Part shown: piece after piece, positions 1 through 64,000 of the stretch
Layout: the number at the start of each line of letters is the position of its first letter
Position numbering within the stretch: position 1 is the first letter of the stretch
Assembly: GCA_017515985.1 (NCBI GenBank)
Contig: JAFWDV010000014.1
Coordinates: 1-64,000 of the forward strand
Source of the DNA: Clostridia bacterium
GTDB taxonomy: Bacteria; Bacillota; Clostridia; TANB77; CAG-508
Length of the DNA stretch: 64,000 nt
Reading direction: 5' to 3'
Program-made: the position numbers and the translations under genes
The notes under the pieces: generated by a model
The model's input: only the letters and a program-made list of their open reading frames with translations
The model's database searches: none
What the model was told of the DNA's origin: nothing

Positions 1-1
1 T

Positions 2-85
2 GAACGTATTCAAAAGAAACTAGGATACTTAACACCGATAGAATTTAAAAATAAATATAAAGAAGAAGACGGTAAACCTATTTAG
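2..85 (+). mobile_element. C-terminal end of an IS3-family transposase (cut by the window edge)
   Basis: The first 27 codons read ERIQKKLGYLTPIEFKNKY followed by a short acidic and basic tail and TAG. The pattern QKKLGYLTPxEF is typical of the C-terminus of IS3-family OrfB integrases (DDE, rve fold), just after the catalytic core. Nothing of the catalytic domain is in the window, so intactness and exact IS group cannot be judged. The terminal inverted repeat a few dozen bases downstream supports the call. Confidence 0.75.
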
Positions 86-100
86 ATTTACCGTCTTTAA
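68..100 (+). terminator. Terminator hairpin overlapping the transposase stop codon
   Basis: GACGGTAAA (68-76) pairs with TTTACCGTC (88-96) around a short loop that contains the TAG stop. Only a short T stretch follows. A hairpin inside an IS end commonly limits read-through. Confidence 0.5.
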
Positions 101-118
101 AGTTCCCTTTTTATGAAC

Positions 119-141
119 TCTACTTTTTGGGGTATAGTTCA
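119..141 (-). repeat. Right terminal inverted repeat of the IS3-family element
   Basis: Read on the minus strand this begins TGAACTATACCCCAAAAAGT, the usual form of an IS3-family end (5'-TG, C/A-rich stretch). An additional ATGAACT/AGTTCAT dyad spans 113-142. The element should therefore end at about 141. The left end and target duplication lie outside the window. Confidence 0.6.
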
Positions 142-240
142 TGAAGGGTGGTTTTTTTGGGCTATTTTCTCATTGACAAACTTACTTTTCGAATCCATGA
201 AAATAAAACAAAAAAAGTATAGCTTTGCTATACTTTTTTA

Positions 241-326
241 TGGTGGGCAGGGATGGATTCGAACCATCGTACTCGAATGAGAACAGATTTACAGTCTGCC
301 GCCTTTAACCACTCGGCCACCTACCC
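241..326 (-). tRNA. tRNA-Tyr (GTA)
   Basis: On the minus strand a full cloverleaf is readable: acceptor GGGTAGG/CCTGCCC, anticodon loop CTGTAAA with anticodon GTA, a long variable arm as expected for bacterial tRNA-Tyr, T-loop GGTTCGAATCC, and an encoded 3' CCA. A following CAU tRNA lies 62 bp away in the same orientation, suggesting a small tRNA operon. Confidence 0.95.
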
Positions 327-388
327 AGGTTTATTAAATAAAAATGAATACTGAAATATTACTTAAATACTAAATCAGTATTCAAATT

Positions 389-465
389 TGGTGCGCCCTC
401 AAGGATTCGAACCTTGGACCAACCGGTTATGAGCCGGTTGCTCTGACCAACTGAGCTAAGGGCGC
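389..465 (-). tRNA. tRNA with CAT anticodon (probably elongator tRNA-Met)
   Basis: The minus strand gives acceptor GCGCCCT/AGGGCGC, D-arm TAGCTCAGTTGGTCAGAGC, anticodon stem ACCGG/CCGGT with loop CTCATAA, T-arm with GGTTCGAATCC, and encoded CCA. CAT can be elongator Met, initiator Met or lysidine-modified Ile2. The paired first acceptor base excludes a typical initiator. Met is favoured over Ile2 by overall resemblance, not by a decisive identity element. Confidence 0.9.
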
Positions 466-570
466 GTTGTTTCTTTCAACGATAGCTAGTATATAATATA
501 TTTTCGCATCTGTCAATATAAATTTTCATTTTTTTTGGTAAAAATAATTAATAGATATTTATTAAAATTG

Positions 571-598
571 TTGACATGTTTTTTAGTTATAGTATAAT
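571..598 (+). promoter_or_regulatory. Vegetative sigma-A-type promoter
   Basis: TTGACA (571-576) and TATAAT (593-598) are separated by 16 bp. It sits directly upstream of the small gene at 645 and shows that an upstream ATG at 576 cannot be the true start. Confidence 0.8.
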
Positions 599-644
599 TA
601 TATATAGCACTTCAAAATATGAAAATGCAAAGGAGGTGTGTCTT

Positions 645-848
645 GTGGTACAAAAATCTGATGTTGGTAAACGTATTGAAATACGGTCTAACGAAAAAGG
701 TTCGAGAAAGTTTACAGGCATAATTGAGTCTGTAACAGATCGGATGATCGTTATTCGGAGGGAGGATTCAAAAGTGGAATTCTTCATTTCGATACCAGTG
801 CTGAGGACGCGGTACACGTACAAGATTCACGATGGGATGTTCGGCTAA
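645..848 (+). CDS. Small uncharacterised protein, atypical base composition
   Basis: This encodes 67 residues from GTG 645, preceded by AAAGGAGGTG with good spacing. A longer reading from ATG 576 would start inside the promoter, so it is rejected. The product is basic and strand-rich (VGKRIEIRSNEKGSRKFTG, then ESVTDRMIVIRRED), with no signal peptide or membrane segment, and could form a small beta-barrel. I do not recognise a family. Its G+C (about 42%, rising towards the 3' end) and use of CGG codons differ from neighbouring genes, suggesting a different history. It is monocistronic, lying upstream of htpG, with a possible weak terminator after the stop. Confidence 0.7.
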   Translation: MVQKSDVGKRIEIRSNEKGSRKFTGIIESVTDRMIVIRREDSKVEFFISIPVLRTRYTYKIHDGMFG

Positions 849-869
849 GAGCATCCCCTTCTTTTATTT
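834..869 (+). terminator. Possible weak terminator
   Basis: GGGATG (834-839) can pair with CATCCC (852-857) across the stop codon, followed by CTTCTTTTATTTT. The stem is short, so this is tentative. Confidence 0.4.
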
Positions 870-895
870 TAGGAAGTTAATGAAATTTTTATGAA

Positions 896-922
896 TTAGC
901 ACTCTGATATTGACTTTGCTAA
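896..922 (+). promoter_or_regulatory. CIRCE-like HrcA operator
   Basis: TTAGCACTC (896-904) is a perfect left half of the CIRCE consensus TTAGCACTC-N9-GAGTGCTAA. After exactly nine bases the right half reads CTTTGCTAA (914-922), matching six of nine positions. It overlaps the -35 of the htpG promoter, the expected place for HrcA repression. Confidence 0.7.
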
Positions 923-938
923 AAAATGGGTATATTAT
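910..938 (+). promoter_or_regulatory. htpG promoter
   Basis: TTGACT (910-915) and TATTAT (933-938) are separated by 17 bp. The -35 lies inside the CIRCE-like dyad. Confidence 0.65.
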
Positions 939-974
939 ACGTTCTGTAAATATTTAAATAAAGAGGTGTTTTGT

Positions 975-2855
975 ATGGAAACAAAAGAGTTTAAGGCAGA
1001 GTCTAAGAGACTTTTAGATTTAATGATAAACTCAATTTACACAAATAAAGAAATCTTTTTAAGAGAGCTTATTTCGAATGCAAGCGATGCAATGGACAAG
1101 CTATATTATCAATCTTTAACTGATAAAAATGTAAATATTAATAGGGATGATTTGATAATAAAGTTAACTGCAGATAAAGAAAACGGAACTCTAACTATTG
1201 AAGATAGAGGAATTGGTATGAGCCAAGAAGAGCTTGAGCAAAACCTTGGTACTATTGCACAAAGTGGTTCATTTGCATTCAAAAATGAAAACGAGAAGAA
1301 AGATGATGTAGATATAATTGGGCAATTTGGTGTAGGATTTTATTCTGCATTTATGGTTAGTAAAGAAGTTGAAGTTATAAGCAAAAAATATGGAGAAGAA
1401 AAAGCGTACAGATGGGATTCTAAAGGCGCTGATGGATATAGTATAGAAGAAACTTCAAAGGATAATTTTGGTACAAAAATTATTCTACATATGAAGGATG
1501 ATCAAGATGAAGAAAAATACTCTGACTTTTTAAATGAATATAAAATAAAGGGAATTGTTAAAAGATATTCTGACTATATTAGATTTCCTATTCAAATGGA
1601 TGTTACTAAAAAAGAGCTTAAGGAAGGCTCAAAAGATGAATATATAGATAAAACAGAAACAGAAACGCTAAATAGTATGATTCCAATTTGGAAAAAGAAA
1701 AAATCTGAAGTAACAGATGAAGAGCTAAATAGTTTTTATGCTTCAAAATTTGGGGACTTTGAAAAGCCTGCAAAAGTTATAAGAGCAAGTGTAGAAGGTA
1801 TGCTAAATTATGATATGCTTGTTTATATTCCATCTGTAATGCCATATGATTATTATACGAAGGAATTCGAAAAAGGATTGCAGCTATATTCAAATGGCGT
1901 TCTTATAATGGAAAAATGTAAAGATTTATTACCAGACTACTTTAGTTTTGTAAAAGGTTTGGTAGATAGTCCAGATTTATCTTTAAATATTTCAAGAGAA
2001 ATTTTGCAACAAGATAGACAGTTAAAAACTATTGCTAAGAATATCGAAAAGAAAATCAAATCTGAACTTGAAGATATGCTAAATAAAGATAAAGATGAAT
2101 ACATTAAATTCTTTAAAACATTTGGAGTTCAATTAAAATTTGGATGTTATAATAATTTTGGAATGGATAAAGATAAATTAAAAGATTTATTAATGTTCTA
2201 TTCATCAACGGAAAAGAAATTAGTTACATTAAAAGAATATGTTACTAGAATGAAGGAAGGGCAAGATAAAATATACTATGCTTGCGGAGAAACTGTGGAT
2301 AAAATAGATATGCTTCCTCAAGTTGAAGGTGTTAAAGATAAAGGATACGAGATACTTTATTTAACAGATGAAATTGATGAATTTGTTCTTCAAGTGTTGG
2401 TAAATTATGAAGAAAAAGAATTTGCTAATGTATCAGCAAATGATTTAAATTTAGACAGTGAAGAAGATAAAAAGAAAATTGAAAAGCTAAATGAAGATAG
2501 CAAAGATATGCTTACTATTATGCAAGAGGCAATTCCGGAAGTTGCAAAAGTTTGCTTTACAAATAGATTAAAGGATCATCCAGTTTGTTTGACAAGTGAA
2601 GGTGCAATTTCAGTAGAAATGCAAAAAGTTATAAACGCATTGCCAAATAATAGAACAATCCAAGCAAAGACATCACTTGAAATAAATGAAAATCATGCAA
2701 TTACAGAAAAATTAAAAACACTATATGAAAATGATAAAGAAGAATTAAAAAAATACGCAAAGATTTTATATGCACAAGCTAAATTAATTGAAGGATTGAG
2801 CATTGACAATCCAACGGAAATTAGCAATTTAATTTGTGATTTAATTTCAAAGTAA
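975..2855 (+). CDS. htpG: Molecular chaperone HtpG (Hsp90)
   Basis: HtpG is the bacterial Hsp90, a cytosolic ATP-dependent dimeric chaperone. The 626-residue product starts METKEFKAESKR. It carries the GHKL ATP-binding motifs: LRELISNASDAMDK near residue 30, EDRGIGM near 80 and GQFGVGFYSAFM near 115. A middle domain with SLNISREILQQD and a C-terminal dimerisation region follow. Length matches the family. ATG 975 is chosen because AAGAGGTG lies 6 bp upstream; the in-frame GTG at 966 overlaps that RBS. The gene has its own promoter with a CIRCE-like operator, so heat-shock control by HrcA is inferred. A REP-like palindrome follows the stop. Confidence 0.98.
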   Translation: METKEFKAESKRLLDLMINSIYTNKEIFLRELISNASDAMDKLYYQSLTDKNVNINRDDLIIKLTADKENGTLTIEDRGIGMSQEELEQNLGTIAQSGSFAFKNENEKKDDVDIIGQFGVGFYSAFMVSKEVEVISKKYGEEKAYRWDSKGADGYSIEETSKDNFGTKIILHMKDDQDEEKYSDFLNEYKIKGIVKRYSDYIRFPIQMDVTKKELKEGSKDEYIDKTETETLNSMIPIWKKKKSEVTDEELNSFYASKFGDFEKPAKVIRASVEGMLNYDMLVYIPSVMPYDYYTKEFEKGLQLYSNGVLIMEKCKDLLPDYFSFVKGLVDSPDLSLNISREILQQDRQLKTIAKNIEKKIKSELEDMLNKDKDEYIKFFKTFGVQLKFGCYNNFGMDKDKLKDLLMFYSSTEKKLVTLKEYVTRMKEGQDKIYYACGETVDKIDMLPQVEGVKDKGYEILYLTDEIDEFVLQVLVNYEEKEFANVSANDLNLDSEEDKKKIEKLNEDSKDMLTIMQEAIPEVAKVCFTNRLKDHPVCLTSEGAISVEMQKVINALPNNRTIQAKTSLEINENHAITEKLKTLYENDKEELKKYAKILYAQAKLIEGLSIDNPTEISNLICDLISK

Positions 2856-2860
2856 AAAAT

Positions 2861-2906
2861 GGGGACGGAGGAAAAAAATTCCAATAAGGGTTTTTTCTCC
2901 GTCCTC
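2861..2906. repeat. REP-like palindrome, copy 1 (imperfect), acting as terminator of htpG
   Basis: GGGGACGGAGGAAAAAA is followed by an inverted TTTTTTCTCCGTCCTC, forming a long imperfect hairpin 5 bp after htpG. The core and right flank (CAAAATTTC...GTTTCC) match the perfect palindrome at 55671-55732, so this is a dispersed repeat and not only a terminator. GGGGACGG-type palindromes are a known kind of dispersed repeat in Firmicutes; assignment to a particular mobilising enzyme is inference. Confidence 0.75.
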
Positions 2907-2927
2907 AAAATTTCGTTGGTTTCCAGT

Positions 2928-2955
2928 TTGACATTTCGTATTTAAATGATATAAT
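2928..2955 (+). promoter_or_regulatory. Vegetative promoter for the small gene at 3034
   Basis: TTGACA (2928-2933) and TATAAT (2950-2955) are 16 bp apart, placed just after the REP-like repeat. Confidence 0.75.
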
Positions 2956-3033
2956 ATTACGTATAATTTTAGTGTAAAGAGTGTTCTAAATGGGACAAAC
3001 CTGAATATAATAATATAGTCAGGGGGAGTTACA

Positions 3034-3210
3034 ATGGCAGGCTTTACACAATTATTCAAAAAAGTAAACAAAGAAGAATTATCAGAGCAAGAGCTTATGT
3101 ATAGGCAAAATGATAAAATTTTTATATTCATTTTAATTTTAGCCGCGATTGTAATAACAGTGGATTATGCTTTGGTGATGAAATTTTTTGATATAATCAA
3201 TAATTTGTAA
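3034..3210 (+). CDS. Small single-pass membrane protein
   Basis: The gene encodes 58 residues from ATG 3034 with AGGGGGAG upstream. The N-terminal half is polar and charged (MAGFTQLFKKVNKEELSEQE). A hydrophobic segment FIFILILAAIVITVDYALVM makes one likely membrane helix. It has a consensus promoter, a good RBS and lies 14 bp before the methyltransferase gene, so it is probably real and cotranscribed with it. No family is recognised. Confidence 0.65.
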   Translation: MAGFTQLFKKVNKEELSEQELMYRQNDKIFIFILILAAIVITVDYALVMKFFDIINNL

Positions 3211-3224
3211 ATAGGAGATTTTGT

Positions 3225-4082
3225 ATGAATATAGCAAGTAGTTGGAATGATTATCAAATTTTAGATATGGCAAATGGAGAAAAATTAGAAAAGTGGAAGG
3301 ATGTTATACTTGTAAGACCAGATCCACAAATAATTTGGAAGAATAAATCATATCCAGAAAAGTGGAAAAGCGCAAATGCTGAATATTTAAGAAGCAATAC
3401 AGGTGGGGGACAATGGAAATATAATAAAAAAGTTCCTCAATCTTGGCAGGTTAAATACAAGGATTTAACTTTTAATATAAAACCAATGGGCTTCAAACAT
3501 ACAGGACTTTTCCCAGAGCAAGCTGTTAACTGGGATTGGATGATGGATAAAATAAAAAATAGCGGTAGAGAGATAAAGGTTCTTAATTTGTTTGCATATA
3601 CTGGTGGAGCAACGGTAGCTTGCTTAGCGGCAGGAGCAGCAGTAACACATGTTGATAGCTCTAAAGGAATGGTTGCATGGGCAAAAGAAAATGTAACATC
3701 TTCTGGATTGCAAGATAAAAAGGTTAGATACTTGATTGATGATGTTGTTAAATTTGTAAATCGTGAAATAAGAAGAGGTAACAAGTATGACGCGATAGTA
3801 ATGGATCCACCTTCTTATGGCAGAGGAACAAATGGTGAGGTTTGGAAGTTCGAAGAAAACATTGCAGATCTTGTTGAGCTTTGTACGAAGGTTTTAAGCG
3901 ATAAACCATTATTCTTCTTAATAAATTCGTATACTACAGGTATATCAAGTATGGTATTGGAAAACATACTTAAATTTAATATTAAGAGCAAAGGAAAATT
4001 TAGTAACGGTGAAATTGGCCTACCAATGAAAGATTCAAATTTAGTATTACCATGTGGAATATATGGTAGATGGGAAGCGTAA
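3225..4082 (+). CDS. Class I SAM-dependent methyltransferase, RlmI/RlmK-like
   Basis: The 285-residue product has a Rossmann-fold methyltransferase core: NLFAYTGG (121-128) for SAM binding, HVDSSKGMVAWAKEN (142-156) with the acidic ribose-binding residue, and VMDPPSYGRG (192-201) as the catalytic motif. This set is typical of the RlmI/RlmK group that methylates 23S rRNA bases. The N-terminal PUA domain of RlmI is absent, so the exact target is open. Start ATG 3225 has AGGAGA upstream. It is followed closely by a pseudouridine synthase, suggesting a small RNA-modification operon. Confidence 0.85.
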   Translation: MNIASSWNDYQILDMANGEKLEKWKDVILVRPDPQIIWKNKSYPEKWKSANAEYLRSNTGGGQWKYNKKVPQSWQVKYKDLTFNIKPMGFKHTGLFPEQAVNWDWMMDKIKNSGREIKVLNLFAYTGGATVACLAAGAAVTHVDSSKGMVAWAKENVTSSGLQDKKVRYLIDDVVKFVNREIRRGNKYDAIVMDPPSYGRGTNGEVWKFEENIADLVELCTKVLSDKPLFFLINSYTTGISSMVLENILKFNIKSKGKFSNGEIGLPMKDSNLVLPCGIYGRWEA

Positions 4083-4130
4083 TTACACCAAAATCATTAT
4101 GATTTAAATATATTAGTGAAAGGATTTTTT

Positions 4131-4814
4131 ATGCAGAAATTAAATGTATTATATGAAGATAACCATATAATTGTTGTTGAGAAGATTGTTAATATTCCAT
4201 CTCAAGGCGATAAAACTGGCGACATAGATATGCTTACAATTATTAAAGATTATCTAAAGGAAAAATATAATAAACCTGGAAATGTTTATCTTGGTTTGGT
4301 ACATAGGTTAGATAGGCCAGTTGGCGGAGTTATGGTTTTTGCCAAAACTTCAAAAGCGGCTGCTAGACTTAGTGAAGAAGTACGCTCTAAACAATTTGAA
4401 AAAAAATATTTAGTTATTGCAAATGGCAAATTTGAGAGCAATTCTGGAACATGGGAAGATTATTTATTAAAGAATCAAGCTAAGAATATGAGTAAAGTTG
4501 TGAAAGAAGGCACTAAGAATTCAAAGCAAGCTATATTAGATTATCACGTTATTAAGTATGATCCAGAGCTAGACTTGACGGTTGCAAAAATTGATTTGCA
4601 TACAGGAAGACACCATCAAATTAGAGTACAACTTTCTAGCAGAAATCACAGCATATATGGTGATCAAAAATACGGTGGAAGAGGTCATGGCAAACAGATT
4701 TGCTTATGGGCATACAATTTGAAAATAATTCATCCAATTACAAAGGAAGTTATGGAATTTGAATTGTATCCTGAAAAAATCGGCTCTTGGAAAATCTTGG
4801 AAGGATGCATATAA
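4131..4814 (+). CDS. RluA-family pseudouridine synthase
   Basis: The 227-residue product converts uridine to pseudouridine in rRNA or tRNA. The family signature GLVHRLDRPVGG (55-66) carries the catalytic Asp61, and the later motif TGRHHQIRVQLS is the usual substrate-binding stretch. No S4 domain is present, so this is a short RluA/YhcT-type member whose target base cannot be named. Start ATG 4131 lies 7 bp after GAAAGGA; the in-frame GTG at 4116 overlaps that RBS. A strong terminator follows. Confidence 0.9.
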   Translation: MQKLNVLYEDNHIIVVEKIVNIPSQGDKTGDIDMLTIIKDYLKEKYNKPGNVYLGLVHRLDRPVGGVMVFAKTSKAAARLSEEVRSKQFEKKYLVIANGKFESNSGTWEDYLLKNQAKNMSKVVKEGTKNSKQAILDYHVIKYDPELDLTVAKIDLHTGRHHQIRVQLSSRNHSIYGDQKYGGRGHGKQICLWAYNLKIIHPITKEVMEFELYPEKIGSWKILEGCI

Positions 4815-4841
4815 AAATATATTTATAAAAATACGAAAAAG

Positions 4842-4884
4842 ATATATGAAATTTACAAATGTAAGTTTTATATATTTTTTTTTA
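4842..4884 (+). terminator. Terminator after the pseudouridine synthase gene
   Basis: A 15-bp stem is formed by 4842-4856 and 4861-4875 with loop AAAT and two G-U pairs, followed by eight T residues. It separates the RNA-modification genes from the agr locus. Confidence 0.8.
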
Positions 4885-4954
4885 CGTTTCATATACGAAA
4901 TAAGTTTAGCATAAAATATAGCGATATCATTACCCTTGAAGAGAGGGGAAACTT

Positions 4955-5572
4955 ATGGTAGATAAGATTTGCGATAAGCTTATGGACAGAGTTAAAGCAA
5001 AGATGCCAGAGGTAGATGAAGAAAGGGCAGAAGTAATAAGGTATGGATTTGAGCTGATAATTGGAGAAGTTCCCAAGCTATTATTTATGTTTTTATTAGC
5101 TGCAATTTTAGGAAAATTTAAGTATTTTCTTATTTCTGTACTAATTATTTGTTCATACAGAATACCTTCTGGTGGAGTACATTTAAAAACACATATCGGT
5201 TGTACAATAGCTACTACATCAATGTATTTAGGAAATGTATATATCAGTGAAATTATAACTATACCGGATGGCATTATAAAAAGCATTTTGACAGTGTTTG
5301 TATGGATATTTGCTGTTTGGATGATTGTATTATATGCTCCAGCGGACACAGATACTGTGCCAATATTAGTAAAAAAGGATAGAAAACGCAAAAAAATCAT
5401 ATCTATAATAATTGTCTCAATTATATTAACAACTTCAATTGTTACGAATAACAGAGTTATAAGTAATATGTGTATAATAGGTACTTTTGTTCAAACTGTT
5501 ACTATAACAAAATTTATTTATAAGATATTTAGGGTAAAACTTGGATATTTAGAATATACAAATGGTTTATAA
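4955..5572 (+). CDS. agrB: AgrB-family autoinducer-processing membrane protease
   Basis: AgrB is an integral-membrane cysteine protease that cuts the AgrD propeptide at its C-terminal side and forms the cyclic peptide. The 205-residue product has the N-terminal amphipathic region, then several membrane segments. The conserved motif RIPSGGVHLKTHIGC carries His76 and Cys83, the same seven-residue spacing as the catalytic pair in Staphylococcus aureus AgrB. ATG 4955 is preceded by a GAGAGGGG RBS. agrD follows 50 bp downstream; the sensor and regulator genes are convergent. Confidence 0.92.
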   Translation: MVDKICDKLMDRVKAKMPEVDEERAEVIRYGFELIIGEVPKLLFMFLLAAILGKFKYFLISVLIICSYRIPSGGVHLKTHIGCTIATTSMYLGNVYISEIITIPDGIIKSILTVFVWIFAVWMIVLYAPADTDTVPILVKKDRKRKKIISIIIVSIILTTSIVTNNRVISNMCIIGTFVQTVTITKFIYKIFRVKLGYLEYTNGL

Positions 5573-5621
5573 ATTGCTGTATAGCAGTTTAATAAATAAA
5601 AAAACGAAGGAGGATTTTAAA

Positions 5622-5753
5622 ATGATTGAAAAGTTAGCCAAAATGGCAGAGAATTCTGCAAAAAGATCAGCAAATAGTGGGAGTATGATATTACCTGTAT
5701 TTCATCAACCAAAAATGCCTAAGTCTTTAATAAAAAAAGATGAAGAAAAATAA
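5622..5753 (+). CDS. agrD: AgrD-like cyclic (thio)lactone autoinducer precursor with Ser in place of Cys
   Basis: The 43-residue peptide starts at ATG 5622 behind AGGAGG. It has the AgrD layout: an amphipathic N-terminal helix (MIEKLAKMAENSAKRSA), a short core NSGSMILPVF, and a charged tail with the recognition motif QPKMPKSL. No Cys is present. Ser21 (or Ser19) is the only plausible ring nucleophile, which predicts a lactone instead of a thiolactone. By analogy with the position of the conserved Pro in other AgrD tails, processing after Phe27 is likely, giving SMILPVF-type rings; this boundary is inference. Spacing from agrB supports cotranscription. Confidence 0.85.
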   Translation: MIEKLAKMAENSAKRSANSGSMILPVFHQPKMPKSLIKKDEEK

Positions 5754-5770
5754 TGATTTAATAATTGAAT

Positions 5771-5809
5771 AAAAAGAAGGATGTAATAATAAATTACATC
5801 CTTCTTTTT
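5771..5809. terminator. Bidirectional terminator between agrD and agrC
   Basis: A perfect 17-bp stem (5771-5787 with 5793-5809) has a 5-nt loop AATAA, with A-run on the left and T-run on the right, so it can work for both converging transcripts. It overlaps the agrC stop codon. Confidence 0.9.
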
Positions 5810-7125
5810 TAGTAGTATATTGATAATTGCTGGCTAAACATATTTTCATTAACAGTTGTAAATAAATCTAGTTTAGTATTTTTTGAAAGAATTTTATGCA
5901 CTTTCCATAAACCTATACCAGAATTTCGATTTTTTGTAGAGTAACCTTTTTCAAAAATTTTTGTTGTAGATATATTTGAATCTTTACAACTATTTGAAAT
6001 TGTAAATAGTATCTTTTTTTGATCTGATTTTAGCTCTATTTCAATTATCTTTTCATTTGATTCTTCAGCTGCTTCAATTGCGTTATCTAGTAATATTCCT
6101 AGTATGCGTGATAATTCATACATATTTGAATCTATTTTTGATAAATCAGCAAAAATTGAAAAAGTCATTTTTATATTTTTTTGAGTAGCTAAATAATATT
6201 TATTTGTTAACAAACTATAAACAGATGGGTTGTTTATAGTCTCAGGGTTTAATACATTTAAATTATTGGTTATAGTACATTCTTCAAGTAGATTATTATA
6301 ATACTTTTTTAGTCCGTCCATATCATTTAAACTAATATATCCACCGATTGCTTGCACGATGTTATTAAAATCATGTTTAAAACATCTAATATTATCATGC
6401 AATAAAGTTAGTGTTTTATTGTAAAGCTTTTCATTTTCTAAATCTTCCTTTGTTTTTTCTAAGGCATTTGTTCTAACAATACTATACATGCTTATTGAGA
6501 AGTATATAAGAGATATTATAAGTATTGCTAAAGTTAGTCTGAATGGAATTGAATCTCTATAAACAGAAAGTAGATAAGATTCAAATATCATCATAAAAAT
6601 TCCAAGTATCAAATTAACTATTATGGTATTTTTTATGGAAAACATTTGCATTTTTTTATGTTTAATGTTTTTAAACAATATTGTTAAAATTATAAAAATA
6701 CCATAGATTAGAACTATAGATAGTATATAGTTTAATGGTATTGTAACGAAATCACTAAATTTACATTTTAACAGGAACATTAAAATATTTCCTGAAATAT
6801 ATTCAGAAATAAAACTACATAGATAAGTACATACCAAAGCTAAAAATGAATTTTTTATATTTTGATGAAATAATAAATGAAGTGATAGCAAAAATGGTAG
6901 TAAGTTTATTAGATCGTTTATGATATTGTTTTCTAATAAATTAGATATACCACCAGTTATGCTTATAATTGCCATAAATATATATTTTTGTTTCTTAGTA
7001 GGTTTAATATTCAATAGAATAGAGAAAAAATTACAAAACAATAAGCCTTCAAGTGCGGAAACTATAAAGGCTAAAATATTAATAATTACCGGATTTTCAT
7101 TAGTTAGTATTTGAATTAAATTCAT
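5809..7125 (-). CDS. agrC: AgrC-like sensor histidine kinase (GHKL type)
   Basis: This 438-residue kinase is the likely receptor for the AgrD-derived signal. Residues 1-215 form about six to seven membrane helices. A dimerisation region follows with phosphoacceptor His251 in RCFKHDFNNIVQ, an N box with Asn348 (LLDNAIEAAEES) and a G box at 401-407 (NSGIGLW), typical of the GHKL/HATPase_c_5 kinases paired with LytTR regulators. ATG 7125 lies within the end of agrA (26-bp overlap), with GGAGG about 9 bp upstream, implying translational coupling. It is named agrC from locus context; receptor specificity is untested. Confidence 0.9.
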   Translation of the reverse strand: MNLIQILTNENPVIINILAFIVSALEGLLFCNFFSILLNIKPTKKQKYIFMAIISITGGISNLLENNIINDLINLLPFLLSLHLLFHQNIKNSFLALVCTYLCSFISEYISGNILMFLLKCKFSDFVTIPLNYILSIVLIYGIFIILTILFKNIKHKKMQMFSIKNTIIVNLILGIFMMIFESYLLSVYRDSIPFRLTLAILIISLIYFSISMYSIVRTNALEKTKEDLENEKLYNKTLTLLHDNIRCFKHDFNNIVQAIGGYISLNDMDGLKKYYNNLLEECTITNNLNVLNPETINNPSVYSLLTNKYYLATQKNIKMTFSIFADLSKIDSNMYELSRILGILLDNAIEAAEESNEKIIEIELKSDQKKILFTISNSCKDSNISTTKIFEKGYSTKNRNSGIGLWKVHKILSKNTKLDLFTTVNENMFSQQLSIYY

Positions 7126-7825
7126 TGTTCATTACCTCCAAAAATTTTTTCTTGTAAACTTGTCCAATAGTGCATGTTAGGCTATTAGTTTTATCGAAAT
7201 GTATAATGTCGTCTTCAATGCTTGTGATGTTGTTTATATTAACAATATAAGATTTATGACATCTAATAAAACTAGATGGAAGCTCTGTCTGAATTTTATT
7301 AAAAGAAGAATAGACGCTATAGTTTGCATCTTTTGATTTAAAGATGAGTTTCATATTGTCTTTTTCTATGTAACAAATTGAATCGGCTCTTATAATTGTG
7401 TTTCTGTTGTGAATTTTTATAAATTGTTTATCAGATTGATTTTCATTTATATCGTTAAAAAGTCTTAGGACAGTTGATTCTAAGTTTTCTAAAGAGATAG
7501 GTTTTGGTAGATAATCAAAAGTTTTGCATTTGTATGCCAACATTAGGTATTCTAAATGTGCCGTTGCAAAAATAAGATATACCTTTTTGTTAATATTTCT
7601 TATTTTGTTTGCAATGTCAATTCCAGATATTTCAGATTTTAAATCAATATCGAGAATTAGAACATCTACTTGATTATTTTTTGCATATTCAAGTACTTCC
7701 TTTGGATTGGATGTTACAAAAGAAACCTTGCCATCAAGATCATTGTTTACAAATATTAAATCTAGCATTTTTGAAAACTTATTGAGTACATTTTCGTTGT
7801 CATCACATAATACAAAATTTAACAT
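7100..7825 (-). CDS. agrA: AgrA-like LytTR response regulator
   Basis: The 241-residue product has a receiver domain: acidic pocket CDDN at residues 7-10, phosphoacceptor Asp59 in LILDIDL, and conserved Lys in YLPKPIS. A C-terminal LytTR DNA-binding domain follows (FIKIHNRNTIIRADSICYIE through RCHKSYIVNINNI). This is the AgrA architecture. ATG 7825 is chosen because GGAGG sits 5 bp upstream; the earlier TTG at 7837 would overlap that RBS. Order agrA then agrC is the reverse of the usual staphylococcal C-A order. The predicted targets, including the agrBD promoter, have no LytTR site that I could identify with confidence. Confidence 0.9.
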   Translation of the reverse strand: MLNFVLCDDNENVLNKFSKMLDLIFVNNDLDGKVSFVTSNPKEVLEYAKNNQVDVLILDIDLKSEISGIDIANKIRNINKKVYLIFATAHLEYLMLAYKCKTFDYLPKPISLENLESTVLRLFNDINENQSDKQFIKIHNRNTIIRADSICYIEKDNMKLIFKSKDANYSVYSSFNKIQTELPSSFIRCHKSYIVNINNITSIEDDIIHFDKTNSLTCTIGQVYKKKFLEVMNNEFNSNTN

Positions 7826-8035
7826 ATATTCCTCCAATACAAATAAAAATAGCTCAAATAGTAGTAAAAAATAGATTTTTAACGACTATCCATAATAATA
7901 TAATGAAATTGAAAATTTGTAAATATTTTGGGCGAGAGTTTATGAAAAAAATGTTTTTTATTGGTAGATAAAAAATATAAAATATGTTATACTAACTATG
8001 AAATATTTAATAAACGAAAAGGTGTGTGAATTATA

Positions 8036-8311
8036 ATGACTTTTGAATTTGCAAAATATCCTGATGGGACATTGGGAGTTTTTTCTAATATAGGAAAAAA
8101 AGAAAATGGAGAAGAATTTATTAGAGTTACTTTTGAAAGACCAATGGAATATGGATTTGATACTTATGTAATTGAGCTTCCAAGCTATAAAATTGTTTTA
8201 GAAGATGGAAATTATTCTGACGAAGAAAAGAAAAAATTTATGGATATAGCCAAAAATGGAGCTTCTTTTTTCTTTAAATATGCACGATTAGGAGGTTTAG
8301 AAATTGCCTAG
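8036..8311 (+). CDS. Hypothetical protein next to a DUF4160 remnant
   Basis: The 91-residue acidic protein (start MTFEFAKYPDGTLGVFSNIG) is led by AAAGGTG. It has no signal or membrane segment. The strand-rich N-terminus followed by a charged helix (DGNYSDEEKKKFMDIAKNG) could be a small alpha/beta fold. Its TAG overlaps the TTG start of the following DUF4160 remnant, so the two were probably an operonic pair. DUF4160 genes often sit beside a small partner such as DUF2442; this protein does not clearly match DUF2442. Function is unknown. Confidence 0.65.
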   Translation: MTFEFAKYPDGTLGVFSNIGKKENGEEFIRVTFERPMEYGFDTYVIELPSYKIVLEDGNYSDEEKKKFMDIAKNGASFFFKYARLGGLEIA

Positions 8312-8580
8312 TATTTTTGAATTGAAACGGATATAAAATTTATTTTTGGACAAATGAAAATGATGAACCAATACATGTACATATTTCAAAGGGGGTTCCA
8401 ACAGTAAATGCAACTAAAGTATGGTTAACTCAATCAGGTGGTTGCATACTTTGCCATAACAAAAGCAAAATACCTGAAAAAGAATTGAATATTATTTGCG
8501 AAGATATTTCTTTACATTATTTTCAAATTGTTGAAATGTGGAAAGCAATTCATTCGGGTAATATTAAATTTTATTGCTAA
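8304..8580 (+). pseudogene. DUF4160-like gene with a +1 frameshift
   Basis: From TTG 8304 (AGGAGG upstream) the reading is LPSIFEL and then stops after three more codons. Shifting by one base at about 8325-8330 (GAATTGAAACGG) restores GYKIYFWTNENDEPIHVHISKG and an open frame to TAA 8578-8580. That reading includes TKVWLTQSGGCILCHNKSKIP and ends KFYC, the pattern of Firmicutes DUF4160 proteins. Total length is 277 bp, one base over a multiple of three. The simplest view is a one-base insertion inactivating a roughly 91-residue gene; a sequencing error in the short A-run is possible. Confidence 0.7.
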
Positions 8581-8724
8581 TTTTCCTGAACTATTCCTGA
8601 ACTAAAATAATGTAACTTTAATCTAAAAGCAGAAATATAGGAAGCTTGTCTTTCTAGGTGTTCATTGGATGTACACTGCATCGCTATCCTGCCTTTAGAG
8701 AGTTAATAGAAAGGAGATGCTTTT

Positions 8725-9582
8725 GTGGTAGATTTAGAATTATATAGGATTTTTAAAATTGTAGCTGATGAAGAAAATTTAACAAGAGCAAGTGAGATAC
8801 TAAGTATTTCACAGCCAGCAGTTACAAAACATATTCATAATTTGGAAAATGAATTGGAATTAAAATTATTTGATAGAACGAAGTATGGGATGAAATTAAC
8901 TTCAGATGGAGCCGAAATCTACAATCAGATAAAGGATGCTATAAATATTTTGGTTAATGTTGAAAATAGCATAAAGCAAAACAAAAAATTAAATTTGGGA
9001 ATTCATACAAATATGCCTAAAGAAATATATAGAGCTATAATCGCAAAATTGAAAGAGAATAATGCTAGTATGGAAGTTGCAATAGAGAAAAGTCCTACTG
9101 AAGATATGTTTTCAAAACTTGAAAAACAAGAGATTGATGCATATCTATCAAAGAAACAGCCAGAGAACGTACATAGCGAATTTATAAAATTTATTAAATT
9201 AGGATTTTTTCATGATGATTTCTTTGTTAATAGCGGTTCACAGTTTTTAGAAAAAAATGTTATTAAAGAAGATAACGAAGTTACTATATATACGTTAAGA
9301 AGTATATCAAGTACAAGTAAAAATTTAGAAAATATATTAAAAGAAAATAACTGCAAAAATGTAAAAATTAAGAATGCGACATTTAACACAATTATTGAGG
9401 AAATGCAGAATAATGATATAATTGCATATATAACCGAGGAATATATAAAAGACGAATTAGAAAATGGTAAAATAAAGAGATTAGATTTGAAAATTGAATC
9501 TCCGGTGGGCGAGTATGGAATTTATTACAATTCTAATAATCAAATAAAGAATGTTAAGAAGATTTTTAATACTATAAAATAA
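8725..9582 (+). CDS. LysR-family transcriptional regulator
   Basis: The 285-residue product has the LysR winged-helix N-terminus: FKIVADEENLTRASEILSISQPAVTKHIHNLENEL, then LKLFDRTKYGMKLTSDG. A periplasmic-binding-like effector domain (about 90-285) follows, diverged and lysine-rich. GTG 8725 follows AAGGAG. The gene is monocistronic with a terminator downstream; no divergent target gene is present on its left, which is unusual for LysR loci. The effector cannot be predicted. An approximately 140-bp leader upstream can fold so that the RBS is partly paired. Confidence 0.9.
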   Translation: MVDLELYRIFKIVADEENLTRASEILSISQPAVTKHIHNLENELELKLFDRTKYGMKLTSDGAEIYNQIKDAINILVNVENSIKQNKKLNLGIHTNMPKEIYRAIIAKLKENNASMEVAIEKSPTEDMFSKLEKQEIDAYLSKKQPENVHSEFIKFIKLGFFHDDFFVNSGSQFLEKNVIKEDNEVTIYTLRSISSTSKNLENILKENNCKNVKIKNATFNTIIEEMQNNDIIAYITEEYIKDELENGKIKRLDLKIESPVGEYGIYYNSNNQIKNVKKIFNTIK

Positions 9583-9590
9583 TAGCTAAT

Positions 9591-9636
9591 ATGAGCATGA
9601 AGTATAACCTAAAGTTATATCTTATGCTCATTTTTG
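9591..9636 (+). terminator. Terminator after the LysR gene
   Basis: ATGAGCAT (9591-9598) pairs with ATGCTCAT (9624-9631), with an inner TATAAC/GTTATA stem, and is followed by TTTTT. Confidence 0.7.
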
Positions 9637-9672
9637 TATTTTACATAATATACAGCTGCTGTTACAATATAT

Positions 9673-9694
9673 TTATCAGCTAGATAGCTGATAA
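9673..9694. promoter_or_regulatory. Perfect 10-bp inverted repeat, candidate operator
   Basis: TTATCAGCTA-GA-TAGCTGATAA is a perfect palindrome with a 2-bp centre, 35 bp upstream of the alpha-CTD protein start. The short centre fits a dimeric regulator site better than an RNA hairpin, and no T-run follows. The cognate regulator is unknown. Confidence 0.5.
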
Positions 9695-9729
9695 GTACAT
9701 TGAAAAAATAAATACAGGAGGAAATGATT

Positions 9730-10683
9730 ATGAAACTTAGTGAATTGTACACAGCACTGCAGGAGCGGTATCCTATAGTGCAAGAGGAAAAGTTGGCAGC
9801 TGAAAGAGAGCGCAGAGAAGAATTAAAAAACGAAATTACAAGACTAATTAATCTCTGCACACAGGCAATTGAAGATTCGAAGGAAAAACTGTATGAGGCT
9901 TATGTGAATGCACGAGAGAAACAGGAAGAACTGCAAAATGAACATGCTGAAGATTGTAAGAGAAATCCGTATATGGCGCAAATAAGGTTTGATATATGTC
10001 ATGACTATATTGACTGCCATTTAGATATTGCTGAATACAATTATATCGGTTCAACACATGTTTATATTGGTCGTTATTTCTTTACATTGGATAGGATTAA
10101 CCGAAAACACGTAAAATCTGATATAGAGGGGCGTTTAGCAAGTATTCTTACATCGTACTGTGTTGATCATTGTACAATAAAGTTTACATCAGATGTAACG
10201 TTTTACTTGATTAACAATGAAATAAGCGTGTATATTTTGGCAAAGCACGATTGCACTGGATTTTTCTCAAAAAAAGAATGTGCGGCTGTGGAAAAATTCA
10301 TTTCAGATGTTAAAGAAATGTTTCCGAATTCTAAAGAAATTTCTAAGCCCGAAACAAATGAGCATGAAAAGTGGCTTACTATTACTTTGGATTGTTCAGA
10401 AATGGATATTTTTAGCAATTGGCAGTCTGCGAAGAATTCTGAGGATAATTCGAACACCGCTAAACAGAGCATGGAAGAAAACGAATTATTTGAAATGTCT
10501 ATTGATGATTTGGGTTTAAGTCCTAGACCATTAAATTGCTTAAAGCGTAGAAACATATCTACAGTTGGCGAACTTGTGCAGTTATCAGCAGAAGAAGTAA
10601 AAAACACGGAGATGATTGGCGCAAAAAGTTTTTCTGAGATTGAGCAGAGGTTAGAAGAGCTCGGAATAACATTGAAGTCATAA
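9730..10683 (+). CDS. Uncharacterised protein with a C-terminal RNA polymerase alpha-CTD-like domain
   Basis: The 317-residue product begins MKLSELYTALQERYPIVQEE; ATG 9730 is 8 bp after AGGAGG, whereas ATG 9724 is too close. Residues about 15-85 are a long charged coiled coil. Residues about 90-215 form an unrecognised domain. The last 65 residues (SIDDLGLSPRPLNCLKRRNISTVGELVQLS, then GAKSFSEIEQRLEELG) closely follow the alpha-CTD of RpoA, with its helix-hairpin-helix that binds UP-element DNA and activators. No alpha-NTD is present, so it is not RpoA. Base composition (about 38% G+C) is above its neighbours. It could bind DNA or polymerase-associated factors; this is inference. Confidence 0.75.
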   Translation: MKLSELYTALQERYPIVQEEKLAAERERREELKNEITRLINLCTQAIEDSKEKLYEAYVNAREKQEELQNEHAEDCKRNPYMAQIRFDICHDYIDCHLDIAEYNYIGSTHVYIGRYFFTLDRINRKHVKSDIEGRLASILTSYCVDHCTIKFTSDVTFYLINNEISVYILAKHDCTGFFSKKECAAVEKFISDVKEMFPNSKEISKPETNEHEKWLTITLDCSEMDIFSNWQSAKNSEDNSNTAKQSMEENELFEMSIDDLGLSPRPLNCLKRRNISTVGELVQLSAEEVKNTEMIGAKSFSEIEQRLEELGITLKS

Positions 10684-10716
10684 TCAATCTAATTTGAAAT
10701 CTTGTAAAATTTTGAG

Positions 10717-10750
10717 ATGCACGCTCCTGATTGGGGCGTGCATTATTACA
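10717..10750 (+). terminator. Hairpin after the alpha-CTD protein gene
   Basis: ATGCACGCTCC (10717-10727) pairs with GGGGCGTGCAT (10733-10743), a strong GC-rich stem with loop TGATT. The T-tract is weak (TATTACATTT). Confidence 0.6.
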
Positions 10751-10821
10751 TTTATGCTCAAATACTAAAGTAATATTTTTATATTAGATTCATAAAATTA
10801 GAAAAGATAAGGAGTAATTTT

Positions 10822-11667
10822 ATGAAATTTAAGGAAAATCTAAAAAATAAACCAGTTTTTATTGGACTTTGCTCAATGATGATATTTATTATTACTTTTT
10901 CATTTTGTGTATCAAAGCAATTTGACAATAAAATTAAAAATGTTTCAGCTAGTGTAAAAGAAGAATTTATGAGCTTAAGCAACAAAAAAATAGGCTGGGG
11001 AATAAAAAGAGCAAATAATCATTTTCAGCCAGATGTGGGCTCTGAAAATAAAAGAATTATGGATAAATATAACGGATTTTGCTTAGGAAGTAATGATAAA
11101 AAATACTTGTATTTAACTTTTGATGCTGGATATGAGGCAGGATATACAGAAAAAATTTTAGAAATTTTAAAACAAAATGATGTTAAAGCTACTTTTTTTA
11201 TCACAGGGCACTATCTTAATACACAGCCAGATTTGATTAAAAAAATGATAGAAAATGGTAATACGGTGGGAAACCACACGGTTAATCATAAAAGTATACC
11301 GGATATCGACCTAGATACACTTAAAAACGAAGTTATGAAATTGCATACAGCTGTATATGAAAAGTTTGGATATGAGATGAAATACTTTAGACCTCCAAAA
11401 GGTGAGTTTAGTGAAAGAACAATAAGCTTTACAAATTCGTTAGGATATACCTCTGTAATGTGGTCTTTGGCTTATGATGACTGGGATGAAAACAAGCAAG
11501 GAAGAGAAGAATATGGAAAAGCTAAAGTGCTTGAAAATCTTCATAACGGAGCAATAATTCTTTTGCATTCTACATCAAAAGATAACAGCAATATACTTGA
11601 TTTTATTATAAAAGAGGCGAAAAAAGAAGGATATGAATTTAGATCTTTAGACGAATTTGAAAGGTAG
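10822..11667 (+). CDS. pdaA: Polysaccharide deacetylase, PdaA-like
   Basis: The 281-residue NodB-fold deacetylase has an N-terminal membrane anchor or signal (residues 11-30). The lead-in GWGIKRANNHFQPDVG is characteristic of PdaA, which deacetylates muramic acid during delta-lactam formation in spore cortex. Motifs seen are TFDAGYEAGYT (99-109), NHTVNHKSIP with the metal-binding His pair, RPPKGEFSE and a C-terminal LLHSTS. Length and motifs fit. It begins a run of sporulation genes (yqfC and yqfD follow within a few bases). Expression under a mother-cell or forespore sigma factor is expected from family knowledge, not read from the promoter. Confidence 0.85.
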   Translation: MKFKENLKNKPVFIGLCSMMIFIITFSFCVSKQFDNKIKNVSASVKEEFMSLSNKKIGWGIKRANNHFQPDVGSENKRIMDKYNGFCLGSNDKKYLYLTFDAGYEAGYTEKILEILKQNDVKATFFITGHYLNTQPDLIKKMIENGNTVGNHTVNHKSIPDIDLDTLKNEVMKLHTAVYEKFGYEMKYFRPPKGEFSERTISFTNSLGYTSVMWSLAYDDWDENKQGREEYGKAKVLENLHNGAIILLHSTSKDNSNILDFIIKEAKKEGYEFRSLDEFER

Positions 11668-11675
11668 GTATGATT

Positions 11676-11954
11676 ATGAGAAAAAGCAAAATAAATAGAA
11701 TTAATCGAGCTCTTGAGATACCTGAAGAAGTTGTTTCATCGGTGCCTAAAATAACGGCTTTGGGATTTGAAAAGTTGATGATTGAAAATTATAAAAGCAT
11801 ACTGGAATATCAGGATTTTTTTATAAGAATAAGTACATGTATTGGCATTATTAATATAAATGGATTTGATTTAAAAATGAATGAAATGACTAGTGACGAT
11901 ATTGTTGTTGAGGGAAAAATAGATAGTTTGGATTTTGAAGAAATAGAAAGTTAG
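11676..11954 (+). CDS. yqfC: Sporulation protein YqfC
   Basis: The 92-residue product starts MRKSKINRINRALEIPEEVV and contains PKITALGFEKLMIENYKSILEY and RISTCIGIININGFDL, typical of the YqfC family conserved in endospore formers. The family has no known catalytic role. ATG 11676 is preferred to ATG 11670 for RBS spacing from AGGTAGG. The gene directly precedes yqfD, with which it is almost always paired, and follows pdaA. Confidence 0.85.
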   Translation: MRKSKINRINRALEIPEEVVSSVPKITALGFEKLMIENYKSILEYQDFFIRISTCIGIININGFDLKMNEMTSDDIVVEGKIDSLDFEEIES

Positions 11955-11963
11955 GTGTGTATT

Positions 11964-13148
11964 TTGTATTTACAAAAAGTTCAAAATGTTATAAGCGGAT
12001 ATGTAAGAGTTACAATTGAAGGATTTTATATTGAGAAGGTAATCAATGCATGTAAAAAAAATAATATTAAATTAATAGATACAAAAAGAATCAAGTCAAC
12101 TTTAGTAGATACCAGTGTGCATGTAAGTCAATTTAAGGACGTCGCAAAGATTGTTAAAAAAAGTAAATGTAGAATAAAAATAAGAAAGAAAAGAGGAATT
12201 CCGTTTCTACTTTATAAATACAAGAAAAGAAAAATATTTGTAATATCGATGATGATGATTATTATATGCTTATTTGCATTATCTAAATTTATTTGGAATA
12301 TTGAAGTTGTTGGTAATGTGAATATTGCAACAGAAGATATATTAAATATTGCTAAAAATGATGGACTGGAACTGGGAAAGCTTAAAAGCAAAATTAATCC
12401 AAATGAGTTAGTTCAAAAAATTAGAATGGAAAGGCCTGATGTTTCGTGGGTAGGCGTAAAAATATGTGGAACTAGCGTTAGAATTGAGGTTGTAGAAGCG
12501 GATTTAGCACCAAAGGTTATTAATCAAGATGAGTTTTGCAATATTGTTGCGTCTAAGGATGCTATGATAACTAAAATTTCTGCTCAGAATGGAACTTTAA
12601 AAGTGAAAGAAGGAGATGTTGTAAAAGAGGGAACTGTGCTTGTTGCAGGATGGTTAGAGGGAAAGTATACAGGAAATAGATACGTTCATGCAACAGGAGA
12701 AGTAACTGGAAAAGTTTGGTATTCTGAAACAATGAAAAAGTATTATAAAGAGCAGGTTAAAGTAAAAACTGGTAATGAAGAAAAGAAATATTCTATAAAC
12801 ATTAACAATTTTGTAATAAATTTGTATAAAAGGCTTTCAAAATTCCAAATTTATGATACAATAAGGACGGATAAGAAGTTAAAGATATCTTCAAATTTCT
12901 ATTTGCCATTTGGAATAGTTGAAAGCACTAATTACGAGATGGTAGAGGTAGAAAAAAATTATACAAAGGATGAAGCTGTAGAAATAGCAAAAAAAGAATT
13001 AAAAGATAGATTGGATAAAAAAATAGATAACAAAGAAGATATTGTTAATGAATATATATATACCAATGAAAACGAAGAATACGTTGAAGTAGAAGTGGTT
13101 TATGAAGTACTCGAGAACATTGGAACTGAAGAAAAAATAGCATTATGA
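11964..13148 (+). CDS. yqfD: Sporulation protein YqfD
   Basis: The 394-residue protein has a short N-terminal domain (GYVRVTIEGFYIEKVINACKK), a basic stretch, one membrane helix at about 91-110, then a long extracytoplasmic region with a POTRA-like start (NIEVVGNVNIATEDILNIA). This is the YqfD layout, a sporulation protein of the engulfing cell's membrane. TTG 11964 is chosen because AGGTG lies 6 bp upstream; GTG 11955 immediately abuts the yqfC stop and lacks an RBS. Either start is possible. Confidence 0.85.
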   Translation: MYLQKVQNVISGYVRVTIEGFYIEKVINACKKNNIKLIDTKRIKSTLVDTSVHVSQFKDVAKIVKKSKCRIKIRKKRGIPFLLYKYKKRKIFVISMMMIIICLFALSKFIWNIEVVGNVNIATEDILNIAKNDGLELGKLKSKINPNELVQKIRMERPDVSWVGVKICGTSVRIEVVEADLAPKVINQDEFCNIVASKDAMITKISAQNGTLKVKEGDVVKEGTVLVAGWLEGKYTGNRYVHATGEVTGKVWYSETMKKYYKEQVKVKTGNEEKKYSININNFVINLYKRLSKFQIYDTIRTDKKLKISSNFYLPFGIVESTNYEMVEVEKNYTKDEAVEIAKKELKDRLDKKIDNKEDIVNEYIYTNENEEYVEVEVVYEVLENIGTEEKIAL

Positions 13149-13161
13149 AAGGATGAATTGC

Positions 13162-14412
13162 ATGGAAGAAAAAAGCTTAAGAGTATATGATACAGAAAAG
13201 ACATTTTTCTCTAAGATAGGTAATAAGCTAAATAAATGGTTAACTCCAGGTAGATTAGGAATAAATAATGTTTTAATTACCTTAAAGAGAAATAATATGC
13301 TTAAGTGTTATGAAAACTATATACAAAATGAAAAAAATAATGATAGAAAAGGCGTATATCTAAAGAAGTATGAAGAAGCATATTCATTATATTTGGATTC
13401 TATTGATAAAAATATAATAGAAGCAATATACAAGAAAGTAAAAAACAATACTGCTACAGAGTTCGAAAAAAATGCTCTTTCAAAGTATTACAACATAATT
13501 CATATTAAGGATTTAGATTATACTGAATATAAAAATAAAAAGCAAAAGTTTTTACTTGAAATTGATTATGAAACAGTCCAAGCTGGAGGAAAAAGCAAAG
13601 TAATAACAAGGTTTAACAATTTCTATTATGACAAAATGGAAACTTTATACAAAAACCTAGTAAAACAATATTCAGTAAAATTATTGGAAGATAATACTGA
13701 AAATGAAAAGAATGACATTTACAATAAAATCTACACTATTTTAGATGAATACATTACGAAGATGTTACCTTACAAAATGGAACAAGATCCAACAAAGGAA
13801 TTGTTTGTTGAGATTAAAGACGAATATGAAGAAACAAAGAGCATCAAAGTAAATAAACTTGATCAAAATGATGTTATCGAAAAAAATATGTTATTGCTTG
13901 GATTGAGCAGAAGATTATTTACACATAGTCTACCACTTGGAGTTGCGGAGCAGTGTTATAATAAATTGTTAGATGATTTAAGAAATTTGATTGTAGATAC
14001 AAGAATTTCTAAAAAGAAAGATAGAGCATATACATTATTATTAAGATTTATAGAGGAATTCAACTTAAAAGTATTATCAACAAAAGTCTACTGGGATAAT
14101 GCAGAGGAAAGAAACAGCTACAGAGAATTTTGGAAAAAATATCAAGAGATTGAAAATATCGAAGATACTAAAGAATGCGTAAAACAAAAGGAAATTTTGT
14201 TTATACAAAATGAATTAAAAGAAACTTTGAAAAATGAAAATAAATATTCAAAAATAATTGCATTTTACAAATCTAAACTTGTTGAATTGGGAGTAATGAA
14301 AAAATTACCAAATAAATGTGCAACTCTTAATAAAGATAGTGTGTATGTGCAAGATTTAATTGAAGTTAAAAAGAATAAAGCTAAGGCTAAGGTGAAAAAA
14401 AGTAATGGATGA
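13162..14412 (+). CDS. Uncharacterised helical protein in the position normally held by phoH
   Basis: The 416-residue product is rich in Lys, Glu and Asn, predicted largely helical, with no signal, membrane segment or nucleotide-binding motif. It contains GRLGINNVLITLKRNN near residue 35 and LLLGLSRRLFTHSLPLGVAEQCYNKLL in the middle. In most Clostridia and Bacilli yqfD is followed by phoH and often an HD hydrolase before ybeY; here this gene sits between yqfD and ybeY and overlaps ybeY by 8 bp. It lacks the PhoH P-loop, so it is not a diverged PhoH. ATG 13162 is 9 bp after GAAAGGA. Function is unknown; the operon suggests a sporulation or RNA link. Confidence 0.8.
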   Translation: MEEKSLRVYDTEKTFFSKIGNKLNKWLTPGRLGINNVLITLKRNNMLKCYENYIQNEKNNDRKGVYLKKYEEAYSLYLDSIDKNIIEAIYKKVKNNTATEFEKNALSKYYNIIHIKDLDYTEYKNKKQKFLLEIDYETVQAGGKSKVITRFNNFYYDKMETLYKNLVKQYSVKLLEDNTENEKNDIYNKIYTILDEYITKMLPYKMEQDPTKELFVEIKDEYEETKSIKVNKLDQNDVIEKNMLLLGLSRRLFTHSLPLGVAEQCYNKLLDDLRNLIVDTRISKKKDRAYTLLLRFIEEFNLKVLSTKVYWDNAEERNSYREFWKKYQEIENIEDTKECVKQKEILFIQNELKETLKNENKYSKIIAFYKSKLVELGVMKKLPNKCATLNKDSVYVQDLIEVKKNKAKAKVKKSNG

Positions 14413-14884
14413 AATTATAGAGATTAATTATATTGAAACAGATGAAAATCCAGAGCATAAAAAAACAATAGAAACTGTACTTAATGCTTGCTTTAAAGAA
14501 GAAAATATGGACAAGTTGGGGCTATATGTTAGTATAACTCTAACTTGTCCATCATATATAAGAAAATTAAATAATGAATATAGAAATATTGATAAGGAAA
14601 CTGATGTATTATCTTTTCCAATGTTTGAAAAAGATGAAATTGATGAAATGATCAAAAATCAGTCAAATACAGTGCATGATGTACTAGGAGATATCGTTAT
14701 TTCTATTGATAGAGTTAAAGAGCAGGCTGTAGAATATGGGCATAGCTTTGAAAGAGAGCTAAGCTATATGGTGGTACATGGTTTCTACCATTTGATGGGA
14801 TATGACCATATGAATGATGAAGAAAAAAGTGTTATGAGAGCAAAGGAAGAGAATATTTTAAATAAATTAAAAATAACTAGATAG
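14405..14884 (+). CDS. ybeY: Endoribonuclease YbeY
   Basis: YbeY is a zinc metalloprotein for 16S rRNA maturation and ribosome quality control. The 159-residue product has the family signature HGFYHLMGYDH, with metal ligands His125, His129 and His135, plus TDVLSFPMFE and LGDIVISIDRV upstream. Its start overlaps the preceding gene by 8 bp and era follows after 8 bp, implying tight translational coupling in the ybeY-era-recO group. Confidence 0.96.
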   Translation: MDEIIEINYIETDENPEHKKTIETVLNACFKEENMDKLGLYVSITLTCPSYIRKLNNEYRNIDKETDVLSFPMFEKDEIDEMIKNQSNTVHDVLGDIVISIDRVKEQAVEYGHSFERELSYMVVHGFYHLMGYDHMNDEEKSVMRAKEENILNKLKITR

Positions 14885-14892
14885 GGGTCATT

Positions 14893-15798
14893 ATGGACGA
14901 AAATTTTAAATCAGGCTTTGTTTCTATGGTTGGAAGAACTAACGTTGGTAAATCAAGTATCATCAATAGTTTGGTAAAAGAGAAGGTTTCTGCTATTGCT
15001 AATAAGCCTCAAACCACAAGAAATGCTATCAGAGCAATTGTAAATAGAGATAACCTTCAGATTGTTTTTATCGATACACCAGGAATTCACAAGCCAAAAA
15101 CTAAACTGGGAAATACAATGGTTGAAACTGCTTTTGGTGTAGTTTCTGATGTTGACGTTGTTTTATTTGTTATCGATGCTACCTCAAAAGATATTGGTAA
15201 AGGTGACAGAATAATTTTAGACAAAATAAAAGAATCTAAAAAGAAGACAATTTTGCTTATTAATAAGATTGATTTAGTTAATAGAGAAGATATTGCTAAA
15301 TTAATTGATTTGTATAAAAATGAATATGATTTTGAAGCAATTATTCCGGTATCTGTGGAAAAAGAAATTAATTTAGAAGAAATAATTAATGAAATTAGTA
15401 AGCATTTAAAAGTAGGTCCTGCATATTATGATATAGAAGAGTATACAGACCAGACATTAAGAGAGCTTGTTCAAGAAATTATAAGAGAAAAGGCCCTAAG
15501 GCTGTTAGATGATGAAGTCCCTCACGGCATTTATGTTGAAACAGAAAAGATGAAGGAAAGAGAAACAAAATCTGGAGAGCCAATTTATGATGTTGAGGCA
15601 ACAATTTATTGTTTAAGAAATTCTCACAAAGGAATTATTATCGGAAAAGAAGGAAAAATGTTGAAAAAAATTGCATCTTATGCGAGAATGGATTTAGAAA
15701 AAATGCTAGACGTTAAAATAAATTTAAAAGTATGGGTAAAGGTAAAAGAAGACTGGCAAAACGATGATGGTCTTGTTAAAAAATTCAAATTACAATAG
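14893..15798 (+). CDS. era: GTPase Era
   Basis: Era binds 16S rRNA and assists 30S assembly. The 301-residue protein has G1 GRTNVGKS (14-21), the switch region ANKPQTTRN, G3 DTPG (61-64), G4 NKID (about 125), and a C-terminal KH domain with GIIIGKEGKMLKKIA. Length is standard. It lies in the conserved ybeY-era-yqzL-recO order. Confidence 0.97.
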   Translation: MDENFKSGFVSMVGRTNVGKSSIINSLVKEKVSAIANKPQTTRNAIRAIVNRDNLQIVFIDTPGIHKPKTKLGNTMVETAFGVVSDVDVVLFVIDATSKDIGKGDRIILDKIKESKKKTILLINKIDLVNREDIAKLIDLYKNEYDFEAIIPVSVEKEINLEEIINEISKHLKVGPAYYDIEEYTDQTLRELVQEIIREKALRLLDDEVPHGIYVETEKMKERETKSGEPIYDVEATIYCLRNSHKGIIIGKEGKMLKKIASYARMDLEKMLDVKINLKVWVKVKEDWQNDDGLVKKFKLQ

Positions 15799-15881
15799 TG
15801 TATAAAATACAAGAAATAGCAAAAGATATGGATATATAAATTAGACATAATTTAAGATATCAGAGTTGGGAGATGATTCAT

Positions 15882-16061
15882 ATGATAAAACAAATAGCAT
15901 GGAATACTTTTAAGAATACAGGAAATATAAACACATTTTTAGAGCTTATGCAGCTTGAAAATATAGAGAAAAATAATGCAAGTGAAGTAGCTAGTGACGC
16001 TATTAAGGTGAATGAATATGGGGAGTATAAAAACAAAGGGAATAATATTGCTGGAAAATAA
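15882..16061 (+). CDS. yqzL: YqzL-like small protein between era and recO
   Basis: The 59-residue product starts MIKQIAWNTFKNTGNINTFLEL. The pattern W-x-x-F-x-x-T-G-x-I-x-x-[FY]-L matches the YqzL family, a small protein of unknown role that lies between era and recO in many Firmicutes. The present protein is extended by about 20 polar residues. ATG 15882 follows TTGGGAGA with suitable spacing. Its last 44 bases overlap the recO start in another frame. Confidence 0.7.
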   Translation: MIKQIAWNTFKNTGNINTFLELMQLENIEKNNASEVASDAIKVNEYGEYKNKGNNIAGK

Positions 16062-16743
16062 TATGGGCGATTTTGACAAAATGGTGACAATGCTTACTCC
16101 TTTTGGAAAAATAGGGTGTGCTGCTAAGGGGGCTAGAAGAAATAACAGCTCTCTTATGGCAGGAACTCAATATTTATGCTTCGGCGATTATATGATATAC
16201 AAAGGATTAAATTCGTACAAAATTAGCTCTTGTGAAACCATCGAGGTTTTTTATAATATTAGAACTGATTTGGACAAACTAAAATATGCGGTTCATATAT
16301 CGAAAATAATTAATGATGTTACGGATGAAAATCAGAATACATACAGGATATTACAGCTTTTGCTTAATACATTGTACGTTATATCTGAAACCGATAAAGA
16401 TTTGAATCTGGTTTTATCTGTGTTTAGGCTAAGACTATTGTGCCTCATGGGATTTAAACCACAGATTGAAAAGTGTAAAACTTGTGGGAGATCTGATTCC
16501 ATAAAATATTTTAGCATTGCTGATAACTGTGTAAAGTGTGAAGATTGCGGAAGAATTGATAAATCTGCCATAACAATTAGTACAACGACATACGATGCAA
16601 TTAGATTTATAACAACAGTTGAAGCAAAGAAGATTTTTTCATTTGAGATACCAGATGAGGCAAAAAAAGAGCTTGATTTGATAACAAAAATATATCTAAA
16701 TGAAAAGCTAGAAAAAGAATATAAATTAGAAGAATTATGGTAA
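16018..16743 (+). CDS. recO: DNA repair protein RecO
   Basis: RecO loads RecA on SSB-coated DNA with RecR. The 241-residue product has the N-terminal OB fold (KTKGIILLENNMGDFDKMVTMLT), a helical middle, and a four-Cys zinc site, CKTCGRSD then CVKCEDCGR. ATG 16018 is 8 bp after AAGGTG; ATG 16012 is possible. The coding start lies inside the end of yqzL. Confidence 0.93.
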   Translation: MGSIKTKGIILLENNMGDFDKMVTMLTPFGKIGCAAKGARRNNSSLMAGTQYLCFGDYMIYKGLNSYKISSCETIEVFYNIRTDLDKLKYAVHISKIINDVTDENQNTYRILQLLLNTLYVISETDKDLNLVLSVFRLRLLCLMGFKPQIEKCKTCGRSDSIKYFSIADNCVKCEDCGRIDKSAITISTTTYDAIRFITTVEAKKIFSFEIPDEAKKELDLITKIYLNEKLEKEYKLEELW

Positions 16744-16824
16744 AAATTTTTATTTTTTATTTTAAAAAATCACTTGAAAATATGTAGCTTATATGATAAT
16801 ATAATGCTAATAAAAAGATTAATA

Positions 16825-17011
16825 AATCCCTGCATAGTGCGTGTAGACGGAAATTTTAGAACCAACGCGGATTAAACGGGAATCTGCCTTTGGATGTGGC
16901 GTGCAAGCTTGATTTAAGTCAAGAAGCCCAGGAGCATTCAACAAGATACCCACCTGTGAAAGCAGGTCCTTAAAATTTCACCAATCATTACGGCTAAAGC
17001 GGGGTTTTTTT
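16825..17011 (+). ncRNA. ssrS: 6S RNA (SsrS)
   Basis: A protein-free stretch starts ATCCCTGC and ends GCGGGG followed by seven T residues. CCCTGC and GCGGGG pair as the closing stem and terminator. GAAATTTTA near 16850 pairs perfectly with TAAAATTTC near 16974. GGGAATCT pairs with AGATACCC, and ACCTG/CAGGT forms a side hairpin. Conserved clostridial 6S blocks are present: GAACCAACGCGG, GGGAATCTGCCTTTGG and AAGATACCCACCTG. Length of about 185 nt fits. 6S RNA binds the sigma-A holoenzyme and modulates transcription in stationary phase. A TATAAT at 16800-16805 lies upstream, but the -35 spacing is not ideal. Confidence 0.82.
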
Positions 17012-17046
17012 ATGTCTTTTTGAATTTGAAAAATATAGGAGATAAG

Positions 17047-17889
17047 ATGAATATTAAGGATTTGCTAATTTGGGGAAGAAATGAATTAAAAAAAAGTAAC
17101 ATTACTGATTACGAAATAATTCCAAATATATTGTTAGAGCATACATGTAACATTTCTAGAAATAAATTAGCCATGTCATATGAAATGCATGTATCAGACG
17201 AAGATTTTCAAAAGTTTAGTAAGTGTATAAACAAAGTTATAAGTGGAATTCCTGTGCAGTATATTACCAATAAACAAGAGTTTATGGGCATAGAGTTTTA
17301 CGTTGATGAAAATGTTTTAATTCCTCAGCCTGATACTGAAATATTAGTTGAAAAAGTTGTTGAATTATTTAAAGATAGAGCTTGCAAAATATTAGATTTG
17401 TGTACAGGAAGTGGTGCAATTGCAATTTCACTTGCAAAGATTATTGATAATGCAAGCGTAAGTGCTAGTGATATAAGTAGCAAAGCTTTACAAATTGCAA
17501 AATTGAATGCTGAAAAAAATCTTGTACATAGAAAGATAAATTTTATAGAATCAGATATGTTTGAAAACATAAATGATAAGTTTGATATAATTGTGTCTAA
17601 TCCACCATACATAGAAACCGATGTTATTGATACGCTAGATGAGCAGGTTCAAAGTGAACCTCATATAGCTCTTGATGGTGGCCACGATGGTCTAAAGTTT
17701 TATAGAATAATTATTGAAAATGCAGTGAAATATATGAATGAAGGTGGTATGCTATTTTTAGAAATAGGATATAACCAAAAAGAATCTGTTATGCAGCTAA
17801 TAGAACAAAATGGCGGATTCTGTGATACTTTGTGTATCAAGGATTATGGAGAAAATGATAGAGTAATAGTTTCGAAAGTTAGGGGGTAG
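17047..17889 (+). CDS. prmC: Release factor glutamine methyltransferase PrmC
   Basis: PrmC N5-methylates the GGQ glutamine of release factors. The 280-residue product has the helical N-terminal recognition domain and a methyltransferase core with DLCTGSGAI (117-125) and the catalytic SNPPYIE (NPPY 185-188). VQYITNKQEFMG is the usual linker motif. ATG 17047 follows ATAGGAG. The usual partner prfA is not adjacent; whiA follows by 4 bp. Confidence 0.95.
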   Translation: MNIKDLLIWGRNELKKSNITDYEIIPNILLEHTCNISRNKLAMSYEMHVSDEDFQKFSKCINKVISGIPVQYITNKQEFMGIEFYVDENVLIPQPDTEILVEKVVELFKDRACKILDLCTGSGAIAISLAKIIDNASVSASDISSKALQIAKLNAEKNLVHRKINFIESDMFENINDKFDIIVSNPPYIETDVIDTLDEQVQSEPHIALDGGHDGLKFYRIIIENAVKYMNEGGMLFLEIGYNQKESVMQLIEQNGGFCDTLCIKDYGENDRVIVSKVRG

Positions 17890-17893
17890 AAAT

Positions 17894-18772
17894 ATGTCTT
17901 TTTCATCTCAAGCAAAAGAGGAGCTTAGTAAAACAAATAATTTAGCAAAGAAAGATCAAGTTAGAATGGAGCTTTTGGGATATTTAATAAGCTCAAACAC
18001 ATCTATTAAAGGTAAAAATGTTAAGTTTGCGACAGAGAGCGAATACAACATAAACCGATTTTCTAAGCTATTGAAAAATTCTGGAATTGAAAATTTTAAA
18101 ATAGATATTAAAGGTAAAGCTTTTTCTATTGAATATAAAATATCAGAGGATTTTGATGGTATTTATAAAGAAGATAATGAGCTATATATCGAAGATTTCC
18201 AAAGAGATGAACTTTTGGACAAAGCACTATTACGTGGTACTTTTTTAGGTGGAGGATATGTGAATAATCCTGAAAAAAAATACCATCTTGAAGTAAATCT
18301 TAAAAACAGAAAGAATCTAGATTACATATATGAAATTTTAATGCATTATTCGATAAGCTCAAAGAAAATAGAAAAGCAAAACCTTTATACATTATACATA
18401 AAGGAAGGCGAAGAAATATCAAAATTTCTTGCGTTTATTGGTGCAAACACAGCTGTACTTAGGTTTGAAGAAACAAGAGTTGAAAGAGAAACTAGTAACA
18501 ACTTAAACAGACTAGTAAACTGCGAAACAGCTAATTTTTCTAAAACAATACAGGCAGGAAAAAAGCAAATGGAAGATATAAAATTCATTAAAGAAAAAAG
18601 AAAATTTAGTGAACTTCCTGAAAACTTGCAGGTAATAGCAAACCTTAGATTAAAATACCCAGAAGCATCGCTTACAGAGCTTGTGGATCTTTTAGGTAAT
18701 ACTATTTCAAAGTCTGGAATTAGCCATAGGCTTGCAGCAATATCTAAATTTGCAGATGAGCTAAGACAGTAA
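17894..18772 (+). CDS. whiA: DNA-binding protein WhiA
   Basis: The 292-residue product has a LAGLIDADG-like N-terminal domain (LLGYLISSNTSI; LLRGTFLGGGYVNNPEKKYHLE) and a C-terminal helix-turn-helix (LRLKYPEASLTELVDLLG, then SKSGISHRLAAISKFA). WhiA controls sporulation in actinomycetes and division or chromosome segregation in Firmicutes. It normally sits with rapZ and the YvcK gene; here it is between prmC and hemW. Confidence 0.95.
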   Translation: MSFSSQAKEELSKTNNLAKKDQVRMELLGYLISSNTSIKGKNVKFATESEYNINRFSKLLKNSGIENFKIDIKGKAFSIEYKISEDFDGIYKEDNELYIEDFQRDELLDKALLRGTFLGGGYVNNPEKKYHLEVNLKNRKNLDYIYEILMHYSISSKKIEKQNLYTLYIKEGEEISKFLAFIGANTAVLRFEETRVERETSNNLNRLVNCETANFSKTIQAGKKQMEDIKFIKEKRKFSELPENLQVIANLRLKYPEASLTELVDLLGNTISKSGISHRLAAISKFADELRQ

Positions 18773-18795
18773 TATTTAAGATAGAAGGAATAAAA

Positions 18796-19935
18796 ATGAA
18801 AGAGATTGGCATATATGTACATATTCCATTTTGCAAACAAAAATGCTTATATTGTGACTTTTGTTCATTTTCACAAAAGGAGAGCTTACAAAAAGAATAT
18901 GTGGATGCGGTAATTAAAGAAATAGAAAATTGTAATATTAATAAATCTGATTGTGCCATTAGAACGGTTTATTTTGGTGGTGGAACTCCGTCTTATATAG
19001 AGGCTCCATATATTGAAAAGATTTTAGAATCGGTAAGAGCAAAATTTGATATTAATCCTGATGCAGAGATAACTATTGAGGTTAACCCTGGTACTGCAAG
19101 TTTTGAGAAGCTTAATACTTATTATCAAATAGGTATTAATAGATTAAGTATTGGACTTCAGTCTACGAATGATCAATTGCTTAGTGTCATAGGAAGGATT
19201 CATACTTACGATGAATTTAAAGGTACTTATGATATGGCAAGAAAAATTGGATTTTCAAATATAAATGTTGACTTGATGATTGGCTTGCCAACTCAAAGCA
19301 TAGACGATGTAGAAGATAGTCTTAATAAAATTATTAAATTGAATCCAGAGCATGTGTCTGTTTATTCACTCATTGTTGAAGAAAATACCAAAATGAAAGA
19401 ACTTATTGATTCAGGGAAATTGGTACTTCCAGATGAAAATTTGGAAAGACAAATGTATTGGACTGTTAAAAATACACTTCAAAAAAATGGATACAATCAT
19501 TATGAAATCTCAAATTTTGCTAAGAATGGTTATGAATCAAAGCACAACTCGGATTGCTGGAATCAGCATGAATATATTGGTTTTGGACTATCTGCGCACT
19601 CATACTATAACAGTATTAGATATTCTAATATATGTGATTTGGATGAATATATTGAGAATATAAAAATAAGGCAAATAGAGCAAAACATTACTGTTCATGA
19701 AGTACAGGATGCCAAATCGAAAATGGATGAATATGTGATATTAAAACTAAGAATGATGGAAGGATTGAATTTAGATAATTTTTTTAAATTATTTAATGTA
19801 GATTTTAGAGAAACGTACAAAAATAAGATTGAAAAACTTATTAAAAGCAATCTTATAGCTTTAGATTGTAATAATATTAAACTAACAGATAAAGGAATTG
19901 ACTTTGCAAATATCGTATGGGAAGAGTTTGTGTAA
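18796..19935 (+). CDS. hemW: HemW, radical SAM heme chaperone-like protein
   Basis: The 379-residue radical SAM protein starts with YVHIPFCKQKCLYCDF, holding the CX3CX2C [4Fe-4S] ligands Cys13, Cys17 and Cys20. It continues with VYFGGGTPSYI and SIGLQSTNDQLL, typical of HemW and the related HemN. The HemN-specific N-terminal extension is missing, which favours HemW, a heme-binding protein, over a coproporphyrinogen dehydrogenase. The C-terminal HemN_C domain contains LRMMEGLNLD. Confidence 0.92.
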   Translation: MKEIGIYVHIPFCKQKCLYCDFCSFSQKESLQKEYVDAVIKEIENCNINKSDCAIRTVYFGGGTPSYIEAPYIEKILESVRAKFDINPDAEITIEVNPGTASFEKLNTYYQIGINRLSIGLQSTNDQLLSVIGRIHTYDEFKGTYDMARKIGFSNINVDLMIGLPTQSIDDVEDSLNKIIKLNPEHVSVYSLIVEENTKMKELIDSGKLVLPDENLERQMYWTVKNTLQKNGYNHYEISNFAKNGYESKHNSDCWNQHEYIGFGLSAHSYYNSIRYSNICDLDEYIENIKIRQIEQNITVHEVQDAKSKMDEYVILKLRMMEGLNLDNFFKLFNVDFRETYKNKIEKLIKSNLIALDCNNIKLTDKGIDFANIVWEEFV

Positions 19936-20056
19936 AATATATCAAAACATTGTAAACTTAGGAACTAGAACGCAAAAAAATCGAGATAAAAAGCTTGTAT
20001 TATTTTGTATAAATTGATATACTTGTGGTACAAAATATATCATGGGAGGTATTTTT

Positions 20057-20500
20057 ATGGATAACGAATATAATAATGAAATGAACAATAATGCAATAGC
20101 TAATACAGGAGCTAATGAGATTGTTGTTAATAGTGGTGATAATAATAAAATAAGAATAGCAGATGAGGTTGTAGCTGTAATAGCTGGTAAAGCTGTATCT
20201 GAAATTCAAGGCGTTTATGAAATGTCTGGAGGCTTTGCTGGAGGAATTGGTGAAGTTTTAAGTGGTAAGAAGAATTTAGCAAAAGGTATTAAAGTTATAG
20301 TAACTGATAAAGATGCTAAAATAGATGTAAATATAATTGTTGAATATGGAGTTAGAATTCCAGAAATAGCTTTCGAGATACAAACTAAAGTAAAGAAAGC
20401 TGTTGAGACAATGACTGGATTAAAAGTAACAGAAGTAAATGTTCATGTTCAAGGCGTTAACACAAATGTTGACAAAAGGGATAGAGAAATATCAGAATAA
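20057..20500 (+). CDS. Asp23/Gls24 family envelope stress protein
   Basis: The 147-residue product has an Asn-rich N-terminus, then the Asp23 domain: IRIADEVVAVIAGKAVSEIQGVYEM, VDVNIIVEYG-like strands and TGLKVTEVNVHVQGVN. Asp23 proteins bind the membrane anchor AmaP and respond to envelope stress. ATG 20057 follows GGGAGGT. The next two genes are amaP and a DUF2273 protein, giving the standard cluster. Confidence 0.93.
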   Translation: MDNEYNNEMNNNAIANTGANEIVVNSGDNNKIRIADEVVAVIAGKAVSEIQGVYEMSGGFAGGIGEVLSGKKNLAKGIKVIVTDKDAKIDVNIIVEYGVRIPEIAFEIQTKVKKAVETMTGLKVTEVNVHVQGVNTNVDKRDREISE

Positions 20501-20505
20501 TTTAT

Positions 20506-20547
20506 AGAGCTAAGTTGAGCAAAATTATTTGCACAATTTAGTTCTCT
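20506..20547 (+). terminator. Hairpin between asp23 and amaP, possible attenuator
   Basis: AGAGCTAA...TTG...GCAAA pairs with TTTGC...CAA...TTAG...CTCT in a long imperfect stem. The T-tract is poor, so it may lower rather than stop read-through into amaP. Confidence 0.45.
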
Positions 20548-20645
20548 ATTTGTTCTATAGAAAATTGTTTAAACTATCGCAGTAAAAATAAAAAAGAAGC
20601 AGTTTAATAATTGTGCCAGAATATATTTGTAAAAGAAGGTTAATT

Positions 20646-21290
20646 ATGAAGATATTAGAAAAATTTGTTTTAATTTTATATTCACTTTTAATTCTAGTAA
20701 TATCTGTAATTGTATGTTTAATAATATTTAACGTAATAAATATTGAACAGATTAAGTTTTGTATTGATTATGTTATAAAGGATGTTGCGTTAACTATAAC
20801 GGTATTGGCAGTTGCAGTTGTTTGTATGCTACTTTCTGTTAGATGCATTTTTTTCAGAAAGAAGAAGCAAATTAAAAAATCCACTAATACTGATATATTG
20901 CTAGAAAATGAAACGGGTAGACTATTAATTTCTAAAACTGCTATAGAAAATGCAGTTAAAAATATTGTTAGAGAGTCAATGCAAAATAGTACAGATGTTA
21001 AAGTAACTGTTGATATTGATCCTGCTAACAATATAAGTATATACATAGCGGTTATGCTTGATAGAGCTATAAATGTAAGGGATTTAACTTTGGATTTGCA
21101 AATAAAAGTTAAGAATGAAATAAAGAAAAATTTTGGATTAGAAGTAAAGCAAGTTAATATTAAGGTTGATAGCGACGAGAAAGAACTAGAAAAAGTAGAA
21201 AAAATTAATAAAAAAGAAAGTGCAAAACTTGTTGAAAATACAAATAATACTAATGAAGTGATAGAAATAAAAAAGGATGATAATAATTAA
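20646..21290 (+). CDS. amaP: Alkaline shock response membrane anchor protein AmaP
   Basis: The 214-residue protein has two membrane helices (about 10-32 and 48-68), then a cytosolic Asp23-like domain (NETGRLLISKTAIENAVKNIVRES, VKVTVDIDPANNISIYIAV). A Lys/Asn-rich tail follows. This two-helix anchor plus domain is the AmaP layout. ATG 20646 follows AAGAAGG. It is cotranscribed with the DUF2273 gene 17 bp downstream. Confidence 0.88.
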   Translation: MKILEKFVLILYSLLILVISVIVCLIIFNVINIEQIKFCIDYVIKDVALTITVLAVAVVCMLLSVRCIFFRKKKQIKKSTNTDILLENETGRLLISKTAIENAVKNIVRESMQNSTDVKVTVDIDPANNISIYIAVMLDRAINVRDLTLDLQIKVKNEIKKNFGLEVKQVNIKVDSDEKELEKVEKINKKESAKLVENTNNTNEVIEIKKDDNN

Positions 21291-21307
21291 TTTTGGAGGT
21301 AATATCA

Positions 21308-21511
21308 ATGAATGATTTCAAAAATTTTTTTCAAAAGTACGGCGGTGGCCTTATAGGAGCTGTTATTGCATTAGTTTTTGCTTGTACAAATCTATATAGA
21401 TTTATGATTGCTGTCATCTTTATAATTGCTGGTGCATGGGCAGGAAATCATATTCAGAAGAATAAAGAATCAGTTAAAGAAAAACTAAAGAACTTTATAG
21501 ACAAGATGTAA
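21308..21511 (+). CDS. DUF2273 small membrane protein
   Basis: The 67-residue product starts MNDFKNFFQKYGGGLIGAVIA and has two closely spaced hydrophobic segments followed by a charged amphipathic tail, as in DUF2273 proteins encoded with amaP and asp23. ATG 21308 follows GGAGGT. The specific role is unknown; it is likely part of the same envelope-stress complex. Confidence 0.88.
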   Translation: MNDFKNFFQKYGGGLIGAVIALVFACTNLYRFMIAVIFIIAGAWAGNHIQKNKESVKEKLKNFIDKM

Positions 21512-21536
21512 TTGATGTGGAAGGGAATGTTATTTA

Positions 21537-21950
21537 ATGAATAAGTCAGAAATAAGAGAGGAAATATTCAAATTAGTTTATAGTTTAGAAGTTCAGGATA
21601 GTAAAAACGAAGAGCAAATAGATGTGTATCTTGAGGATTCGGAAATATCTGAAAAAAGCAAAGAGCACGTAAAGGATACCGCACTAAATATTTTAAAAGT
21701 TAGCGATGATATTGAAGGCAAAATTGAGAAAAATTTGAAAACAAACTGGGATATAAATCGTATTTCAAAAATTGATTTAACCATTTTAAAAATAGCAATT
21801 TATGAAATTATTTATATAAAATTGCCATACAAAATTTCTATCAATGAAGCTGTAGAGCTTGCAAAAAAATATGGAGAAGATTCATCTGCTTCATTTGTAA
21901 ATGGAATTCTTGCCAGTGTAGTAAAGGATAATAAATTAGCAGAAGAATAA
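21537..21950 (+). CDS. nusB: Transcription antitermination factor NusB
   Basis: NusB binds boxA RNA with NusE to support rRNA transcription. The 137-residue all-helical product has the N-terminal REEIFKLVYSLEVQD and the C-terminal signature INEAVELAKKYGEDSSASFVNGILASV. Length matches. It sits in the usual place between the asp23 cluster and xseA. Confidence 0.95.
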   Translation: MNKSEIREEIFKLVYSLEVQDSKNEEQIDVYLEDSEISEKSKEHVKDTALNILKVSDDIEGKIEKNLKTNWDINRISKIDLTILKIAIYEIIYIKLPYKISINEAVELAKKYGEDSSASFVNGILASVVKDNKLAEE

Positions 21951-21965
21951 GAAAGGCAAATGATA

Positions 21966-23156
21966 ATGGAGTATAACCCAATTACAGTTACAGAGCTTAA
22001 TTTATACATAAAAGATAAGTTTAATAAAGATGAATATCTAAATAATGTTTTAATAAAAGGTGAAATTTCAAATTTTAAACATCATTATACGGGGCACATG
22101 TATTTTACATTAAAAGATGAAAATTCACTTATTAAATGTATAATGTTTAAATCATATACAAATAATTTAAAATTTGTTCCAAGAGATGGTATGAAAGTTA
22201 TTGTTCTTGGAACTGTTTCTGTGTTTGAAAGAGATGGTGTTTATCAAATATACTGTAAGGCGATGCAAGAAGACGGCCTTGGAAGTTTGCATATCGCATA
22301 TGAAGAGCTAAAAGCTAAGCTTGAAAAAGAAGGTTTATTTGATCCAAGATATAAAAAAGAGATACCTAAAATGCCTAAATGCATAGGAGTACTAACGTCT
22401 AATACTGGTGCAGTAATAAGGGATATAATAAATGTATCTACAAGAAGAAATCCTAATGTTTATATAAAGCTTTTACCTGTACCTGTACAAGGCGAAGGAG
22501 CAGCGCAAAAAATTGCAGAAGCTATAAAAATTATGAATGAGAAAAAATTGGCAGATGTAATAATCTTAGCAAGAGGTGGTGGATCACTGGAAGACCTATG
22601 GCCATTTAATGAGGAAATAGTGGCGAGGGCAATTTTTGCATCAGAGCTACCAGTTATTTCTGCTGTAGGACATGAAACGGATTTTTCAATTTCTGACTTT
22701 GTGGCAGATTTAAGAGCACCGACGCCGTCTGCAGCAGCGGAACTTGCAGTTCCTAACATATCTGATTTTGTGTTAAAATTAGACAATTATCAATTAAGAT
22801 ATAAAAATGCTTTAAAGAAAAAAATTGAAATAATGAGGCTTAGATTTGAGAAATGTATGATGAGAAGAGCTTTTAGTAATCCACTTCAAAACATACAAGA
22901 TAAATATTTATACATTGATAAGCTAAATAAATCTATGCAAACCAATGTTACGCTAAAGCTTCAAAATAGCAAAACTAAGATGGTAGAGCTAGTAACGAAA
23001 TTAGACAGTTTAAGTCCACTAAAGACTCTAACCAGGGGGTATTCAATATTAGAAAAAGATGGAAAAATTATAAAATCTGTAAATAATCTAAAGAAGGATG
23101 ACGAAATAAACATTAGACTAATTGATGGAAAAGCAAAAGCTAAAATTTGTGAATAG
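21966..23156 (+). CDS. xseA: Exodeoxyribonuclease VII large subunit
   Basis: The 396-residue product has the N-terminal OB fold (ITVTELNLYIKDKF; GEISNFKHHYTGHMYFTLKD) and the catalytic domain with GVLTSNTGAVIRDI, LARGGGSLEDLWPFN and SAVGHETDFSISDFVAD. A coiled C-terminal region follows. It forms the single-strand nuclease with XseB. ATG 21966 follows AAAGG; the upstream ATG 21960 is less well spaced. xseB lies two genes downstream. Confidence 0.96.
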   Translation: MEYNPITVTELNLYIKDKFNKDEYLNNVLIKGEISNFKHHYTGHMYFTLKDENSLIKCIMFKSYTNNLKFVPRDGMKVIVLGTVSVFERDGVYQIYCKAMQEDGLGSLHIAYEELKAKLEKEGLFDPRYKKEIPKMPKCIGVLTSNTGAVIRDIINVSTRRNPNVYIKLLPVPVQGEGAAQKIAEAIKIMNEKKLADVIILARGGGSLEDLWPFNEEIVARAIFASELPVISAVGHETDFSISDFVADLRAPTPSAAAELAVPNISDFVLKLDNYQLRYKNALKKKIEIMRLRFEKCMMRRAFSNPLQNIQDKYLYIDKLNKSMQTNVTLKLQNSKTKMVELVTKLDSLSPLKTLTRGYSILEKDGKIIKSVNNLKKDDEINIRLIDGKAKAKICE

Positions 23157-23167
23157 GGGTGATTCAT

Positions 23168-23644
23168 ATGGATAAAAAAACAAAAGCAATTATAATCTCA
23201 TTAGTAGTGATTATAGTATTGATTGCAGGTTTTTTGTGTTATATGTTTATATTTAAATCTGATAATGAAGAAAATACAAATCAAGTAAATATGGAGCAAA
23301 ATATTGTTAATAATGTTGTTGAAAACACGGTAGTTGAAAATACTGTACCTGAAAACAACGTTACAGAAAACACAAAAAATGAAACAGAGCCTGTAAAAAA
23401 TGACGTCGTGGAGCAACCAGCTGCTACTGAAGTTCAAGGTGATAATTCAGAAACACAAGCAGATAATGATGAAGACAAGGCTATAGAAATTGTAAAAAAG
23501 GATTGGGGAAATACAGATGGTTTTGCTTTTAGAGTTGAGCAAATAAATGCAAATGGTACATACGTTATTTCTGTAAGAAACCAAGATTCTATTGCTCTTG
23601 AATGGTATACGGTTAATCCTACAACAGGAAAATTTTCAAAATAG
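23168..23644 (+). CDS. Membrane-anchored hypothetical protein inserted between xseA and xseB
   Basis: The 158-residue product has an N-terminal anchor (AIIISLVVIIVLIAGFLCYM), a low-complexity Asn/Glu/Val linker with repeated VENT/PENN-type units, and a C-terminal globular segment of about 55 residues (EIVKKDWGNTDGFAFRVEQIN...TVNPTTGKFSK). The C-terminal part resembles small secreted PepSY-like or YpmB-like folds, but I cannot assign it. ATG 23168 follows AGGGGTGA. It separates xseA from xseB. Confidence 0.75.
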   Translation: MDKKTKAIIISLVVIIVLIAGFLCYMFIFKSDNEENTNQVNMEQNIVNNVVENTVVENTVPENNVTENTKNETEPVKNDVVEQPAATEVQGDNSETQADNDEDKAIEIVKKDWGNTDGFAFRVEQINANGTYVISVRNQDSIALEWYTVNPTTGKFSK

Positions 23645-23668
23645 GTAAAAGGAGGAATTAGTTTTACA

Positions 23669-23908
23669 ATGAAAAAAAGTGAAGATATCAATTTTGAAGA
23701 GGCAATGAAGAATTTAGAAGAAATTGCGAATGAATTAGAAAAAAATGAATTAGATCTAGATAAAGCTGTGGAAAAATTTGAAGAGGGAATGGAATTGTCA
23801 AAGAAATGTAATGAGATTCTAACAAATGCCGAAAAAAGAATTACTATTTTAATTAACAATGGTGATGGCAATTTGGATGAAGAGCCATTTGATGCAAATC
23901 AGGCGTAG
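23669..23908 (+). CDS. xseB: Exodeoxyribonuclease VII small subunit
   Basis: The 79-residue helical product has FEEAMKNLEEIANELEKNELDLDKAVEKFEEGMEL, the XseB coiled-coil signature. It forms the regulatory subunits of exonuclease VII with XseA. Start ATG 23669 is 19 bp after AAAGGAGGAA. Confidence 0.94.
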   Translation: MKKSEDINFEEAMKNLEEIANELEKNELDLDKAVEKFEEGMELSKKCNEILTNAEKRITILINNGDGNLDEEPFDANQA

Positions 23909-23932
23909 TAAGCCTAAGTATAGGAGACTGAT

Positions 23933-24367
23933 ATGATTGAGTTTTATGAACAATATAGATATATAATTGTACCTTATATAGTTTGGTTTTTTATACAAGC
24001 TTTTAAGGTGGTTTGGGATTTAGTTACTACTAAGAAATTTAATTTTAAAAGAATTTTAGGAGCTGGTGGTATGCCAAGCTCTCATTCAGCGATAGTCACA
24101 ACCTTAGCGACTATGATTGGTAAGGATTATGGAACTGATTCAGCAATATTTGCTTTAGCTGTTATTTTTGCAAGTGTTGTAATGTACGATGCAGCTGGCG
24201 TTCGAAGAGCAGCTGGAAAGCAAGCTAAACTTCTTAATAAAATAGTTGAAACACCAGGGTTAACTGGAGTTCAGGTTTCTGAAAAACTTGTAGAAGTTTT
24301 AGGGCATACACCAATGCAGGTTATAGTAGGTGCGATTATAGGAGTTATAGTTGGTTTTATTTTTTAA
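23933..24367 (+). CDS. Divergent PAP2 family membrane protein (DUF212/YuiD-like)
   Basis: The 144-residue membrane protein has three to four helices. The motif GAGGMPSSHSAIVTTLA resembles the phosphatase SxxxH motif of PAP2 enzymes, and VMYDAAGVRRAAGKQA is characteristic of the DUF212 family. Activity on lipid phosphates has not been shown for the family, so the substrate is open. Confidence 0.9.
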   Translation: MIEFYEQYRYIIVPYIVWFFIQAFKVVWDLVTTKKFNFKRILGAGGMPSSHSAIVTTLATMIGKDYGTDSAIFALAVIFASVVMYDAAGVRRAAGKQAKLLNKIVETPGLTGVQVSEKLVEVLGHTPMQVIVGAIIGVIVGFIF

Positions 24368-24385
24368 TTTAAGGAGGATGTGCAT

Positions 24386-26047
24386 ATGGAAGATATTGAA
24401 ATTGCAAAAAGAGCCGATATAAAAAACATAATGGAGATTGCAAATAAGGTCGGCATAAATGAAAAATATATTGAGCAATATGGAAAATATAAAGCAAAAA
24501 TTGATTTAAAAATAAATGATGAATTAAAAGATAAAGGTAACGGTAAGCTAATACTAGTAACTGCTATTAATCCAACGCCGCTAGGTGAAGGAAAAACAAC
24601 TGTAAGCATAGGAATTGCTGATGCTTTAAATAAAATCGGAAAAAAGGCTGTTGGAGTTTTAAGAGAGCCTTCATTGGGGCCAGTTTTTGGTATAAAAGGT
24701 GGAGCAACTGGTGGAGGATATGCTCAAGTTATTCCAATGGAGGATATAAATTTACACTTTACAGGTGATATCCATGCGATAACGGCTGCAAATAATTTAT
24801 TATCTGCTATGATTGATAATCACATATATTCTGGTAACGAGCTTAAACTAAAAGAAGTAACTTGGAGAAGATGTATGGATTTAAATGATAGACAGCTAAG
24901 AAAAATAAATACTGGTCTATCTGGAGAAAAAAATACAAAAGAAAGAATTGACGGATTCGATATATCAGTTGCTTCAGAAATTATGGCTATAGTTTGCTTA
25001 TCTAAAGATTTAGAAGATTTAAAGAAGAGAATTTCTAGAATTATTATTGGATATAATGAGGATGGAGAAAAGGTTACTGCAAAAGATATTAAAGCAGAAG
25101 GTGCAATGACTGTACTTCTAAAGGATGCAATAAAGCCAAATTTAGTTCAAACTTTGGAGAATAATCCTGTTTTAATGCATGGCGGACCTTTTGCAAATAT
25201 AGCTCATGGCTGTAATAGCATTATCGCAACTAAATTAGGACTAAAGCTAGGTGATTATGTTGTAACAGAAGCAGGTTTTGGAGCTGATTTAGGTGCAGAG
25301 AAATTCTTAGATATTAAAACTAGAGCTTTAGGTGTTGTTCCTAATGTTATTGTATGCGTTGCAACAATAAAGGCTTTGAAATATCACGGAGGAATGGATA
25401 TAAAAGATATCTCAAATGAAGGTGTTGAATATTTAAAACGTGGTGTGCATAACTTGTTGAAACACATTGATAATATTAAGAATGTATATGGAATTAACGC
25501 TGTTGTTGCTATTAATAGATTTAATATAGATACAGAAAATGAAATAAATACTTTAAAACAAATATTAAGTGAAAATAATATTGAGATGAGCTTAACAGAA
25601 TGTTGGGGCAAGGGAAGCGAAGGTGCTATCGATTTAGCGAATAAAATTGTAAAACTTGCAGATAACGAAGGAAAGATAAATTATCCTTATGATATAAATG
25701 ATTCGTTGAAGACAAAAATCGAAAAAATTGCAACAAAGATATATGGTGCAACTGGAGTTCAATATACAGATGAAGCTGATGAAAAAATTAAGAAGTTTGA
25801 AAATCTAGGATATAAAGAAGTTCCAGTTTGTATCTCAAAAACGCAATATTCTTTGTCGGATGACCCTAAGAATTTGTTATGCGAAGAGCCTTTTAATATA
25901 ACTGTAAGAGATGTTCAAATAAAATCTGGTGCTGGATTTTTAGTTGCTTTAACAGGAAATGTAATCACAATGCCAGGTTTGCCAAAAGTGCCAGCGGCCG
26001 AAAAAATTGATATAGATAATAATGGTGATATTGTAGGATTATTTTAA
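24386..26047 (+). CDS. fhs: Formate-tetrahydrofolate ligase
   Basis: This enzyme joins formate and THF with ATP to make 10-formyl-THF for purine and one-carbon metabolism, and it is central in acetogens. The 553-residue product has the P-loop-like TPLGEGKTTVSIG (64-76), REPSLGPVFGIKGGATGGGYAQV and VVTEAGFGADLGAEKF. Length is standard. ATG 24386 follows AGGAGG; GTG 24380 overlaps it. By itself the gene does not prove a Wood-Ljungdahl pathway. Confidence 0.97.
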   Translation: MEDIEIAKRADIKNIMEIANKVGINEKYIEQYGKYKAKIDLKINDELKDKGNGKLILVTAINPTPLGEGKTTVSIGIADALNKIGKKAVGVLREPSLGPVFGIKGGATGGGYAQVIPMEDINLHFTGDIHAITAANNLLSAMIDNHIYSGNELKLKEVTWRRCMDLNDRQLRKINTGLSGEKNTKERIDGFDISVASEIMAIVCLSKDLEDLKKRISRIIIGYNEDGEKVTAKDIKAEGAMTVLLKDAIKPNLVQTLENNPVLMHGGPFANIAHGCNSIIATKLGLKLGDYVVTEAGFGADLGAEKFLDIKTRALGVVPNVIVCVATIKALKYHGGMDIKDISNEGVEYLKRGVHNLLKHIDNIKNVYGINAVVAINRFNIDTENEINTLKQILSENNIEMSLTECWGKGSEGAIDLANKIVKLADNEGKINYPYDINDSLKTKIEKIATKIYGATGVQYTDEADEKIKKFENLGYKEVPVCISKTQYSLSDDPKNLLCEEPFNITVRDVQIKSGAGFLVALTGNVITMPGLPKVPAAEKIDIDNNGDIVGLF

Positions 26048-26104
26048 TTAAGAATAAAATTGCTCTATTTGGTAAAAATATAAACCAGATGGGGTGATTT
26101 TTTT

Positions 26105-26785
26105 ATGAAATTAAAAAATAAAAAGAAAGTGATAATTATTGCTATTTCTATACTTGCAATAATTTTGGTGAATTTTTCATTAGGAATAAAAGAAAGTATT
26201 GCTCTTTCAAAATATGGATCTAGAGGAAGTGAAGTAACTCAAATACAGACAAAACTAAAAAGATGGGGATACTACGCAGGAGCAATTGATGGTGTGTTTG
26301 GCACGCAAACTCTAAATGCCGTTAAGAGCTTTCAAAAGAAAAACGGTCTAACAGTAGATGGAATAGCGGGAACTAAGACTCTTAATGCTATGGGAATTAT
26401 GGGATCATCAAATACTGGAACATCGAGTGTAAGCTCTTCAGATTTGAATTTACTTGCTAGAATTGTATACGCAGAGGCCAGAGGTGAAGTGTACGCCGGG
26501 CAGGTTGCTATTGCCGCAGTAGTATTAAATAGGGTAAAAAGCAGCTCTTTTCCAAACACTATCGCAGGTGTAATTTATCAATCCGGTGCATTTACAGCAG
26601 TTTCAGATGGACAAATTAATTTAACACCAAACGCAACTGCTAAAAAGGCTGCTCAAGATGCATTGAATGGATGGGATCCAACATATGGATCTATATACTA
26701 CTTTAATCCAAATACAGCAACAAGTAGCTGGATGTGGTCAAGGCCATATGTAACCACAATTGGGAAACATAGATTTTGTAAATAA
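26105..26785 (+). CDS. sleB: Spore cortex-lytic enzyme SleB-like cell-wall hydrolase
   Basis: The 226-residue product has an N-terminal signal or anchor (8-28), a peptidoglycan-binding domain (about 36-95: GSRGSEVTQIQTKLKRWGYYAG, VKSFQKKNGLTVDG), a Ser/Thr linker, and a C-terminal Hydrolase_2 domain starting ARIVYAEARGE, with the catalytic Glu, to the end (YYFNPNTATSSW). This is the SleB architecture of a lytic transglycosylase for spore cortex. Vegetative CwlJ-like relatives lack the binding domain. Start ATG 26105 is close to a GGGGTGA RBS. Confidence 0.88.
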   Translation: MKLKNKKKVIIIAISILAIILVNFSLGIKESIALSKYGSRGSEVTQIQTKLKRWGYYAGAIDGVFGTQTLNAVKSFQKKNGLTVDGIAGTKTLNAMGIMGSSNTGTSSVSSSDLNLLARIVYAEARGEVYAGQVAIAAVVLNRVKSSSFPNTIAGVIYQSGAFTAVSDGQINLTPNATAKKAAQDALNGWDPTYGSIYYFNPNTATSSWMWSRPYVTTIGKHRFCK

Positions 26786-26840
26786 GTTGACAAATTGAGT
26801 ATATATTGATAAGATAAATGCGATAAAATGAGGTGAAATG

Positions 26841-27347
26841 ATGGTATTATATCCGAAGTTATATTTCAAAAAAGTAACAGATATAACCCTTGATATACTA
26901 AGAGACCATAATATAAAAGGTTTAATATTAGATGTGGATAATACTCTAATAGATTTTGATAGAAATATGGATTCGAAAATAAAATTATGGGTTGATAAGC
27001 TGAAAAGTGAAGATATAAAGTTTTGTATTGTTTCGAATACAAACAAAGTTGATAAGGTGAAAAAAGTAGCGGAGGAATTAGATATTCCATATTTTTATTT
27101 TGCCAAGAAACCCTGTAAAAAAGGCTTTTTGCAGGCAAAACAGTTGATGAACTTAGATAACAAAAACATTGCAGCTGTTGGTGACCAGATTATGACAGAT
27201 GTTATAGGAGCAAATAGATGTAAAATGTTTCCTATTTTGGTCGAGCCTCTGGGCAAAAAAGATATATTCATAACAAAAATAAAAAGACCAATAGAAAAAT
27301 TAATTATAAATAGATATTTATCAAAAATAAAGAAAGAGAAGGTATAA
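26841..27347 (+). CDS. yqeG: YqeG family HAD phosphatase
   Basis: The 168-residue HAD IIIA phosphatase has the catalytic motif LILDVDNTLIDF with Asp31 and Asp33, motif II FCIVSNTNK, a conserved Lys, and AAVGDQIMTDVIGANR. Family members act on phosphorylated small molecules, some on phosphatidylglycerophosphate. In many Firmicutes yqeG lies near sporulation, aro or pepP genes, as here. ATG 26841 or the adjacent ATG 26838 may be the start. Confidence 0.9.
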   Translation: MVLYPKLYFKKVTDITLDILRDHNIKGLILDVDNTLIDFDRNMDSKIKLWVDKLKSEDIKFCIVSNTNKVDKVKKVAEELDIPYFYFAKKPCKKGFLQAKQLMNLDNKNIAAVGDQIMTDVIGANRCKMFPILVEPLGKKDIFITKIKRPIEKLIINRYLSKIKKEKV

Positions 27348-27348
27348 T

Positions 27349-28113
27349 ATGTATATAAATGATGTAAGTATAATTGCATATGTAGTTGTTGCTATACTTG
27401 GTGCTATAGCAGGTGAAATAACAGATATTTTAAATTATTTTTTACCAAAACATAAAAAGATTTTTTCAAAAGAAAATTTCAAGGAATATTTAAACAGTGC
27501 TACTCCAAAATATTTACTTATGGTAATACATATTTTCATTTATGCAGGAATACTATTTAGGTATGGAACTAACGATATAAATACGATAAAATATATGGTT
27601 CTGACACCTATGATTATATCTGCATTCTACATAGATCATAAAAAACAAATTATTCCAAATAGATTAACTTTAACAATATTTGAAGTTGGATTAATTTTCA
27701 TGTTCATAAGCATGGTATTTAGTAATAACGTAACATACAGTATGCTACAAGGTATGAATACGTTACAAGGTATGGCAATCGGAGGAATAATTTTCTTCAT
27801 TTTAACTATATTAGGTGGATTTATATTCGGAAAAGAAACTATGGGTTTCGGTGATGTTAAAATGATGGCTGCTCTTGGCTTATACTTTGGTTTTGAAGGA
27901 ATAATTGCTGTATCAATAATAGCATTTTTGATTGCGGCTATATATAGTATTGTTTTATTAATTATACAAAAAATAAAGCATAATGATGTGGTTGAATATA
28001 TAGCGTTTGGTCCATTTATTGTAATATCTTCGTTTATTGTAATGTTTGTGCCACTTGAAGTATTGATGGTACTTCCATTTGTTGTATTTTCATTTGGCAA
28101 ATATAGGTTATAG
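27349..28113 (+). CDS. A24 family prepilin-type peptidase
   Basis: This 254-residue integral-membrane aspartic protease has about seven helices. The two catalytic aspartates are Asp96 in SAFYIDHKKQIIPNRLT and Asp169 in GFGDVKMMAALG, the A24A signature. The N-terminal Cys-rich methyltransferase domain of PilD is absent. It follows yqeG by 1 bp and precedes a peptidase gene. No pilin, ATPase or platform genes are in the window, so its substrate must be elsewhere. Confidence 0.9.
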   Translation: MYINDVSIIAYVVVAILGAIAGEITDILNYFLPKHKKIFSKENFKEYLNSATPKYLLMVIHIFIYAGILFRYGTNDINTIKYMVLTPMIISAFYIDHKKQIIPNRLTLTIFEVGLIFMFISMVFSNNVTYSMLQGMNTLQGMAIGGIIFFILTILGGFIFGKETMGFGDVKMMAALGLYFGFEGIIAVSIIAFLIAAIYSIVLLIIQKIKHNDVVEYIAFGPFIVISSFIVMFVPLEVLMVLPFVVFSFGKYRL

Positions 28114-28132
28114 AAAATAGAGGGGATGCATT

Positions 28133-29194
28133 ATGAACGAAAAAATTAAATGGCTTAGAAATAAATTACTTGGATTAAATATGCAGGGAATTATAATTAC
28201 AAATCCAGTGAATATACGTTATCTAACGAACATAGATGCTGAGGGGATTTTTTTAGTAAATAGAAAAGAAAATATATTTATAACAGATAGTAGATACATA
28301 GAGCATGTTAATTCTACATTAACTATAGAAGATGGAATCGTTGTTGTAAATAGTAAAGATTTAAGCTTAGAAGACTATGAAAACTTTTTTATATTCTGCG
28401 AAAATGTAGGATTTGAGGAAAATCATCTAACATATGCAAAATATAAAGAATATATGCATAAATTTAAAATAAATAATTTTGAAGAAACCGAAGGAATAAT
28501 AGAAAAGCAAAGAATGATTAAAGAGCCATACGAGTTAGAAGCTATAAAAAGAGCATGTAAAATTACAGATGACTGCTTTGATTATTTAAAAGGTTTCATA
28601 AAAGTAGGAATGACTGAGAAAGAAGTTGCAAATGAAATAGAAAGATTTTTCTTGGCAAATGGTGCAGAAGATTTAGCGTTTGATACAATTGTAGCATCAG
28701 GGAAAAATTCATCAATGCCACATGCAGTACCGACTGATAAGCAAATAGAAGCAGGCGATCCAATAACGATAGATATGGGATGCAAAGTAGATGGATATTG
28801 CTCTGATATGACAAGAACAATATTTATGGGATTTGTGCCACCACAGATTAAACCTGTATATGATTTCGTATTAAAAACTCAAATGCAAGTAATAGAAATG
28901 TTAAAAGAGGGAACAAATATTAAAAACATTTCAAAAATGGTAGATAGCAGTATTAAACTTAATGGATTTGAGGTTATGCATAGTTTAGGCCATGGAGTTG
29001 GACTTGAGGTTCATGAATACCCATTTTTCGGAAATACAGTTGACTTTTTACTAAAGGAAAATAATGTTATAACGGATGAGCCAGGTGTATATATACCAAA
29101 TAAGTTTGGTGTAAGAATAGAAGATACATTACTTATCAATAAATATTCGGCAACAAGTTTAACAAAATCAGATAAAAATTATGTTGTAATATAA
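28133..29194 (+). CDS. M24 family Xaa-Pro aminopeptidase
   Basis: The 353-residue metallopeptidase has a creatinase-type N-terminal domain (1-125) and the pita-bread catalytic fold with Asp214 and Asp225 (IDMGCKVDGYCSDMTRT), His287 in HSLGHGVGLEVHEYP, and C-terminal Glu residues in TDEPGVYIP and GVRIEDT. It removes N-terminal residues preceding proline. Its position just upstream of efp is conserved in Firmicutes. Confidence 0.94.
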   Translation: MNEKIKWLRNKLLGLNMQGIIITNPVNIRYLTNIDAEGIFLVNRKENIFITDSRYIEHVNSTLTIEDGIVVVNSKDLSLEDYENFFIFCENVGFEENHLTYAKYKEYMHKFKINNFEETEGIIEKQRMIKEPYELEAIKRACKITDDCFDYLKGFIKVGMTEKEVANEIERFFLANGAEDLAFDTIVASGKNSSMPHAVPTDKQIEAGDPITIDMGCKVDGYCSDMTRTIFMGFVPPQIKPVYDFVLKTQMQVIEMLKEGTNIKNISKMVDSSIKLNGFEVMHSLGHGVGLEVHEYPFFGNTVDFLLKENNVITDEPGVYIPNKFGVRIEDTLLINKYSATSLTKSDKNYVVI

Positions 29195-29275
29195 CAAACT
29201 ATTGATTTTTCTAAGGATTTGTTGTATTATATATAAATATGAAAAAAAGAAAATATATTCAAGGAGGAATTATTA

Positions 29276-29842
29276 ATGGCAGAAGTATATATGGCAGGAG
29301 ATTTTAGAAACGGAACAACATTCGAGATGGATGGAAACGTAATGAGAGTTGTTGAATTTCAACACGTAAAACCAGGAAAGGGTTCAGCTTTTGTTAGAAC
29401 AAAATTAAAAAATGTTATTACAGGTGCTGTTATTGAAAAAACATTCAACCCATCAGAGAAATATCCAGGTGCTGAAATCGAGAAAAGAGAAATGCAATAC
29501 TTATATAATGACGAAAATTTATATTATTTTATGGATAATGAAACTTATGAGCAAATTCCACTTAATAAAGATCAATTAGGAGATAGCTTAAAGTACATTA
29601 AAGAAAACATGAATGTTAAAATACTTTCATATAAAGGAAATGTATTTTCAGTAGAGCCTCCAATGTTTGTTGAGCTAACTGTAACATACACAGAGCCAGG
29701 ATTTTCTGGTAACACAACAACAACATCTGGAAAACCTGCAACATTAGAAAATGGATACGAAATCTCAGTTCCACTATTTATTAACATTGGTGATGTTATT
29801 AAAATAGATACAAGAACTGGTGAATACATGGAAAGAGTTTAA
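29276..29842 (+). CDS. efp: Elongation factor P
   Basis: EF-P rescues ribosomes stalled at polyproline. The 188-residue product has the KOW-like N-terminal domain ([30 protein letters not shown]), with Lys35 at the tip that is modified in many bacteria, and the OB domains ending [18 protein letters not shown] perfect AAGGAGG precedes ATG 29276. No EpmA or EpmB gene is in the window. Confidence 0.97.
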
Positions 29843-29858
29843 TTGAAAGGATCTTTAA

Positions 29859-30341
29859 ATGTCTGAGTTAAGTAATAAGTACAGAGAAATAATGAATGAA
29901 CTCGATAATAAAATTACGGATGAAGAGCAACTAAATTTTGTTAAAAACAAATTGTCTGAGATGTCTATAATTTTTTTAGATATTATTGATAGAATGAGTG
30001 AGATAGTTGAGGAAAAAGTTTCTGACATTGAAAATGGACAAAAAAATGTTGAGAAAAAATTAGCAAAAATTGAAAATGTTATAGATGTTTTGGAGAAGGA
30101 TATGTATGATGATAATATAGAAACAGAAGTTATTTGCCCATATTGCAACAATGAATTTTTTGCTGAAATGGGAGATGAAGATGAAACTGAAATTGAATGT
30201 CCAGAATGTCATAATATTATAGAGCTTGGAATGAATTATGATGAAGACTTCGATAATGGAACTTCCGGATGCACTGGTAGATGTCATTTTTGCGGTGGTT
30301 GCAATTCAAGTGATTCAGACGAAGAAGATGATGATTTATAG
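29859..30341 (+). CDS. CD1247-type zinc-ribbon protein
   Basis: The 160-residue product has a coiled-coil N-terminal half (residues 1-85) and a zinc ribbon CPYC...CPEC at about 90-120, followed by CTGRCHFCGGC and an acidic tail. This resembles the clostridial family named for the CD1247 N-terminal domain, usually found next to efp, as here. Function is unknown. It converges on the M23 peptidase gene with only 6 bp between the stops. Confidence 0.7.
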   Translation: MSELSNKYREIMNELDNKITDEEQLNFVKNKLSEMSIIFLDIIDRMSEIVEEKVSDIENGQKNVEKKLAKIENVIDVLEKDMYDDNIETEVICPYCNNEFFAEMGDEDETEIECPECHNIIELGMNYDEDFDNGTSGCTGRCHFCGGCNSSDSDEEDDDL

Positions 30342-30347
30342 TTTATA

Positions 30348-30965
30348 CTATAGATAGTCAAGAGGATTTAAATAATCGCTATTATTTCTAATAGCAAAGT
30401 GCAAATGGGACCCGGTTGTGGCCCCATTTGTTGGATTACCACTACTATCGGTATATTTATTTTCTGGAAAACCATATACATTTTTTGGACCAACTTGCGC
30501 AATGAGTTGTCCTTTTTCTACATATATACCAGGTGAAACAAGAAAGTTAGGTGAAACATGACAATAGGATGTATATAAATCTCCATTTTGAACTGTTACA
30601 GTGCAACCTCCACTACCACTAAATTTAGCAGACACCACTGTTCCAGACATTGCCGCATAAATATTTGTGCCAGGGGGAGCAGGTATATCGATACCTTTAT
30701 GAAATGATGAGGCATATGCAGTTGGTGAATTTCTTCTTCCAAAATAAGAGCTTATACGTGCGTAGCCAGGAAGAGGCCAAAGAAAATTTGAGTTATTTAA
30801 TGATTCCGTATTGCCTGGATAGGAAGATTCTTGGATAGATGCAGTTTTTGGAGTACTCGGAGAATCAATCGAAACTGAATATGAAGTAAAAATTGGAGAA
30901 AATAAAATAATAATAAATATGGAAATTATAATTAAAAAAGAATAAAAATATTTGAAAAAACTTAT
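30348..30965 (-). CDS. M23 family metallopeptidase with no ordinary start codon
   Basis: The open frame continues upstream of the internal ATG at 30650 for another 105 codons. It encodes a hydrophobic signal segment, a polar linker and the start of the M23 domain (WPLPGYARISSYFGRR, SFHKGIDIPAPPGTNIYA). The catalytic residues are in FHKGID and GSHLHFAI, so a protein starting at 30650 would lose the first zinc ligand. No ATG, GTG, TTG or CTG occurs in frame between the upstream stop (30981) and 30650. GGAGG (30975-30979) is followed after 9 bp by ATA, placed exactly where ATG is expected. The protein would be 205 residues, a secreted peptidoglycan endopeptidase. It is either an AUA-started or a start-lost gene. 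Confidence 0.75.
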   Translation of the reverse strand: MSFFKYFYSFLIIISIFIIILFSPIFTSYSVSIDSPSTPKTASIQESSYPGNTESLNNSNFLWPLPGYARISSYFGRRNSPTAYASSFHKGIDIPAPPGTNIYAAMSGTVVSAKFSGSGGCTVTVQNGDLYTSYCHVSPNFLVSPGIYVEKGQLIAQVGPKNVYGFPENKYTDSSGNPTNGATTGSHLHFAIRNNSDYLNPLDYL

Positions 30966-30986
30966 AAAGAAACACCTCCGTTAGTA

Positions 30987-31020
30987 AAAGCTGATATTTT
31001 AAAATATCAGCTTTATTTAT
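30987..31020. terminator. Perfect palindrome, terminator after gtrA
   Basis: AAAGCTGATATTTT (30987-31000) and AAAATATCAGCTTT (31001-31014) form a perfect 14-bp inverted repeat at the end of gtrA. T-richness is better on the plus strand side. Confidence 0.65.
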
Positions 31021-31505
31021 TTTTTTTTGAATGCAAAAAATTTACTAATAAAAAAGTTTAAGATAATTACAATTATTGTAATTAAAGTTTTGCTAATTAA
31101 TTTTTGAATTCCTAATATGTTGAATAATAGGAAAAATCCAAGCATTTCAACAATCATTGTGAAAGCTCTACCAATCATAAATTTTATAAATTCACCTGAT
31201 TTTTGTTTTAAAGTAACAGCTTGTGAATTAAAAACTAAATCTTTATTAGTGAAATATGCAAAAAGCACAGCTGCGATAATTGCTATTATATTTGATATAT
31301 TTTCTTCTAATTTAAATGCATATGTTAATAATGAAAATACACCAATATTTACTATAGTTGTAAGCACACCAAAAACAATGTATAGAACAACTTCTACACT
31401 TAAGAATTTTTCTTCTATATCATATAGTTTTTTTGGAAAAATTTTCTTGGATATTTTCAAAATAAAATCAATAAATTTTTGTGTGATGCTTTGAATTTTT
31501 TTCAT
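31017..31505 (-). CDS. GtrA-like membrane protein
   Basis: The 162-residue product has four membrane helices. The segment LYIVFGVLTTIVNIGVFSLLTY and the later YFTNKDLVFNS and RAFTMIVEMLGFFLLFN match the GtrA family, proposed to flip or chaperone lipid-linked sugars. An N-terminal extension of about 35 residues is basic and amphipathic. ATG 31505 follows AGAGGATT. No glycosyltransferase is adjacent. Confidence 0.85.
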   Translation of the reverse strand: MKKIQSITQKFIDFILKISKKIFPKKLYDIEEKFLSVEVVLYIVFGVLTTIVNIGVFSLLTYAFKLEENISNIIAIIAAVLFAYFTNKDLVFNSQAVTLKQKSGEFIKFMIGRAFTMIVEMLGFFLLFNILGIQKLISKTLITIIVIILNFFISKFFAFKKK

Positions 31506-31550
31506 ATATAAATCCTCTTATTGGTTTAAAAAAATATTTGAATAAAAAAA

Positions 31551-31626
31551 TGGCAGGGGTACTAAGACTCGAACTCAGACCTGTGGTTTTGGAGACCATC
31601 ATGCTAACCATTGACACCATACCCCT
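31551..31626 (-). tRNA. tRNA-Trp (CCA)
   Basis: On the minus strand: acceptor AGGGGTA/TACCCCT, D-arm with GGTTAGCA, anticodon loop CTCCAAA with anticodon CCA, T-loop GTTCGAGTC and encoded 3' CCA. It lies upstream of gtrA in the same direction. Confidence 0.94.
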
Positions 31627-31784
31627 ATCAACATGTACTATAGTAGCATATATTTTTTGAAAAATCAATAGAAGAAAATAAAATAGCTAAATTAAATTTT
31701 AGCAGATTTACTCAAAGTTCGTTGATTAAAGTTGTATGGTATGATAATATAAAGCTACTAGAGCTTTTACGTAAGGAGAATATA

Positions 31785-32447
31785 ATGAACTATTTTAAAA
31801 ATATAATAGATAGCGAATCTAAAAAAGAATATTATCAAAAATTACATGAGTTTGTTGATAATGAGTATAAAAGTAAGACAATATATCCAGAAAGAGAAAA
31901 TATATATGCTGCACTAAAATATACACCATATGATAACGTTAAAGTTGTTATTTTAGGACAGGATCCTTATCATGGTGAAGGAGAGGCGCATGGATTGTCT
32001 TTTTCAGTTTGTCCGGGAATAAAAATCCCACCATCGCTTAAAAACATTTATAAGGAGCTTAATGCTGAGCTTGGATGTTATATTCCAAATAATGGATACC
32101 TTACAAAATGGGCTGAGCAAGGTGTTTTATTATTAAATTCTGTTTTGACAGTGCAAAAAGACACACCTGCATCGCACAGAGGAAAAGGCTGGGAAACATT
32201 TACCGATAAAATAATTGAGGAGATAGATAAAAAAGAAGAGCCAGTTGTGTTTATGCTTTGGGGCAATTTTGCGCAATCAAAAGCTTCGTTATTAAAGAAC
32301 AAAAAACATCTAGTTTTAGCTTCTGCTCATCCTAGTCCATTTGCTGCAAGAAAGGGCTTTTTTGGAAATAATCATTTTATCAAAGCAAATGAATATCTTA
32401 AGGAAAATGGTGTGGAGCCAATTGATTGGCAAATCGAAAATATATAG
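31785..32447 (+). CDS. ung: Uracil-DNA glycosylase
   Basis: This family 1 enzyme excises uracil from DNA. The 220-residue product has GQDPYHGEGEAHGLSFS with catalytic Asp60, LLLNSVLTV, and the leucine-loop motif SAHPSPFAARKGFFG with the catalytic His. ATG 31785 follows AAGGAG. The codons upstream in the same frame contain a promoter-like region, so they are not counted. Confidence 0.96.
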   Translation: MNYFKNIIDSESKKEYYQKLHEFVDNEYKSKTIYPERENIYAALKYTPYDNVKVVILGQDPYHGEGEAHGLSFSVCPGIKIPPSLKNIYKELNAELGCYIPNNGYLTKWAEQGVLLLNSVLTVQKDTPASHRGKGWETFTDKIIEEIDKKEEPVVFMLWGNFAQSKASLLKNKKHLVLASAHPSPFAARKGFFGNNHFIKANEYLKENGVEPIDWQIENI

Positions 32448-32490
32448 TATGAAAAATGCCTATAAAATAAGCTATTTCTTAATAATTTGG

Positions 32491-32518
32491 TTGACAAAAT
32501 CTAGAATTATAGTATAAT
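32491..32518 (+). promoter_or_regulatory. Vegetative promoter for the small gene at 32550
   Basis: TTGACA (32491-32496) and TATAAT (32513-32518) are 16 bp apart. Confidence 0.75.
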
Positions 32519-32549
32519 ATATGTATGTCTGATGTAAAGGAGAGATATT

Positions 32550-32699
32550 ATGATTGCAAAGATATGGAGAAAATTATTACTATTTATTTTAATAGTGTTA
32601 TGTTTATTCAATATTATAAGTAAATTTGTAAAAAAATCATCATTAAAGTCTGAACTACTATCATCAGCACAATACGTTCAAAGTTTAAATCAAAAATAA
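32550..32699 (+). CDS. Small membrane protein
   Basis: The gene encodes 49 residues from ATG 32550 behind AAAGGAG. The sequence begins MIAKIWRKLLLFILIVLCLF, one membrane helix after a short basic start, followed by a polar Ser/Lys tail. Consensus promoter and RBS support expression. It has no recognised family and is located between ung and rpmE. Confidence 0.6.
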   Translation: MIAKIWRKLLLFILIVLCLFNIISKFVKKSSLKSELLSSAQYVQSLNQK

Positions 32700-32785
32700 A
32701 TTCAAAACTATTGAAAACCGTAAAAAAATGTGTTAATATATTATACAGTTTTATTTAATTAATTAAAGGAGAGGTGAATACTGAA

Positions 32786-32986
32786 ATGAAAGAAGGAATA
32801 CATCCAAACTACCAAGAAGCTACAATTACATGTGCTTGTGGAAATGTTATGACAACAAATTCAACAAAAAAAGAAATGAAAGTTGACGTATGTTCAAAAT
32901 GCCACCCATTCTACACAAACAATTTAAAAATTGAAAAAACAGGTGGAAGAATTGAAAAATTCAAAAATAAATATGGTATTAAATAA
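32786..32986 (+). CDS. rpmE: Ribosomal protein bL31
   Basis: The 66-residue product starts MKEGIHPNYQEATITCACGN and contains VDVCSKCHPFYT. Four Cys residues make this the zinc-binding (C+) form, which can be exchanged for a C- paralog under zinc limitation. ATG 32786 follows GGAGAGGTG; the GTG inside that sequence is rejected. A terminator follows at once. Confidence 0.96.
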   Translation: MKEGIHPNYQEATITCACGNVMTTNSTKKEMKVDVCSKCHPFYTNNLKIEKTGGRIEKFKNKYGIK

Positions 32987-33020
32987 AAAACGGAATAGAA
33001 AACTATTTCGTTTTTTATTT
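32987..33020 (+). terminator. Terminator of rpmE
   Basis: AAAACGGAATAG (32987-32998) pairs with CTATTTCGTTTT (33003-33014), one G-U, with loop AAAA, followed by TTA TTTT. Confidence 0.8.
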
Positions 33021-33036
33021 TGTCTAAAGAGTAAAT

Positions 33037-33065
33037 TTGCAAATCTACATAAAATATGTTATAAT
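33037..33065 (+). promoter_or_regulatory. Promoter of the GC-rich orphan gene
   Basis: TTGCAA (33037-33042) and TATAAT (33060-33065) are separated by 17 bp. A structured leader follows: GTCAGC (33090-33095) pairs with GCTGAC (33102-33107), and a second dyad GCATG/CATGC lies just before the RBS. Confidence 0.6.
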
Positions 33066-33158
33066 AATAATAGTTAACTTTTGTTAGCAGTCAGCAATTC
33101 GGCTGACGATCACGCTGGGGAACTGCCTGGCATGAACATGCATAGAGGAGGGATTTCT

Positions 33159-33473
33159 ATGCCGAAAAAAATCAAATCTGAAAGCTTACCACCGAGGATT
33201 GCTGCTGAACTTTTTGCTTCTTTGAATAAGGAGTATGTTCAGCTCAAGTTCCCAACCGAGCTCGACTGCAATCAGGAGGTTTCTCTGATTTGTGAGCTAA
33301 ACCCGAACGACGACCGACTGATCTATCCGGATGGTTGGTGGTTTTCGGACGGATATTTCCGGAATGAGAGACATGCACCTGTGATTCTCTTCCGAAAGCC
33401 GAACGGGCTTTGTTGGATGCACAATGATGAGGCCTGGGCGATCAGGCCTTCCGAAATGAGTTGCGCTACCTAA
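33159..33473 (+). CDS. GC-rich orphan gene of unknown function
   Basis: The 104-residue product from ATG 33159 (GGAGGG upstream) begins MPKKIKSESLPPRIAAELFA. It is rich in Trp and Pro (IYPDGWWFSDGYFRNERHAP; GLCWMHNDEAWAIRPSE). It looks like a compact soluble domain, without signal or membrane segment. I do not recognise a family. G+C is about 50% against roughly 30% around it, with CCG, CGG and CTC codons rare in neighbours, indicating recent transfer. It has its own promoter, a structured leader of about 90 nt and a strong GC-rich terminator, so it is a self-contained unit. Confidence 0.7.
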   Translation: MPKKIKSESLPPRIAAELFASLNKEYVQLKFPTELDCNQEVSLICELNPNDDRLIYPDGWWFSDGYFRNERHAPVILFRKPNGLCWMHNDEAWAIRPSEMSCAT

Positions 33474-33485
33474 GCTTCAGAATTG

Positions 33486-33532
33486 AACCCGGACCCGCGA
33501 AGTGTAAAAGCTTCGTGGGTCCGGGTTTTTTG
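33486..33532 (+). terminator. Strong GC-rich terminator of the orphan gene
   Basis: A 17-bp stem (33486-33502 with 33511-33527, one G-U) with an 8-nt loop is followed by TTTTTT. It is much more GC-rich than other terminators in the window. Confidence 0.9.
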
Positions 33533-33557
33533 CAGATTGTTATTTTTATCAATATAG

Positions 33558-33586
33558 TTGAAAAAACGTTGAGAATATAGTAAAAT
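33558..33586 (+). promoter_or_regulatory. miaB promoter
   Basis: TTGAAA (33558-33563) and TAAAAT (33581-33586) are 17 bp apart. The expected transcript start near 33593 makes the TTG at 33594 an unlikely start codon. Confidence 0.6.
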
Positions 33587-33623
33587 AATACCATTGAAAC
33601 TATGGTTAGGGGATAGATATAAG

Positions 33624-35027
33624 GTGAATATAGATAATGAAATTGAATATCTAAAAAAGGTGAAAGATTTAAATGAAGGAAAAAATCTAAAATATACTAT
33701 TTATACTATGGGTTGCCAATTAAATGAAAATGACTCGGAAAAAATAAGTGGTATGATGGAAGAAATGGGCTATAGCCTAACAAATAAAATTGAAGAAGCA
33801 AATTGTATAATTTTTAATACATGCTGTGTTAGAGAAAATGCAGAGGATAAGCTTTTTGGAAAATTGGGTGAAGTCAAAAAGTTTAGAGAGCTTAATAACG
33901 CAATTATTGCCGTATGTGGATGTATGATGCAAGAAAAGCACATAGTTGAAAAGCTAAAAAAAAGTTATCCGTATGTAGATATAATTTTTGGAACTCACAC
34001 AATTCATAAACTTCCAGAGGATCTATATAATAGAATATGTAATAGCAAGAGCATTTTGGATGTACTTGATATTGATGGTGAAGTAATTGAAGGATTGCCA
34101 ATAAAAAGAAATGACACAACAAAAGCTTCTGTTACTATTATGAATGGATGCAACAATTTTTGCTCTTTTTGTATAGTACCTTATGTAAGAGGTAGAGAAA
34201 GAAGTAGAGCACCAAAGGATATAGTAAATGAAGTTCAATGTCTTGCTAAAAAGGGATATAAGGAAATAACATTGTTAGGACAAAATGTTAATTCATATTT
34301 GAGAGTTGAAAGAGAAAAAGGAATTGAATTTGAAGAATATGAAGGTATTAATTCATTTGCAACATTGCTAAGAGCATTAAACAAAGTTGAAGGAATTGAG
34401 CGTATAAGATTTATTTCGCCTCATCCAAAGGACTTTACAGATGATGTTATTGAGGCAATCGCTGATTGTGACAAAGTTTGCAAATTTATACACTTACCAC
34501 TTCAGTCAGGAAATACTGAAATTTTGAAAATTATGAATCGTAGATACACAAAAGAGCAGTATCTAAGTTTAGTAGAAAAAATGAAAAATAGAATACCAAA
34601 TTTAACACTTTCAACAGATATAATTGTTGGATTTCCTGGTGAGACAGATGAACAATTTGAAGATACTTTAGATGTAGTAAACAAGGTGAGATTTGAACAA
34701 ATTTACATGTTTATTTATTCAAGACGTGTAGGAACTCCAGGTGATAAAATGCCAAATCAAGTTCCTGAAGCTGATAAGCATAGAAGATTTGATAGATTAA
34801 AGGCTCTGTATGAAAATCAAATAGAAGAGCAAAACAAGAAATATGTTGGAACTATTCAAAATATTCTTGTTGAGGGTGAGAGCAAAAATAATCCAGAAAT
34901 GCTAACAGGGAGAACAGATAGTAACAAAGTTGTTATATTCGAAGGTGACAAAGACCTAAAGGATACAATGATTCAAGTAAAAATTGTTTCTGAACATATG
35001 TGGTATTTAAAAGGTGAAATGATATAA
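33624..35027 (+). CDS. miaB: tRNA-2-methylthio-N6-dimethylallyladenosine synthase MiaB
   Basis: MiaB adds the methylthio group to i6A37 of tRNAs. The 467-residue product has the UPF0004 domain with YTMGCQLNENDSEK (Cys31), NTCCVRENAEDK and VCGCMMQEK holding the auxiliary cluster ligands. A radical SAM motif CNNFCSFCIVPYVRGRERSR and a C-terminal TRAM domain follow. GTG 33624 is selected: AGGGGAT lies about 9 bp upstream and the promoter position excludes TTG 33594. mutS follows, as in many Firmicutes. Confidence 0.96.
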   Translation: MNIDNEIEYLKKVKDLNEGKNLKYTIYTMGCQLNENDSEKISGMMEEMGYSLTNKIEEANCIIFNTCCVRENAEDKLFGKLGEVKKFRELNNAIIAVCGCMMQEKHIVEKLKKSYPYVDIIFGTHTIHKLPEDLYNRICNSKSILDVLDIDGEVIEGLPIKRNDTTKASVTIMNGCNNFCSFCIVPYVRGRERSRAPKDIVNEVQCLAKKGYKEITLLGQNVNSYLRVEREKGIEFEEYEGINSFATLLRALNKVEGIERIRFISPHPKDFTDDVIEAIADCDKVCKFIHLPLQSGNTEILKIMNRRYTKEQYLSLVEKMKNRIPNLTLSTDIIVGFPGETDEQFEDTLDVVNKVRFEQIYMFIYSRRVGTPGDKMPNQVPEADKHRRFDRLKALYENQIEEQNKKYVGTIQNILVEGESKNNPEMLTGRTDSNKVVIFEGDKDLKDTMIQVKIVSEHMWYLKGEMI

Positions 35028-35034
35028 GTTATAA

Positions 35035-35070
35035 GAAATACAATGGCGTAATGGCTGTTGTATTTTTTAT
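35035..35070 (+). terminator. Terminator of miaB
   Basis: AAATACAA..GGC (from 35035) pairs with GCTGTTGTATTT, followed by a T-run ending near 35070. Confidence 0.6.
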
Positions 35071-35091
35071 TCATGTAGTGTTAATATTTTG

Positions 35092-35120
35092 TTGAAAAAA
35101 GGAAAAAAATGTTGTAGAAT
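35092..35120 (+). promoter_or_regulatory. mutS promoter
   Basis: TTGAAA (35092-35097) and TAGAAT (35115-35120) are separated by 17 bp. Confidence 0.6.
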
Positions 35121-35183
35121 GACTTTTGAAAACAAGGTATTAGCCAATGAAATAAATGGCTTAAGTAAGGAAGGTTGAAGTAA

Positions 35184-37835
35184 ATGGCAGAATTTTCACC
35201 AATGATGCAACATTATTTGGATACGAAGAAACAGTATAGTGACTGTGTTTTATTTTATAGATTAGGCGATTTTTATGAAATGTTTTATGAAGATGCCGAG
35301 ATAGTTTCAAGGGAGCTTGAACTTACATTAACAGGAAAAGATTGTGGGCAAGAAAAAAGAGCTCCAATGTCTGGAATTCCTTTTCATGCAGCTGAAGGAT
35401 ATATTGCAAAGCTTATTGAAAAGGGATATAAAGTAGCAATTTGTGAGCAAGTTGAAGATCCTAAAACAGCAAAAGGAATTGTAAAAAGAGAAGTTGTAAG
35501 GGTTGTTACACCAGGTACTGTAATTGAATCTAATTTATTAGAAGAAAAGAAAAACAATTATATAATGGCAATATACAAAAGCGGTATGTATTTTGGAATA
35601 AGCGTTTGTGATGTTTCAACTGGTGAATTTTTAGCTACTCAAATTGTTGAGCATAATAATTTTGCAAGATTGTTAGACGAAATTTCAAGATATTCTCCAG
35701 CAGAAATAATAGCATCTGATATGATGTATAATAGTAAATCGGAAATTGAAAAAATTAATGAGCGATTCAAAACATATATATCTAAAGAAGATGAGGATGC
35801 CTTTGATGGTGAATTTGAGCTTCTTTCTGGAATGTATAATATAGTAGATGACAGAAATGAAAAGATAAAGGATTTATCGGAGAAAAAACTTGCAATATAT
35901 GCGATAAATGCTTTGCTTAAATATTTGGAAGATACACAAAAAACAGGTCTTGATCATATAAACACAATAAAAATATACAATACAACAAGATATATGGCTT
36001 TAGATATTAATGCAAGAAGAAATTTAGAGCTAACCGAAAAAATGCGAGATAAGTCTAAAAAAGGAACACTTCTATGGGTTTTGGATAAAACCTCAACTTC
36101 TATGGGGGGAAGAATGCTTAGAAGGTGGATTAATGATCCACTTATAGATAAACAGGAAATTAATGAAAGACTTGATGCTGTTCAAGAGCTAAAGGATTCT
36201 ATTATGCTAAGAGGGGAAATTATTGATGCTCTTAAAAAAGTATATGATATAGAACGTTTAGCAGGTAAAATAGCATATGGTAATGCCAATGGTAGAGATT
36301 TAATTTCATTAAAAAATTCTGTAAAACAGCTTCCAGATATAAAACATATACTTACAACTACAGGGGCAGGATTATTAAAGAATATATATAACGGATTAGA
36401 TACTTTAGAAGACGTATATGAAATTATTGAAAAATCAATAGTTGATGAACCACCAATTGGAGTTAAAGATGGTGGTTTAATAAAAATTGGATATGACCCT
36501 GAAATAGATAAGCTAAAACTTGCTACAACAGAGGGAAAAAAGTGGCTTCTTGAACTTGAAACAAAAGAAAAAGAAGAAACTGGAATTAAAAATCTTAAAA
36601 TAGGATTTAATAAAGTATTTGGATACTTTTTGGAAGTTACAAAATCAAATATAAGTATGGTTCCAGATAGATACATTAGAAAGCAAACTTTAACAAATGC
36701 TGAAAGATATGTTACAGAGGAGCTAAAGCAACTTGAAAATCAAATACTAGGAGCAGAGGAGAGAGTTGTTACACTTGAGTATAATGCATTTACAGAGGTA
36801 AGAACAGCAATTGAAAAGCAGATTCAGAGAATTCAAAAAACTGCGAATTTAATTTCAGAGCTTGATGTTGTTGCGTCATTTGCCAATGTAGCAGAAGACT
36901 TAGGGTATGTTAAACCAATAGTGGACAATGAAGGAATAATTGATATAAAAGAGGGAAGACACCCTGTAATAGAAAAAATGATTTCTTCAAACAACTTTGT
37001 TCCAAATGACACGTATTTAGATAAAAATAGCAATAGGCTAGCAATAATAACTGGTCCAAATATGGCGGGAAAATCTACATATATGAGACAAGTTGCATTA
37101 ATTACATTAATGGCTCAAATAGGTTCGTTTGTACCAGCATCATATGCTAAAATTGGAATTGTCGATAAAATCTTTACTAGAGTTGGAGCTTCGGATGATT
37201 TAAGTATGGGTCAAAGTACTTTTATGGTTGAAATGATGGAAGTAGCAACTATATTAAAAGAAGCAACTAATGATAGTTTAGTTGTATTAGATGAAATTGG
37301 AAGAGGAACATCCACATACGACGGATTATCTATTGCGTGGGCTGTTGCTGAGTATATTGCTGATAAAGAAAAGTGTGGGGCAAAAACTTTATTTGCAACT
37401 CATTACCATGAACTTACAGAGCTAGAAAATAAAATCGAAGGTGTAAAAAATTATTCTGTTGCTGTAAAGGAAAAGGGAGAAGATATAATTTTCTTGAGGA
37501 AAATTGTAAATGGAGGTACTGATGAAAGCTATGGCGTTCATGTTGCAAGACTTGCAGGGGTACCACAGATTGTAACTTCGAAAGCAAATGAGATTCTTCA
37601 AGGCTTGGAAAGAAAAAATGTATTGAATAATAAAATATCAATTGTAGATTCTTCAGTTAATAAGAAAGAAGCGGCTAGCACAAACAATAGTTTAAACGAA
37701 ATTCCAGAAAATATAGATATAAATAACTACAAAATAGCTGAAGTAGCACACGAGATTGATAAAATTAATTTCAATGAAATAACTCCAATAGAGGCTTTGA
37801 ATACGTTAGCAAAAATAAAAGAAAAATTGTCTTAA
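35184..37835 (+). CDS. mutS: DNA mismatch repair protein MutS
   Basis: The 883-residue mismatch sensor has the N-terminal mismatch-binding motif LGDFYEMFYEDAE, connector, lever and clamp domains. The C-terminal ATPase has Walker A GPNMAGKSTYMRQ, DDLSMGQSTFMVEM and Walker B VVLDEIGRGTSTYDG, then ATHYHELTELE. Length matches MutS1. ATG 35184 follows AAGGAAGG. mutL, the usual neighbour, is not next in this window; a terminator and an opposing gene follow. Confidence 0.98.
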   Translation: MAEFSPMMQHYLDTKKQYSDCVLFYRLGDFYEMFYEDAEIVSRELELTLTGKDCGQEKRAPMSGIPFHAAEGYIAKLIEKGYKVAICEQVEDPKTAKGIVKREVVRVVTPGTVIESNLLEEKKNNYIMAIYKSGMYFGISVCDVSTGEFLATQIVEHNNFARLLDEISRYSPAEIIASDMMYNSKSEIEKINERFKTYISKEDEDAFDGEFELLSGMYNIVDDRNEKIKDLSEKKLAIYAINALLKYLEDTQKTGLDHINTIKIYNTTRYMALDINARRNLELTEKMRDKSKKGTLLWVLDKTSTSMGGRMLRRWINDPLIDKQEINERLDAVQELKDSIMLRGEIIDALKKVYDIERLAGKIAYGNANGRDLISLKNSVKQLPDIKHILTTTGAGLLKNIYNGLDTLEDVYEIIEKSIVDEPPIGVKDGGLIKIGYDPEIDKLKLATTEGKKWLLELETKEKEETGIKNLKIGFNKVFGYFLEVTKSNISMVPDRYIRKQTLTNAERYVTEELKQLENQILGAEERVVTLEYNAFTEVRTAIEKQIQRIQKTANLISELDVVASFANVAEDLGYVKPIVDNEGIIDIKEGRHPVIEKMISSNNFVPNDTYLDKNSNRLAIITGPNMAGKSTYMRQVALITLMAQIGSFVPASYAKIGIVDKIFTRVGASDDLSMGQSTFMVEMMEVATILKEATNDSLVVLDEIGRGTSTYDGLSIAWAVAEYIADKEKCGAKTLFATHYHELTELENKIEGVKNYSVAVKEKGEDIIFLRKIVNGGTDESYGVHVARLAGVPQIVTSKANEILQGLERKNVLNNKISIVDSSVNKKEAASTNNSLNEIPENIDINNYKIAEVAHEIDKINFNEITPIEALNTLAKIKEKLS

Positions 37836-37838
37836 AAA

Positions 37839-37867
37839 AAAACGATTGAGAAATTCTCAATCGTTTT
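37839..37867. terminator. Bidirectional terminator between mutS and the zinc-ribbon gene
   Basis: AAAACGATTGAGAA (37839-37852) and TTCTCAATCGTTTT (37854-37867) form a near-perfect palindrome flanked by A and T runs, serving converging genes. Confidence 0.8.
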
Positions 37868-37875
37868 CTTCTTAA

Positions 37876-38490
37876 TTATTTAACAAAATACCAACCACCG
37901 TTTACTTTATAAACTTTCATTGTAGAGTAATCTGTATCTTTATCTTCTTTACCTTTTATAGTTCCTTTTATACAAACTTTATATCCATCTGTTACTTTTA
38001 TTTTTTGATCTGGGTAACTTTCTTGTAAGTTTTCTTGAACTTTCTTTATATCTTCTTTATCCATTTTTGTTTTATCTAAAACTTTATATGAAATCTTTAT
38101 ATTATCACCATATTCTTTTTCATATGAAGTCATCATTTTTTGTAATCTGCTATCATCATAATCTTTTTCCATCTTTTCTTTCATGAATGATGGATATGCT
38201 TTTACAAATACCTTTGAACTTTCTTTTTGTATACCCTTGAAATAATTGTCAATTGGTTTTTTGTAAGCATTGCTGATTAGTGAGAAAATAACAATTAATA
38301 CAAGAATTATAGCTGCCGCTATTCCACCAACTAATGCAAGAGTTTTTTTGTTATCTTTTTCAGTTTTAGTAACTGGATCATTATTAACATCCTTTTTAGT
38401 AGCTTTTTCTGCTACAGCAGCTCCACACTTAGGACATACTTTATCTGTGTCGTTAAGCTCTGCGCCGCATTTTTCACATAATTTACTCAT
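37876..38490 (-). CDS. Zinc-ribbon, single-pass membrane protein
   Basis: The 204-residue product has an N-terminal zinc ribbon CEKCGAELNDTDKVCPKCG (5-23), a polar linker, one membrane helix (about 50-72) and an extracytoplasmic domain of about 130 residues (PIDNYFKGIQKESSKVFVKAYP...YKVNGGWYFVK). This outline is shared by many clostridial zinc_ribbon_2 membrane proteins. Its role is unknown; the C-terminal domain may be NTF2-like. ATG 38490 follows AGGAGG. It is monocistronic. Confidence 0.85.
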   Translation of the reverse strand: MSKLCEKCGAELNDTDKVCPKCGAAVAEKATKKDVNNDPVTKTEKDNKKTLALVGGIAAAIILVLIVIFSLISNAYKKPIDNYFKGIQKESSKVFVKAYPSFMKEKMEKDYDDSRLQKMMTSYEKEYGDNIKISYKVLDKTKMDKEDIKKVQENLQESYPDQKIKVTDGYKVCIKGTIKGKEDKDTDYSTMKVYKVNGGWYFVK

Positions 38491-38665
38491 AAAAATATCC
38501 TCCTTTTTTTAATAAATATATAATAATACAACCTAATAATATTTGTCAATTACTTGACTAAAAAAAAATATAGAGATAAAATGAGCTTACTAATTTATCT
38601 ATATTCTGGAGTGCTCTGTCATAGAATATAATATGGATGAAAATAATAAAAAAATGGAGGTATTT

Positions 38666-40300
38666 ATGGTTACTATAAAATATAAAAATCAAATAATAAA
38701 TACTGAAAAAACTAAAGTTATAGATTTATTAAAAGATGATGTAATAAAGGAAAATGCTGTTGCATGCATATATAATAATGAAGTAAAAAGCTTGGATTTT
38801 GAGATTGAAGAAGATGGTAAGCTTGATTTAATAAATATATCAGATAGAGATGGTAGACGTGTATACATAAGAGGACTTGTGTATTTATTAACAATGGCCT
38901 TTGAAAGCCTATATCCAAATGGAAAAACAAAAATAGATTTTCAGCTATATAATTCAATGCTTTGCGAAGTTGTTGATGAAGAAGTAACTGATGAAATGAT
39001 TGAAAAGATAAATAATAAAGTAAGTGAAATTATAAAAAATGATATGCCTATTGTAAAGAAGATTATGACTAAGGCTGAAGCAAAGAAGTTTTATGAAAAA
39101 GAAAAAAATGAAAAAGGAAGACTTCAAATAGAATATGGTGAAAAAGATGTTGTAAGTTTATATTACTGCGGAGATTATTATAATTATTTTTATGGAGTTT
39201 TACCAATTTCAACAGGATTTGCTAAGATATACAAGATAGAAAAATATCGTGGAGGTATTTTAATAAAATATCCTAGCAAACAAGATTGTACATGTTTGCC
39301 AGATTTTAAGGAAAATAATAAGTTGTTAGAAACACTAGATGAATACGAAAAACTACATGAAACATTACATGTGCAAACTCTTTATAAATTAAACAGAATA
39401 ATTAAAAGAAATAAAATAAAAGATTATATCTTACTAGATGAAGCATTACATGAAAAGAAATTAGCAGCTATTGCTGATGATATTGTAAAAAGAGATAAAG
39501 TTAAAGTGGTTCTTATAGCTGGACCTTCTTCATCTGGAAAGACAACATTTGCAAAACGTTTAGGAATCCAACTTAGATTAAATGGATTAAAACCAGTAAT
39601 GATGTCGGTTGATAACTATTTTGTAGAAAGACCAGAAAATCCTAAAGACGAAAATGGAAATTATGATTTTGAATGTATAGAAGCAATTGATACAAAATTG
39701 TTTAATGAGCATATTTTGAAGTTATTGAATGGTGAAGAAATTGATGTTCCAACATTCGATTTTGAAGTAGGAACCAAAAGATATAATGGAGAAAAACTTA
39801 GATTAAAAGATGATCAGATACTAGTCATTGAGGGAATTCATTGTTTGAATGATAAATTAACACCACTTATTAGTAAAGATCAAAAGTACAAAATTTACAT
39901 TAGTTGTTTAACAGTGTTAAATGTGGATTTCAATAATAGAATTTCCACAACCGATTCAAGATTAATAAGAAGAATCGTAAGAGATAGCCAATTTAGAGGA
40001 TATAAAGCATTACATACTCTTAATATGTGGGAATCGGTAAATAACGGAGAAGAGAAAAATATTTTCCCATATCAAGAGGAAGCTGATAGCATGTTCAATT
40101 CATCGCTTATATACGAACTTGGTGTTCTTAAAGATTATGCTTTACCACTTTTAAAGGAAATTGATAAATCTGAGCCAGTTTATTCTGAAGCAAAAAGATT
40201 AATATCATTCTTGGAATATTTTGAATCTATACCGGAAGAGTATGTTCCAGATAATTCATTATTACGTGAATTTCTTGGTGGAAGTATTTTTTATAAATAA
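38666..40300 (+). CDS. Uridine kinase-like P-loop protein with TGS/ThrRS-like N-terminus
   Basis: The 544-residue product has a ubiquitin-like TGS segment (1-60), a threonyl-tRNA-synthetase-editing-like region (DGRRVYIRGLVYLLTMAFESLYP and following) and a C-terminal PRK/uridine kinase domain: P-loop GPSSSGKTTFAKRL, MMSVDNYFVER, VIEGIHCLND and RRIVRDSQFRG. Such fusions are widespread in Firmicutes and annotated as nucleoside kinases; the true substrate is unsettled. ATG 38666 lies 6 bp after GGAGG. ATG 38633 overlaps a TATAAT and is rejected. Confidence 0.9.
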   Translation: MVTIKYKNQIINTEKTKVIDLLKDDVIKENAVACIYNNEVKSLDFEIEEDGKLDLINISDRDGRRVYIRGLVYLLTMAFESLYPNGKTKIDFQLYNSMLCEVVDEEVTDEMIEKINNKVSEIIKNDMPIVKKIMTKAEAKKFYEKEKNEKGRLQIEYGEKDVVSLYYCGDYYNYFYGVLPISTGFAKIYKIEKYRGGILIKYPSKQDCTCLPDFKENNKLLETLDEYEKLHETLHVQTLYKLNRIIKRNKIKDYILLDEALHEKKLAAIADDIVKRDKVKVVLIAGPSSSGKTTFAKRLGIQLRLNGLKPVMMSVDNYFVERPENPKDENGNYDFECIEAIDTKLFNEHILKLLNGEEIDVPTFDFEVGTKRYNGEKLRLKDDQILVIEGIHCLNDKLTPLISKDQKYKIYISCLTVLNVDFNNRISTTDSRLIRRIVRDSQFRGYKALHTLNMWESVNNGEEKNIFPYQEEADSMFNSSLIYELGVLKDYALPLLKEIDKSEPVYSEAKRLISFLEYFESIPEEYVPDNSLLREFLGGSIFYK

Positions 40301-40318
40301 AAATTGAACGGAGTTTTT

Positions 40319-40639
40319 ATGGAAAAGAGCTTATTTACAAAAATTGATGAAGAATTTGTGTGTGAAAATTGTGGAAAATTGGTTAAAAAACTGGGTTACA
40401 CATGCAGAAATCACTGTCCATACTGTTTGCATTCAAAGCATGTGGATGTAAATCCTGGAGATAGAAGCGAAGATTGTCATGGGATACTTGAGCCAATAGG
40501 CGTAGAGATTAATCCAAAAAAAGGATATGTAATTGTTTTTAAGTGTAAAAAGTGTGGAAAAATAAGAAAAAATAAAGCTGCAAACGATGATAATATGGAT
40601 TTAATAATAAAATTAAGTGCAAATAATGAAATAATGTAA
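40319..40639 (+). CDS. RNHCP domain protein
   Basis: The 106-residue product contains RNHCPYCLHSKHVDVNPGDR, the RNHCP signature. Zinc-ribbon pairs CENCG and CKKCGK flank it. Family function is unknown, although an RNA or nucleotide link is often supposed. ATG 40319 follows ACGGAG. The gene is 18 bp after the kinase-like gene and 22 bp before pgsA. Confidence 0.88.
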   Translation: MEKSLFTKIDEEFVCENCGKLVKKLGYTCRNHCPYCLHSKHVDVNPGDRSEDCHGILEPIGVEINPKKGYVIVFKCKKCGKIRKNKAANDDNMDLIIKLSANNEIM

Positions 40640-40661
40640 TTTTATTATGGAAAGGAATAAT

Positions 40662-41255
40662 ATGAATTTACCAAATAAATTAACAATATTTAGAATTATA
40701 TTAGTACCGATAATGGTTATAATTCCACTATTACCTATAGAAGGAGCAATACTAGGCATTCCAATAACATGGCTATTAGTGACGCTGATATTTTTGATTG
40801 CTTCTATCACAGATAAGCTTGATGGATATATAGCGAGATCAAGGAATCAAGTAACGACTTTTGGAAAATTCTTAGATCCAATAGCAGATAAAATTTTAGT
40901 ATTATCAGCTATGATAATGCTAGTTGGCGATTCAAGACTACCAGCATGGATTCCGATAATTGTTTTATTCAGAGAATTCTTGGTTTCTGGTTTTAGATTA
41001 GTTGCTGTTGAAAAATCTGGAAATGTAATTGCTGCATCTATATGGGGAAAATTAAAAACTGTAACTCAAATGGTTGGTTTAATTGCTGCTTTCATCGACG
41101 TGAATGCTTTTGGTAAGTTTTTCGACGGAAGCTTAAGTGGCTTTGGTTTAATACTAAATATTTTCAGTACAACAGTTATTTTCGTTTCTGTAGTTGCAAC
41201 TGTATTTTCAGGTTGGGATTACATTAAGAATGGAAAAGATATACTTAAAGATTAA
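40662..41255 (+). CDS. pgsA: CDP-diacylglycerol-glycerol-3-phosphate 3-phosphatidyltransferase
   Basis: PgsA makes phosphatidylglycerophosphate, the first step to phosphatidylglycerol. The 197-residue membrane protein starts MNLPNKLTIFRIILVPIMV. It has the CDP-alcohol phosphotransferase motif DKLDGYIARSRNQVTTFGKFLDPIADK, fitting D-x2-DG-x2-AR-x8-G-x3-D-x3-D. ATG 40662 follows AAAGGA; ATG 40647 lies upstream of that RBS and is rejected. Confidence 0.96.
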   Translation: MNLPNKLTIFRIILVPIMVIIPLLPIEGAILGIPITWLLVTLIFLIASITDKLDGYIARSRNQVTTFGKFLDPIADKILVLSAMIMLVGDSRLPAWIPIIVLFREFLVSGFRLVAVEKSGNVIAASIWGKLKTVTQMVGLIAAFIDVNAFGKFFDGSLSGFGLILNIFSTTVIFVSVVATVFSGWDYIKNGKDILKD

Positions 41256-41279
41256 TAAATAATAGATTACAAACTATAG

Positions 41280-43295
<2,016 letters not shown>

Positions 43296-43307
43296 GAAAG
43301 GTGCAAT

Positions 43308-43550
43308 ATGAATAATTATACATTTGAAAACTTCGAAAAGGATTTAGATAATGGATATCAGGTATATTTCACATACGTTAGAAATAGATACGTAGTGTTT
43401 AAAACTTCGGAAAATTGCTACACGCAAAAACTTATATCTGAGCATTCTAAAAATCCTCAACCAAGAGTACAAATTGTCACTCATAAAAGAATTTTTGAAA
43501 TGTTTCCGTTTATGGAAGATTTTGAATACAAAGCTGGAATTACAGACTAA
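43308..43550 (+). CDS. Hypothetical protein downstream of ligA
   Basis: The 80-residue soluble product starts MNNYTFENFEKDLDNGYQVYF and is rich in aromatic residues (YVRNRYVVFKTSENCYTQKL). No family is recognised. It is 12 bp after ligA with GAAAGGTG as RBS and 17 bp before the DUF4116 gene, so it is likely cotranscribed with both. Secondary structure looks like a small alpha-beta fold. Confidence 0.75.
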   Translation: MNNYTFENFEKDLDNGYQVYFTYVRNRYVVFKTSENCYTQKLISEHSKNPQPRVQIVTHKRIFEMFPFMEDFEYKAGITD

Positions 43551-43567
43551 AAAGAAGGTGTCTACGT

Positions 43568-44104
43568 ATGGAAGAATCTGAAATTGAAGAAGTTAAAAAG
43601 TATTCAAGTGATAAAGCTAAAATTATGGAATTTGTAAAGAAAGATGGATTAGCTCTTGAATGGGCTTCTCCAGAGCTTCGCGATGACAAAGAGCTTGTTA
43701 TAGAAGCTGTAAAATGCGATGGTGGAGCATTAGAATTTGCAAGCAGTAGATTAAAGGGTGATAAGGAAGTTTTGCTTGATGCTGTTGAAGTAAAAGGATG
43801 GGTTTTATGCTATGCAAGTGAAGAGCTACAAGCTGATAAAGATGTAGTTTTAAAGGCTGCAAGTAGAGATGGACAAGTTTTATATTATGCAAGTGAGAAA
43901 CTTAGAGATGATAAAGATGTCGTTATGGCTGCTGTAAGCAATAAAGGAATCATTTTAAAGTATGCAAGTAAAAGACTAAGAGAAGATAAGGATGTAGCAC
44001 TTGCCACATTGAAACAAAGCAAAAAAGCATTCTGTTACATAGGTGATAATTTAAAAGAAGATGAGGATATTCAAAATATTATGAATCCTCCACAAGAAGT
44101 ATAA
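43568..44104 (+). CDS. DUF4116-repeat protein
   Basis: The 178-residue acidic protein consists of about four to five tandem units of roughly 24 residues, each with a core like DKEVVLDAVxxxGxxLxYASxxLRxDK. For example: DDKELVIEAVKCDGGALEFAS, DKDVVLKAASRDGQVLYYAS and DKDVVMAAVSNKGIILKYAS. This matches DUF4116, a helical repeat found in bacterial and protist proteins, often in effector-like or surface proteins. No signal peptide is seen. A strong terminator follows. Function is unknown. Confidence 0.85.
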   Translation: MEESEIEEVKKYSSDKAKIMEFVKKDGLALEWASPELRDDKELVIEAVKCDGGALEFASSRLKGDKEVLLDAVEVKGWVLCYASEELQADKDVVLKAASRDGQVLYYASEKLRDDKDVVMAAVSNKGIILKYASKRLREDKDVALATLKQSKKAFCYIGDNLKEDEDIQNIMNPPQEV

Positions 44105-44106
44105 AT

Positions 44107-44147
44107 AAAAAAGCTAATTCATTTTAAGAGTGAGTTAGCTTTTTTAT
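44107..44147. terminator. Bidirectional terminator between DUF4116 gene and asnB
   Basis: AAAAAAGCTAATTCA (44107-44121) pairs with TGAGTTAGCTTTTTT (44131-44145) with one wobble. Converging genes use it from both sides. Confidence 0.8.
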
Positions 44148-44188
44148 TCATAAGAAATAATAATCAAATTTATAGGTCACAGCACATG

Positions 44189-46033
44189 CTACAATTCAAT
44201 TTTTGGTTGATATTTTTCAAGCCACATATTAACCTGGCAAAGGTAGGCCATAAGCTGAGGACCTGTCATTAATTGACCAAACCAAGGGCGAGTAAAGGCA
44301 GTTCCATTCGTTTCTAATATTTCTCCGATATAATCTTTATTAAGCAGTGTTTTGATTGGAGAGCTTTGATTGTTCATAATAGATGTTAGCTTTTCTTTTA
44401 CTGCATTTAAGTATGTTGGGTTCCAAGTTTTTGGATAAGGGCTCTTTTTTCTTTCTATTATTTCGTCGGGAAGTATTCCCTTCATGGCATGACGAAGAAG
44501 TCCTTTTTCTCTTCCATGCAGGGCTTTCATTTCCCAAGGGATATTCCAAACATATTCTGCTAATTTATAATCGCAGAAAGGAACTCTAATTTCAAAACCG
44601 TTATACATGGCCATTCTATCAGATCTATCTAAAAGAGTCTGCATAAACCAGTTAAGTGTTAAATATGATATTTTTCTTTTTTGAGCTGTTTCCATCGAAT
44701 CTTCATCAAGTATTTCAACTTCTTTTAATGTTTCATTATATCTATAGTCAATGTAGTCTTTAAGGTGTATTTTATCCGAAATGCGTGGATTTAAAAGTTT
44801 CTGCCTTTCTGTAATTGCAATAGACCAAGGAAATGTTCCACTTGATAAACTATCCTCTCTAAAGAACCATGGATATCCACCAAATATTTCGTCAGCACAT
44901 TCACCGGTCAGTGAAACTGTTGCAAATTTTTTTACGTTTTTGCAAAACATAAGTAGTGATGAATCTACATCTGCCATTCCCGGGAAGTCTCTAGCAATCA
45001 TTGCGTCTTCAAGGGAAGCAACTAAATCTGGTGTGTCAAGCATGATAGTATGGTGGTTAGTATTTAAAGTTTTAGACATCAATTCGATGTAGTGTTTATC
45101 AGAATTTGGTTGAAAATCTGTTTTTTGAAAGTTTATATCATTATCGATGTAATCAACAGAAAAAGTGTTTAATTTTCCCAAATTATTCTTTTGGAAATAC
45201 TTAGATGCGTAGTGTGCGATAATACTTGAATCTAGCCCTCCTGATAAAAAAACACAAAGTGGTACATCTGAGTACAATTGCCTATTTATTGAGCTTTCAA
45301 GTAGAAATCTTATCTTTTCAGTTGTCTCTTTTAAGCTATCATTATGTGGTTTTGATTCCAGTTTCCAATATTGATTTTGATGTAATCCAGAATCATTAAA
45401 AATTGCGTAGTTAGCGGGTTTTATCTCATAAATATTTTTGAATATACCAGAGCCAGGAGTTCTTGCAGGTCCGATTCCAAATAGTTCAGCAATGCTTTGT
45501 TCGTCTAGCTTAGGCTCAATTCCTGGATATCTGAGAATAGCTTTTAATTCTGAGCCAAATATTAATGTATTATCGTAAATTGTATAAAAGAGCGGTTTTA
45601 CTCCAAAATTATCTCTAGCTAAAAATAATTCATTTGCTTCGCTGTTCCAAATGGCAAAAGCAAATATGCCATTTAGTTTTTTTGGTAAATCTGTTTTCCA
45701 GTAGATATACCCTTTTAAAATAACTTCAGTATCAGAATATGATTTGAAATCAAATCCATTTTCTATTAATTCATCACGTAGCTCTTTTGTATTATAAATT
45801 TGACCGTTGTAAACAATGGTATAAACGCTATTTGAAACAACAGTTGTCATCGGTTGTTTGCCACCATCGGGATCCACGACAATTAATCTTTTATGCCCAA
45901 GGCAAACGTGCTCTTCGTAATAGTATCCATCTTCATCAGGTCCTCTTTTTTTTAAAGCTTCATTCATACTATAAATATTATTTTTTGAAGAAATGTTTTT
46001 CTTCATATTAACAAAGCCAACAAATCCACACAT
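44189..46033 (-). CDS. asnB: Asparagine synthase (glutamine-hydrolysing)
   Basis: AsnB makes asparagine from aspartate, glutamine and ATP. The 614-residue product starts MCGFVGFVNMKKN, with Cys2 as glutaminase nucleophile after Met removal. It contains KKRGPDEDGYY and GHKRLIVVDPDGGKQP in the amidotransferase half, and PLCVFLSGGLDSSIIAHYAS (PP-loop) plus TGECADEIFGGYPWF in the synthetase half. ATG 46033 has GGAGGAATT upstream; longer readings have no RBS. It is monocistronic. Confidence 0.96.
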   Translation of the reverse strand: MCGFVGFVNMKKNISSKNNIYSMNEALKKRGPDEDGYYYEEHVCLGHKRLIVVDPDGGKQPMTTVVSNSVYTIVYNGQIYNTKELRDELIENGFDFKSYSDTEVILKGYIYWKTDLPKKLNGIFAFAIWNSEANELFLARDNFGVKPLFYTIYDNTLIFGSELKAILRYPGIEPKLDEQSIAELFGIGPARTPGSGIFKNIYEIKPANYAIFNDSGLHQNQYWKLESKPHNDSLKETTEKIRFLLESSINRQLYSDVPLCVFLSGGLDSSIIAHYASKYFQKNNLGKLNTFSVDYIDNDINFQKTDFQPNSDKHYIELMSKTLNTNHHTIMLDTPDLVASLEDAMIARDFPGMADVDSSLLMFCKNVKKFATVSLTGECADEIFGGYPWFFREDSLSSGTFPWSIAITERQKLLNPRISDKIHLKDYIDYRYNETLKEVEILDEDSMETAQKRKISYLTLNWFMQTLLDRSDRMAMYNGFEIRVPFCDYKLAEYVWNIPWEMKALHGREKGLLRHAMKGILPDEIIERKKSPYPKTWNPTYLNAVKEKLTSIMNNQSSPIKTLLNKDYIGEILETNGTAFTRPWFGQLMTGPQLMAYLCQVNMWLEKYQPKIEL

Positions 46034-46180
46034 ATAATTCCTCCAATTATAAACTATATTAAATAATATATGGGGAATGGATGAAATAATTACCAAAAGA
46101 TTTAAAAAATCTTTATGAAATGTAATATAACAGAATTTTAAATAAAATTTAACGTATGACCACATATTTGGAAATTACTG

Positions 46181-46209
46181 TTGACAAAATGCGAAAAAAC
46201 TAGTATACT
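46181..46209 (+). promoter_or_regulatory. rpmF promoter
   Basis: TTGACA (46181-46186) and TATACT (46204-46209) are separated by 17 bp. It drives rpmF; the rest of the 250-bp gap to asnB shows no further gene. Confidence 0.75.
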
Positions 46210-46286
46210 CTTAAAGTGATATTTAAAACTGTCAAATTGTTAGTATAAAAACATATAGATACTAATTGGCAAAGGAGGGAATATAG

Positions 46287-46481
46287 ATGGCACAACCAAA
46301 AAGAAGATGGTCTAAAGCTAGAACACATACAAAAAGATCTACTTGGACTTTAAAAGCAAAAAATTTAGTAGAATGTCCACATTGTCATGAATTAATGGAA
46401 CAACACAAAGTATGTCCAGCTTGCGGATACTATGATGGAGAAAAAGTTATTAACGTACAAAGCGATAATAATGAAGAATAA
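46287..46481 (+). CDS. rpmF: Ribosomal protein bL32
   Basis: The 64-residue product starts MAQPKRRWSKARTHTKRSTW and has two CxxC pairs (CPHCHELM; CPACGYY), the zinc-binding form of bL32. GGAGGGAATATAG precedes ATG 46287. A terminator follows immediately, so it is expressed alone rather than with yceD or plsX. Confidence 0.97.
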   Translation: MAQPKRRWSKARTHTKRSTWTLKAKNLVECPHCHELMEQHKVCPACGYYDGEKVINVQSDNNEE

Positions 46482-46487
46482 AAAATC

Positions 46488-46511
46488 AGCATGAAAAATG
46501 CTGTTTTTTTT
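46488..46511 (+). terminator. Terminator of rpmF
   Basis: CAGCAT (46488-46493) pairs with ATGCTG (46498-46503), loop GAAA, then eight T residues. Confidence 0.85.
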
Positions 46512-46629
46512 GTATTCAAAAAAAGTTATTTTATTTCTTATATAGTGGTTTCGAATTTATATAAATGTATTATAATAGTCTTATAAAAAATAGAAAGGAA
46601 ACTTAATCATTAAGTTGTGGTATTTTTTT

Positions 46630-47202
46630 ATGAAAAAAGTTGCAATTTTATTAGCAGATGGGTTTGAAGAGATTGAAGCACTTACTCCAAAAGATGTGTT
46701 AAATAGAGCCGGAATAGAGTGTAAGCTTATAAGTATAAAAAATGATTTGTTTGTTACAGGAGCAAATGGTGTAACTGTAAAAGCAGATAAATTACTTGAA
46801 AGTAATGATAATTTAGAAGATTTTGAAATGGTTGTATTACCTGGAGGTATGCCAGGAGCGAAATATCTTGCAGAAGATGAACATGTTTTATCAATTTTAA
46901 GAAAATTCAATGAAAACAAAAAATATATAGCGGCTATTTGTGCATCTCCTGCTTTGGTTTTATCAAGAGCCGGAGTAACTGAAGGCAAAAAAGTGACATC
47001 ATATCCTGGAATGGAAAATCATTTATCAAATGCAATTTATGTGGACGAAATGGTTGTTCAAGATGAAAACATTATAACGAGCAGAGGTCCTGCAACAGCG
47101 TTGGAATTTTCATATAAGATTGCTGAAGCATTAGGTGGAAATGCTGAAGGCTTAAAGGCTGGAATGTTATATAAGTATTTGGCTCAAAAATTGACTAATT
47201 AG
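46630..47202 (+). CDS. DJ-1/PfpI family protein
   Basis: The 190-residue product starts MKKVAILLADGFEEIEALTP and carries the nucleophile elbow AAICASPALVL with Cys104, and FEMVVLPGGMPGAKYL. This resembles the DJ-1/YajL branch. Family members act on glyoxal adducts or as redox-responsive proteins; the specific reaction is not settled. The RBS is unusual: AGAAAGGAAA is about 30 bp upstream and an ACTTAAT/ATTAAGT dyad between could bring it closer. der follows after 48 bp. Confidence 0.9.
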   Translation: MKKVAILLADGFEEIEALTPKDVLNRAGIECKLISIKNDLFVTGANGVTVKADKLLESNDNLEDFEMVVLPGGMPGAKYLAEDEHVLSILRKFNENKKYIAAICASPALVLSRAGVTEGKKVTSYPGMENHLSNAIYVDEMVVQDENIITSRGPATALEFSYKIAEALGGNAEGLKAGMLYKYLAQKLTN

Positions 47203-47250
47203 TTATTTTGTTATAAAATGTGGAAAAAATTAAAGGAGGAGTTGTAAAAA

Positions 47251-48576
47251 ATGGCAAAACCAGTGGTAGCAATTGTTGGTAGGCCGAATGTAGGAAAATC
47301 TACTTTTTTTAACTATATAGTTGGAAAAAGAATTTCTATAGTTGAAGATACCCCAGGTGTTACTAGAGATAGAATTTATGCTGAAGTAAACTGGCGTGGA
47401 ACAGATTTTACTGTAATAGATACAGGTGGAATTGAGCCAGAATCTGAGGATTTGATTTTGACACAGATGAGAAATCAAGCAGATATTGCTATAAGTATGG
47501 CTGATGTAATTGTATTTGTTACAGATATAAAAGCTGGAATTACAAATTCAGATAATGAAATTGCTTTGATGCTTAGAAAATCAAAAAAGCCAATTGTTTT
47601 GATATGCAATAAATCAGATAATTTTGGCAAAACTCAAGATGAAATATATGAATTTTACAATTTAGGTTTGGGAGAGCCACATCCAGTATCTGCAAAAAAT
47701 GCATTGGGAATTGGTGACGCCTTGGATGCAATATATGATTTATTACCAAAAAGTGATGAAGAAGTAGATGAAATTGATGTTATTAAAGTTGCATTGATAG
47801 GAAAACCAAATGTAGGTAAATCGTCTCTTGTAAATAAAATCTTGGGAGAAAATAGAGTTATAGTAAGTAATATTGCTGGAACAACAAGAGATGCTATTGA
47901 TTCTGAATTTGAAAACTCACACGGAAAATATGTTTTTATAGATACAGCTGGAATTAGAAGAAAAAGCAAAGTAACAGAGAATCTGGAACGTTATAGTGTT
48001 ATGAGAACCCAGCTTGCTATAGAAAGATCAGATGTATGTATTTTTATGATAGATGCAAATGAAGGTGTAACAGATCAAGATGCAAAAATAGCTGGTGAAG
48101 CACATGAAGCTGGTAAAGGCGTAATTATTGCAGTAAATAAGTGGGATGAATACGAAAAAGATAATGGCACTGTAGAGCAGTATAAGAAGGATATTTATAA
48201 TAAATTATCATATTTATCATATGCGCCAATTATATTTATTTCAGCAAAAACAGGCCAAAGGGTCGATAAATTGTATGAGTTAATAAATGTTGTTGCAAGC
48301 CAAAACGCTTTAAGAGTTTCTACAGCAGTACTTAACCAGGTATTGAATGAAGCGATTGCAATAGTTCAACCACCAACTGATAAAGGAAAAAGGTTAAAAA
48401 TATTCTATATGACTCAAGCTGCAACAAAGCCACCAACATTTGTGGTTTTTGTAAATGATAAAAAACTGTTCCATTTTTCATATGAAAGATATTTAATAAA
48501 TCAGCTTAGAAAAGAATTCATATTAACTGGAACACCAATCAGAATGATTGTTAGAGAAAAAAATGAAAAAGAATAA
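47251..48576 (+). CDS. der: GTPase Der (EngA)
   Basis: Der has two tandem GTPase domains and assists 50S assembly. The 441-residue product has GRPNVGKSTFFN (10-21) and DTGGIEPES in the first domain, GKPNVGKSSLVN near 185 and DTAGIRRKSKVTENLERYSV in the second, then a C-terminal KH-like domain. AAGGAGGAG precedes ATG 47251. The order der-plsY-gpsA is conserved in Firmicutes. Confidence 0.98.
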   Translation: MAKPVVAIVGRPNVGKSTFFNYIVGKRISIVEDTPGVTRDRIYAEVNWRGTDFTVIDTGGIEPESEDLILTQMRNQADIAISMADVIVFVTDIKAGITNSDNEIALMLRKSKKPIVLICNKSDNFGKTQDEIYEFYNLGLGEPHPVSAKNALGIGDALDAIYDLLPKSDEEVDEIDVIKVALIGKPNVGKSSLVNKILGENRVIVSNIAGTTRDAIDSEFENSHGKYVFIDTAGIRRKSKVTENLERYSVMRTQLAIERSDVCIFMIDANEGVTDQDAKIAGEAHEAGKGVIIAVNKWDEYEKDNGTVEQYKKDIYNKLSYLSYAPIIFISAKTGQRVDKLYELINVVASQNALRVSTAVLNQVLNEAIAIVQPPTDKGKRLKIFYMTQAATKPPTFVVFVNDKKLFHFSYERYLINQLRKEFILTGTPIRMIVREKNEKE

Positions 48577-48596
48577 ACTTAAGAAGGAGTGATTTT

Positions 48597-49220
48597 ATGG
48601 CAGTATATATATTGATGGCTATAATAGCATACGCAATAGGAAGCGTAAATTTTTCAATTATTTTTAGTAAGAAATTTGCAGGATTTGATGTAAGAGAAAA
48701 AGGTAGTGGAAATGCAGGTACCACAAATATGCTAAGAAGTGTAGGTAAAGGATTAGCAGCACTTACATTGATTTGTGATATACTAAAAGGTGTAGTAGCT
48801 ATATTGATAGCAATTGGAATTGGTAAAATTGCAACTGAAGTAAAGCCTGAAATATTGGTTCAGATAGCTGGAATTTTTGCGATTGTTGGACATACTTTTC
48901 CAGTATACTTTGGATTTAAAGGTGGTAAAGGTGTTGCAACATCATTGGGAATTTTACTATTAACAAATTGGCAAATTGGTCTTATTTGTTTAGTATTTGC
49001 TATTTTAATAATGGCTTTATCAAGAATGGTATCGCTTGGTTCATTGATGGCAGCAGTATTATTTCCTGTATTAACAATATTTATCACAGACAATTATATT
49101 GTTCCTGGAAATTACATAGTATTTGGAATTATTATGGCATTAATTGTAATATTCAACCATAGAGCTAATATAAAGAGAATATACAATGGAGAAGAAAATA
49201 GATTAAGCTTCAAAAAATAG
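48597..49220 (+). CDS. plsY: Glycerol-3-phosphate acyltransferase PlsY
   Basis: PlsY transfers an acyl group from acyl-phosphate to glycerol-3-phosphate at the membrane. The 207-residue protein has multiple helices and the motifs IGSVNFSIIF, REKGSGNAGTTNMLR, GHTFPVYFGFKGGKGVATSLG and FNHRANIKRIYNGEENR. Length and motifs are typical. It lies between der and gpsA. Confidence 0.97.
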   Translation: MAVYILMAIIAYAIGSVNFSIIFSKKFAGFDVREKGSGNAGTTNMLRSVGKGLAALTLICDILKGVVAILIAIGIGKIATEVKPEILVQIAGIFAIVGHTFPVYFGFKGGKGVATSLGILLLTNWQIGLICLVFAILIMALSRMVSLGSLMAAVLFPVLTIFITDNYIVPGNYIVFGIIMALIVIFNHRANIKRIYNGEENRLSFKK

Positions 49221-49245
49221 ATACAAAAGAAAGGATGAAAGTAAT

Positions 49246-50238
49246 ATGAGTAATATTGCTATAATTGGAAGCGGTAGCTGGGGAGTGGCACTTGGAATGC
49301 ACTTGGCAAGCATTGGTAATAATGTTAAGATTTGGTCATTTGAAAAAGAAGAGGCAGATCTAATAAATAATGAAAAAAAATGTAAGTTTTTACCAAAAAT
49401 TACAATTCCTGATAAGATTGTTTGTTCATTAGATTATAAGGATGTAATTGATGGTGCGGATATAATTTTACATGTTACTCCATCTAAATTTACGAGAAAT
49501 ATTGTAAGAGATTATAAGCAATATGTTGATGTAAATAAACAACCAATCATTGTATGTTCAAAGGGGTTAGAGCTATCTACATTGAAGATTCTAACTGATG
49601 TTGTGAAAGAAGAAATTCCTAATGCTAGAGTTGGAGCTCTTTCAGGACCAAGTCATGCGGAAGAAGTTTCTGTTGGTATTCCAACAGTACTTGTAAGTGC
49701 ATCCGAAGACGAGTATGTTAGAAATTATGTACAAGATTTATTTATGAATGAAAATATGAGAGTATATACATCAGATGATGTTATAGGTGTAGAATATGGC
49801 TCTGCACTTAAAAATATAATTGCCTTTTGTGCAGGTGCTGCAATTTCCCTTGGATGTGGAGATAATACTTATGCAGCATTGCTAACAAGGGGGTTGGCAG
49901 AGATTGCAAGGCTTGGTGAAAAGGTGGGAGCAAAAAGAGAAACCTTTTATGGATTAACTGGTCTTGGTGATTTAATTGTTACTTGTGGAAGTGAACATAG
50001 CAGAAATAGAAAAGCCGGTAAATTAGTTGGCCAGGGGTTATCATTAGATGAAGTAAAAAAAGAAGTTGGTATGGTTATTGAGAGCATCGATAATATTGAA
50101 GCAGCACATAAGCTTAAAGATGTATATGATGTGGAAATGCCAATAGTTGATGAAGTATACAACGTACTTTATAACAATGAGAATCCAAAAGATGCTATAC
50201 AAAAATTGATGTTAAGAGACAAAAAACCGGAAATGTAA
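49246..50238 (+). CDS. gpsA: Glycerol-3-phosphate dehydrogenase [NAD(P)+]
   Basis: GpsA reduces dihydroxyacetone phosphate to sn-glycerol-3-phosphate, the substrate of PlsY encoded just upstream. The 330-residue product has GSGSWGVALGMHLA for NAD(P) binding, LSGPSHAEEVSVGIPTVL, the catalytic-region VEYGSALKNIIAFCAGA and GLTGLGDLIVTCGSEHSRNRK. In spore formers spoIVA often follows, but here a terminator ends the operon. Confidence 0.97.
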   Translation: MSNIAIIGSGSWGVALGMHLASIGNNVKIWSFEKEEADLINNEKKCKFLPKITIPDKIVCSLDYKDVIDGADIILHVTPSKFTRNIVRDYKQYVDVNKQPIIVCSKGLELSTLKILTDVVKEEIPNARVGALSGPSHAEEVSVGIPTVLVSASEDEYVRNYVQDLFMNENMRVYTSDDVIGVEYGSALKNIIAFCAGAAISLGCGDNTYAALLTRGLAEIARLGEKVGAKRETFYGLTGLGDLIVTCGSEHSRNRKAGKLVGQGLSLDEVKKEVGMVIESIDNIEAAHKLKDVYDVEMPIVDEVYNVLYNNENPKDAIQKLMLRDKKPEM

Positions 50239-50241
50239 ATT

Positions 50242-50281
50242 AAAAGAGAAATATTATTGTTATAATATTTCTCTTTTTTAT
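50242..50281. terminator. Bidirectional terminator after gpsA
   Basis: A perfect 16-bp stem (50242-50257 with 50262-50277), loop TGTT, is followed by TTTA on the plus strand and has an A-run at its left for the opposing gene. Confidence 0.88.
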
Positions 50282-50282
50282 T

Positions 50283-50762
50283 TTAATAACCTAATGATTC
50301 TAAAATGTTTGAAACTTCATCTTTGCTTTTTACAGGTGCATCAACGTATATAAGTGTATTATCAATTCTTGATACAACTTTATATTTGTCATCAACTTTT
50401 AAAGTATATTTTGCGTAGTTGGCAAGAGATATAGAGCTTTCAGCTCTTGTTTTTGAGCTGTTTTTTGCTTCTTCAAAAATTGATTTGTTCTTTGCAAACA
50501 TTCCTTGAGCACTTGAATCAGAATCCAAAACATAAAACTCTATAGTAAAACTTCTGTCTGTTGGTGCTGATAAATAGCATTCTGTAATTTCTGGATAAGA
50601 AGCATATTGAGATTTTCCATCCTGAACTATATAGTTTTTAGATTTCATTACTGATTGAAATTCACTAGATGTTATTGATTTTTTCTTTTGACCACAGCCG
50701 CTAAAGCTAAACATTGTAGCAACAAGTAGTGCAATAATTAAAGTATTTTTTAGTACTTTCAT
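50283..50762 (-). CDS. Hypothetical lipoprotein
   Basis: The 159-residue product has a lipoprotein signal peptide with lipobox FSGC (lipidated Cys near residue 23) and a basic start MKVLKNTLIIALLVAT. The mature part is a small alpha-beta domain of about 130 residues without a known motif. AGGAGG precedes ATG 50762. It lies 11 bp downstream of the GH57 gene, so it is the last gene of that operon. Confidence 0.85.
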   Translation of the reverse strand: MKVLKNTLIIALLVATMFSFSGCGQKKKSITSSEFQSVMKSKNYIVQDGKSQYASYPEITECYLSAPTDRSFTIEFYVLDSDSSAQGMFAKNKSIFEEAKNSSKTRAESSISLANYAKYTLKVDDKYKVVSRIDNTLIYVDAPVKSKDEVSNILESLGY

Positions 50763-50773
50763 ATAAATCCTCC

Positions 50774-52366
50774 TTAATAATATATATTATAATCTATATC
50801 AGGAAAGATACAGTCATAGCCTTCAAGATATTTTACAAACTCATCATCAATAGTATTTGTTTTTATTTGACCATATAATTTGGTAAATCTACCAACATGA
50901 TCTTTTATTCTTTTTTTAGCATAGTCTACCATTGTTCCGTGGGTAATGATAAATAGCCAATCGCTACTTTGGGCAAGTAATAGCTCTCGAGCACATTGAT
51001 TTAAGGCTCTTTTTTGTAATTTATCATTTGAATTTGGATATAAATGAGCAAGCTCAACCATCCATTCTCCAAGTTTATGTAAGTGTCTGTGAGCATAATC
51101 ATTACTTGGATTTAACCATACTTCGCTATATCCATTAGCGCCCCAGCTAGATCTACATGGAGTAGCAACTTCCATTACAGGATAGTTATCAATATATTCA
51201 CCTGGTGTGGTTAGCTTGAAATTACACTTATCATAATGAATCTTTTTAAATAGAATATATAACCAATATGGTCCTTCATACCACCAGTGACCGTATAGCT
51301 CTGCGTCATAAGGGCAAAGAATAATTGGTGGATTTTCAGTATATTTTGAAATAGAATTAATTTGTTGTACTCGACTATCTAAAAAATGACCGGCTTGTTT
51401 TTCGGCTGAATCTTTTGCCCACTGAACATCATAGATATCTTTATTTTCAACTTTTCCAGTAATTCTATGGTACTTTATACCAGTATTAACACGGGCTCCA
51501 TTCGATGCAATATAAGGTTTTATATATTCATAATCAGCATCATAACCGATATCTCTATAAAATTCTCTATAATTAAAATCACCAGGGTAACCATTTACAG
51601 AGCTCCATACTTGTCTTGATGATTCCATATCTCTACCAAATGCGATTACTCCATCAGGGGATACAATAGGTGCATAGGTGCCGTAAACTGGGGCAGGGGA
51701 AGAGTATAAAATTCCGTGTGATTCAGTTATTATATATTCAATACCAAATTCCTTTAAATATTTATCGGCTTCTGGAACATATCCACATTCTGGTAACCAA
51801 ATGCCTCTTGGTTTTCTGCCAAAATATCTCTCATATGTTTGTACACCAACAGCAATTTGTGCTTTTACAGTTTGCTCTGTTACATAAAGAATCGGAAAAT
51901 ATCCATGAGTTGCTCCACATGTAATTATTTCTAGTACTCCAATATCTTGAAAATGCTTAAATTGGTTAATTAAATTTCGATTAAATTTTTCATCAAAAAG
52001 ATACAAATCTTGTGAATATCTATCAAAATAGTAATGAGCAAGTCTGTTAATCCTTTCATCATATGAAGTTCTTTCAATTTCTTTTTCAGCAAGTTCAATA
52101 TGTGATTTTAAATATTTAACATATCTTTCTTGTAGTAATTTATTATCTAGCATAGATAATAGTGGTGGGGTAAGAGACATTGTAATTTTAAAGTCAACGT
52201 GCTCTTCAACAAGTTTTTCAAAATTCTTTAATAATGGGATGTATGTTTCTGAGATTGCTTCAAATAGCCATTGTTCTTCTAAGTAATCTTCACTTTCAGG
52301 GTGATGTACAAAAGGTAAATGTGCATGTAAAACAAAGCTCACGTATCCCTGTATATTTTTTTCCAT
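50774..52366 (-). CDS. Glycoside hydrolase family 57 enzyme (1,4-alpha-glucan branching type, DUF1957)
   Basis: The 530-residue product begins YVSFVLHAHLPFVHHPESEDYLEE, the GH57 N-terminal motif. It continues with LEIITCGATHGYFPIL (containing HGYFP), GIWLPECGYVPEADKYL with a likely catalytic Glu, and CPYDAELYGHWWYEGPYWL with a likely catalytic Asp. This set marks the GH57/DUF1957 branching enzymes that act on alpha-glucan. The C-terminal helical region includes SSWGANGYSEVWLNPSNDYAHR. It is cotranscribed with the DUF4912 gene upstream. Confidence 0.92.
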   Translation of the reverse strand: MEKNIQGYVSFVLHAHLPFVHHPESEDYLEEQWLFEAISETYIPLLKNFEKLVEEHVDFKITMSLTPPLLSMLDNKLLQERYVKYLKSHIELAEKEIERTSYDERINRLAHYYFDRYSQDLYLFDEKFNRNLINQFKHFQDIGVLEIITCGATHGYFPILYVTEQTVKAQIAVGVQTYERYFGRKPRGIWLPECGYVPEADKYLKEFGIEYIITESHGILYSSPAPVYGTYAPIVSPDGVIAFGRDMESSRQVWSSVNGYPGDFNYREFYRDIGYDADYEYIKPYIASNGARVNTGIKYHRITGKVENKDIYDVQWAKDSAEKQAGHFLDSRVQQINSISKYTENPPIILCPYDAELYGHWWYEGPYWLYILFKKIHYDKCNFKLTTPGEYIDNYPVMEVATPCRSSWGANGYSEVWLNPSNDYAHRHLHKLGEWMVELAHLYPNSNDKLQKRALNQCARELLLAQSSDWLFIITHGTMVDYAKKRIKDHVGRFTKLYGQIKTNTIDDEFVKYLEGYDCIFPDIDYNIYY

Positions 52367-52447
52367 TTGTTTTTCTCCATTTTATCGATATTTATAATAA
52401 AAGCCCTTATAAAGGGCAGTATAATTTATTTATTAAATTATGAAATA

Positions 52448-53797
52448 CTAGATTATTCTAAAATCAGAAGATGGATTAGTTTGATGTCCAAATTCATTTG
52501 CATAAACCTTCATAATGTCATAAATGTTATTAGTGTTTTTATAATTTGAGTAGTCGCGCTTTTCTATAGTGTTAGTTTTTACATTTTTGAAATACACTGT
52601 TGAAAGTGAATCACCTAAGAAATGATCGTTAGGAGATTCTATAGTATTCGAGTGAGCTATATCTAAAACATTATTGCCATAACCAAAGTCATAATTTCGA
52701 GAATCATTTACCTTTTTTCTAGCAAGTACTATATCAAAAACACAATCACTAGTTGGAGTTTTTAAATACCAACTGTTTGTAAAATCATCTATTTCAATTT
52801 CATATTTAATATCTAATGTTCTGTTGTGTACAAGTAATATTGGTTTTGTTTGATAAAAGAAATCTTCACCATATTTTCTTGTCATTTCATTTCTATCATC
52901 ATCTGATACATCCCAATAAACAAACATAGAATGTGGGGTTTGTGCAAGAACTTTTACTGTTGTTTGATTGTATCTATATGGTAAGTCATAATATTCAGCA
53001 ATTGGATTTACTGAATCAGCTGAATATAAGATGGCTTTATCTGTACTGTCTGTTGTTGTAGGTTTCTTAACGGCAGAGACCTTCCTTGTAGCTGTAGTCT
53101 TTTTTGTACTTGTTGGTTTTTTTGCAGTAGAAGTAGTCTTTTTAGCAGTACTAGTAGATTTTTTAGTAGTTGAAGTTGCCTTTTTAGTAGTGCTAGCAGA
53201 TTCTTTTGCGGTTGAAGAGCTCTTCTTAGCGGTGCTAGTAGATTTTTTAGTAGTTGAAGTTGCTTTTTTTGCGGTGCTAGCCGATTCTTTTGTAGTAGAA
53301 GTAGTCTTTTTAGCAGTGCTAGCAGATTCTTTTGCAGTAGAAGTAGTCTTTTTAGCAGTACTAGCAGATTTCTTTTCCGCAGACGTAGATGCTGTACTAG
53401 CTACTTTTTTTGTTGAAGTTGTTTTGCTCTCACTAGCAGCTTTTTTAGTAGCTGGTGATTTTTTTGTTGTTGTATCCGCAGATTTTGCAGTAGTTTTTTT
53501 CGCAGAAGTAGAAGCTTTTTTTGCAGTGCTAGTTTCTTTTGAAGCTGAAGATGCTTTTTTAGAAGCAGTCTTTTTTGAAGTAGAAGCATCTTTTGTAGCA
53601 CTAGTTTTTGTCGAAGCAGAGGCTGCTTTTTTTGTAGTTGCTTTTTTGGTAGTAGAAGAAGCTTTTTTTTCTGTTTTAGCTGCAGAGCTACCTTTTACTT
53701 TTTTCTCTGTTCCTTTCTCATTTTTTGATAATGTATTCTTAGCATTTTCTGTTTTTTTCGCTACTTTTGTTACTTTTTCATCTTTTGTTTCCTTCAA
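52448..53797 (-). CDS. DUF4912 protein with long Lys/Ala/Ser/Thr-rich repeat region
   Basis: The 449-residue product starts at TTG 53797 behind AAGGAGGAG. Residues about 1-250 are low complexity: imperfect tandem units such as STAKKTTSTAKESA and STTKKSTSTAKKSS, strongly basic and resembling histone H1-like tails. The C-terminal 190 residues are DUF4912, with LPYRYNQTTVKVLAQTPHSMF, VYWDVSDDDR and an Ig-like strand pattern. DUF4912 proteins are often encoded beside GH57 and GT4 glycogen-type genes, as here. The basic tail may bind polyanions, DNA or the cell surface; this is inference. Confidence 0.85.
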   Translation of the reverse strand: MKETKDEKVTKVAKKTENAKNTLSKNEKGTEKKVKGSSAAKTEKKASSTTKKATTKKAASASTKTSATKDASTSKKTASKKASSASKETSTAKKASTSAKKTTAKSADTTTKKSPATKKAASESKTTSTKKVASTASTSAEKKSASTAKKTTSTAKESASTAKKTTSTTKESASTAKKATSTTKKSTSTAKKSSSTAKESASTTKKATSTTKKSTSTAKKTTSTAKKPTSTKKTTATRKVSAVKKPTTTDSTDKAILYSADSVNPIAEYYDLPYRYNQTTVKVLAQTPHSMFVYWDVSDDDRNEMTRKYGEDFFYQTKPILLVHNRTLDIKYEIEIDDFTNSWYLKTPTSDCVFDIVLARKKVNDSRNYDFGYGNNVLDIAHSNTIESPNDHFLGDSLSTVYFKNVKTNTIEKRDYSNYKNTNNIYDIMKVYANEFGHQTNPSSDFRII

Positions 53798-54013
53798 CTT
53801 TTTCTCCTCCTTAAGAATATAAATTTACTAATCATATAGTATATCAAAATCATATTAAATTCAATAGAAAAATGGAACAATTTGAAAAAAAAAGTAAAAT
53901 TTTATTTACTTTTAAAATAATCTTGTATAAAATATTAAAAGATACACGAAATGAAAAAATAGATGATCCATAAAACGTAGAAAAACAGAAGATTAGAAAG
54001 GGGCATGATTAAC

Positions 54014-55315
54014 ATGAATATTCTGATGTTAACATGGGAGTATCCCCCAAGAATAGTAGGGGGAATAGCTCGCGTTGTTCATGACCTGTCACATAGACTG
54101 ATAAAAGATGGTCATGAAGTAACTGTAGTAACGTACAAAGACGCCAATATACCAAATATGGAAGAGTACGAAAATGACAAAGGTGTAAACGTATATAGGG
54201 TTGATAACTATATGATTACACCAAATAATTTTACTGACTGGATAATGCAACTAAATTTCAATTTAATCTCTAAAGCAACAGAGATAATAAACGAGAAAGG
54301 AAAGTTTGATGTTATACATGCTCATGATTGGCTAGTAACATATGCTGCCAAGACTTTGAAGCAATCATTCAAAATTCCATTAGTTTCAACTATACATGCT
54401 ACTGAAGCAGGTAGAAATAGCGGAATACATGATGATGTTCAAAGGTATATAAACGATACAGAATGGCTACTAACATATGAGTCAACAGATGTTATCGTTA
54501 ATAGCAATTACATGAAATGTGAATTGCAAAGACTATTTGGATTACCATTTGATAAAATCAATGTTATACCAAATGGAGTAAATTTAAACTTATATAGTGG
54601 AGTAGATAGAGATTACAGTTTCAGAAGACAGTATGCAATGGATAATGAAAAAATAATTCTTTATCTAGGAAGATTAGTATACGAAAAAGGTATTCAGAAT
54701 CTAATAGCTGCGATGCCTAAAATTATAGATAGATACCATGATGTAAAACTTGTAGTTGCCGGAAAAGGCGGTATGATTGATGAATTAAGAAATCAAGTAA
54801 ATTATATGGGAATACAAGACAAAGTATATTTTACAGGATATTTAGATTCAAAATCTGTGCAAAAAATGTATAAATGTGCAGATGTTGCTGTATTTCCAAG
54901 CACATATGAGCCTTTTGGAATTGTGGCACTTGAATCTATGTTATCAGGTACACCTACAGTAGTTTCTGATGTAGGCGGACTAAATGAAATAATAGATCAT
55001 GGTGTAGATGGAATGAAGAGCTATGCTGGAAATGCAAATTCTATTGCAGATTCAGTGCTATCTTTGTTATTTGATCCACAACTATGTAGTTCAATTTCAA
55101 AGAATGCAAAATCTAAAGTTAAAAATAAATATAACTGGAATAAAATTGCACAAGATACGCATTATGTCTATGAAAGAGCTATATGTCAAACTGAAGCTGA
55201 GAAACAATTAAAACAATTGGCTCAAGAAAGACAGAATAAGGCTGCAAAAGCCAATAATTCAGAGAAGGAAATTTCTAAGTTATTGACATTTAAGAAAAAA
55301 CATGCGTATGCATAG
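54014..55315 (+). CDS. GT4-family glycosyltransferase, glycogen synthase-like
   Basis: The 433-residue GT-B enzyme starts MNILMLTWEYPPRIVGGIARVV, with the GG nucleotide-sugar loop and VIHAHDWLVTYA in the first domain. The second has ILYLGRLVYEKGIQNLI, KGGMIDELR and the E-x7-E motif STYEPFGIVALESMLSG. It resembles ADP- or UDP-glucose-using glycogen synthases of family GT4. It is divergent from the DUF4912-GH57-lipoprotein operon, consistent with a shared glycan product. ATG 54014 is about 10 bp after AAAGGGG. Confidence 0.92.
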   Translation: MNILMLTWEYPPRIVGGIARVVHDLSHRLIKDGHEVTVVTYKDANIPNMEEYENDKGVNVYRVDNYMITPNNFTDWIMQLNFNLISKATEIINEKGKFDVIHAHDWLVTYAAKTLKQSFKIPLVSTIHATEAGRNSGIHDDVQRYINDTEWLLTYESTDVIVNSNYMKCELQRLFGLPFDKINVIPNGVNLNLYSGVDRDYSFRRQYAMDNEKIILYLGRLVYEKGIQNLIAAMPKIIDRYHDVKLVVAGKGGMIDELRNQVNYMGIQDKVYFTGYLDSKSVQKMYKCADVAVFPSTYEPFGIVALESMLSGTPTVVSDVGGLNEIIDHGVDGMKSYAGNANSIADSVLSLLFDPQLCSSISKNAKSKVKNKYNWNKIAQDTHYVYERAICQTEAEKQLKQLAQERQNKAAKANNSEKEISKLLTFKKKHAYA

Positions 55316-55327
55316 GAGGTCAAAATA

Positions 55328-55669
55328 TTGAATAATGTATATGATACTGCACATAAACTAGCAGATGAAATTAGAGCATCGGAAGAATTTAAACAATATA
55401 GAGATGCAAGAAAAGAGGTTTTAGCTAATCCGGAGCTTAAGAAAAAAATAGAGGAATTCGAAAAGATAAGATATGATGTGCAAGTATTTGCATTAGAAAA
55501 AGGAGAATCAAATCCTGAAAAAATGCAAAAATTACAAGAGCTTTATACAATTTTAGTTGAGAATCAAGATATAAAAGAATATTTCGATTTAGAGGTAAAA
55601 TTCAATGTAATGGTAGCAGATGTAAATAAAATAATTGCTGAATCTATGGAAGAAATATTTAAGAATTAA
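55328..55669 (+). CDS. YlbF/YmcA family protein
   Basis: The 113-residue all-helical product has DTAHKLADEIRASEEFKQYRDARKEVLANPELKKKIEEFEKIR, the YlbF family pattern. In Bacillus subtilis YlbF, YmcA and YaaT form a complex that controls RNA maturation by RNase Y, affecting biofilm, competence and sporulation. TTG 55328 follows AGGAGGT with 6-bp spacing. It is 12 bp after the glycosyltransferase gene. Confidence 0.88.
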   Translation: MNNVYDTAHKLADEIRASEEFKQYRDARKEVLANPELKKKIEEFEKIRYDVQVFALEKGESNPEKMQKLQELYTILVENQDIKEYFDLEVKFNVMVADVNKIIAESMEEIFKN

Positions 55670-55670
55670 A

Positions 55671-55732
55671 AATTTTGGGGACGGAGGAAAAAATTTTCTA
55701 TATCAGAAATTTTTTCCTCCGTCCCCAAAATT
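55671..55732. repeat. REP-like palindrome, copy 2 (perfect 26-bp arms)
   Basis: Left arm 55671-55696 and right arm 55707-55732 are exact reverse complements across 26 bp with a 10-nt loop. The core GGGGACGGAGG/CCTCCGTCCCC is shared with the imperfect copy at 2861-2906, as are flanking AAAATTTC and GTTTCC bases. It sits 1 bp after the YlbF gene. It may act as a terminator, but its length and recurrence point to a dispersed element. Confidence 0.85.
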
Positions 55733-55807
55733 TCTTTTAGTTTCCCCTTTAAAAATTGCGAAAAATGGTATACAATAAAGAAAATTTTAGAATATAAGGA
55801 GAAATGG

Positions 55808-57487
55808 ATGAATAAGAAATGGGAATATTGTGATATTGATACTAAAGAAGTTGAAGAGATAAAGAATAAGTACAATGTTAGTGATTTGGTTGCCACGGTA
55901 ATTTCAAATAAAAAATTAACAGGCAGTATAGAAGTTTTTTTAAATCCAACAAGAAATGATTTTTATGATCCTTTTTTAATGCCTGATATGGAAATTGCGG
56001 TTAATAGAATTATCAAAGCCATTGAAAATAAAGAAAAAGTTATTATTTATGGTGATTATGATGTGGACGGAATTACTAGCATAACTGTGCTAAAGAAGTT
56101 TCTATCAGAGCGAGGTCTAGAAGTAGATAGCTATATACCAAATAGATTGGATGAGGGGTATGGCTTAAACAAAGATGCTATCGATAAAATTGCTGAACTT
56201 AAATATACTCTTATGATAACCGTTGATTGTGGTATTTCTGGAATTGAGGAAATTGATTACGCAAATAGTTTAGGAATTGAAACAGTTATAACAGATCATC
56301 ACGAACCAGCAGAAACATTGCCAAACGCATTAGCTGTGGTTGATGCTAAGAGAAAAGATAATGAATATCCATATAATCAGTTAGCTGGTGTCGGAGTTGT
56401 ATTTAAAGTTATACAAGCTATTTCACAAAAGTATAATTTAGATGAAAAAGAGTATTTAAAATATCTTGATTTCGTATGCGTAGGAACAATATCAGATATA
56501 GTACCATTAGTGGATGAAAACAGAGTTATTTCGAAGTTAGGACTTAAATTGGTAGCTGTAACAAAAAATATCGGTTTAAAGGCATTATTGGAATCTATAG
56601 GAACAAAAACAATAGATTCTTCAGTAATATCTTTTGGAATTGCACCAAGAATAAATGCATGTGGAAGATTAGGTTATGAAAAAGAAGCACTTGATTTATT
56701 TTTTACTGAAAATATAGTACAGGCAGAGGAAATTGCCAAGAGGTTAAATAAATATAATAGTGAAAGACAACAGAAAGAAGTTAAAATATTTAATGAATCT
56801 ATTGAGATGATTGAAAATGGTGAAAAGAATAAAGCTTGCATCATTCTTGGGCATGAAGATTGGCACCATGGAGTTATTGGAATTGTTTCTTCAAAAGTTA
56901 CTGAGATATACTATAAACCAAGCATATTGATAGGATTTGAAGGTGAAGATGGTAAAGGATCAGGTAGAAGTATACATGGATTCGATTTACATGATGCATT
57001 AAGCAAATGTCAAACACATATTGATAGATTTGGCGGACATTCAATGGCTATCGGAATTAGCGTAAAGAAGTCAGAATTTGAAGATTTTAAAAATGATGTC
57101 GAAAAATTTGTAGAAGATTCGCATATAGAAAATTTGGTTCCTATTATCAAGATTGATAAGGAAATTACTTTAAATGATGTAAATACTGATACGGTAAAAG
57201 ATTTGAAAAAGTTAGAGCCATATGGCGAAGCAAATAAAATGCCAATATTTATTTATAGAAATCTAAGAATTGATTCAATTAGAGCATTATCTGAAGGAAA
57301 GCATATAAAACTTACATTGAGAGATAAGAACACATTAATTGATGCAATTGGATTTAATATGGGACATCTTGTTAATGAATATCTATTGGGAGATAAAATA
57401 GATATTGCTGGATGCTTAGAAATAAATAAATACAATGGAAAAGAAAGTATTCAAATTAATTTAAAGGATATTAGAAAATCATACTAA
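55808..57487 (+). CDS. recJ: Single-stranded-DNA-specific exonuclease RecJ
   Basis: RecJ degrades 5' single-stranded ends in repair. The 559-residue product has the DHH-family motifs YGDYDVDGITS, TVDCGISG, VITDHHEPAE and CVGTISDIVPL, and a DHHA1 domain with SGRSIHGFDLHDAL and RFGGHSMAIG. An OB-fold region is at the C-terminus. Length is near the family norm. ATG 55808 follows AAGGAG; the nearby ATG 55804 meets a stop after three codons. relA follows by 17 bp. Confidence 0.96.
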   Translation: MNKKWEYCDIDTKEVEEIKNKYNVSDLVATVISNKKLTGSIEVFLNPTRNDFYDPFLMPDMEIAVNRIIKAIENKEKVIIYGDYDVDGITSITVLKKFLSERGLEVDSYIPNRLDEGYGLNKDAIDKIAELKYTLMITVDCGISGIEEIDYANSLGIETVITDHHEPAETLPNALAVVDAKRKDNEYPYNQLAGVGVVFKVIQAISQKYNLDEKEYLKYLDFVCVGTISDIVPLVDENRVISKLGLKLVAVTKNIGLKALLESIGTKTIDSSVISFGIAPRINACGRLGYEKEALDLFFTENIVQAEEIAKRLNKYNSERQQKEVKIFNESIEMIENGEKNKACIILGHEDWHHGVIGIVSSKVTEIYYKPSILIGFEGEDGKGSGRSIHGFDLHDALSKCQTHIDRFGGHSMAIGISVKKSEFEDFKNDVEKFVEDSHIENLVPIIKIDKEITLNDVNTDTVKDLKKLEPYGEANKMPIFIYRNLRIDSIRALSEGKHIKLTLRDKNTLIDAIGFNMGHLVNEYLLGDKIDIAGCLEINKYNGKESIQINLKDIRKSY

Positions 57488-57504
57488 AGGGGGCGTATAT
57501 AGAT

Positions 57505-59697
57505 ATGTCTGAAATACAAAATGAAACAATAGATGATATTATTGAAGTGATGAAAAAAAATAATAAAAAAACAGATAGTAAACTTATAAGAAGAGCTTAT
57601 GAATTTGCTAGAGATAAGCATGAAAATCAATTTAGAAAATCAGGAGAGCCATATATTATTCATCCACTTCAAGTAGCATATATACTTGCAACGATTGGAT
57701 TAGATGATAGCACAATTTGTGCTGCACTATTACATGATATAGCAGAGGACACAGAAGTAACTATAAGTGATTTAAGCAAAGAGTTTTCACCTGAGATTGC
57801 TGAAATGGTTGATGGTGTTACAAAACTTGGAAGTTTAAAATATACAAGTGCCGAAGAGCAACAGGTAGAGAACTACAGAAAAATGTTTCTTGCTATGGGT
57901 AAAGATATTAGAGTTATTTTAATAAAGCTTGCAGATAGACTTCACAATATGAGAACTTTAAAGTTTTTAAGCAGAGATAGACAAATTGCCATAGCAAAAG
58001 AAACTGCAGACTTATATGCTCCGCTTGCAAATAGACTCGGAATCTATTCATTAAAGTGGGAGTTAGAGGATTTGTCTTTTAAATATTTATGTCCAGATGA
58101 ATATAGAGATATTGTTGAAGGCATCGATAAAAAAAGAGATGAACGTCTTGAATTTATTAAGATGATTATTGAGCAAATAAGAGAAGAGCTTAAAGTACAA
58201 AAGATTGATGCAGAAATAACTGGTAGGGCAAAGCATTTATATAGTATCTATAGAAAAATGAAAAGAGACAATAAAGATTTAGACCAGATTTACGATTTAT
58301 TTGCTCTTAGAATATTAGTTAATTCAGTAAAGGATTGCTATGCTGCATTAGGTGTCGTACACGAACTATATAATCCAATGCCTGGTAGATTTAAAGACTA
58401 TATATCTGTACCAAAACCAAACATGTATCAATCACTTCATACAACGCTTATTGGACCAAAAGGAACACCTTTTGAAGTTCAAATACGTACCTGGGATATG
58501 CATAAGATAGCTGAATATGGAATCGCTGCGCACTGGGCGTACAAAGAGGCTAACAAAAATAAAAAGTCAAATGTTGTTGTTCAAGATGATAAGCTTGCAT
58601 GGTTAAGGGAATCTTTAGAGTGGCAAAAAGAAATGCAAGATCCGCAAGAATTCTTAAAAACTCTTAAAACTGAATTATTTGAGGATGAAGTTTATGTATT
58701 TACACCAAAGGGTCAAATAAAGGTATTACCAAATGGAGCTACTCCAATAGATTTTGCATATAGTGTTCATGCTGAGATTGGTCATCATATGACAGGCTGC
58801 AAAATTAATAGTAAAATGATGCCAATAGTTACTAAACTTAATAATGGTGATATTGTAGATATAATAACATCAGATCAGGCTAGAGGACCAAGTAGGGATT
58901 GGATTAAATTTGTGAAAAGCTCTTCTGCTAAAAACAAGATTCAACAATGGTTTAAGAAGAATGAAAGAGAAGAGAATATACTTAAAGGTAAAGAATTAGT
59001 TGAAAAAGAGATAAAAAGAATTGGTATGAATTATGCTGATTTGTTTAAAAATGAATATGTTCAAGTTGCACTTGATAGATATAAGTTTGCAACTGTTGAG
59101 GATATGTATTCAGCAGTTGGCTTTGGAGCGATAAATTCATCAAGAATTATTGCAAAAATGTTGGAGGCATACAAAAAGGATAATCAAGATGAGACTATTG
59201 AAAAAACTATAGAGCAATTATCAACTGAGAAAGTCAATAAACCAAAAGTATCTAATAATGGTATTATAGTAAAGGGAATAGAAAATTGTTTGATAAGATT
59301 TTCGAAGTGTTGTAATCCTGTACCGGGTGATGAGATAATAGGATTCATTACCCGTGGAAGAGGTGTGTCAATACATAGAAAAGATTGTATAAACGTAAGT
59401 GATTTATTGACACAAGAAGATAGAATAATCGATGTATTGTGGAGTGAGCAAGATAAGTCATCATACAATGTTGAAATACAAGTTTTAGCAAATGATAGAA
59501 GCGGCTTACTTGCAGATATAATAAAAGAAATTTCAAACAATAAATGTAAGCTTATAGCTGTCGATTCAAAAGCTCATAGAGACCGTACAGCAGAGACGAA
59601 TATAACAATTGAAGTGGAAAATATTAATGTCCTAAATACAGTTGTAAAGGCTCTAAGAAAAGTAGATAGCGTATATGAAGTAACAAGAAAGAAATAG
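57505..59697 (+). CDS. relA: Bifunctional (p)ppGpp synthetase/hydrolase, Rel
   Basis: The 730-residue stringent-response enzyme has an HD hydrolase domain (ALLHDIAEDTEV; LIKLADRLHNMRTL), a synthetase domain (GRAKHLYSIYRKMKR; DLFALRILV), a TGS domain (VYVFTPKGQIKVLPNGATPIDFAY), a conserved Cys/zinc region (RFSKCCNPVPGDEIIGFITRGRG) and a C-terminal ACT domain. Both catalytic parts look intact, so it should make and degrade (p)ppGpp. The recJ-rel order is conserved in Firmicutes. Confidence 0.97.
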   Translation: MSEIQNETIDDIIEVMKKNNKKTDSKLIRRAYEFARDKHENQFRKSGEPYIIHPLQVAYILATIGLDDSTICAALLHDIAEDTEVTISDLSKEFSPEIAEMVDGVTKLGSLKYTSAEEQQVENYRKMFLAMGKDIRVILIKLADRLHNMRTLKFLSRDRQIAIAKETADLYAPLANRLGIYSLKWELEDLSFKYLCPDEYRDIVEGIDKKRDERLEFIKMIIEQIREELKVQKIDAEITGRAKHLYSIYRKMKRDNKDLDQIYDLFALRILVNSVKDCYAALGVVHELYNPMPGRFKDYISVPKPNMYQSLHTTLIGPKGTPFEVQIRTWDMHKIAEYGIAAHWAYKEANKNKKSNVVVQDDKLAWLRESLEWQKEMQDPQEFLKTLKTELFEDEVYVFTPKGQIKVLPNGATPIDFAYSVHAEIGHHMTGCKINSKMMPIVTKLNNGDIVDIITSDQARGPSRDWIKFVKSSSAKNKIQQWFKKNEREENILKGKELVEKEIKRIGMNYADLFKNEYVQVALDRYKFATVEDMYSAVGFGAINSSRIIAKMLEAYKKDNQDETIEKTIEQLSTEKVNKPKVSNNGIIVKGIENCLIRFSKCCNPVPGDEIIGFITRGRGVSIHRKDCINVSDLLTQEDRIIDVLWSEQDKSSYNVEIQVLANDRSGLLADIIKEISNNKCKLIAVDSKAHRDRTAETNITIEVENINVLNTVVKALRKVDSVYEVTRKK

Positions 59698-59720
59698 AGA
59701 CGCTAGAAAGGATATATCAA

Positions 59721-60368
59721 ATGATACTAAAGAGAATTAAAATCGAAATATTGGACCATATGCCTACAAATTGTTATATTGTTGTAGACGACGATTCTAA
59801 AGAGGCAATTGTGATTGATCCAGCTGGTGAAGTTGATACAATTGTAGAGATGCTAGATACGTTAGATGCAAATTTAAAATACATTTATTTAACGCACTGT
59901 CATGCTGATCACACTTGTGGAGTGAGTGAATTAAGAAATAAAAAAGATGCAAAAGTATTAATACATAGGGCCGATTTTGAGGGAGTAAACGATGATTATT
60001 TTAATCTTGCATCATACATTGGTTTAAATGAAATACATATAGAAAATGTTGATAGAGTTGATGAAAATGATTATATTCATGTTGGAAACCTTATATTCAG
60101 AGTAATACATACACCTGGTCACACAAAAGGTGGAAGCTGTTTATATTGTGAAAGTGAAAAATTGGTTTTCACTGGAGATACTATGTTTAGAGGAACATGG
60201 GGAAGAACAGATTTGCCAACTAGTAGTATGAACCAAATAATGGAATCAATAACAAATAAATTACTAATTTTGCCGGATGATACTATAGTTTATCCAGGAC
60301 ATGGTAAATCAACAATGATAGTTGAAGAGAGGCCGATTTACGAGGAATTAAATCCAAGAGCTGATTAA
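59721..60368 (+). CDS. MBL-fold metallo-hydrolase, glyoxalase II-like
   Basis: The 215-residue product has the metal-binding motif THCHADHTCG, further ligands in HTPGHTKGG and the metal-bridging Asp in VFTGDTMFRGTWGRTDL, with a final YPGHGKSTMI. This is the YcbL/glyoxalase II-like branch lacking the long substrate-binding tail. Substrate is uncertain. It lies 24 bp after rel, a common clostridial arrangement. Confidence 0.93.
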   Translation: MILKRIKIEILDHMPTNCYIVVDDDSKEAIVIDPAGEVDTIVEMLDTLDANLKYIYLTHCHADHTCGVSELRNKKDAKVLIHRADFEGVNDDYFNLASYIGLNEIHIENVDRVDENDYIHVGNLIFRVIHTPGHTKGGSCLYCESEKLVFTGDTMFRGTWGRTDLPTSSMNQIMESITNKLLILPDDTIVYPGHGKSTMIVEERPIYEELNPRAD

Positions 60369-60430
60369 AATATTAAATTCATAAAAATAATCCATCTGTA
60401 TAAAATATATTATAGGCAGGTGGATTTTTT

Positions 60431-60589
60431 ATGTTTTTCATTTTTAGTAAAGACAAAATGCTTTCTTATGTTATATCCTTTAGTACTGTCATAATATTGC
60501 TTGTGATGGCATTTCATATAAAGCAAAAATCAAATTCTGTTTCGGTATTTACTGAGTCAAATAGTTCGCAAGAAAATTTACATGAATAA
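60431..60589 (+). CDS. Small membrane protein
   Basis: The gene encodes 52 residues from ATG 60431 with GGCAGGTGG upstream. The sequence MFFIFSKDKMLSYVISFSTVIILLVMAFHI gives one membrane helix near the N-terminus, followed by a Ser-rich polar tail. It resembles small proteins found next to hydrolase genes in Clostridia but has no named family that I recognise. Confidence 0.6.
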   Translation: MFFIFSKDKMLSYVISFSTVIILLVMAFHIKQKSNSVSVFTESNSSQENLHE

Positions 60590-60656
60590 TAAATGAATAT
60601 TTTTTTTCTGATTTGATACAATAATACTATTTGGAATTATATTTTCAGGAGGATGT

Positions 60657-61130
60657 ATGTTTTTTATAGGTATTATAACTGACAAAAATAGTGAAAATAA
60701 TATAAAAAATATTATGAAAAATAAATTAGAAAAAAACCAAATTATATTCTTAAATGAAAAAAATCTATCAAATTATAGAAATGTTATGTTTGATTCAGTT
60801 GTTATAAATAATGTAATCGAGGATAAGGGGTCTTTAGAAAAAATTATAAAAAAATCAAAACATGTATTATACAATTCTGATATAAAAAGAGATGAAATAA
60901 TTAATGATGATGTGTATAAAAAATTGATAACCTATGGATATAATTCAAAAGCATACGTAACAATTTCAAGTGCCACAGATGATAGTTATTTAATATATGT
61001 GCAAAAGGAAATAGAGGGAAACAAGAAAAATGTAGGGATACAGGAGATAAGATTTGAAAAAAATTTAGCAAATATTAATGCTTATGATGGAATGATAGCA
61101 ACAATTATAGACATAATATACAATAAATAA
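60657..61130 (+). CDS. Hypothetical protein
   Basis: The 157-residue product starts MFFIGIITDKNSENNIKNIM and is rich in Asn, Lys and Ile. Alternating strands and helices (QIIFLNEKN; FDSVVINNVIEDKGSLEKIIKKSKHVLYNSD) suggest a Rossmann-like fold. The part KKLITYGYNSKAYVTISSATDD is reminiscent of Mur-ligase-like fragments, but this is not a firm match. AGGAGG precedes ATG 60657. No signal or membrane helix is seen. Confidence 0.75.
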   Translation: MFFIGIITDKNSENNIKNIMKNKLEKNQIIFLNEKNLSNYRNVMFDSVVINNVIEDKGSLEKIIKKSKHVLYNSDIKRDEIINDDVYKKLITYGYNSKAYVTISSATDDSYLIYVQKEIEGNKKNVGIQEIRFEKNLANINAYDGMIATIIDIIYNK

Positions 61131-61193
61131 AATATATAAATATTGGAATATTCGCTAAAAATTAAAAAATATCCAAAAAAATAACTTTTTATG

Positions 61194-61222
61194 TAGACAA
61201 AACCAAAAAAACATAGTATAAT
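61194..61222 (+). promoter_or_regulatory. Promoter upstream of the SSB-like gene
   Basis: TAGACA (61194-61199) and TATAAT (61217-61222) are 17 bp apart. Confidence 0.6.
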
Positions 61223-61289
61223 ATACCTTATAGGAAAAACAGAATGGATATAAAAACACTTGATAAACAAATAAGGGGAGGAAAAAAAT

Positions 61290-61982
61290 TTGAATACAAA
61301 TTATTTAGAAAATAACCATTTAGTGTTGGTTGGAAAAGTTACAAGTGAAAAAAGATTTAGTCATGAAATATATGGCGAAAAATTTTACATATTTGATTTA
61401 GAGGTACCTCGTTTAAGTGGTAATGCGGACATAATTCCAATTACAATATCTGAAAGATTATTAGAGGCTGAGGATTTAGCTATTGATAAGAAAGTTGTAA
61501 TTGAGGGACAATTTAGATCATATAACAGTTATCAAAACGAAAAGAATAAACTTGTTTTAACTGTGTTTGCTAAAGATGTAAAATTTGTAGAGAATCAAGA
61601 TGAAGAGATTCAAGCAAGCAAAGATTTAGTATCAAATGAAGTTATATTAAACGGTTATATTTGTAAAAAACCTATTTATAGACAAACTCCATTTGGTAGA
61701 GAAATTGCAGACATACTTTTAGCTGTAAATAGAGCATACAACAAATCTGATTATATTCCATGTATTGCATGGGGAAGAAATGCTAGATTTTGCGAGAATA
61801 TTGAAGTTGGAACTGAAGTAAAGATAATTGGTAGAGTTCAATCTAGAACATATGAGAAGAAATATGAAGATGGAACATCTGAAACAAAAGTTGCTTACGA
61901 AGTTTCAATATCTAGTTTAGAAGTTGTAAAACAAGATGACGACGAAAATGAAGAAGTTCAAAATGACGAAGAAGCAATATAA
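61290..61982 (+). CDS. SSB-like protein with two OB folds
   Basis: The 230-residue product from TTG 61290 (AGGGGAGG upstream) has two OB domains. OB1 (about 10-105) includes NHLVLVGKVTSEKRFSHEIYG and KVVIEGQFRSYN. OB2 (about 115-215) includes NEVILNGYICKKPIYRQTPFGREIADILLAVNR and YIPCIAWGRNARF, much closer to the canonical SSB motif. The acidic tail (DDDENEEVQNDEEAI) lacks the usual SSB C-terminal DDDIPF peptide. This suggests a specialised SSB paralogue; the replicative ssb should be elsewhere. Confidence 0.85.
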   Translation: MNTNYLENNHLVLVGKVTSEKRFSHEIYGEKFYIFDLEVPRLSGNADIIPITISERLLEAEDLAIDKKVVIEGQFRSYNSYQNEKNKLVLTVFAKDVKFVENQDEEIQASKDLVSNEVILNGYICKKPIYRQTPFGREIADILLAVNRAYNKSDYIPCIAWGRNARFCENIEVGTEVKIIGRVQSRTYEKKYEDGTSETKVAYEVSISSLEVVKQDDDENEEVQNDEEAI

Positions 61983-61984
61983 TG

Positions 61985-62017
61985 AAAAAGAAGATTGATT
62001 TAATCAATCTTCTTTTT
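61985..62017. terminator. Bidirectional terminator after the SSB-like gene
   Basis: A perfect 16-bp stem (61985-62000 with 62002-62017) with A and T runs. It overlaps the stop codon of the opposing small gene. Confidence 0.8.
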
Positions 62018-62161
62018 TGGCTTTTTTTCAGTTGGTATTATAATCTTGTTTTTATCAACATCTTTATTTTTTTTATCTAATTTTATATGGTCTTCAACTT
62101 CAGATATTTTTAATTTTTTTCCATCTCCAGAAACTATTTTTATTTTCTTTGAATTTGACAT
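62000..62161 (-). CDS. Small basic protein
   Basis: The gene encodes 53 residues from ATG 62161 with AGGAG about 8 bp upstream. The sequence (MSNSKKIKIVSGDGKKLKIS...KKPKKKID) is about one third Lys, without membrane segment. It is 17 bp downstream of the secreted-protein gene on the same strand and shares its operon. Function is unknown; low complexity means homology searches may be weak. Confidence 0.6.
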   Translation of the reverse strand: MSNSKKIKIVSGDGKKLKISEVEDHIKLDKKNKDVDKNKIIIPTEKKPKKKID

Positions 62162-62178
62162 CAATCTCACTCCTATTT

Positions 62179-62922
62179 TTATTCTATTGAATTATTGATT
62201 ATTGATGAAATTTCATCTAATGGTTGAGATAAGTCATCTATTAAACTTGACATATCTACTTTGTTATACACTTTGAAATATATAATTTCAGATTCGTTTA
62301 ATTTTGTTACTATAAAATAACCTGTTTTGTTATCTTCTTTGAATGAACATAGAATAACATTTAAATCTTGTAAAGTTCCACTTTTAATATTACTGTCAGC
62401 AGTTATTTGGTAATTTTTTTGGAAAAAACCACTTAAATCTTCTTTTGATTTTAGACTATCATAATACATCGTATCAGTATTCATTTTTAGTACGTACGTA
62501 TCTGTTTGTAGCTCTAAATTTTGATTAGCTGAACCTGTATTAAGCATTACTTTTTTTGTTTCATCAAATTTGTATATATGGTTATTAAGCTTATATTTTT
62601 TTTCTACATTTGGACTTGCTTGTTCTGAATTATTTGAATCAGTTGTACTTGAAACGGTATTATTTATTATAGAAAAATCATCTAAAGAATTTAAATCTAT
62701 CTTATTATTAATAGAATTATTTGATTTAACATTAGATGAAGAGCTATTAGTTGTGCTACTTGCAATAGTATTTTGTGGTTGCTTATCATAGTAATCATCA
62801 GTATTTGCTTTAGCACTATTGCATATATGTATTATTGTAAATACCAATGCTATTATAAATAATATCGTTAAAATAAGAAACCATAGGTCAATTTTAATCT
62901 TTCTTTTATTATCCATACGCAT
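62179..62922 (-). CDS. Hypothetical membrane-anchored extracellular protein
   Basis: The 247-residue product starts MRMDNKRKIKIDLWFLILTI with one membrane helix (about 13-34). A Ser/Thr/Asn-rich linker of some 60 residues follows, then a C-terminal domain of about 120 residues (KYKLNNHIYKFDETKKVMLNTG...YFIVTKLNESEIIYFKVYNK). ATG 62922 lies 8 bp from GGAGG, better than ATG 62916. The fold looks beta-rich; no family is recognised. Confidence 0.8.
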   Translation of the reverse strand: MRMDNKRKIKIDLWFLILTILFIIALVFTIIHICNSAKANTDDYYDKQPQNTIASSTTNSSSSNVKSNNSINNKIDLNSLDDFSIINNTVSSTTDSNNSEQASPNVEKKYKLNNHIYKFDETKKVMLNTGSANQNLELQTDTYVLKMNTDTMYYDSLKSKEDLSGFFQKNYQITADSNIKSGTLQDLNVILCSFKEDNKTGYFIVTKLNESEIIYFKVYNKVDMSSLIDDLSQPLDEISSIINNSIE

Positions 62923-63093
62923 AATTTTATCCTCCGTGTAATTATCTGCAATAATAATATCATATAGTCAAAAAAAAATCTATACAATTCTACTTATATT
63001 TGTTATATCATAATTGAACATAAATGTAAATCAGATTTTAAATATTGACATATTTTAACTGTAATGGTTTAATAAAGTGCGAAGGAGAGCAAT

Positions 63094-63657
63094 ATGGAAG
63101 ATATTAATAAAACAGTGGTTGAATCGATACTTTTTGCAGCAGGTAGACAAGTTGAAGTAAAAGAGTTTGCTTTAGCAATTGAAAAAAGCCCTGAAGAAGT
63201 AATTGAAATAGTTGAAGAATTAAAAAGTGATTATAATAAAAGAAATGCTGGAATTGATATAATAAGAGTTAATGATTCTTATCAGATGTGTACTAGAAAA
63301 AAATGTTATGAGTTTGTTGCACAAGTTTTAGATAGAAAGAATAAACCAAATTTAACTAATGCATCTTTAGAAATAATTTCAATAATTGCATATAATCCAA
63401 ATATAACAAGAGCACAAATTGAAACAATAAGAGGCGTAAATAGCGATGGTACACTTTATAAGTTATTAGAGTATGAACTTATAAAAGAATCTGGAAAGTT
63501 GGATGCACCAGGAAAACCAACTACATATGCTGTAGCAGATAAGTTTTATAAGATGTTTGGGCTTTCTAGTTTAGAGGAATTACCAGAGCTTCCAAAATAT
63601 AAATTGGATCAAAATCAGCAAATCGTAATAGATGAAGAGGCAGAAGAAAATGTATAA
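63094..63657 (+). CDS. scpB: Segregation and condensation protein B
   Basis: ScpB binds ScpA and the SMC ATPase in chromosome condensation. The 187-residue product has two winged-helix domains: VVESILFAAGRQVEVKEFALAIE, RVNDSYQMCTRKKCYEFV and SLEIISIIAYNPNITRAQIETIRGVNSDGTLYKLLE, with LIKESGKLDAPGKPTTYAVADKF. The usual upstream partner scpA is not adjacent. Start ATG 63094 follows AAGGAGAG. Confidence 0.95.
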   Translation: MEDINKTVVESILFAAGRQVEVKEFALAIEKSPEEVIEIVEELKSDYNKRNAGIDIIRVNDSYQMCTRKKCYEFVAQVLDRKNKPNLTNASLEIISIIAYNPNITRAQIETIRGVNSDGTLYKLLEYELIKESGKLDAPGKPTTYAVADKFYKMFGLSSLEELPELPKYKLDQNQQIVIDEEAEENV

Positions 63658-63694
63658 AAAATATGACATAATGTTTTATTATGTCATATTTTTT
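63656..63694. terminator. Bidirectional terminator between scpB and nth
   Basis: A perfect 17-bp stem (63656-63672 with 63678-63694), loop GTTTT, serves both converging genes and overlaps the nth stop codon. Confidence 0.85.
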
Positions 63695-64000
63695 TATTCA
63701 ACTTATATTTGCAGTAGCTTTTTATTGGGCAGTTAGTACAGTCTGGATTTTGTGATTTACAAATGGCTCTGCCATGCAAGATAAATAAGTGATTTACATC
63801 CTTTAGATAATTATTTGGAATGATTTTTAGTAAATCTTTTTCGATTTTTTCTGGATTTGTTTCTTTCGAAAATCCTATTCTATTTGAAATTCTCTTTACG
63901 TGTGTATCTACAGCAATTCCTTGAGGTTTATTAAATGCATCCAGCATTATAACATTTGCTGATTTTCGTCCTATTCCAGGTAATGAAATTAGCTCTTCCA
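63684..64000 (-). CDS. nth: Endonuclease III (C-terminal part; start beyond window)
   Basis: The visible 105 codons include the helix-hairpin-helix ELISLPGIGRKSANVIML with its catalytic Lys region, the catalytic Asp in VDTHVKRISNR, and the [4Fe-4S] loop CKSQNPDCTNCPIKSYC with the family spacing C-x6-C-x2-C-x5-C. Endonuclease III removes oxidised pyrimidines and cleaves abasic sites. The frame runs off the right edge, so the N-terminal half is missing only because the window ends. Confidence 0.95.
   Translation of the reverse strand, partial: EELISLPGIGRKSANVIMLDAFNKPQGIAVDTHVKRISNRIGFSKETNPEKIEKDLLKIIPNNYLKDVNHLFILHGRAICKSQNPDCTNCPIKSYCKYKLNKKI

Follow-up and report, generated by a model that had tools for sequence, protein, structure and literature searches.

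In RNA polymerase, DNA is contacted by the C-terminal domain of the alpha subunit (alpha-CTD) through the residues of the 265 determinant, and the N-terminal domain (alpha-NTD) dimerises and assembles beta and beta'. Two residues of the determinant, R265 and N268, are critical for DNA binding (PMC11434276). Almost nothing was found in the literature on alpha-CTDs that are orphaned or fused to other proteins. One described case is PglW of type-2 BREX, a kinase and nuclease defence protein of 1400-1600 aa that carries an alpha-CTD-like domain (PMC12839542). Another is the 210-aa protein QDP42789.1 of Bacillus phage vB_BmeM-Goe8 (L101:1959-2591), which is annotated as 'RNA polymerase subunit alpha'. 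Only an alpha-CTD is matched in it (4.3e-22), and its N-terminal domain is unrelated. Most phage and plasmid matches that we opened were complete rpoA genes whose records were mislabelled or chromosomal, and the Goe8 protein was the only real orphan among them. Orphan alpha-CTDs are already known from phage Goe8, PglW and routine annotation. What is new in the gene described here, within the material searched, is its architecture and its context in a family of cargo proteins.

The gene lies at 9730-10683 on the plus strand of a 64,000-nucleotide stretch of DNA from a Clostridia bacterium (contig JAFWDV010000014.1, positions 1 to 64,000; hereafter the window). Its frame is open over 9724-10683, which corresponds to 319 aa from the first ATG. 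The second ATG at 9730 is better placed, 8 nt from an AGGAGG ribosome-binding site (9716-9721, plus strand) that is conserved as GGAGGAAA in the relative G175, and yields a protein of 317 aa. Residue numbers in the following are those of the 319-aa reading. A Pfam search with this reading gave a single confident domain, RNA_pol_A_CTD (PF03118), which covers residues 249-312 (10468-10659, plus strand) and model positions 4-67 of 67 with an E-value of 3.7e-19 and a score of 68.6 bits, the cut-off being 23.8. Sequence matches in the PDB are all alpha subunits, the best one being the alpha-CTD of B. subtilis (1z3e, E 1.6e-11). No alpha-NTD was detected in Pfam and NCBIfam profile searches, and the NCBIfam rpoA models match the last ~95 residues only, far under their cut-offs. 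Since the alpha-NTD is absent, the protein is not expected to take part in polymerase assembly. It is also encoded away from the ribosomal-protein gene cluster typical of RpoA; the true rpoA is on contig C17, close to a ribosomal S11 gene. The NCBIfam search additionally returned NF033442 (PglW). The likeness to PglW consists in a non-polymerase protein with an alpha-CTD-like domain, but the remainder of PglW does not match. The Goe8 protein likewise ends in an alpha-CTD that follows an unrelated N-terminal domain; it differs in being phage-encoded, its N-terminus bears no resemblance and no coiled coil was seen in it.

A structural model was predicted with AlphaFold2 from the single sequence. 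Although the model as a whole is of low quality (mean pLDDT 47.5), the alpha-CTD part reaches a pLDDT of mostly 70-81 and superimposes on 1z3e with 0.9 Å over 66 columns (Foldseek; TM 0.94 by target length). The structural comparison with RpoA that the original prediction had suggested as a check thus gave the same fold. When the domain is aligned with the RpoA of E. coli, B. subtilis and the host and with the other orphan domains, the 265 determinant proves complete, its seven residues R265, N268, C269, G296, K298, S299 and E302 (E. coli numbering) all being retained. Among the orphan domains compared, a complete determinant was otherwise seen only in L044 (both domains, ~1060 aa), L045 and L049. 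Because the determinant is complete, a DNA-binding role of the 317-aa protein is plausible; the original prediction had offered it as conjecture, and it gains in plausibility here without changing in kind. The domain shares with the RpoA alpha-CTD its fold, its length, the seven residues and a preceding polar linker. It differs from RpoA by the missing alpha-NTD, by Gly at the position of E261, by changed 287-determinant positions and by the fused coil and middle domain. The Gly at position 261 and the altered 287 region make it less likely that contacts to sigma region 4 or activators are kept, and these contacts may be lost. The domain is acidic (pI 4.5) and shares 43% identity with the B. 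subtilis alpha-CTD and 40% with the RpoA of its own genome.

Residues 1-80 (about 9730-9963, plus strand) are predicted to be mostly coiled coil, residues 21-80 forming one long helix in the AlphaFold2 model. They are followed by a putative alpha/beta region (10036-10407, plus strand) rich in Cys and His, with seven of each in residues 81-228, and by a polar linker of low pLDDT (10408-10467, plus strand). For the middle part (about residues 105-228) no family match was obtained, and the model has a pLDDT of 20-45. The original prediction had described exactly this layout, an orphan alpha-CTD joined to a coiled coil and a middle domain free of motifs in a frame that lacks the alpha-NTD, and it is borne out in each of these parts. 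It had further proposed to look for the N-terminal part in other contexts. Apart from the coil homologue in G175 described below, only matches at chance level were returned for residues 1-239 or 1-247 from overlapping samples of 292 family, 290 order, 399 phylum and 391 class genomes, and no homologue from phages or plasmids. Scans of the genome and of viral contigs with peptide patterns of the N-terminal and middle region found nothing either. Foldseek matches of the middle-domain model to YbjN and DesK-like proteins were dropped (E 0.03 or worse, model pLDDT 39). The weak matches L008-L013 were dismissed as unrelated proteins matching by coil or composition. A phage family with the motif 'MGLD...HSDCDG' (phrog_19831; L006/L007) aligns to residues 147-225 with 21.7 bits in phmmer, as one pair picked from hundreds of genomes, and with an hhalign probability of 62%; the PHROG models themselves give no match, and the similarity is regarded as no more than a lead.

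The alpha-CTD gene is the last of three genes of an accessory island of ~2.9 kb (7963-10821, right edge approximate at 10813-10855), which is inserted at the 5' end of a pdaA-like polysaccharide deacetylase gene (10822-11667, plus strand; PF01522, 1.3e-34). The first gene encodes 91 aa (8036-8311, plus strand) without a Pfam or PHROG match, and a 93% identical protein is found in an element of the relative G125. The second one encodes a LysR-type regulator (8725-9582, plus strand; Pfam HTH_1 1e-17, LysR_substrate 6.5e-7) with homologues of 67-80% identity in G125, G150, G175 and G223. The alpha-CTD gene had been described as lying alone, which applies to its transcription but not to its surroundings. 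A LytTR regulator gene immediately precedes pdaA in most relatives. In nine relatives (L065, L067, L068, L069, L071, L072, L080, L081 and L082), pdaA or its 5' half adjoins a divergent LytTR response regulator or histidine kinase; only the 5' half stands beside the regulator or kinase in G163, G187 and G125. Homology of the regulator-pdaA intergenic region to the relatives ends at 7951, and that of the pdaA coding region resumes at 10889. In G125, pdaA is split by a serine-recombinase element of 10 kb. The window is homologous to this element from 7963 onward, and the stretches 7963-8590 and 8617-9669 match it at 91.6% and 81% nucleotide identity, respectively. A sequence that is probably a remnant of the original pdaA start (ATGAAAAAAATGTTTTTTATTGG; 7942-7963, plus strand) aligns with the pdaA starts of G163 and G125, and TTTTTATTGG, as read from the sequence, recurs at about 10855-10864 in the intact pdaA. 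At the same site in G150, a LysR gene and a different cargo, namely a 354-aa protein and a histidine phosphatase, precede an intact pdaA. Many copies of the family of the 91-aa protein (8036-8311) occur across the genus, for example in G093, alone, at 91% nucleotide match, and on contig C4 of G000.

The pdaA-like gene is interrupted near codon 156 in four relatives (L094 in G163, L095 in G187, L096 in G125 and L097 in G199). The intervening elements measure 4.3-10.4 kb and carry a large serine recombinase, and the halves of the gene, continuous apart from the insertion, abut at an AAYCATAC-like core. Elements that interrupt sporulation genes are known for sigK (skin), spsM (SPbeta) and gerE (gin) (PMC5595907). 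The pdaA elements resemble them in the way the gene halves meet, and on excision these halves should be joined again. The recombinase is encoded in two frames in each of the four elements, with a joint at ...TAT CTT CGG AAG TGT... (L094, ~4090; L096, ~10035; L097, ~9780; L095, reverse strand, ~4165), and a shift of +1 behind CTT would yield NEVYL-GSVVGRK. Since this joint is conserved in four elements, it suggests programmed +1 frameshifting rather than decay. The first half of the recombinase in L095 is broken further.

The slot behind the LysR gene is variable. The same LysR gene, terminator and promoter were found in the three relatives G125, G150 and G175 with different cargo behind them. 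Homology ends at 9669 (against G125) and 9668 (against G150), which is the end of the -10 box TACAAT, and past this box both relatives carry the pair of the 354-aa protein and the phosphatase. In G175, which represents a sister species, the LysR gene lies at another site and is followed at equal distance by a gene for a 197-aa protein (L113:916-1509, minus strand), the leader of which is common with that of the alpha-CTD gene (ATAAGTACATTGAAA...GGAGGAAA.GATTATG). The first 80 residues of the two proteins can be aligned, with a Z of 5.0 for the coil and of 4.5 for the first 45 residues; none of 1000 block shuffles reaches the score, and the reversed-sequence control gives a Z of 0.4. The middle regions are not alignable (Z -0.3, no score above shuffles), and pairwise local comparison gives low scores (7.6 bits in phmmer, E 0.13 in blastp) that do not exceed those of the best shuffles. 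The coil is biased in composition, and the homology rests jointly on leader, position and co-linearity. The 197-aa protein ends before any alpha-CTD. Consequently, we propose that the alpha-CTD is a variable end module of a LysR-linked family of coiled-coil cargo proteins, to which the 317-aa protein belongs by position, leader and ~80 N-terminal residues. The domain was either gained in the 317-aa protein or lost in the G175 member, and it probably represents a DNA-binding module that was swapped in.

No third member of the cargo family emerged when the two-member alignment A2 was used as a search profile. Another protein with the same N-terminus and an alpha-CTD was absent from well over 1,000 genomes sampled from the family, order, class and phylum, and from the phages and the plasmids. 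The original prediction had named the lack of any homologue with the same architecture as a finding that would speak against it and, taken literally, this is what the searched samples show; without a full-architecture orthologue, conservation provides no evidence for a functional fusion. Since an N-terminal homologue without alpha-CTD exists and orphan alpha-CTDs are common, however, the architecture reads as a recent fusion rather than an artefact.

The LysR gene ends in a terminator hairpin with a T run (9591-9636, plus strand; ATGAGCAT...ATGCTCAT followed by TTTTTG), and a similar hairpin is located at the equivalent place in G125, G150 and G175. It is followed by a candidate promoter, a consensus match of the form TTTACA-17-TACAAT with an upstream TG (9640-9668, plus strand), and by the inverted repeat TTATCAGCT-AGAT-AGCTGATAA (9673-9694, plus strand), which folds with -10.4 kcal/mol (z -3.2). 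Behind the alpha-CTD gene, an intrinsic-terminator-like hairpin is recognizable in the sequence (10716-10744, plus strand). The palindrome and the terminator that had been assigned to the gene are therefore both present. The -10/-35 region does not belong to this gene alone but is common to relatives with other cargo. The palindrome starts 5 nt past the predicted -10 box and should hence form the 5' end of the mRNA. In G175, G150 and G125, dyads with a 4-nt centre but other arms (ACAGCA/TGCTGT, AAGGT/ACCTT) lie right behind the -10 box. All 4/4 sequences can form the five inner pairs, three of which are changed on both sides, a covariation that is suggestive given four sequences only. As pairing rather than sequence recurs in the relatives, an RNA hairpin at the 5' end, e.g. 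a stabiliser, is likelier than an operator. The palindrome had been considered as a binding site of the protein itself, which is not favoured: the arms are not conserved while the dyad recurs at its place, and a second perfect copy is absent from the genome, the nearest one having two mismatches.

The GC content of the alpha-CTD gene is 35.4% compared with 23-29% in its neighbours, so that the composition, said to deviate slightly, deviates by more than that. CGN codons account for 7/16 arginines in contrast to 1/43 in the comparison set, which comprises the five neighbouring downstream genes only (Fisher p 2.3e-4). This codon usage supports acquisition of the gene and, together with the island and the variable cargo slot, agrees with the acquired unit originally suggested.

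When PF03118 was searched for in 98 relatives, 18 genomes were found to encode orphan alpha-CTD proteins above the cut-off in addition to rpoA. These proteins number about 28, four of which belong to this genome, and have frames of 73 to about 1,070 codons; free-standing copies are thus numerous within a single bacterial order. Those of which the whole sequence was read include a family of short proteins (~150-190 aa) and proteins with a sigma-region-4-like HTH and one to three alpha-CTDs. The short orphans (L045, L049, L051, L053) and the sigma-region-4-like tandem proteins (L050, L054) resemble the 317-aa protein in having an alpha-CTD without alpha-NTD and a patchy, accessory distribution. 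The other orphans of genus and family differ from it in their unrelated N-terminal regions, and several lack some DNA-contact residues. With one alpha-CTD and no HTH, the 317-aa protein is also distinct from the tandem type as seen in L054. Three proteins of 560-670 aa (L054:1100-2932, L050:1646-3346 and L060:1702-3717) carry coils and two or three alpha-CTDs beside a sigma-region-4-like HTH, which was tested with Pfam in L054; this group, scattered over the bacterial family, looks like uncharacterised transcription-related accessory proteins. In L044, two alpha-CTDs follow an N-terminus that reads like a DEAD-type helicase. A 174-aa frame of an Anaerolineales metagenome-assembled genome (L099:2740-3264, JAIXKJ010000008.1) joins ribosomal protein bL31 (PF01197, 2.7e-25) to an alpha-CTD-like domain (PF03118, 6.6e-9). 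An alpha-CTD outside the polymerase is ordinary in the group of the 317-aa protein; its N-terminal partner is not.

With moderate confidence, we regard the 317-aa protein as island cargo, a coiled-coil accessory protein with a functional alpha-CTD as DNA-binding module. In this view the gene is variable cargo of the accessory island that LysR marks at the pdaA-like locus, and would be expressed from the LysR-associated promoter, although control by LysR is suggested by gene order only. The N-terminal coil would hold the protein together, probably as a dimer or oligomer, and paired alpha-CTDs on flexible linkers could grip the minor groove of AT-rich, UP-element-like DNA. The middle domain may sense or recruit something. 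In this way the protein would modulate transcription locally or bridge DNA. Oligomerisation, DNA binding, LysR control and an effect on transcription are all inferred.

Alternatively, the protein could be a decoy or competitor that soaks up factors binding the alpha-CTD (Spx-like proteins, phage regulators or activators) and so protects or disturbs host transcription, with no need for DNA binding. We consider this unlikely, even though the domain is slightly nearer to the B. subtilis alpha-CTD than to the RpoA of its own genome, orphan alpha-CTDs are accessory genes in the group as expected in phage-host conflict, and BREX PglW has such a domain as well (PMC12839542). A pure decoy does not require the seven DNA-contact residues kept here, and the coil and middle domain are left unexplained. 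Moreover, Leu occupies the position of B. subtilis Y263, an Spx contact.

The domain could also serve as a generic helix-hairpin-helix (HhH) fold for nucleic-acid binding or protein interaction in a non-transcriptional protein, e.g. in mobile-element DNA processing or defence. The wide reuse of the alpha-CTD, with a helicase-like protein (L044), a sigma-region-4-like HTH (L054) and ribosomal protein L31 (L099) as partners, would fit such a role. Nevertheless, we deem it doubtful: the alpha-CTD match is far above that of any other HhH family, which identifies a true alpha-CTD, the whole 265 determinant is kept, and no enzymatic or defence family was matched by the remainder in the Pfam, NCBIfam and PHROG profile searches. 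A chance or decaying fusion, in which recombination joined the alpha-CTD to unrelated cargo with no selected function, would agree with its occurrence in one genome only, despite well over 1,000 genomes, phages and plasmids searched, and with the G175 protein that has no alpha-CTD, but is highly improbable in view of an intact 317-codon frame with ribosome-binding site, promoter, 5' hairpin and terminator and of intact key residues and fold.

Returning to the 317-aa protein as cargo with a functional alpha-CTD, we tentatively put forward a wider possibility. The LysR/promoter slot might hold a polymorphic coiled-coil protein, the C-terminal part of which is exchanged between strains and is an alpha-CTD here; such a modular diversion of a promoter-reading domain might steer or block host transcription on behalf of the island. 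The alpha-CTD is normally studied only inside RNA polymerase, whereas at this locus it is an optional end-piece on a cargo protein. The relative without this tail permits a direct test of what a borrowed alpha-CTD may do outside the polymerase, either on UP-like DNA or by intercepting alpha-CTD-dependent regulators.
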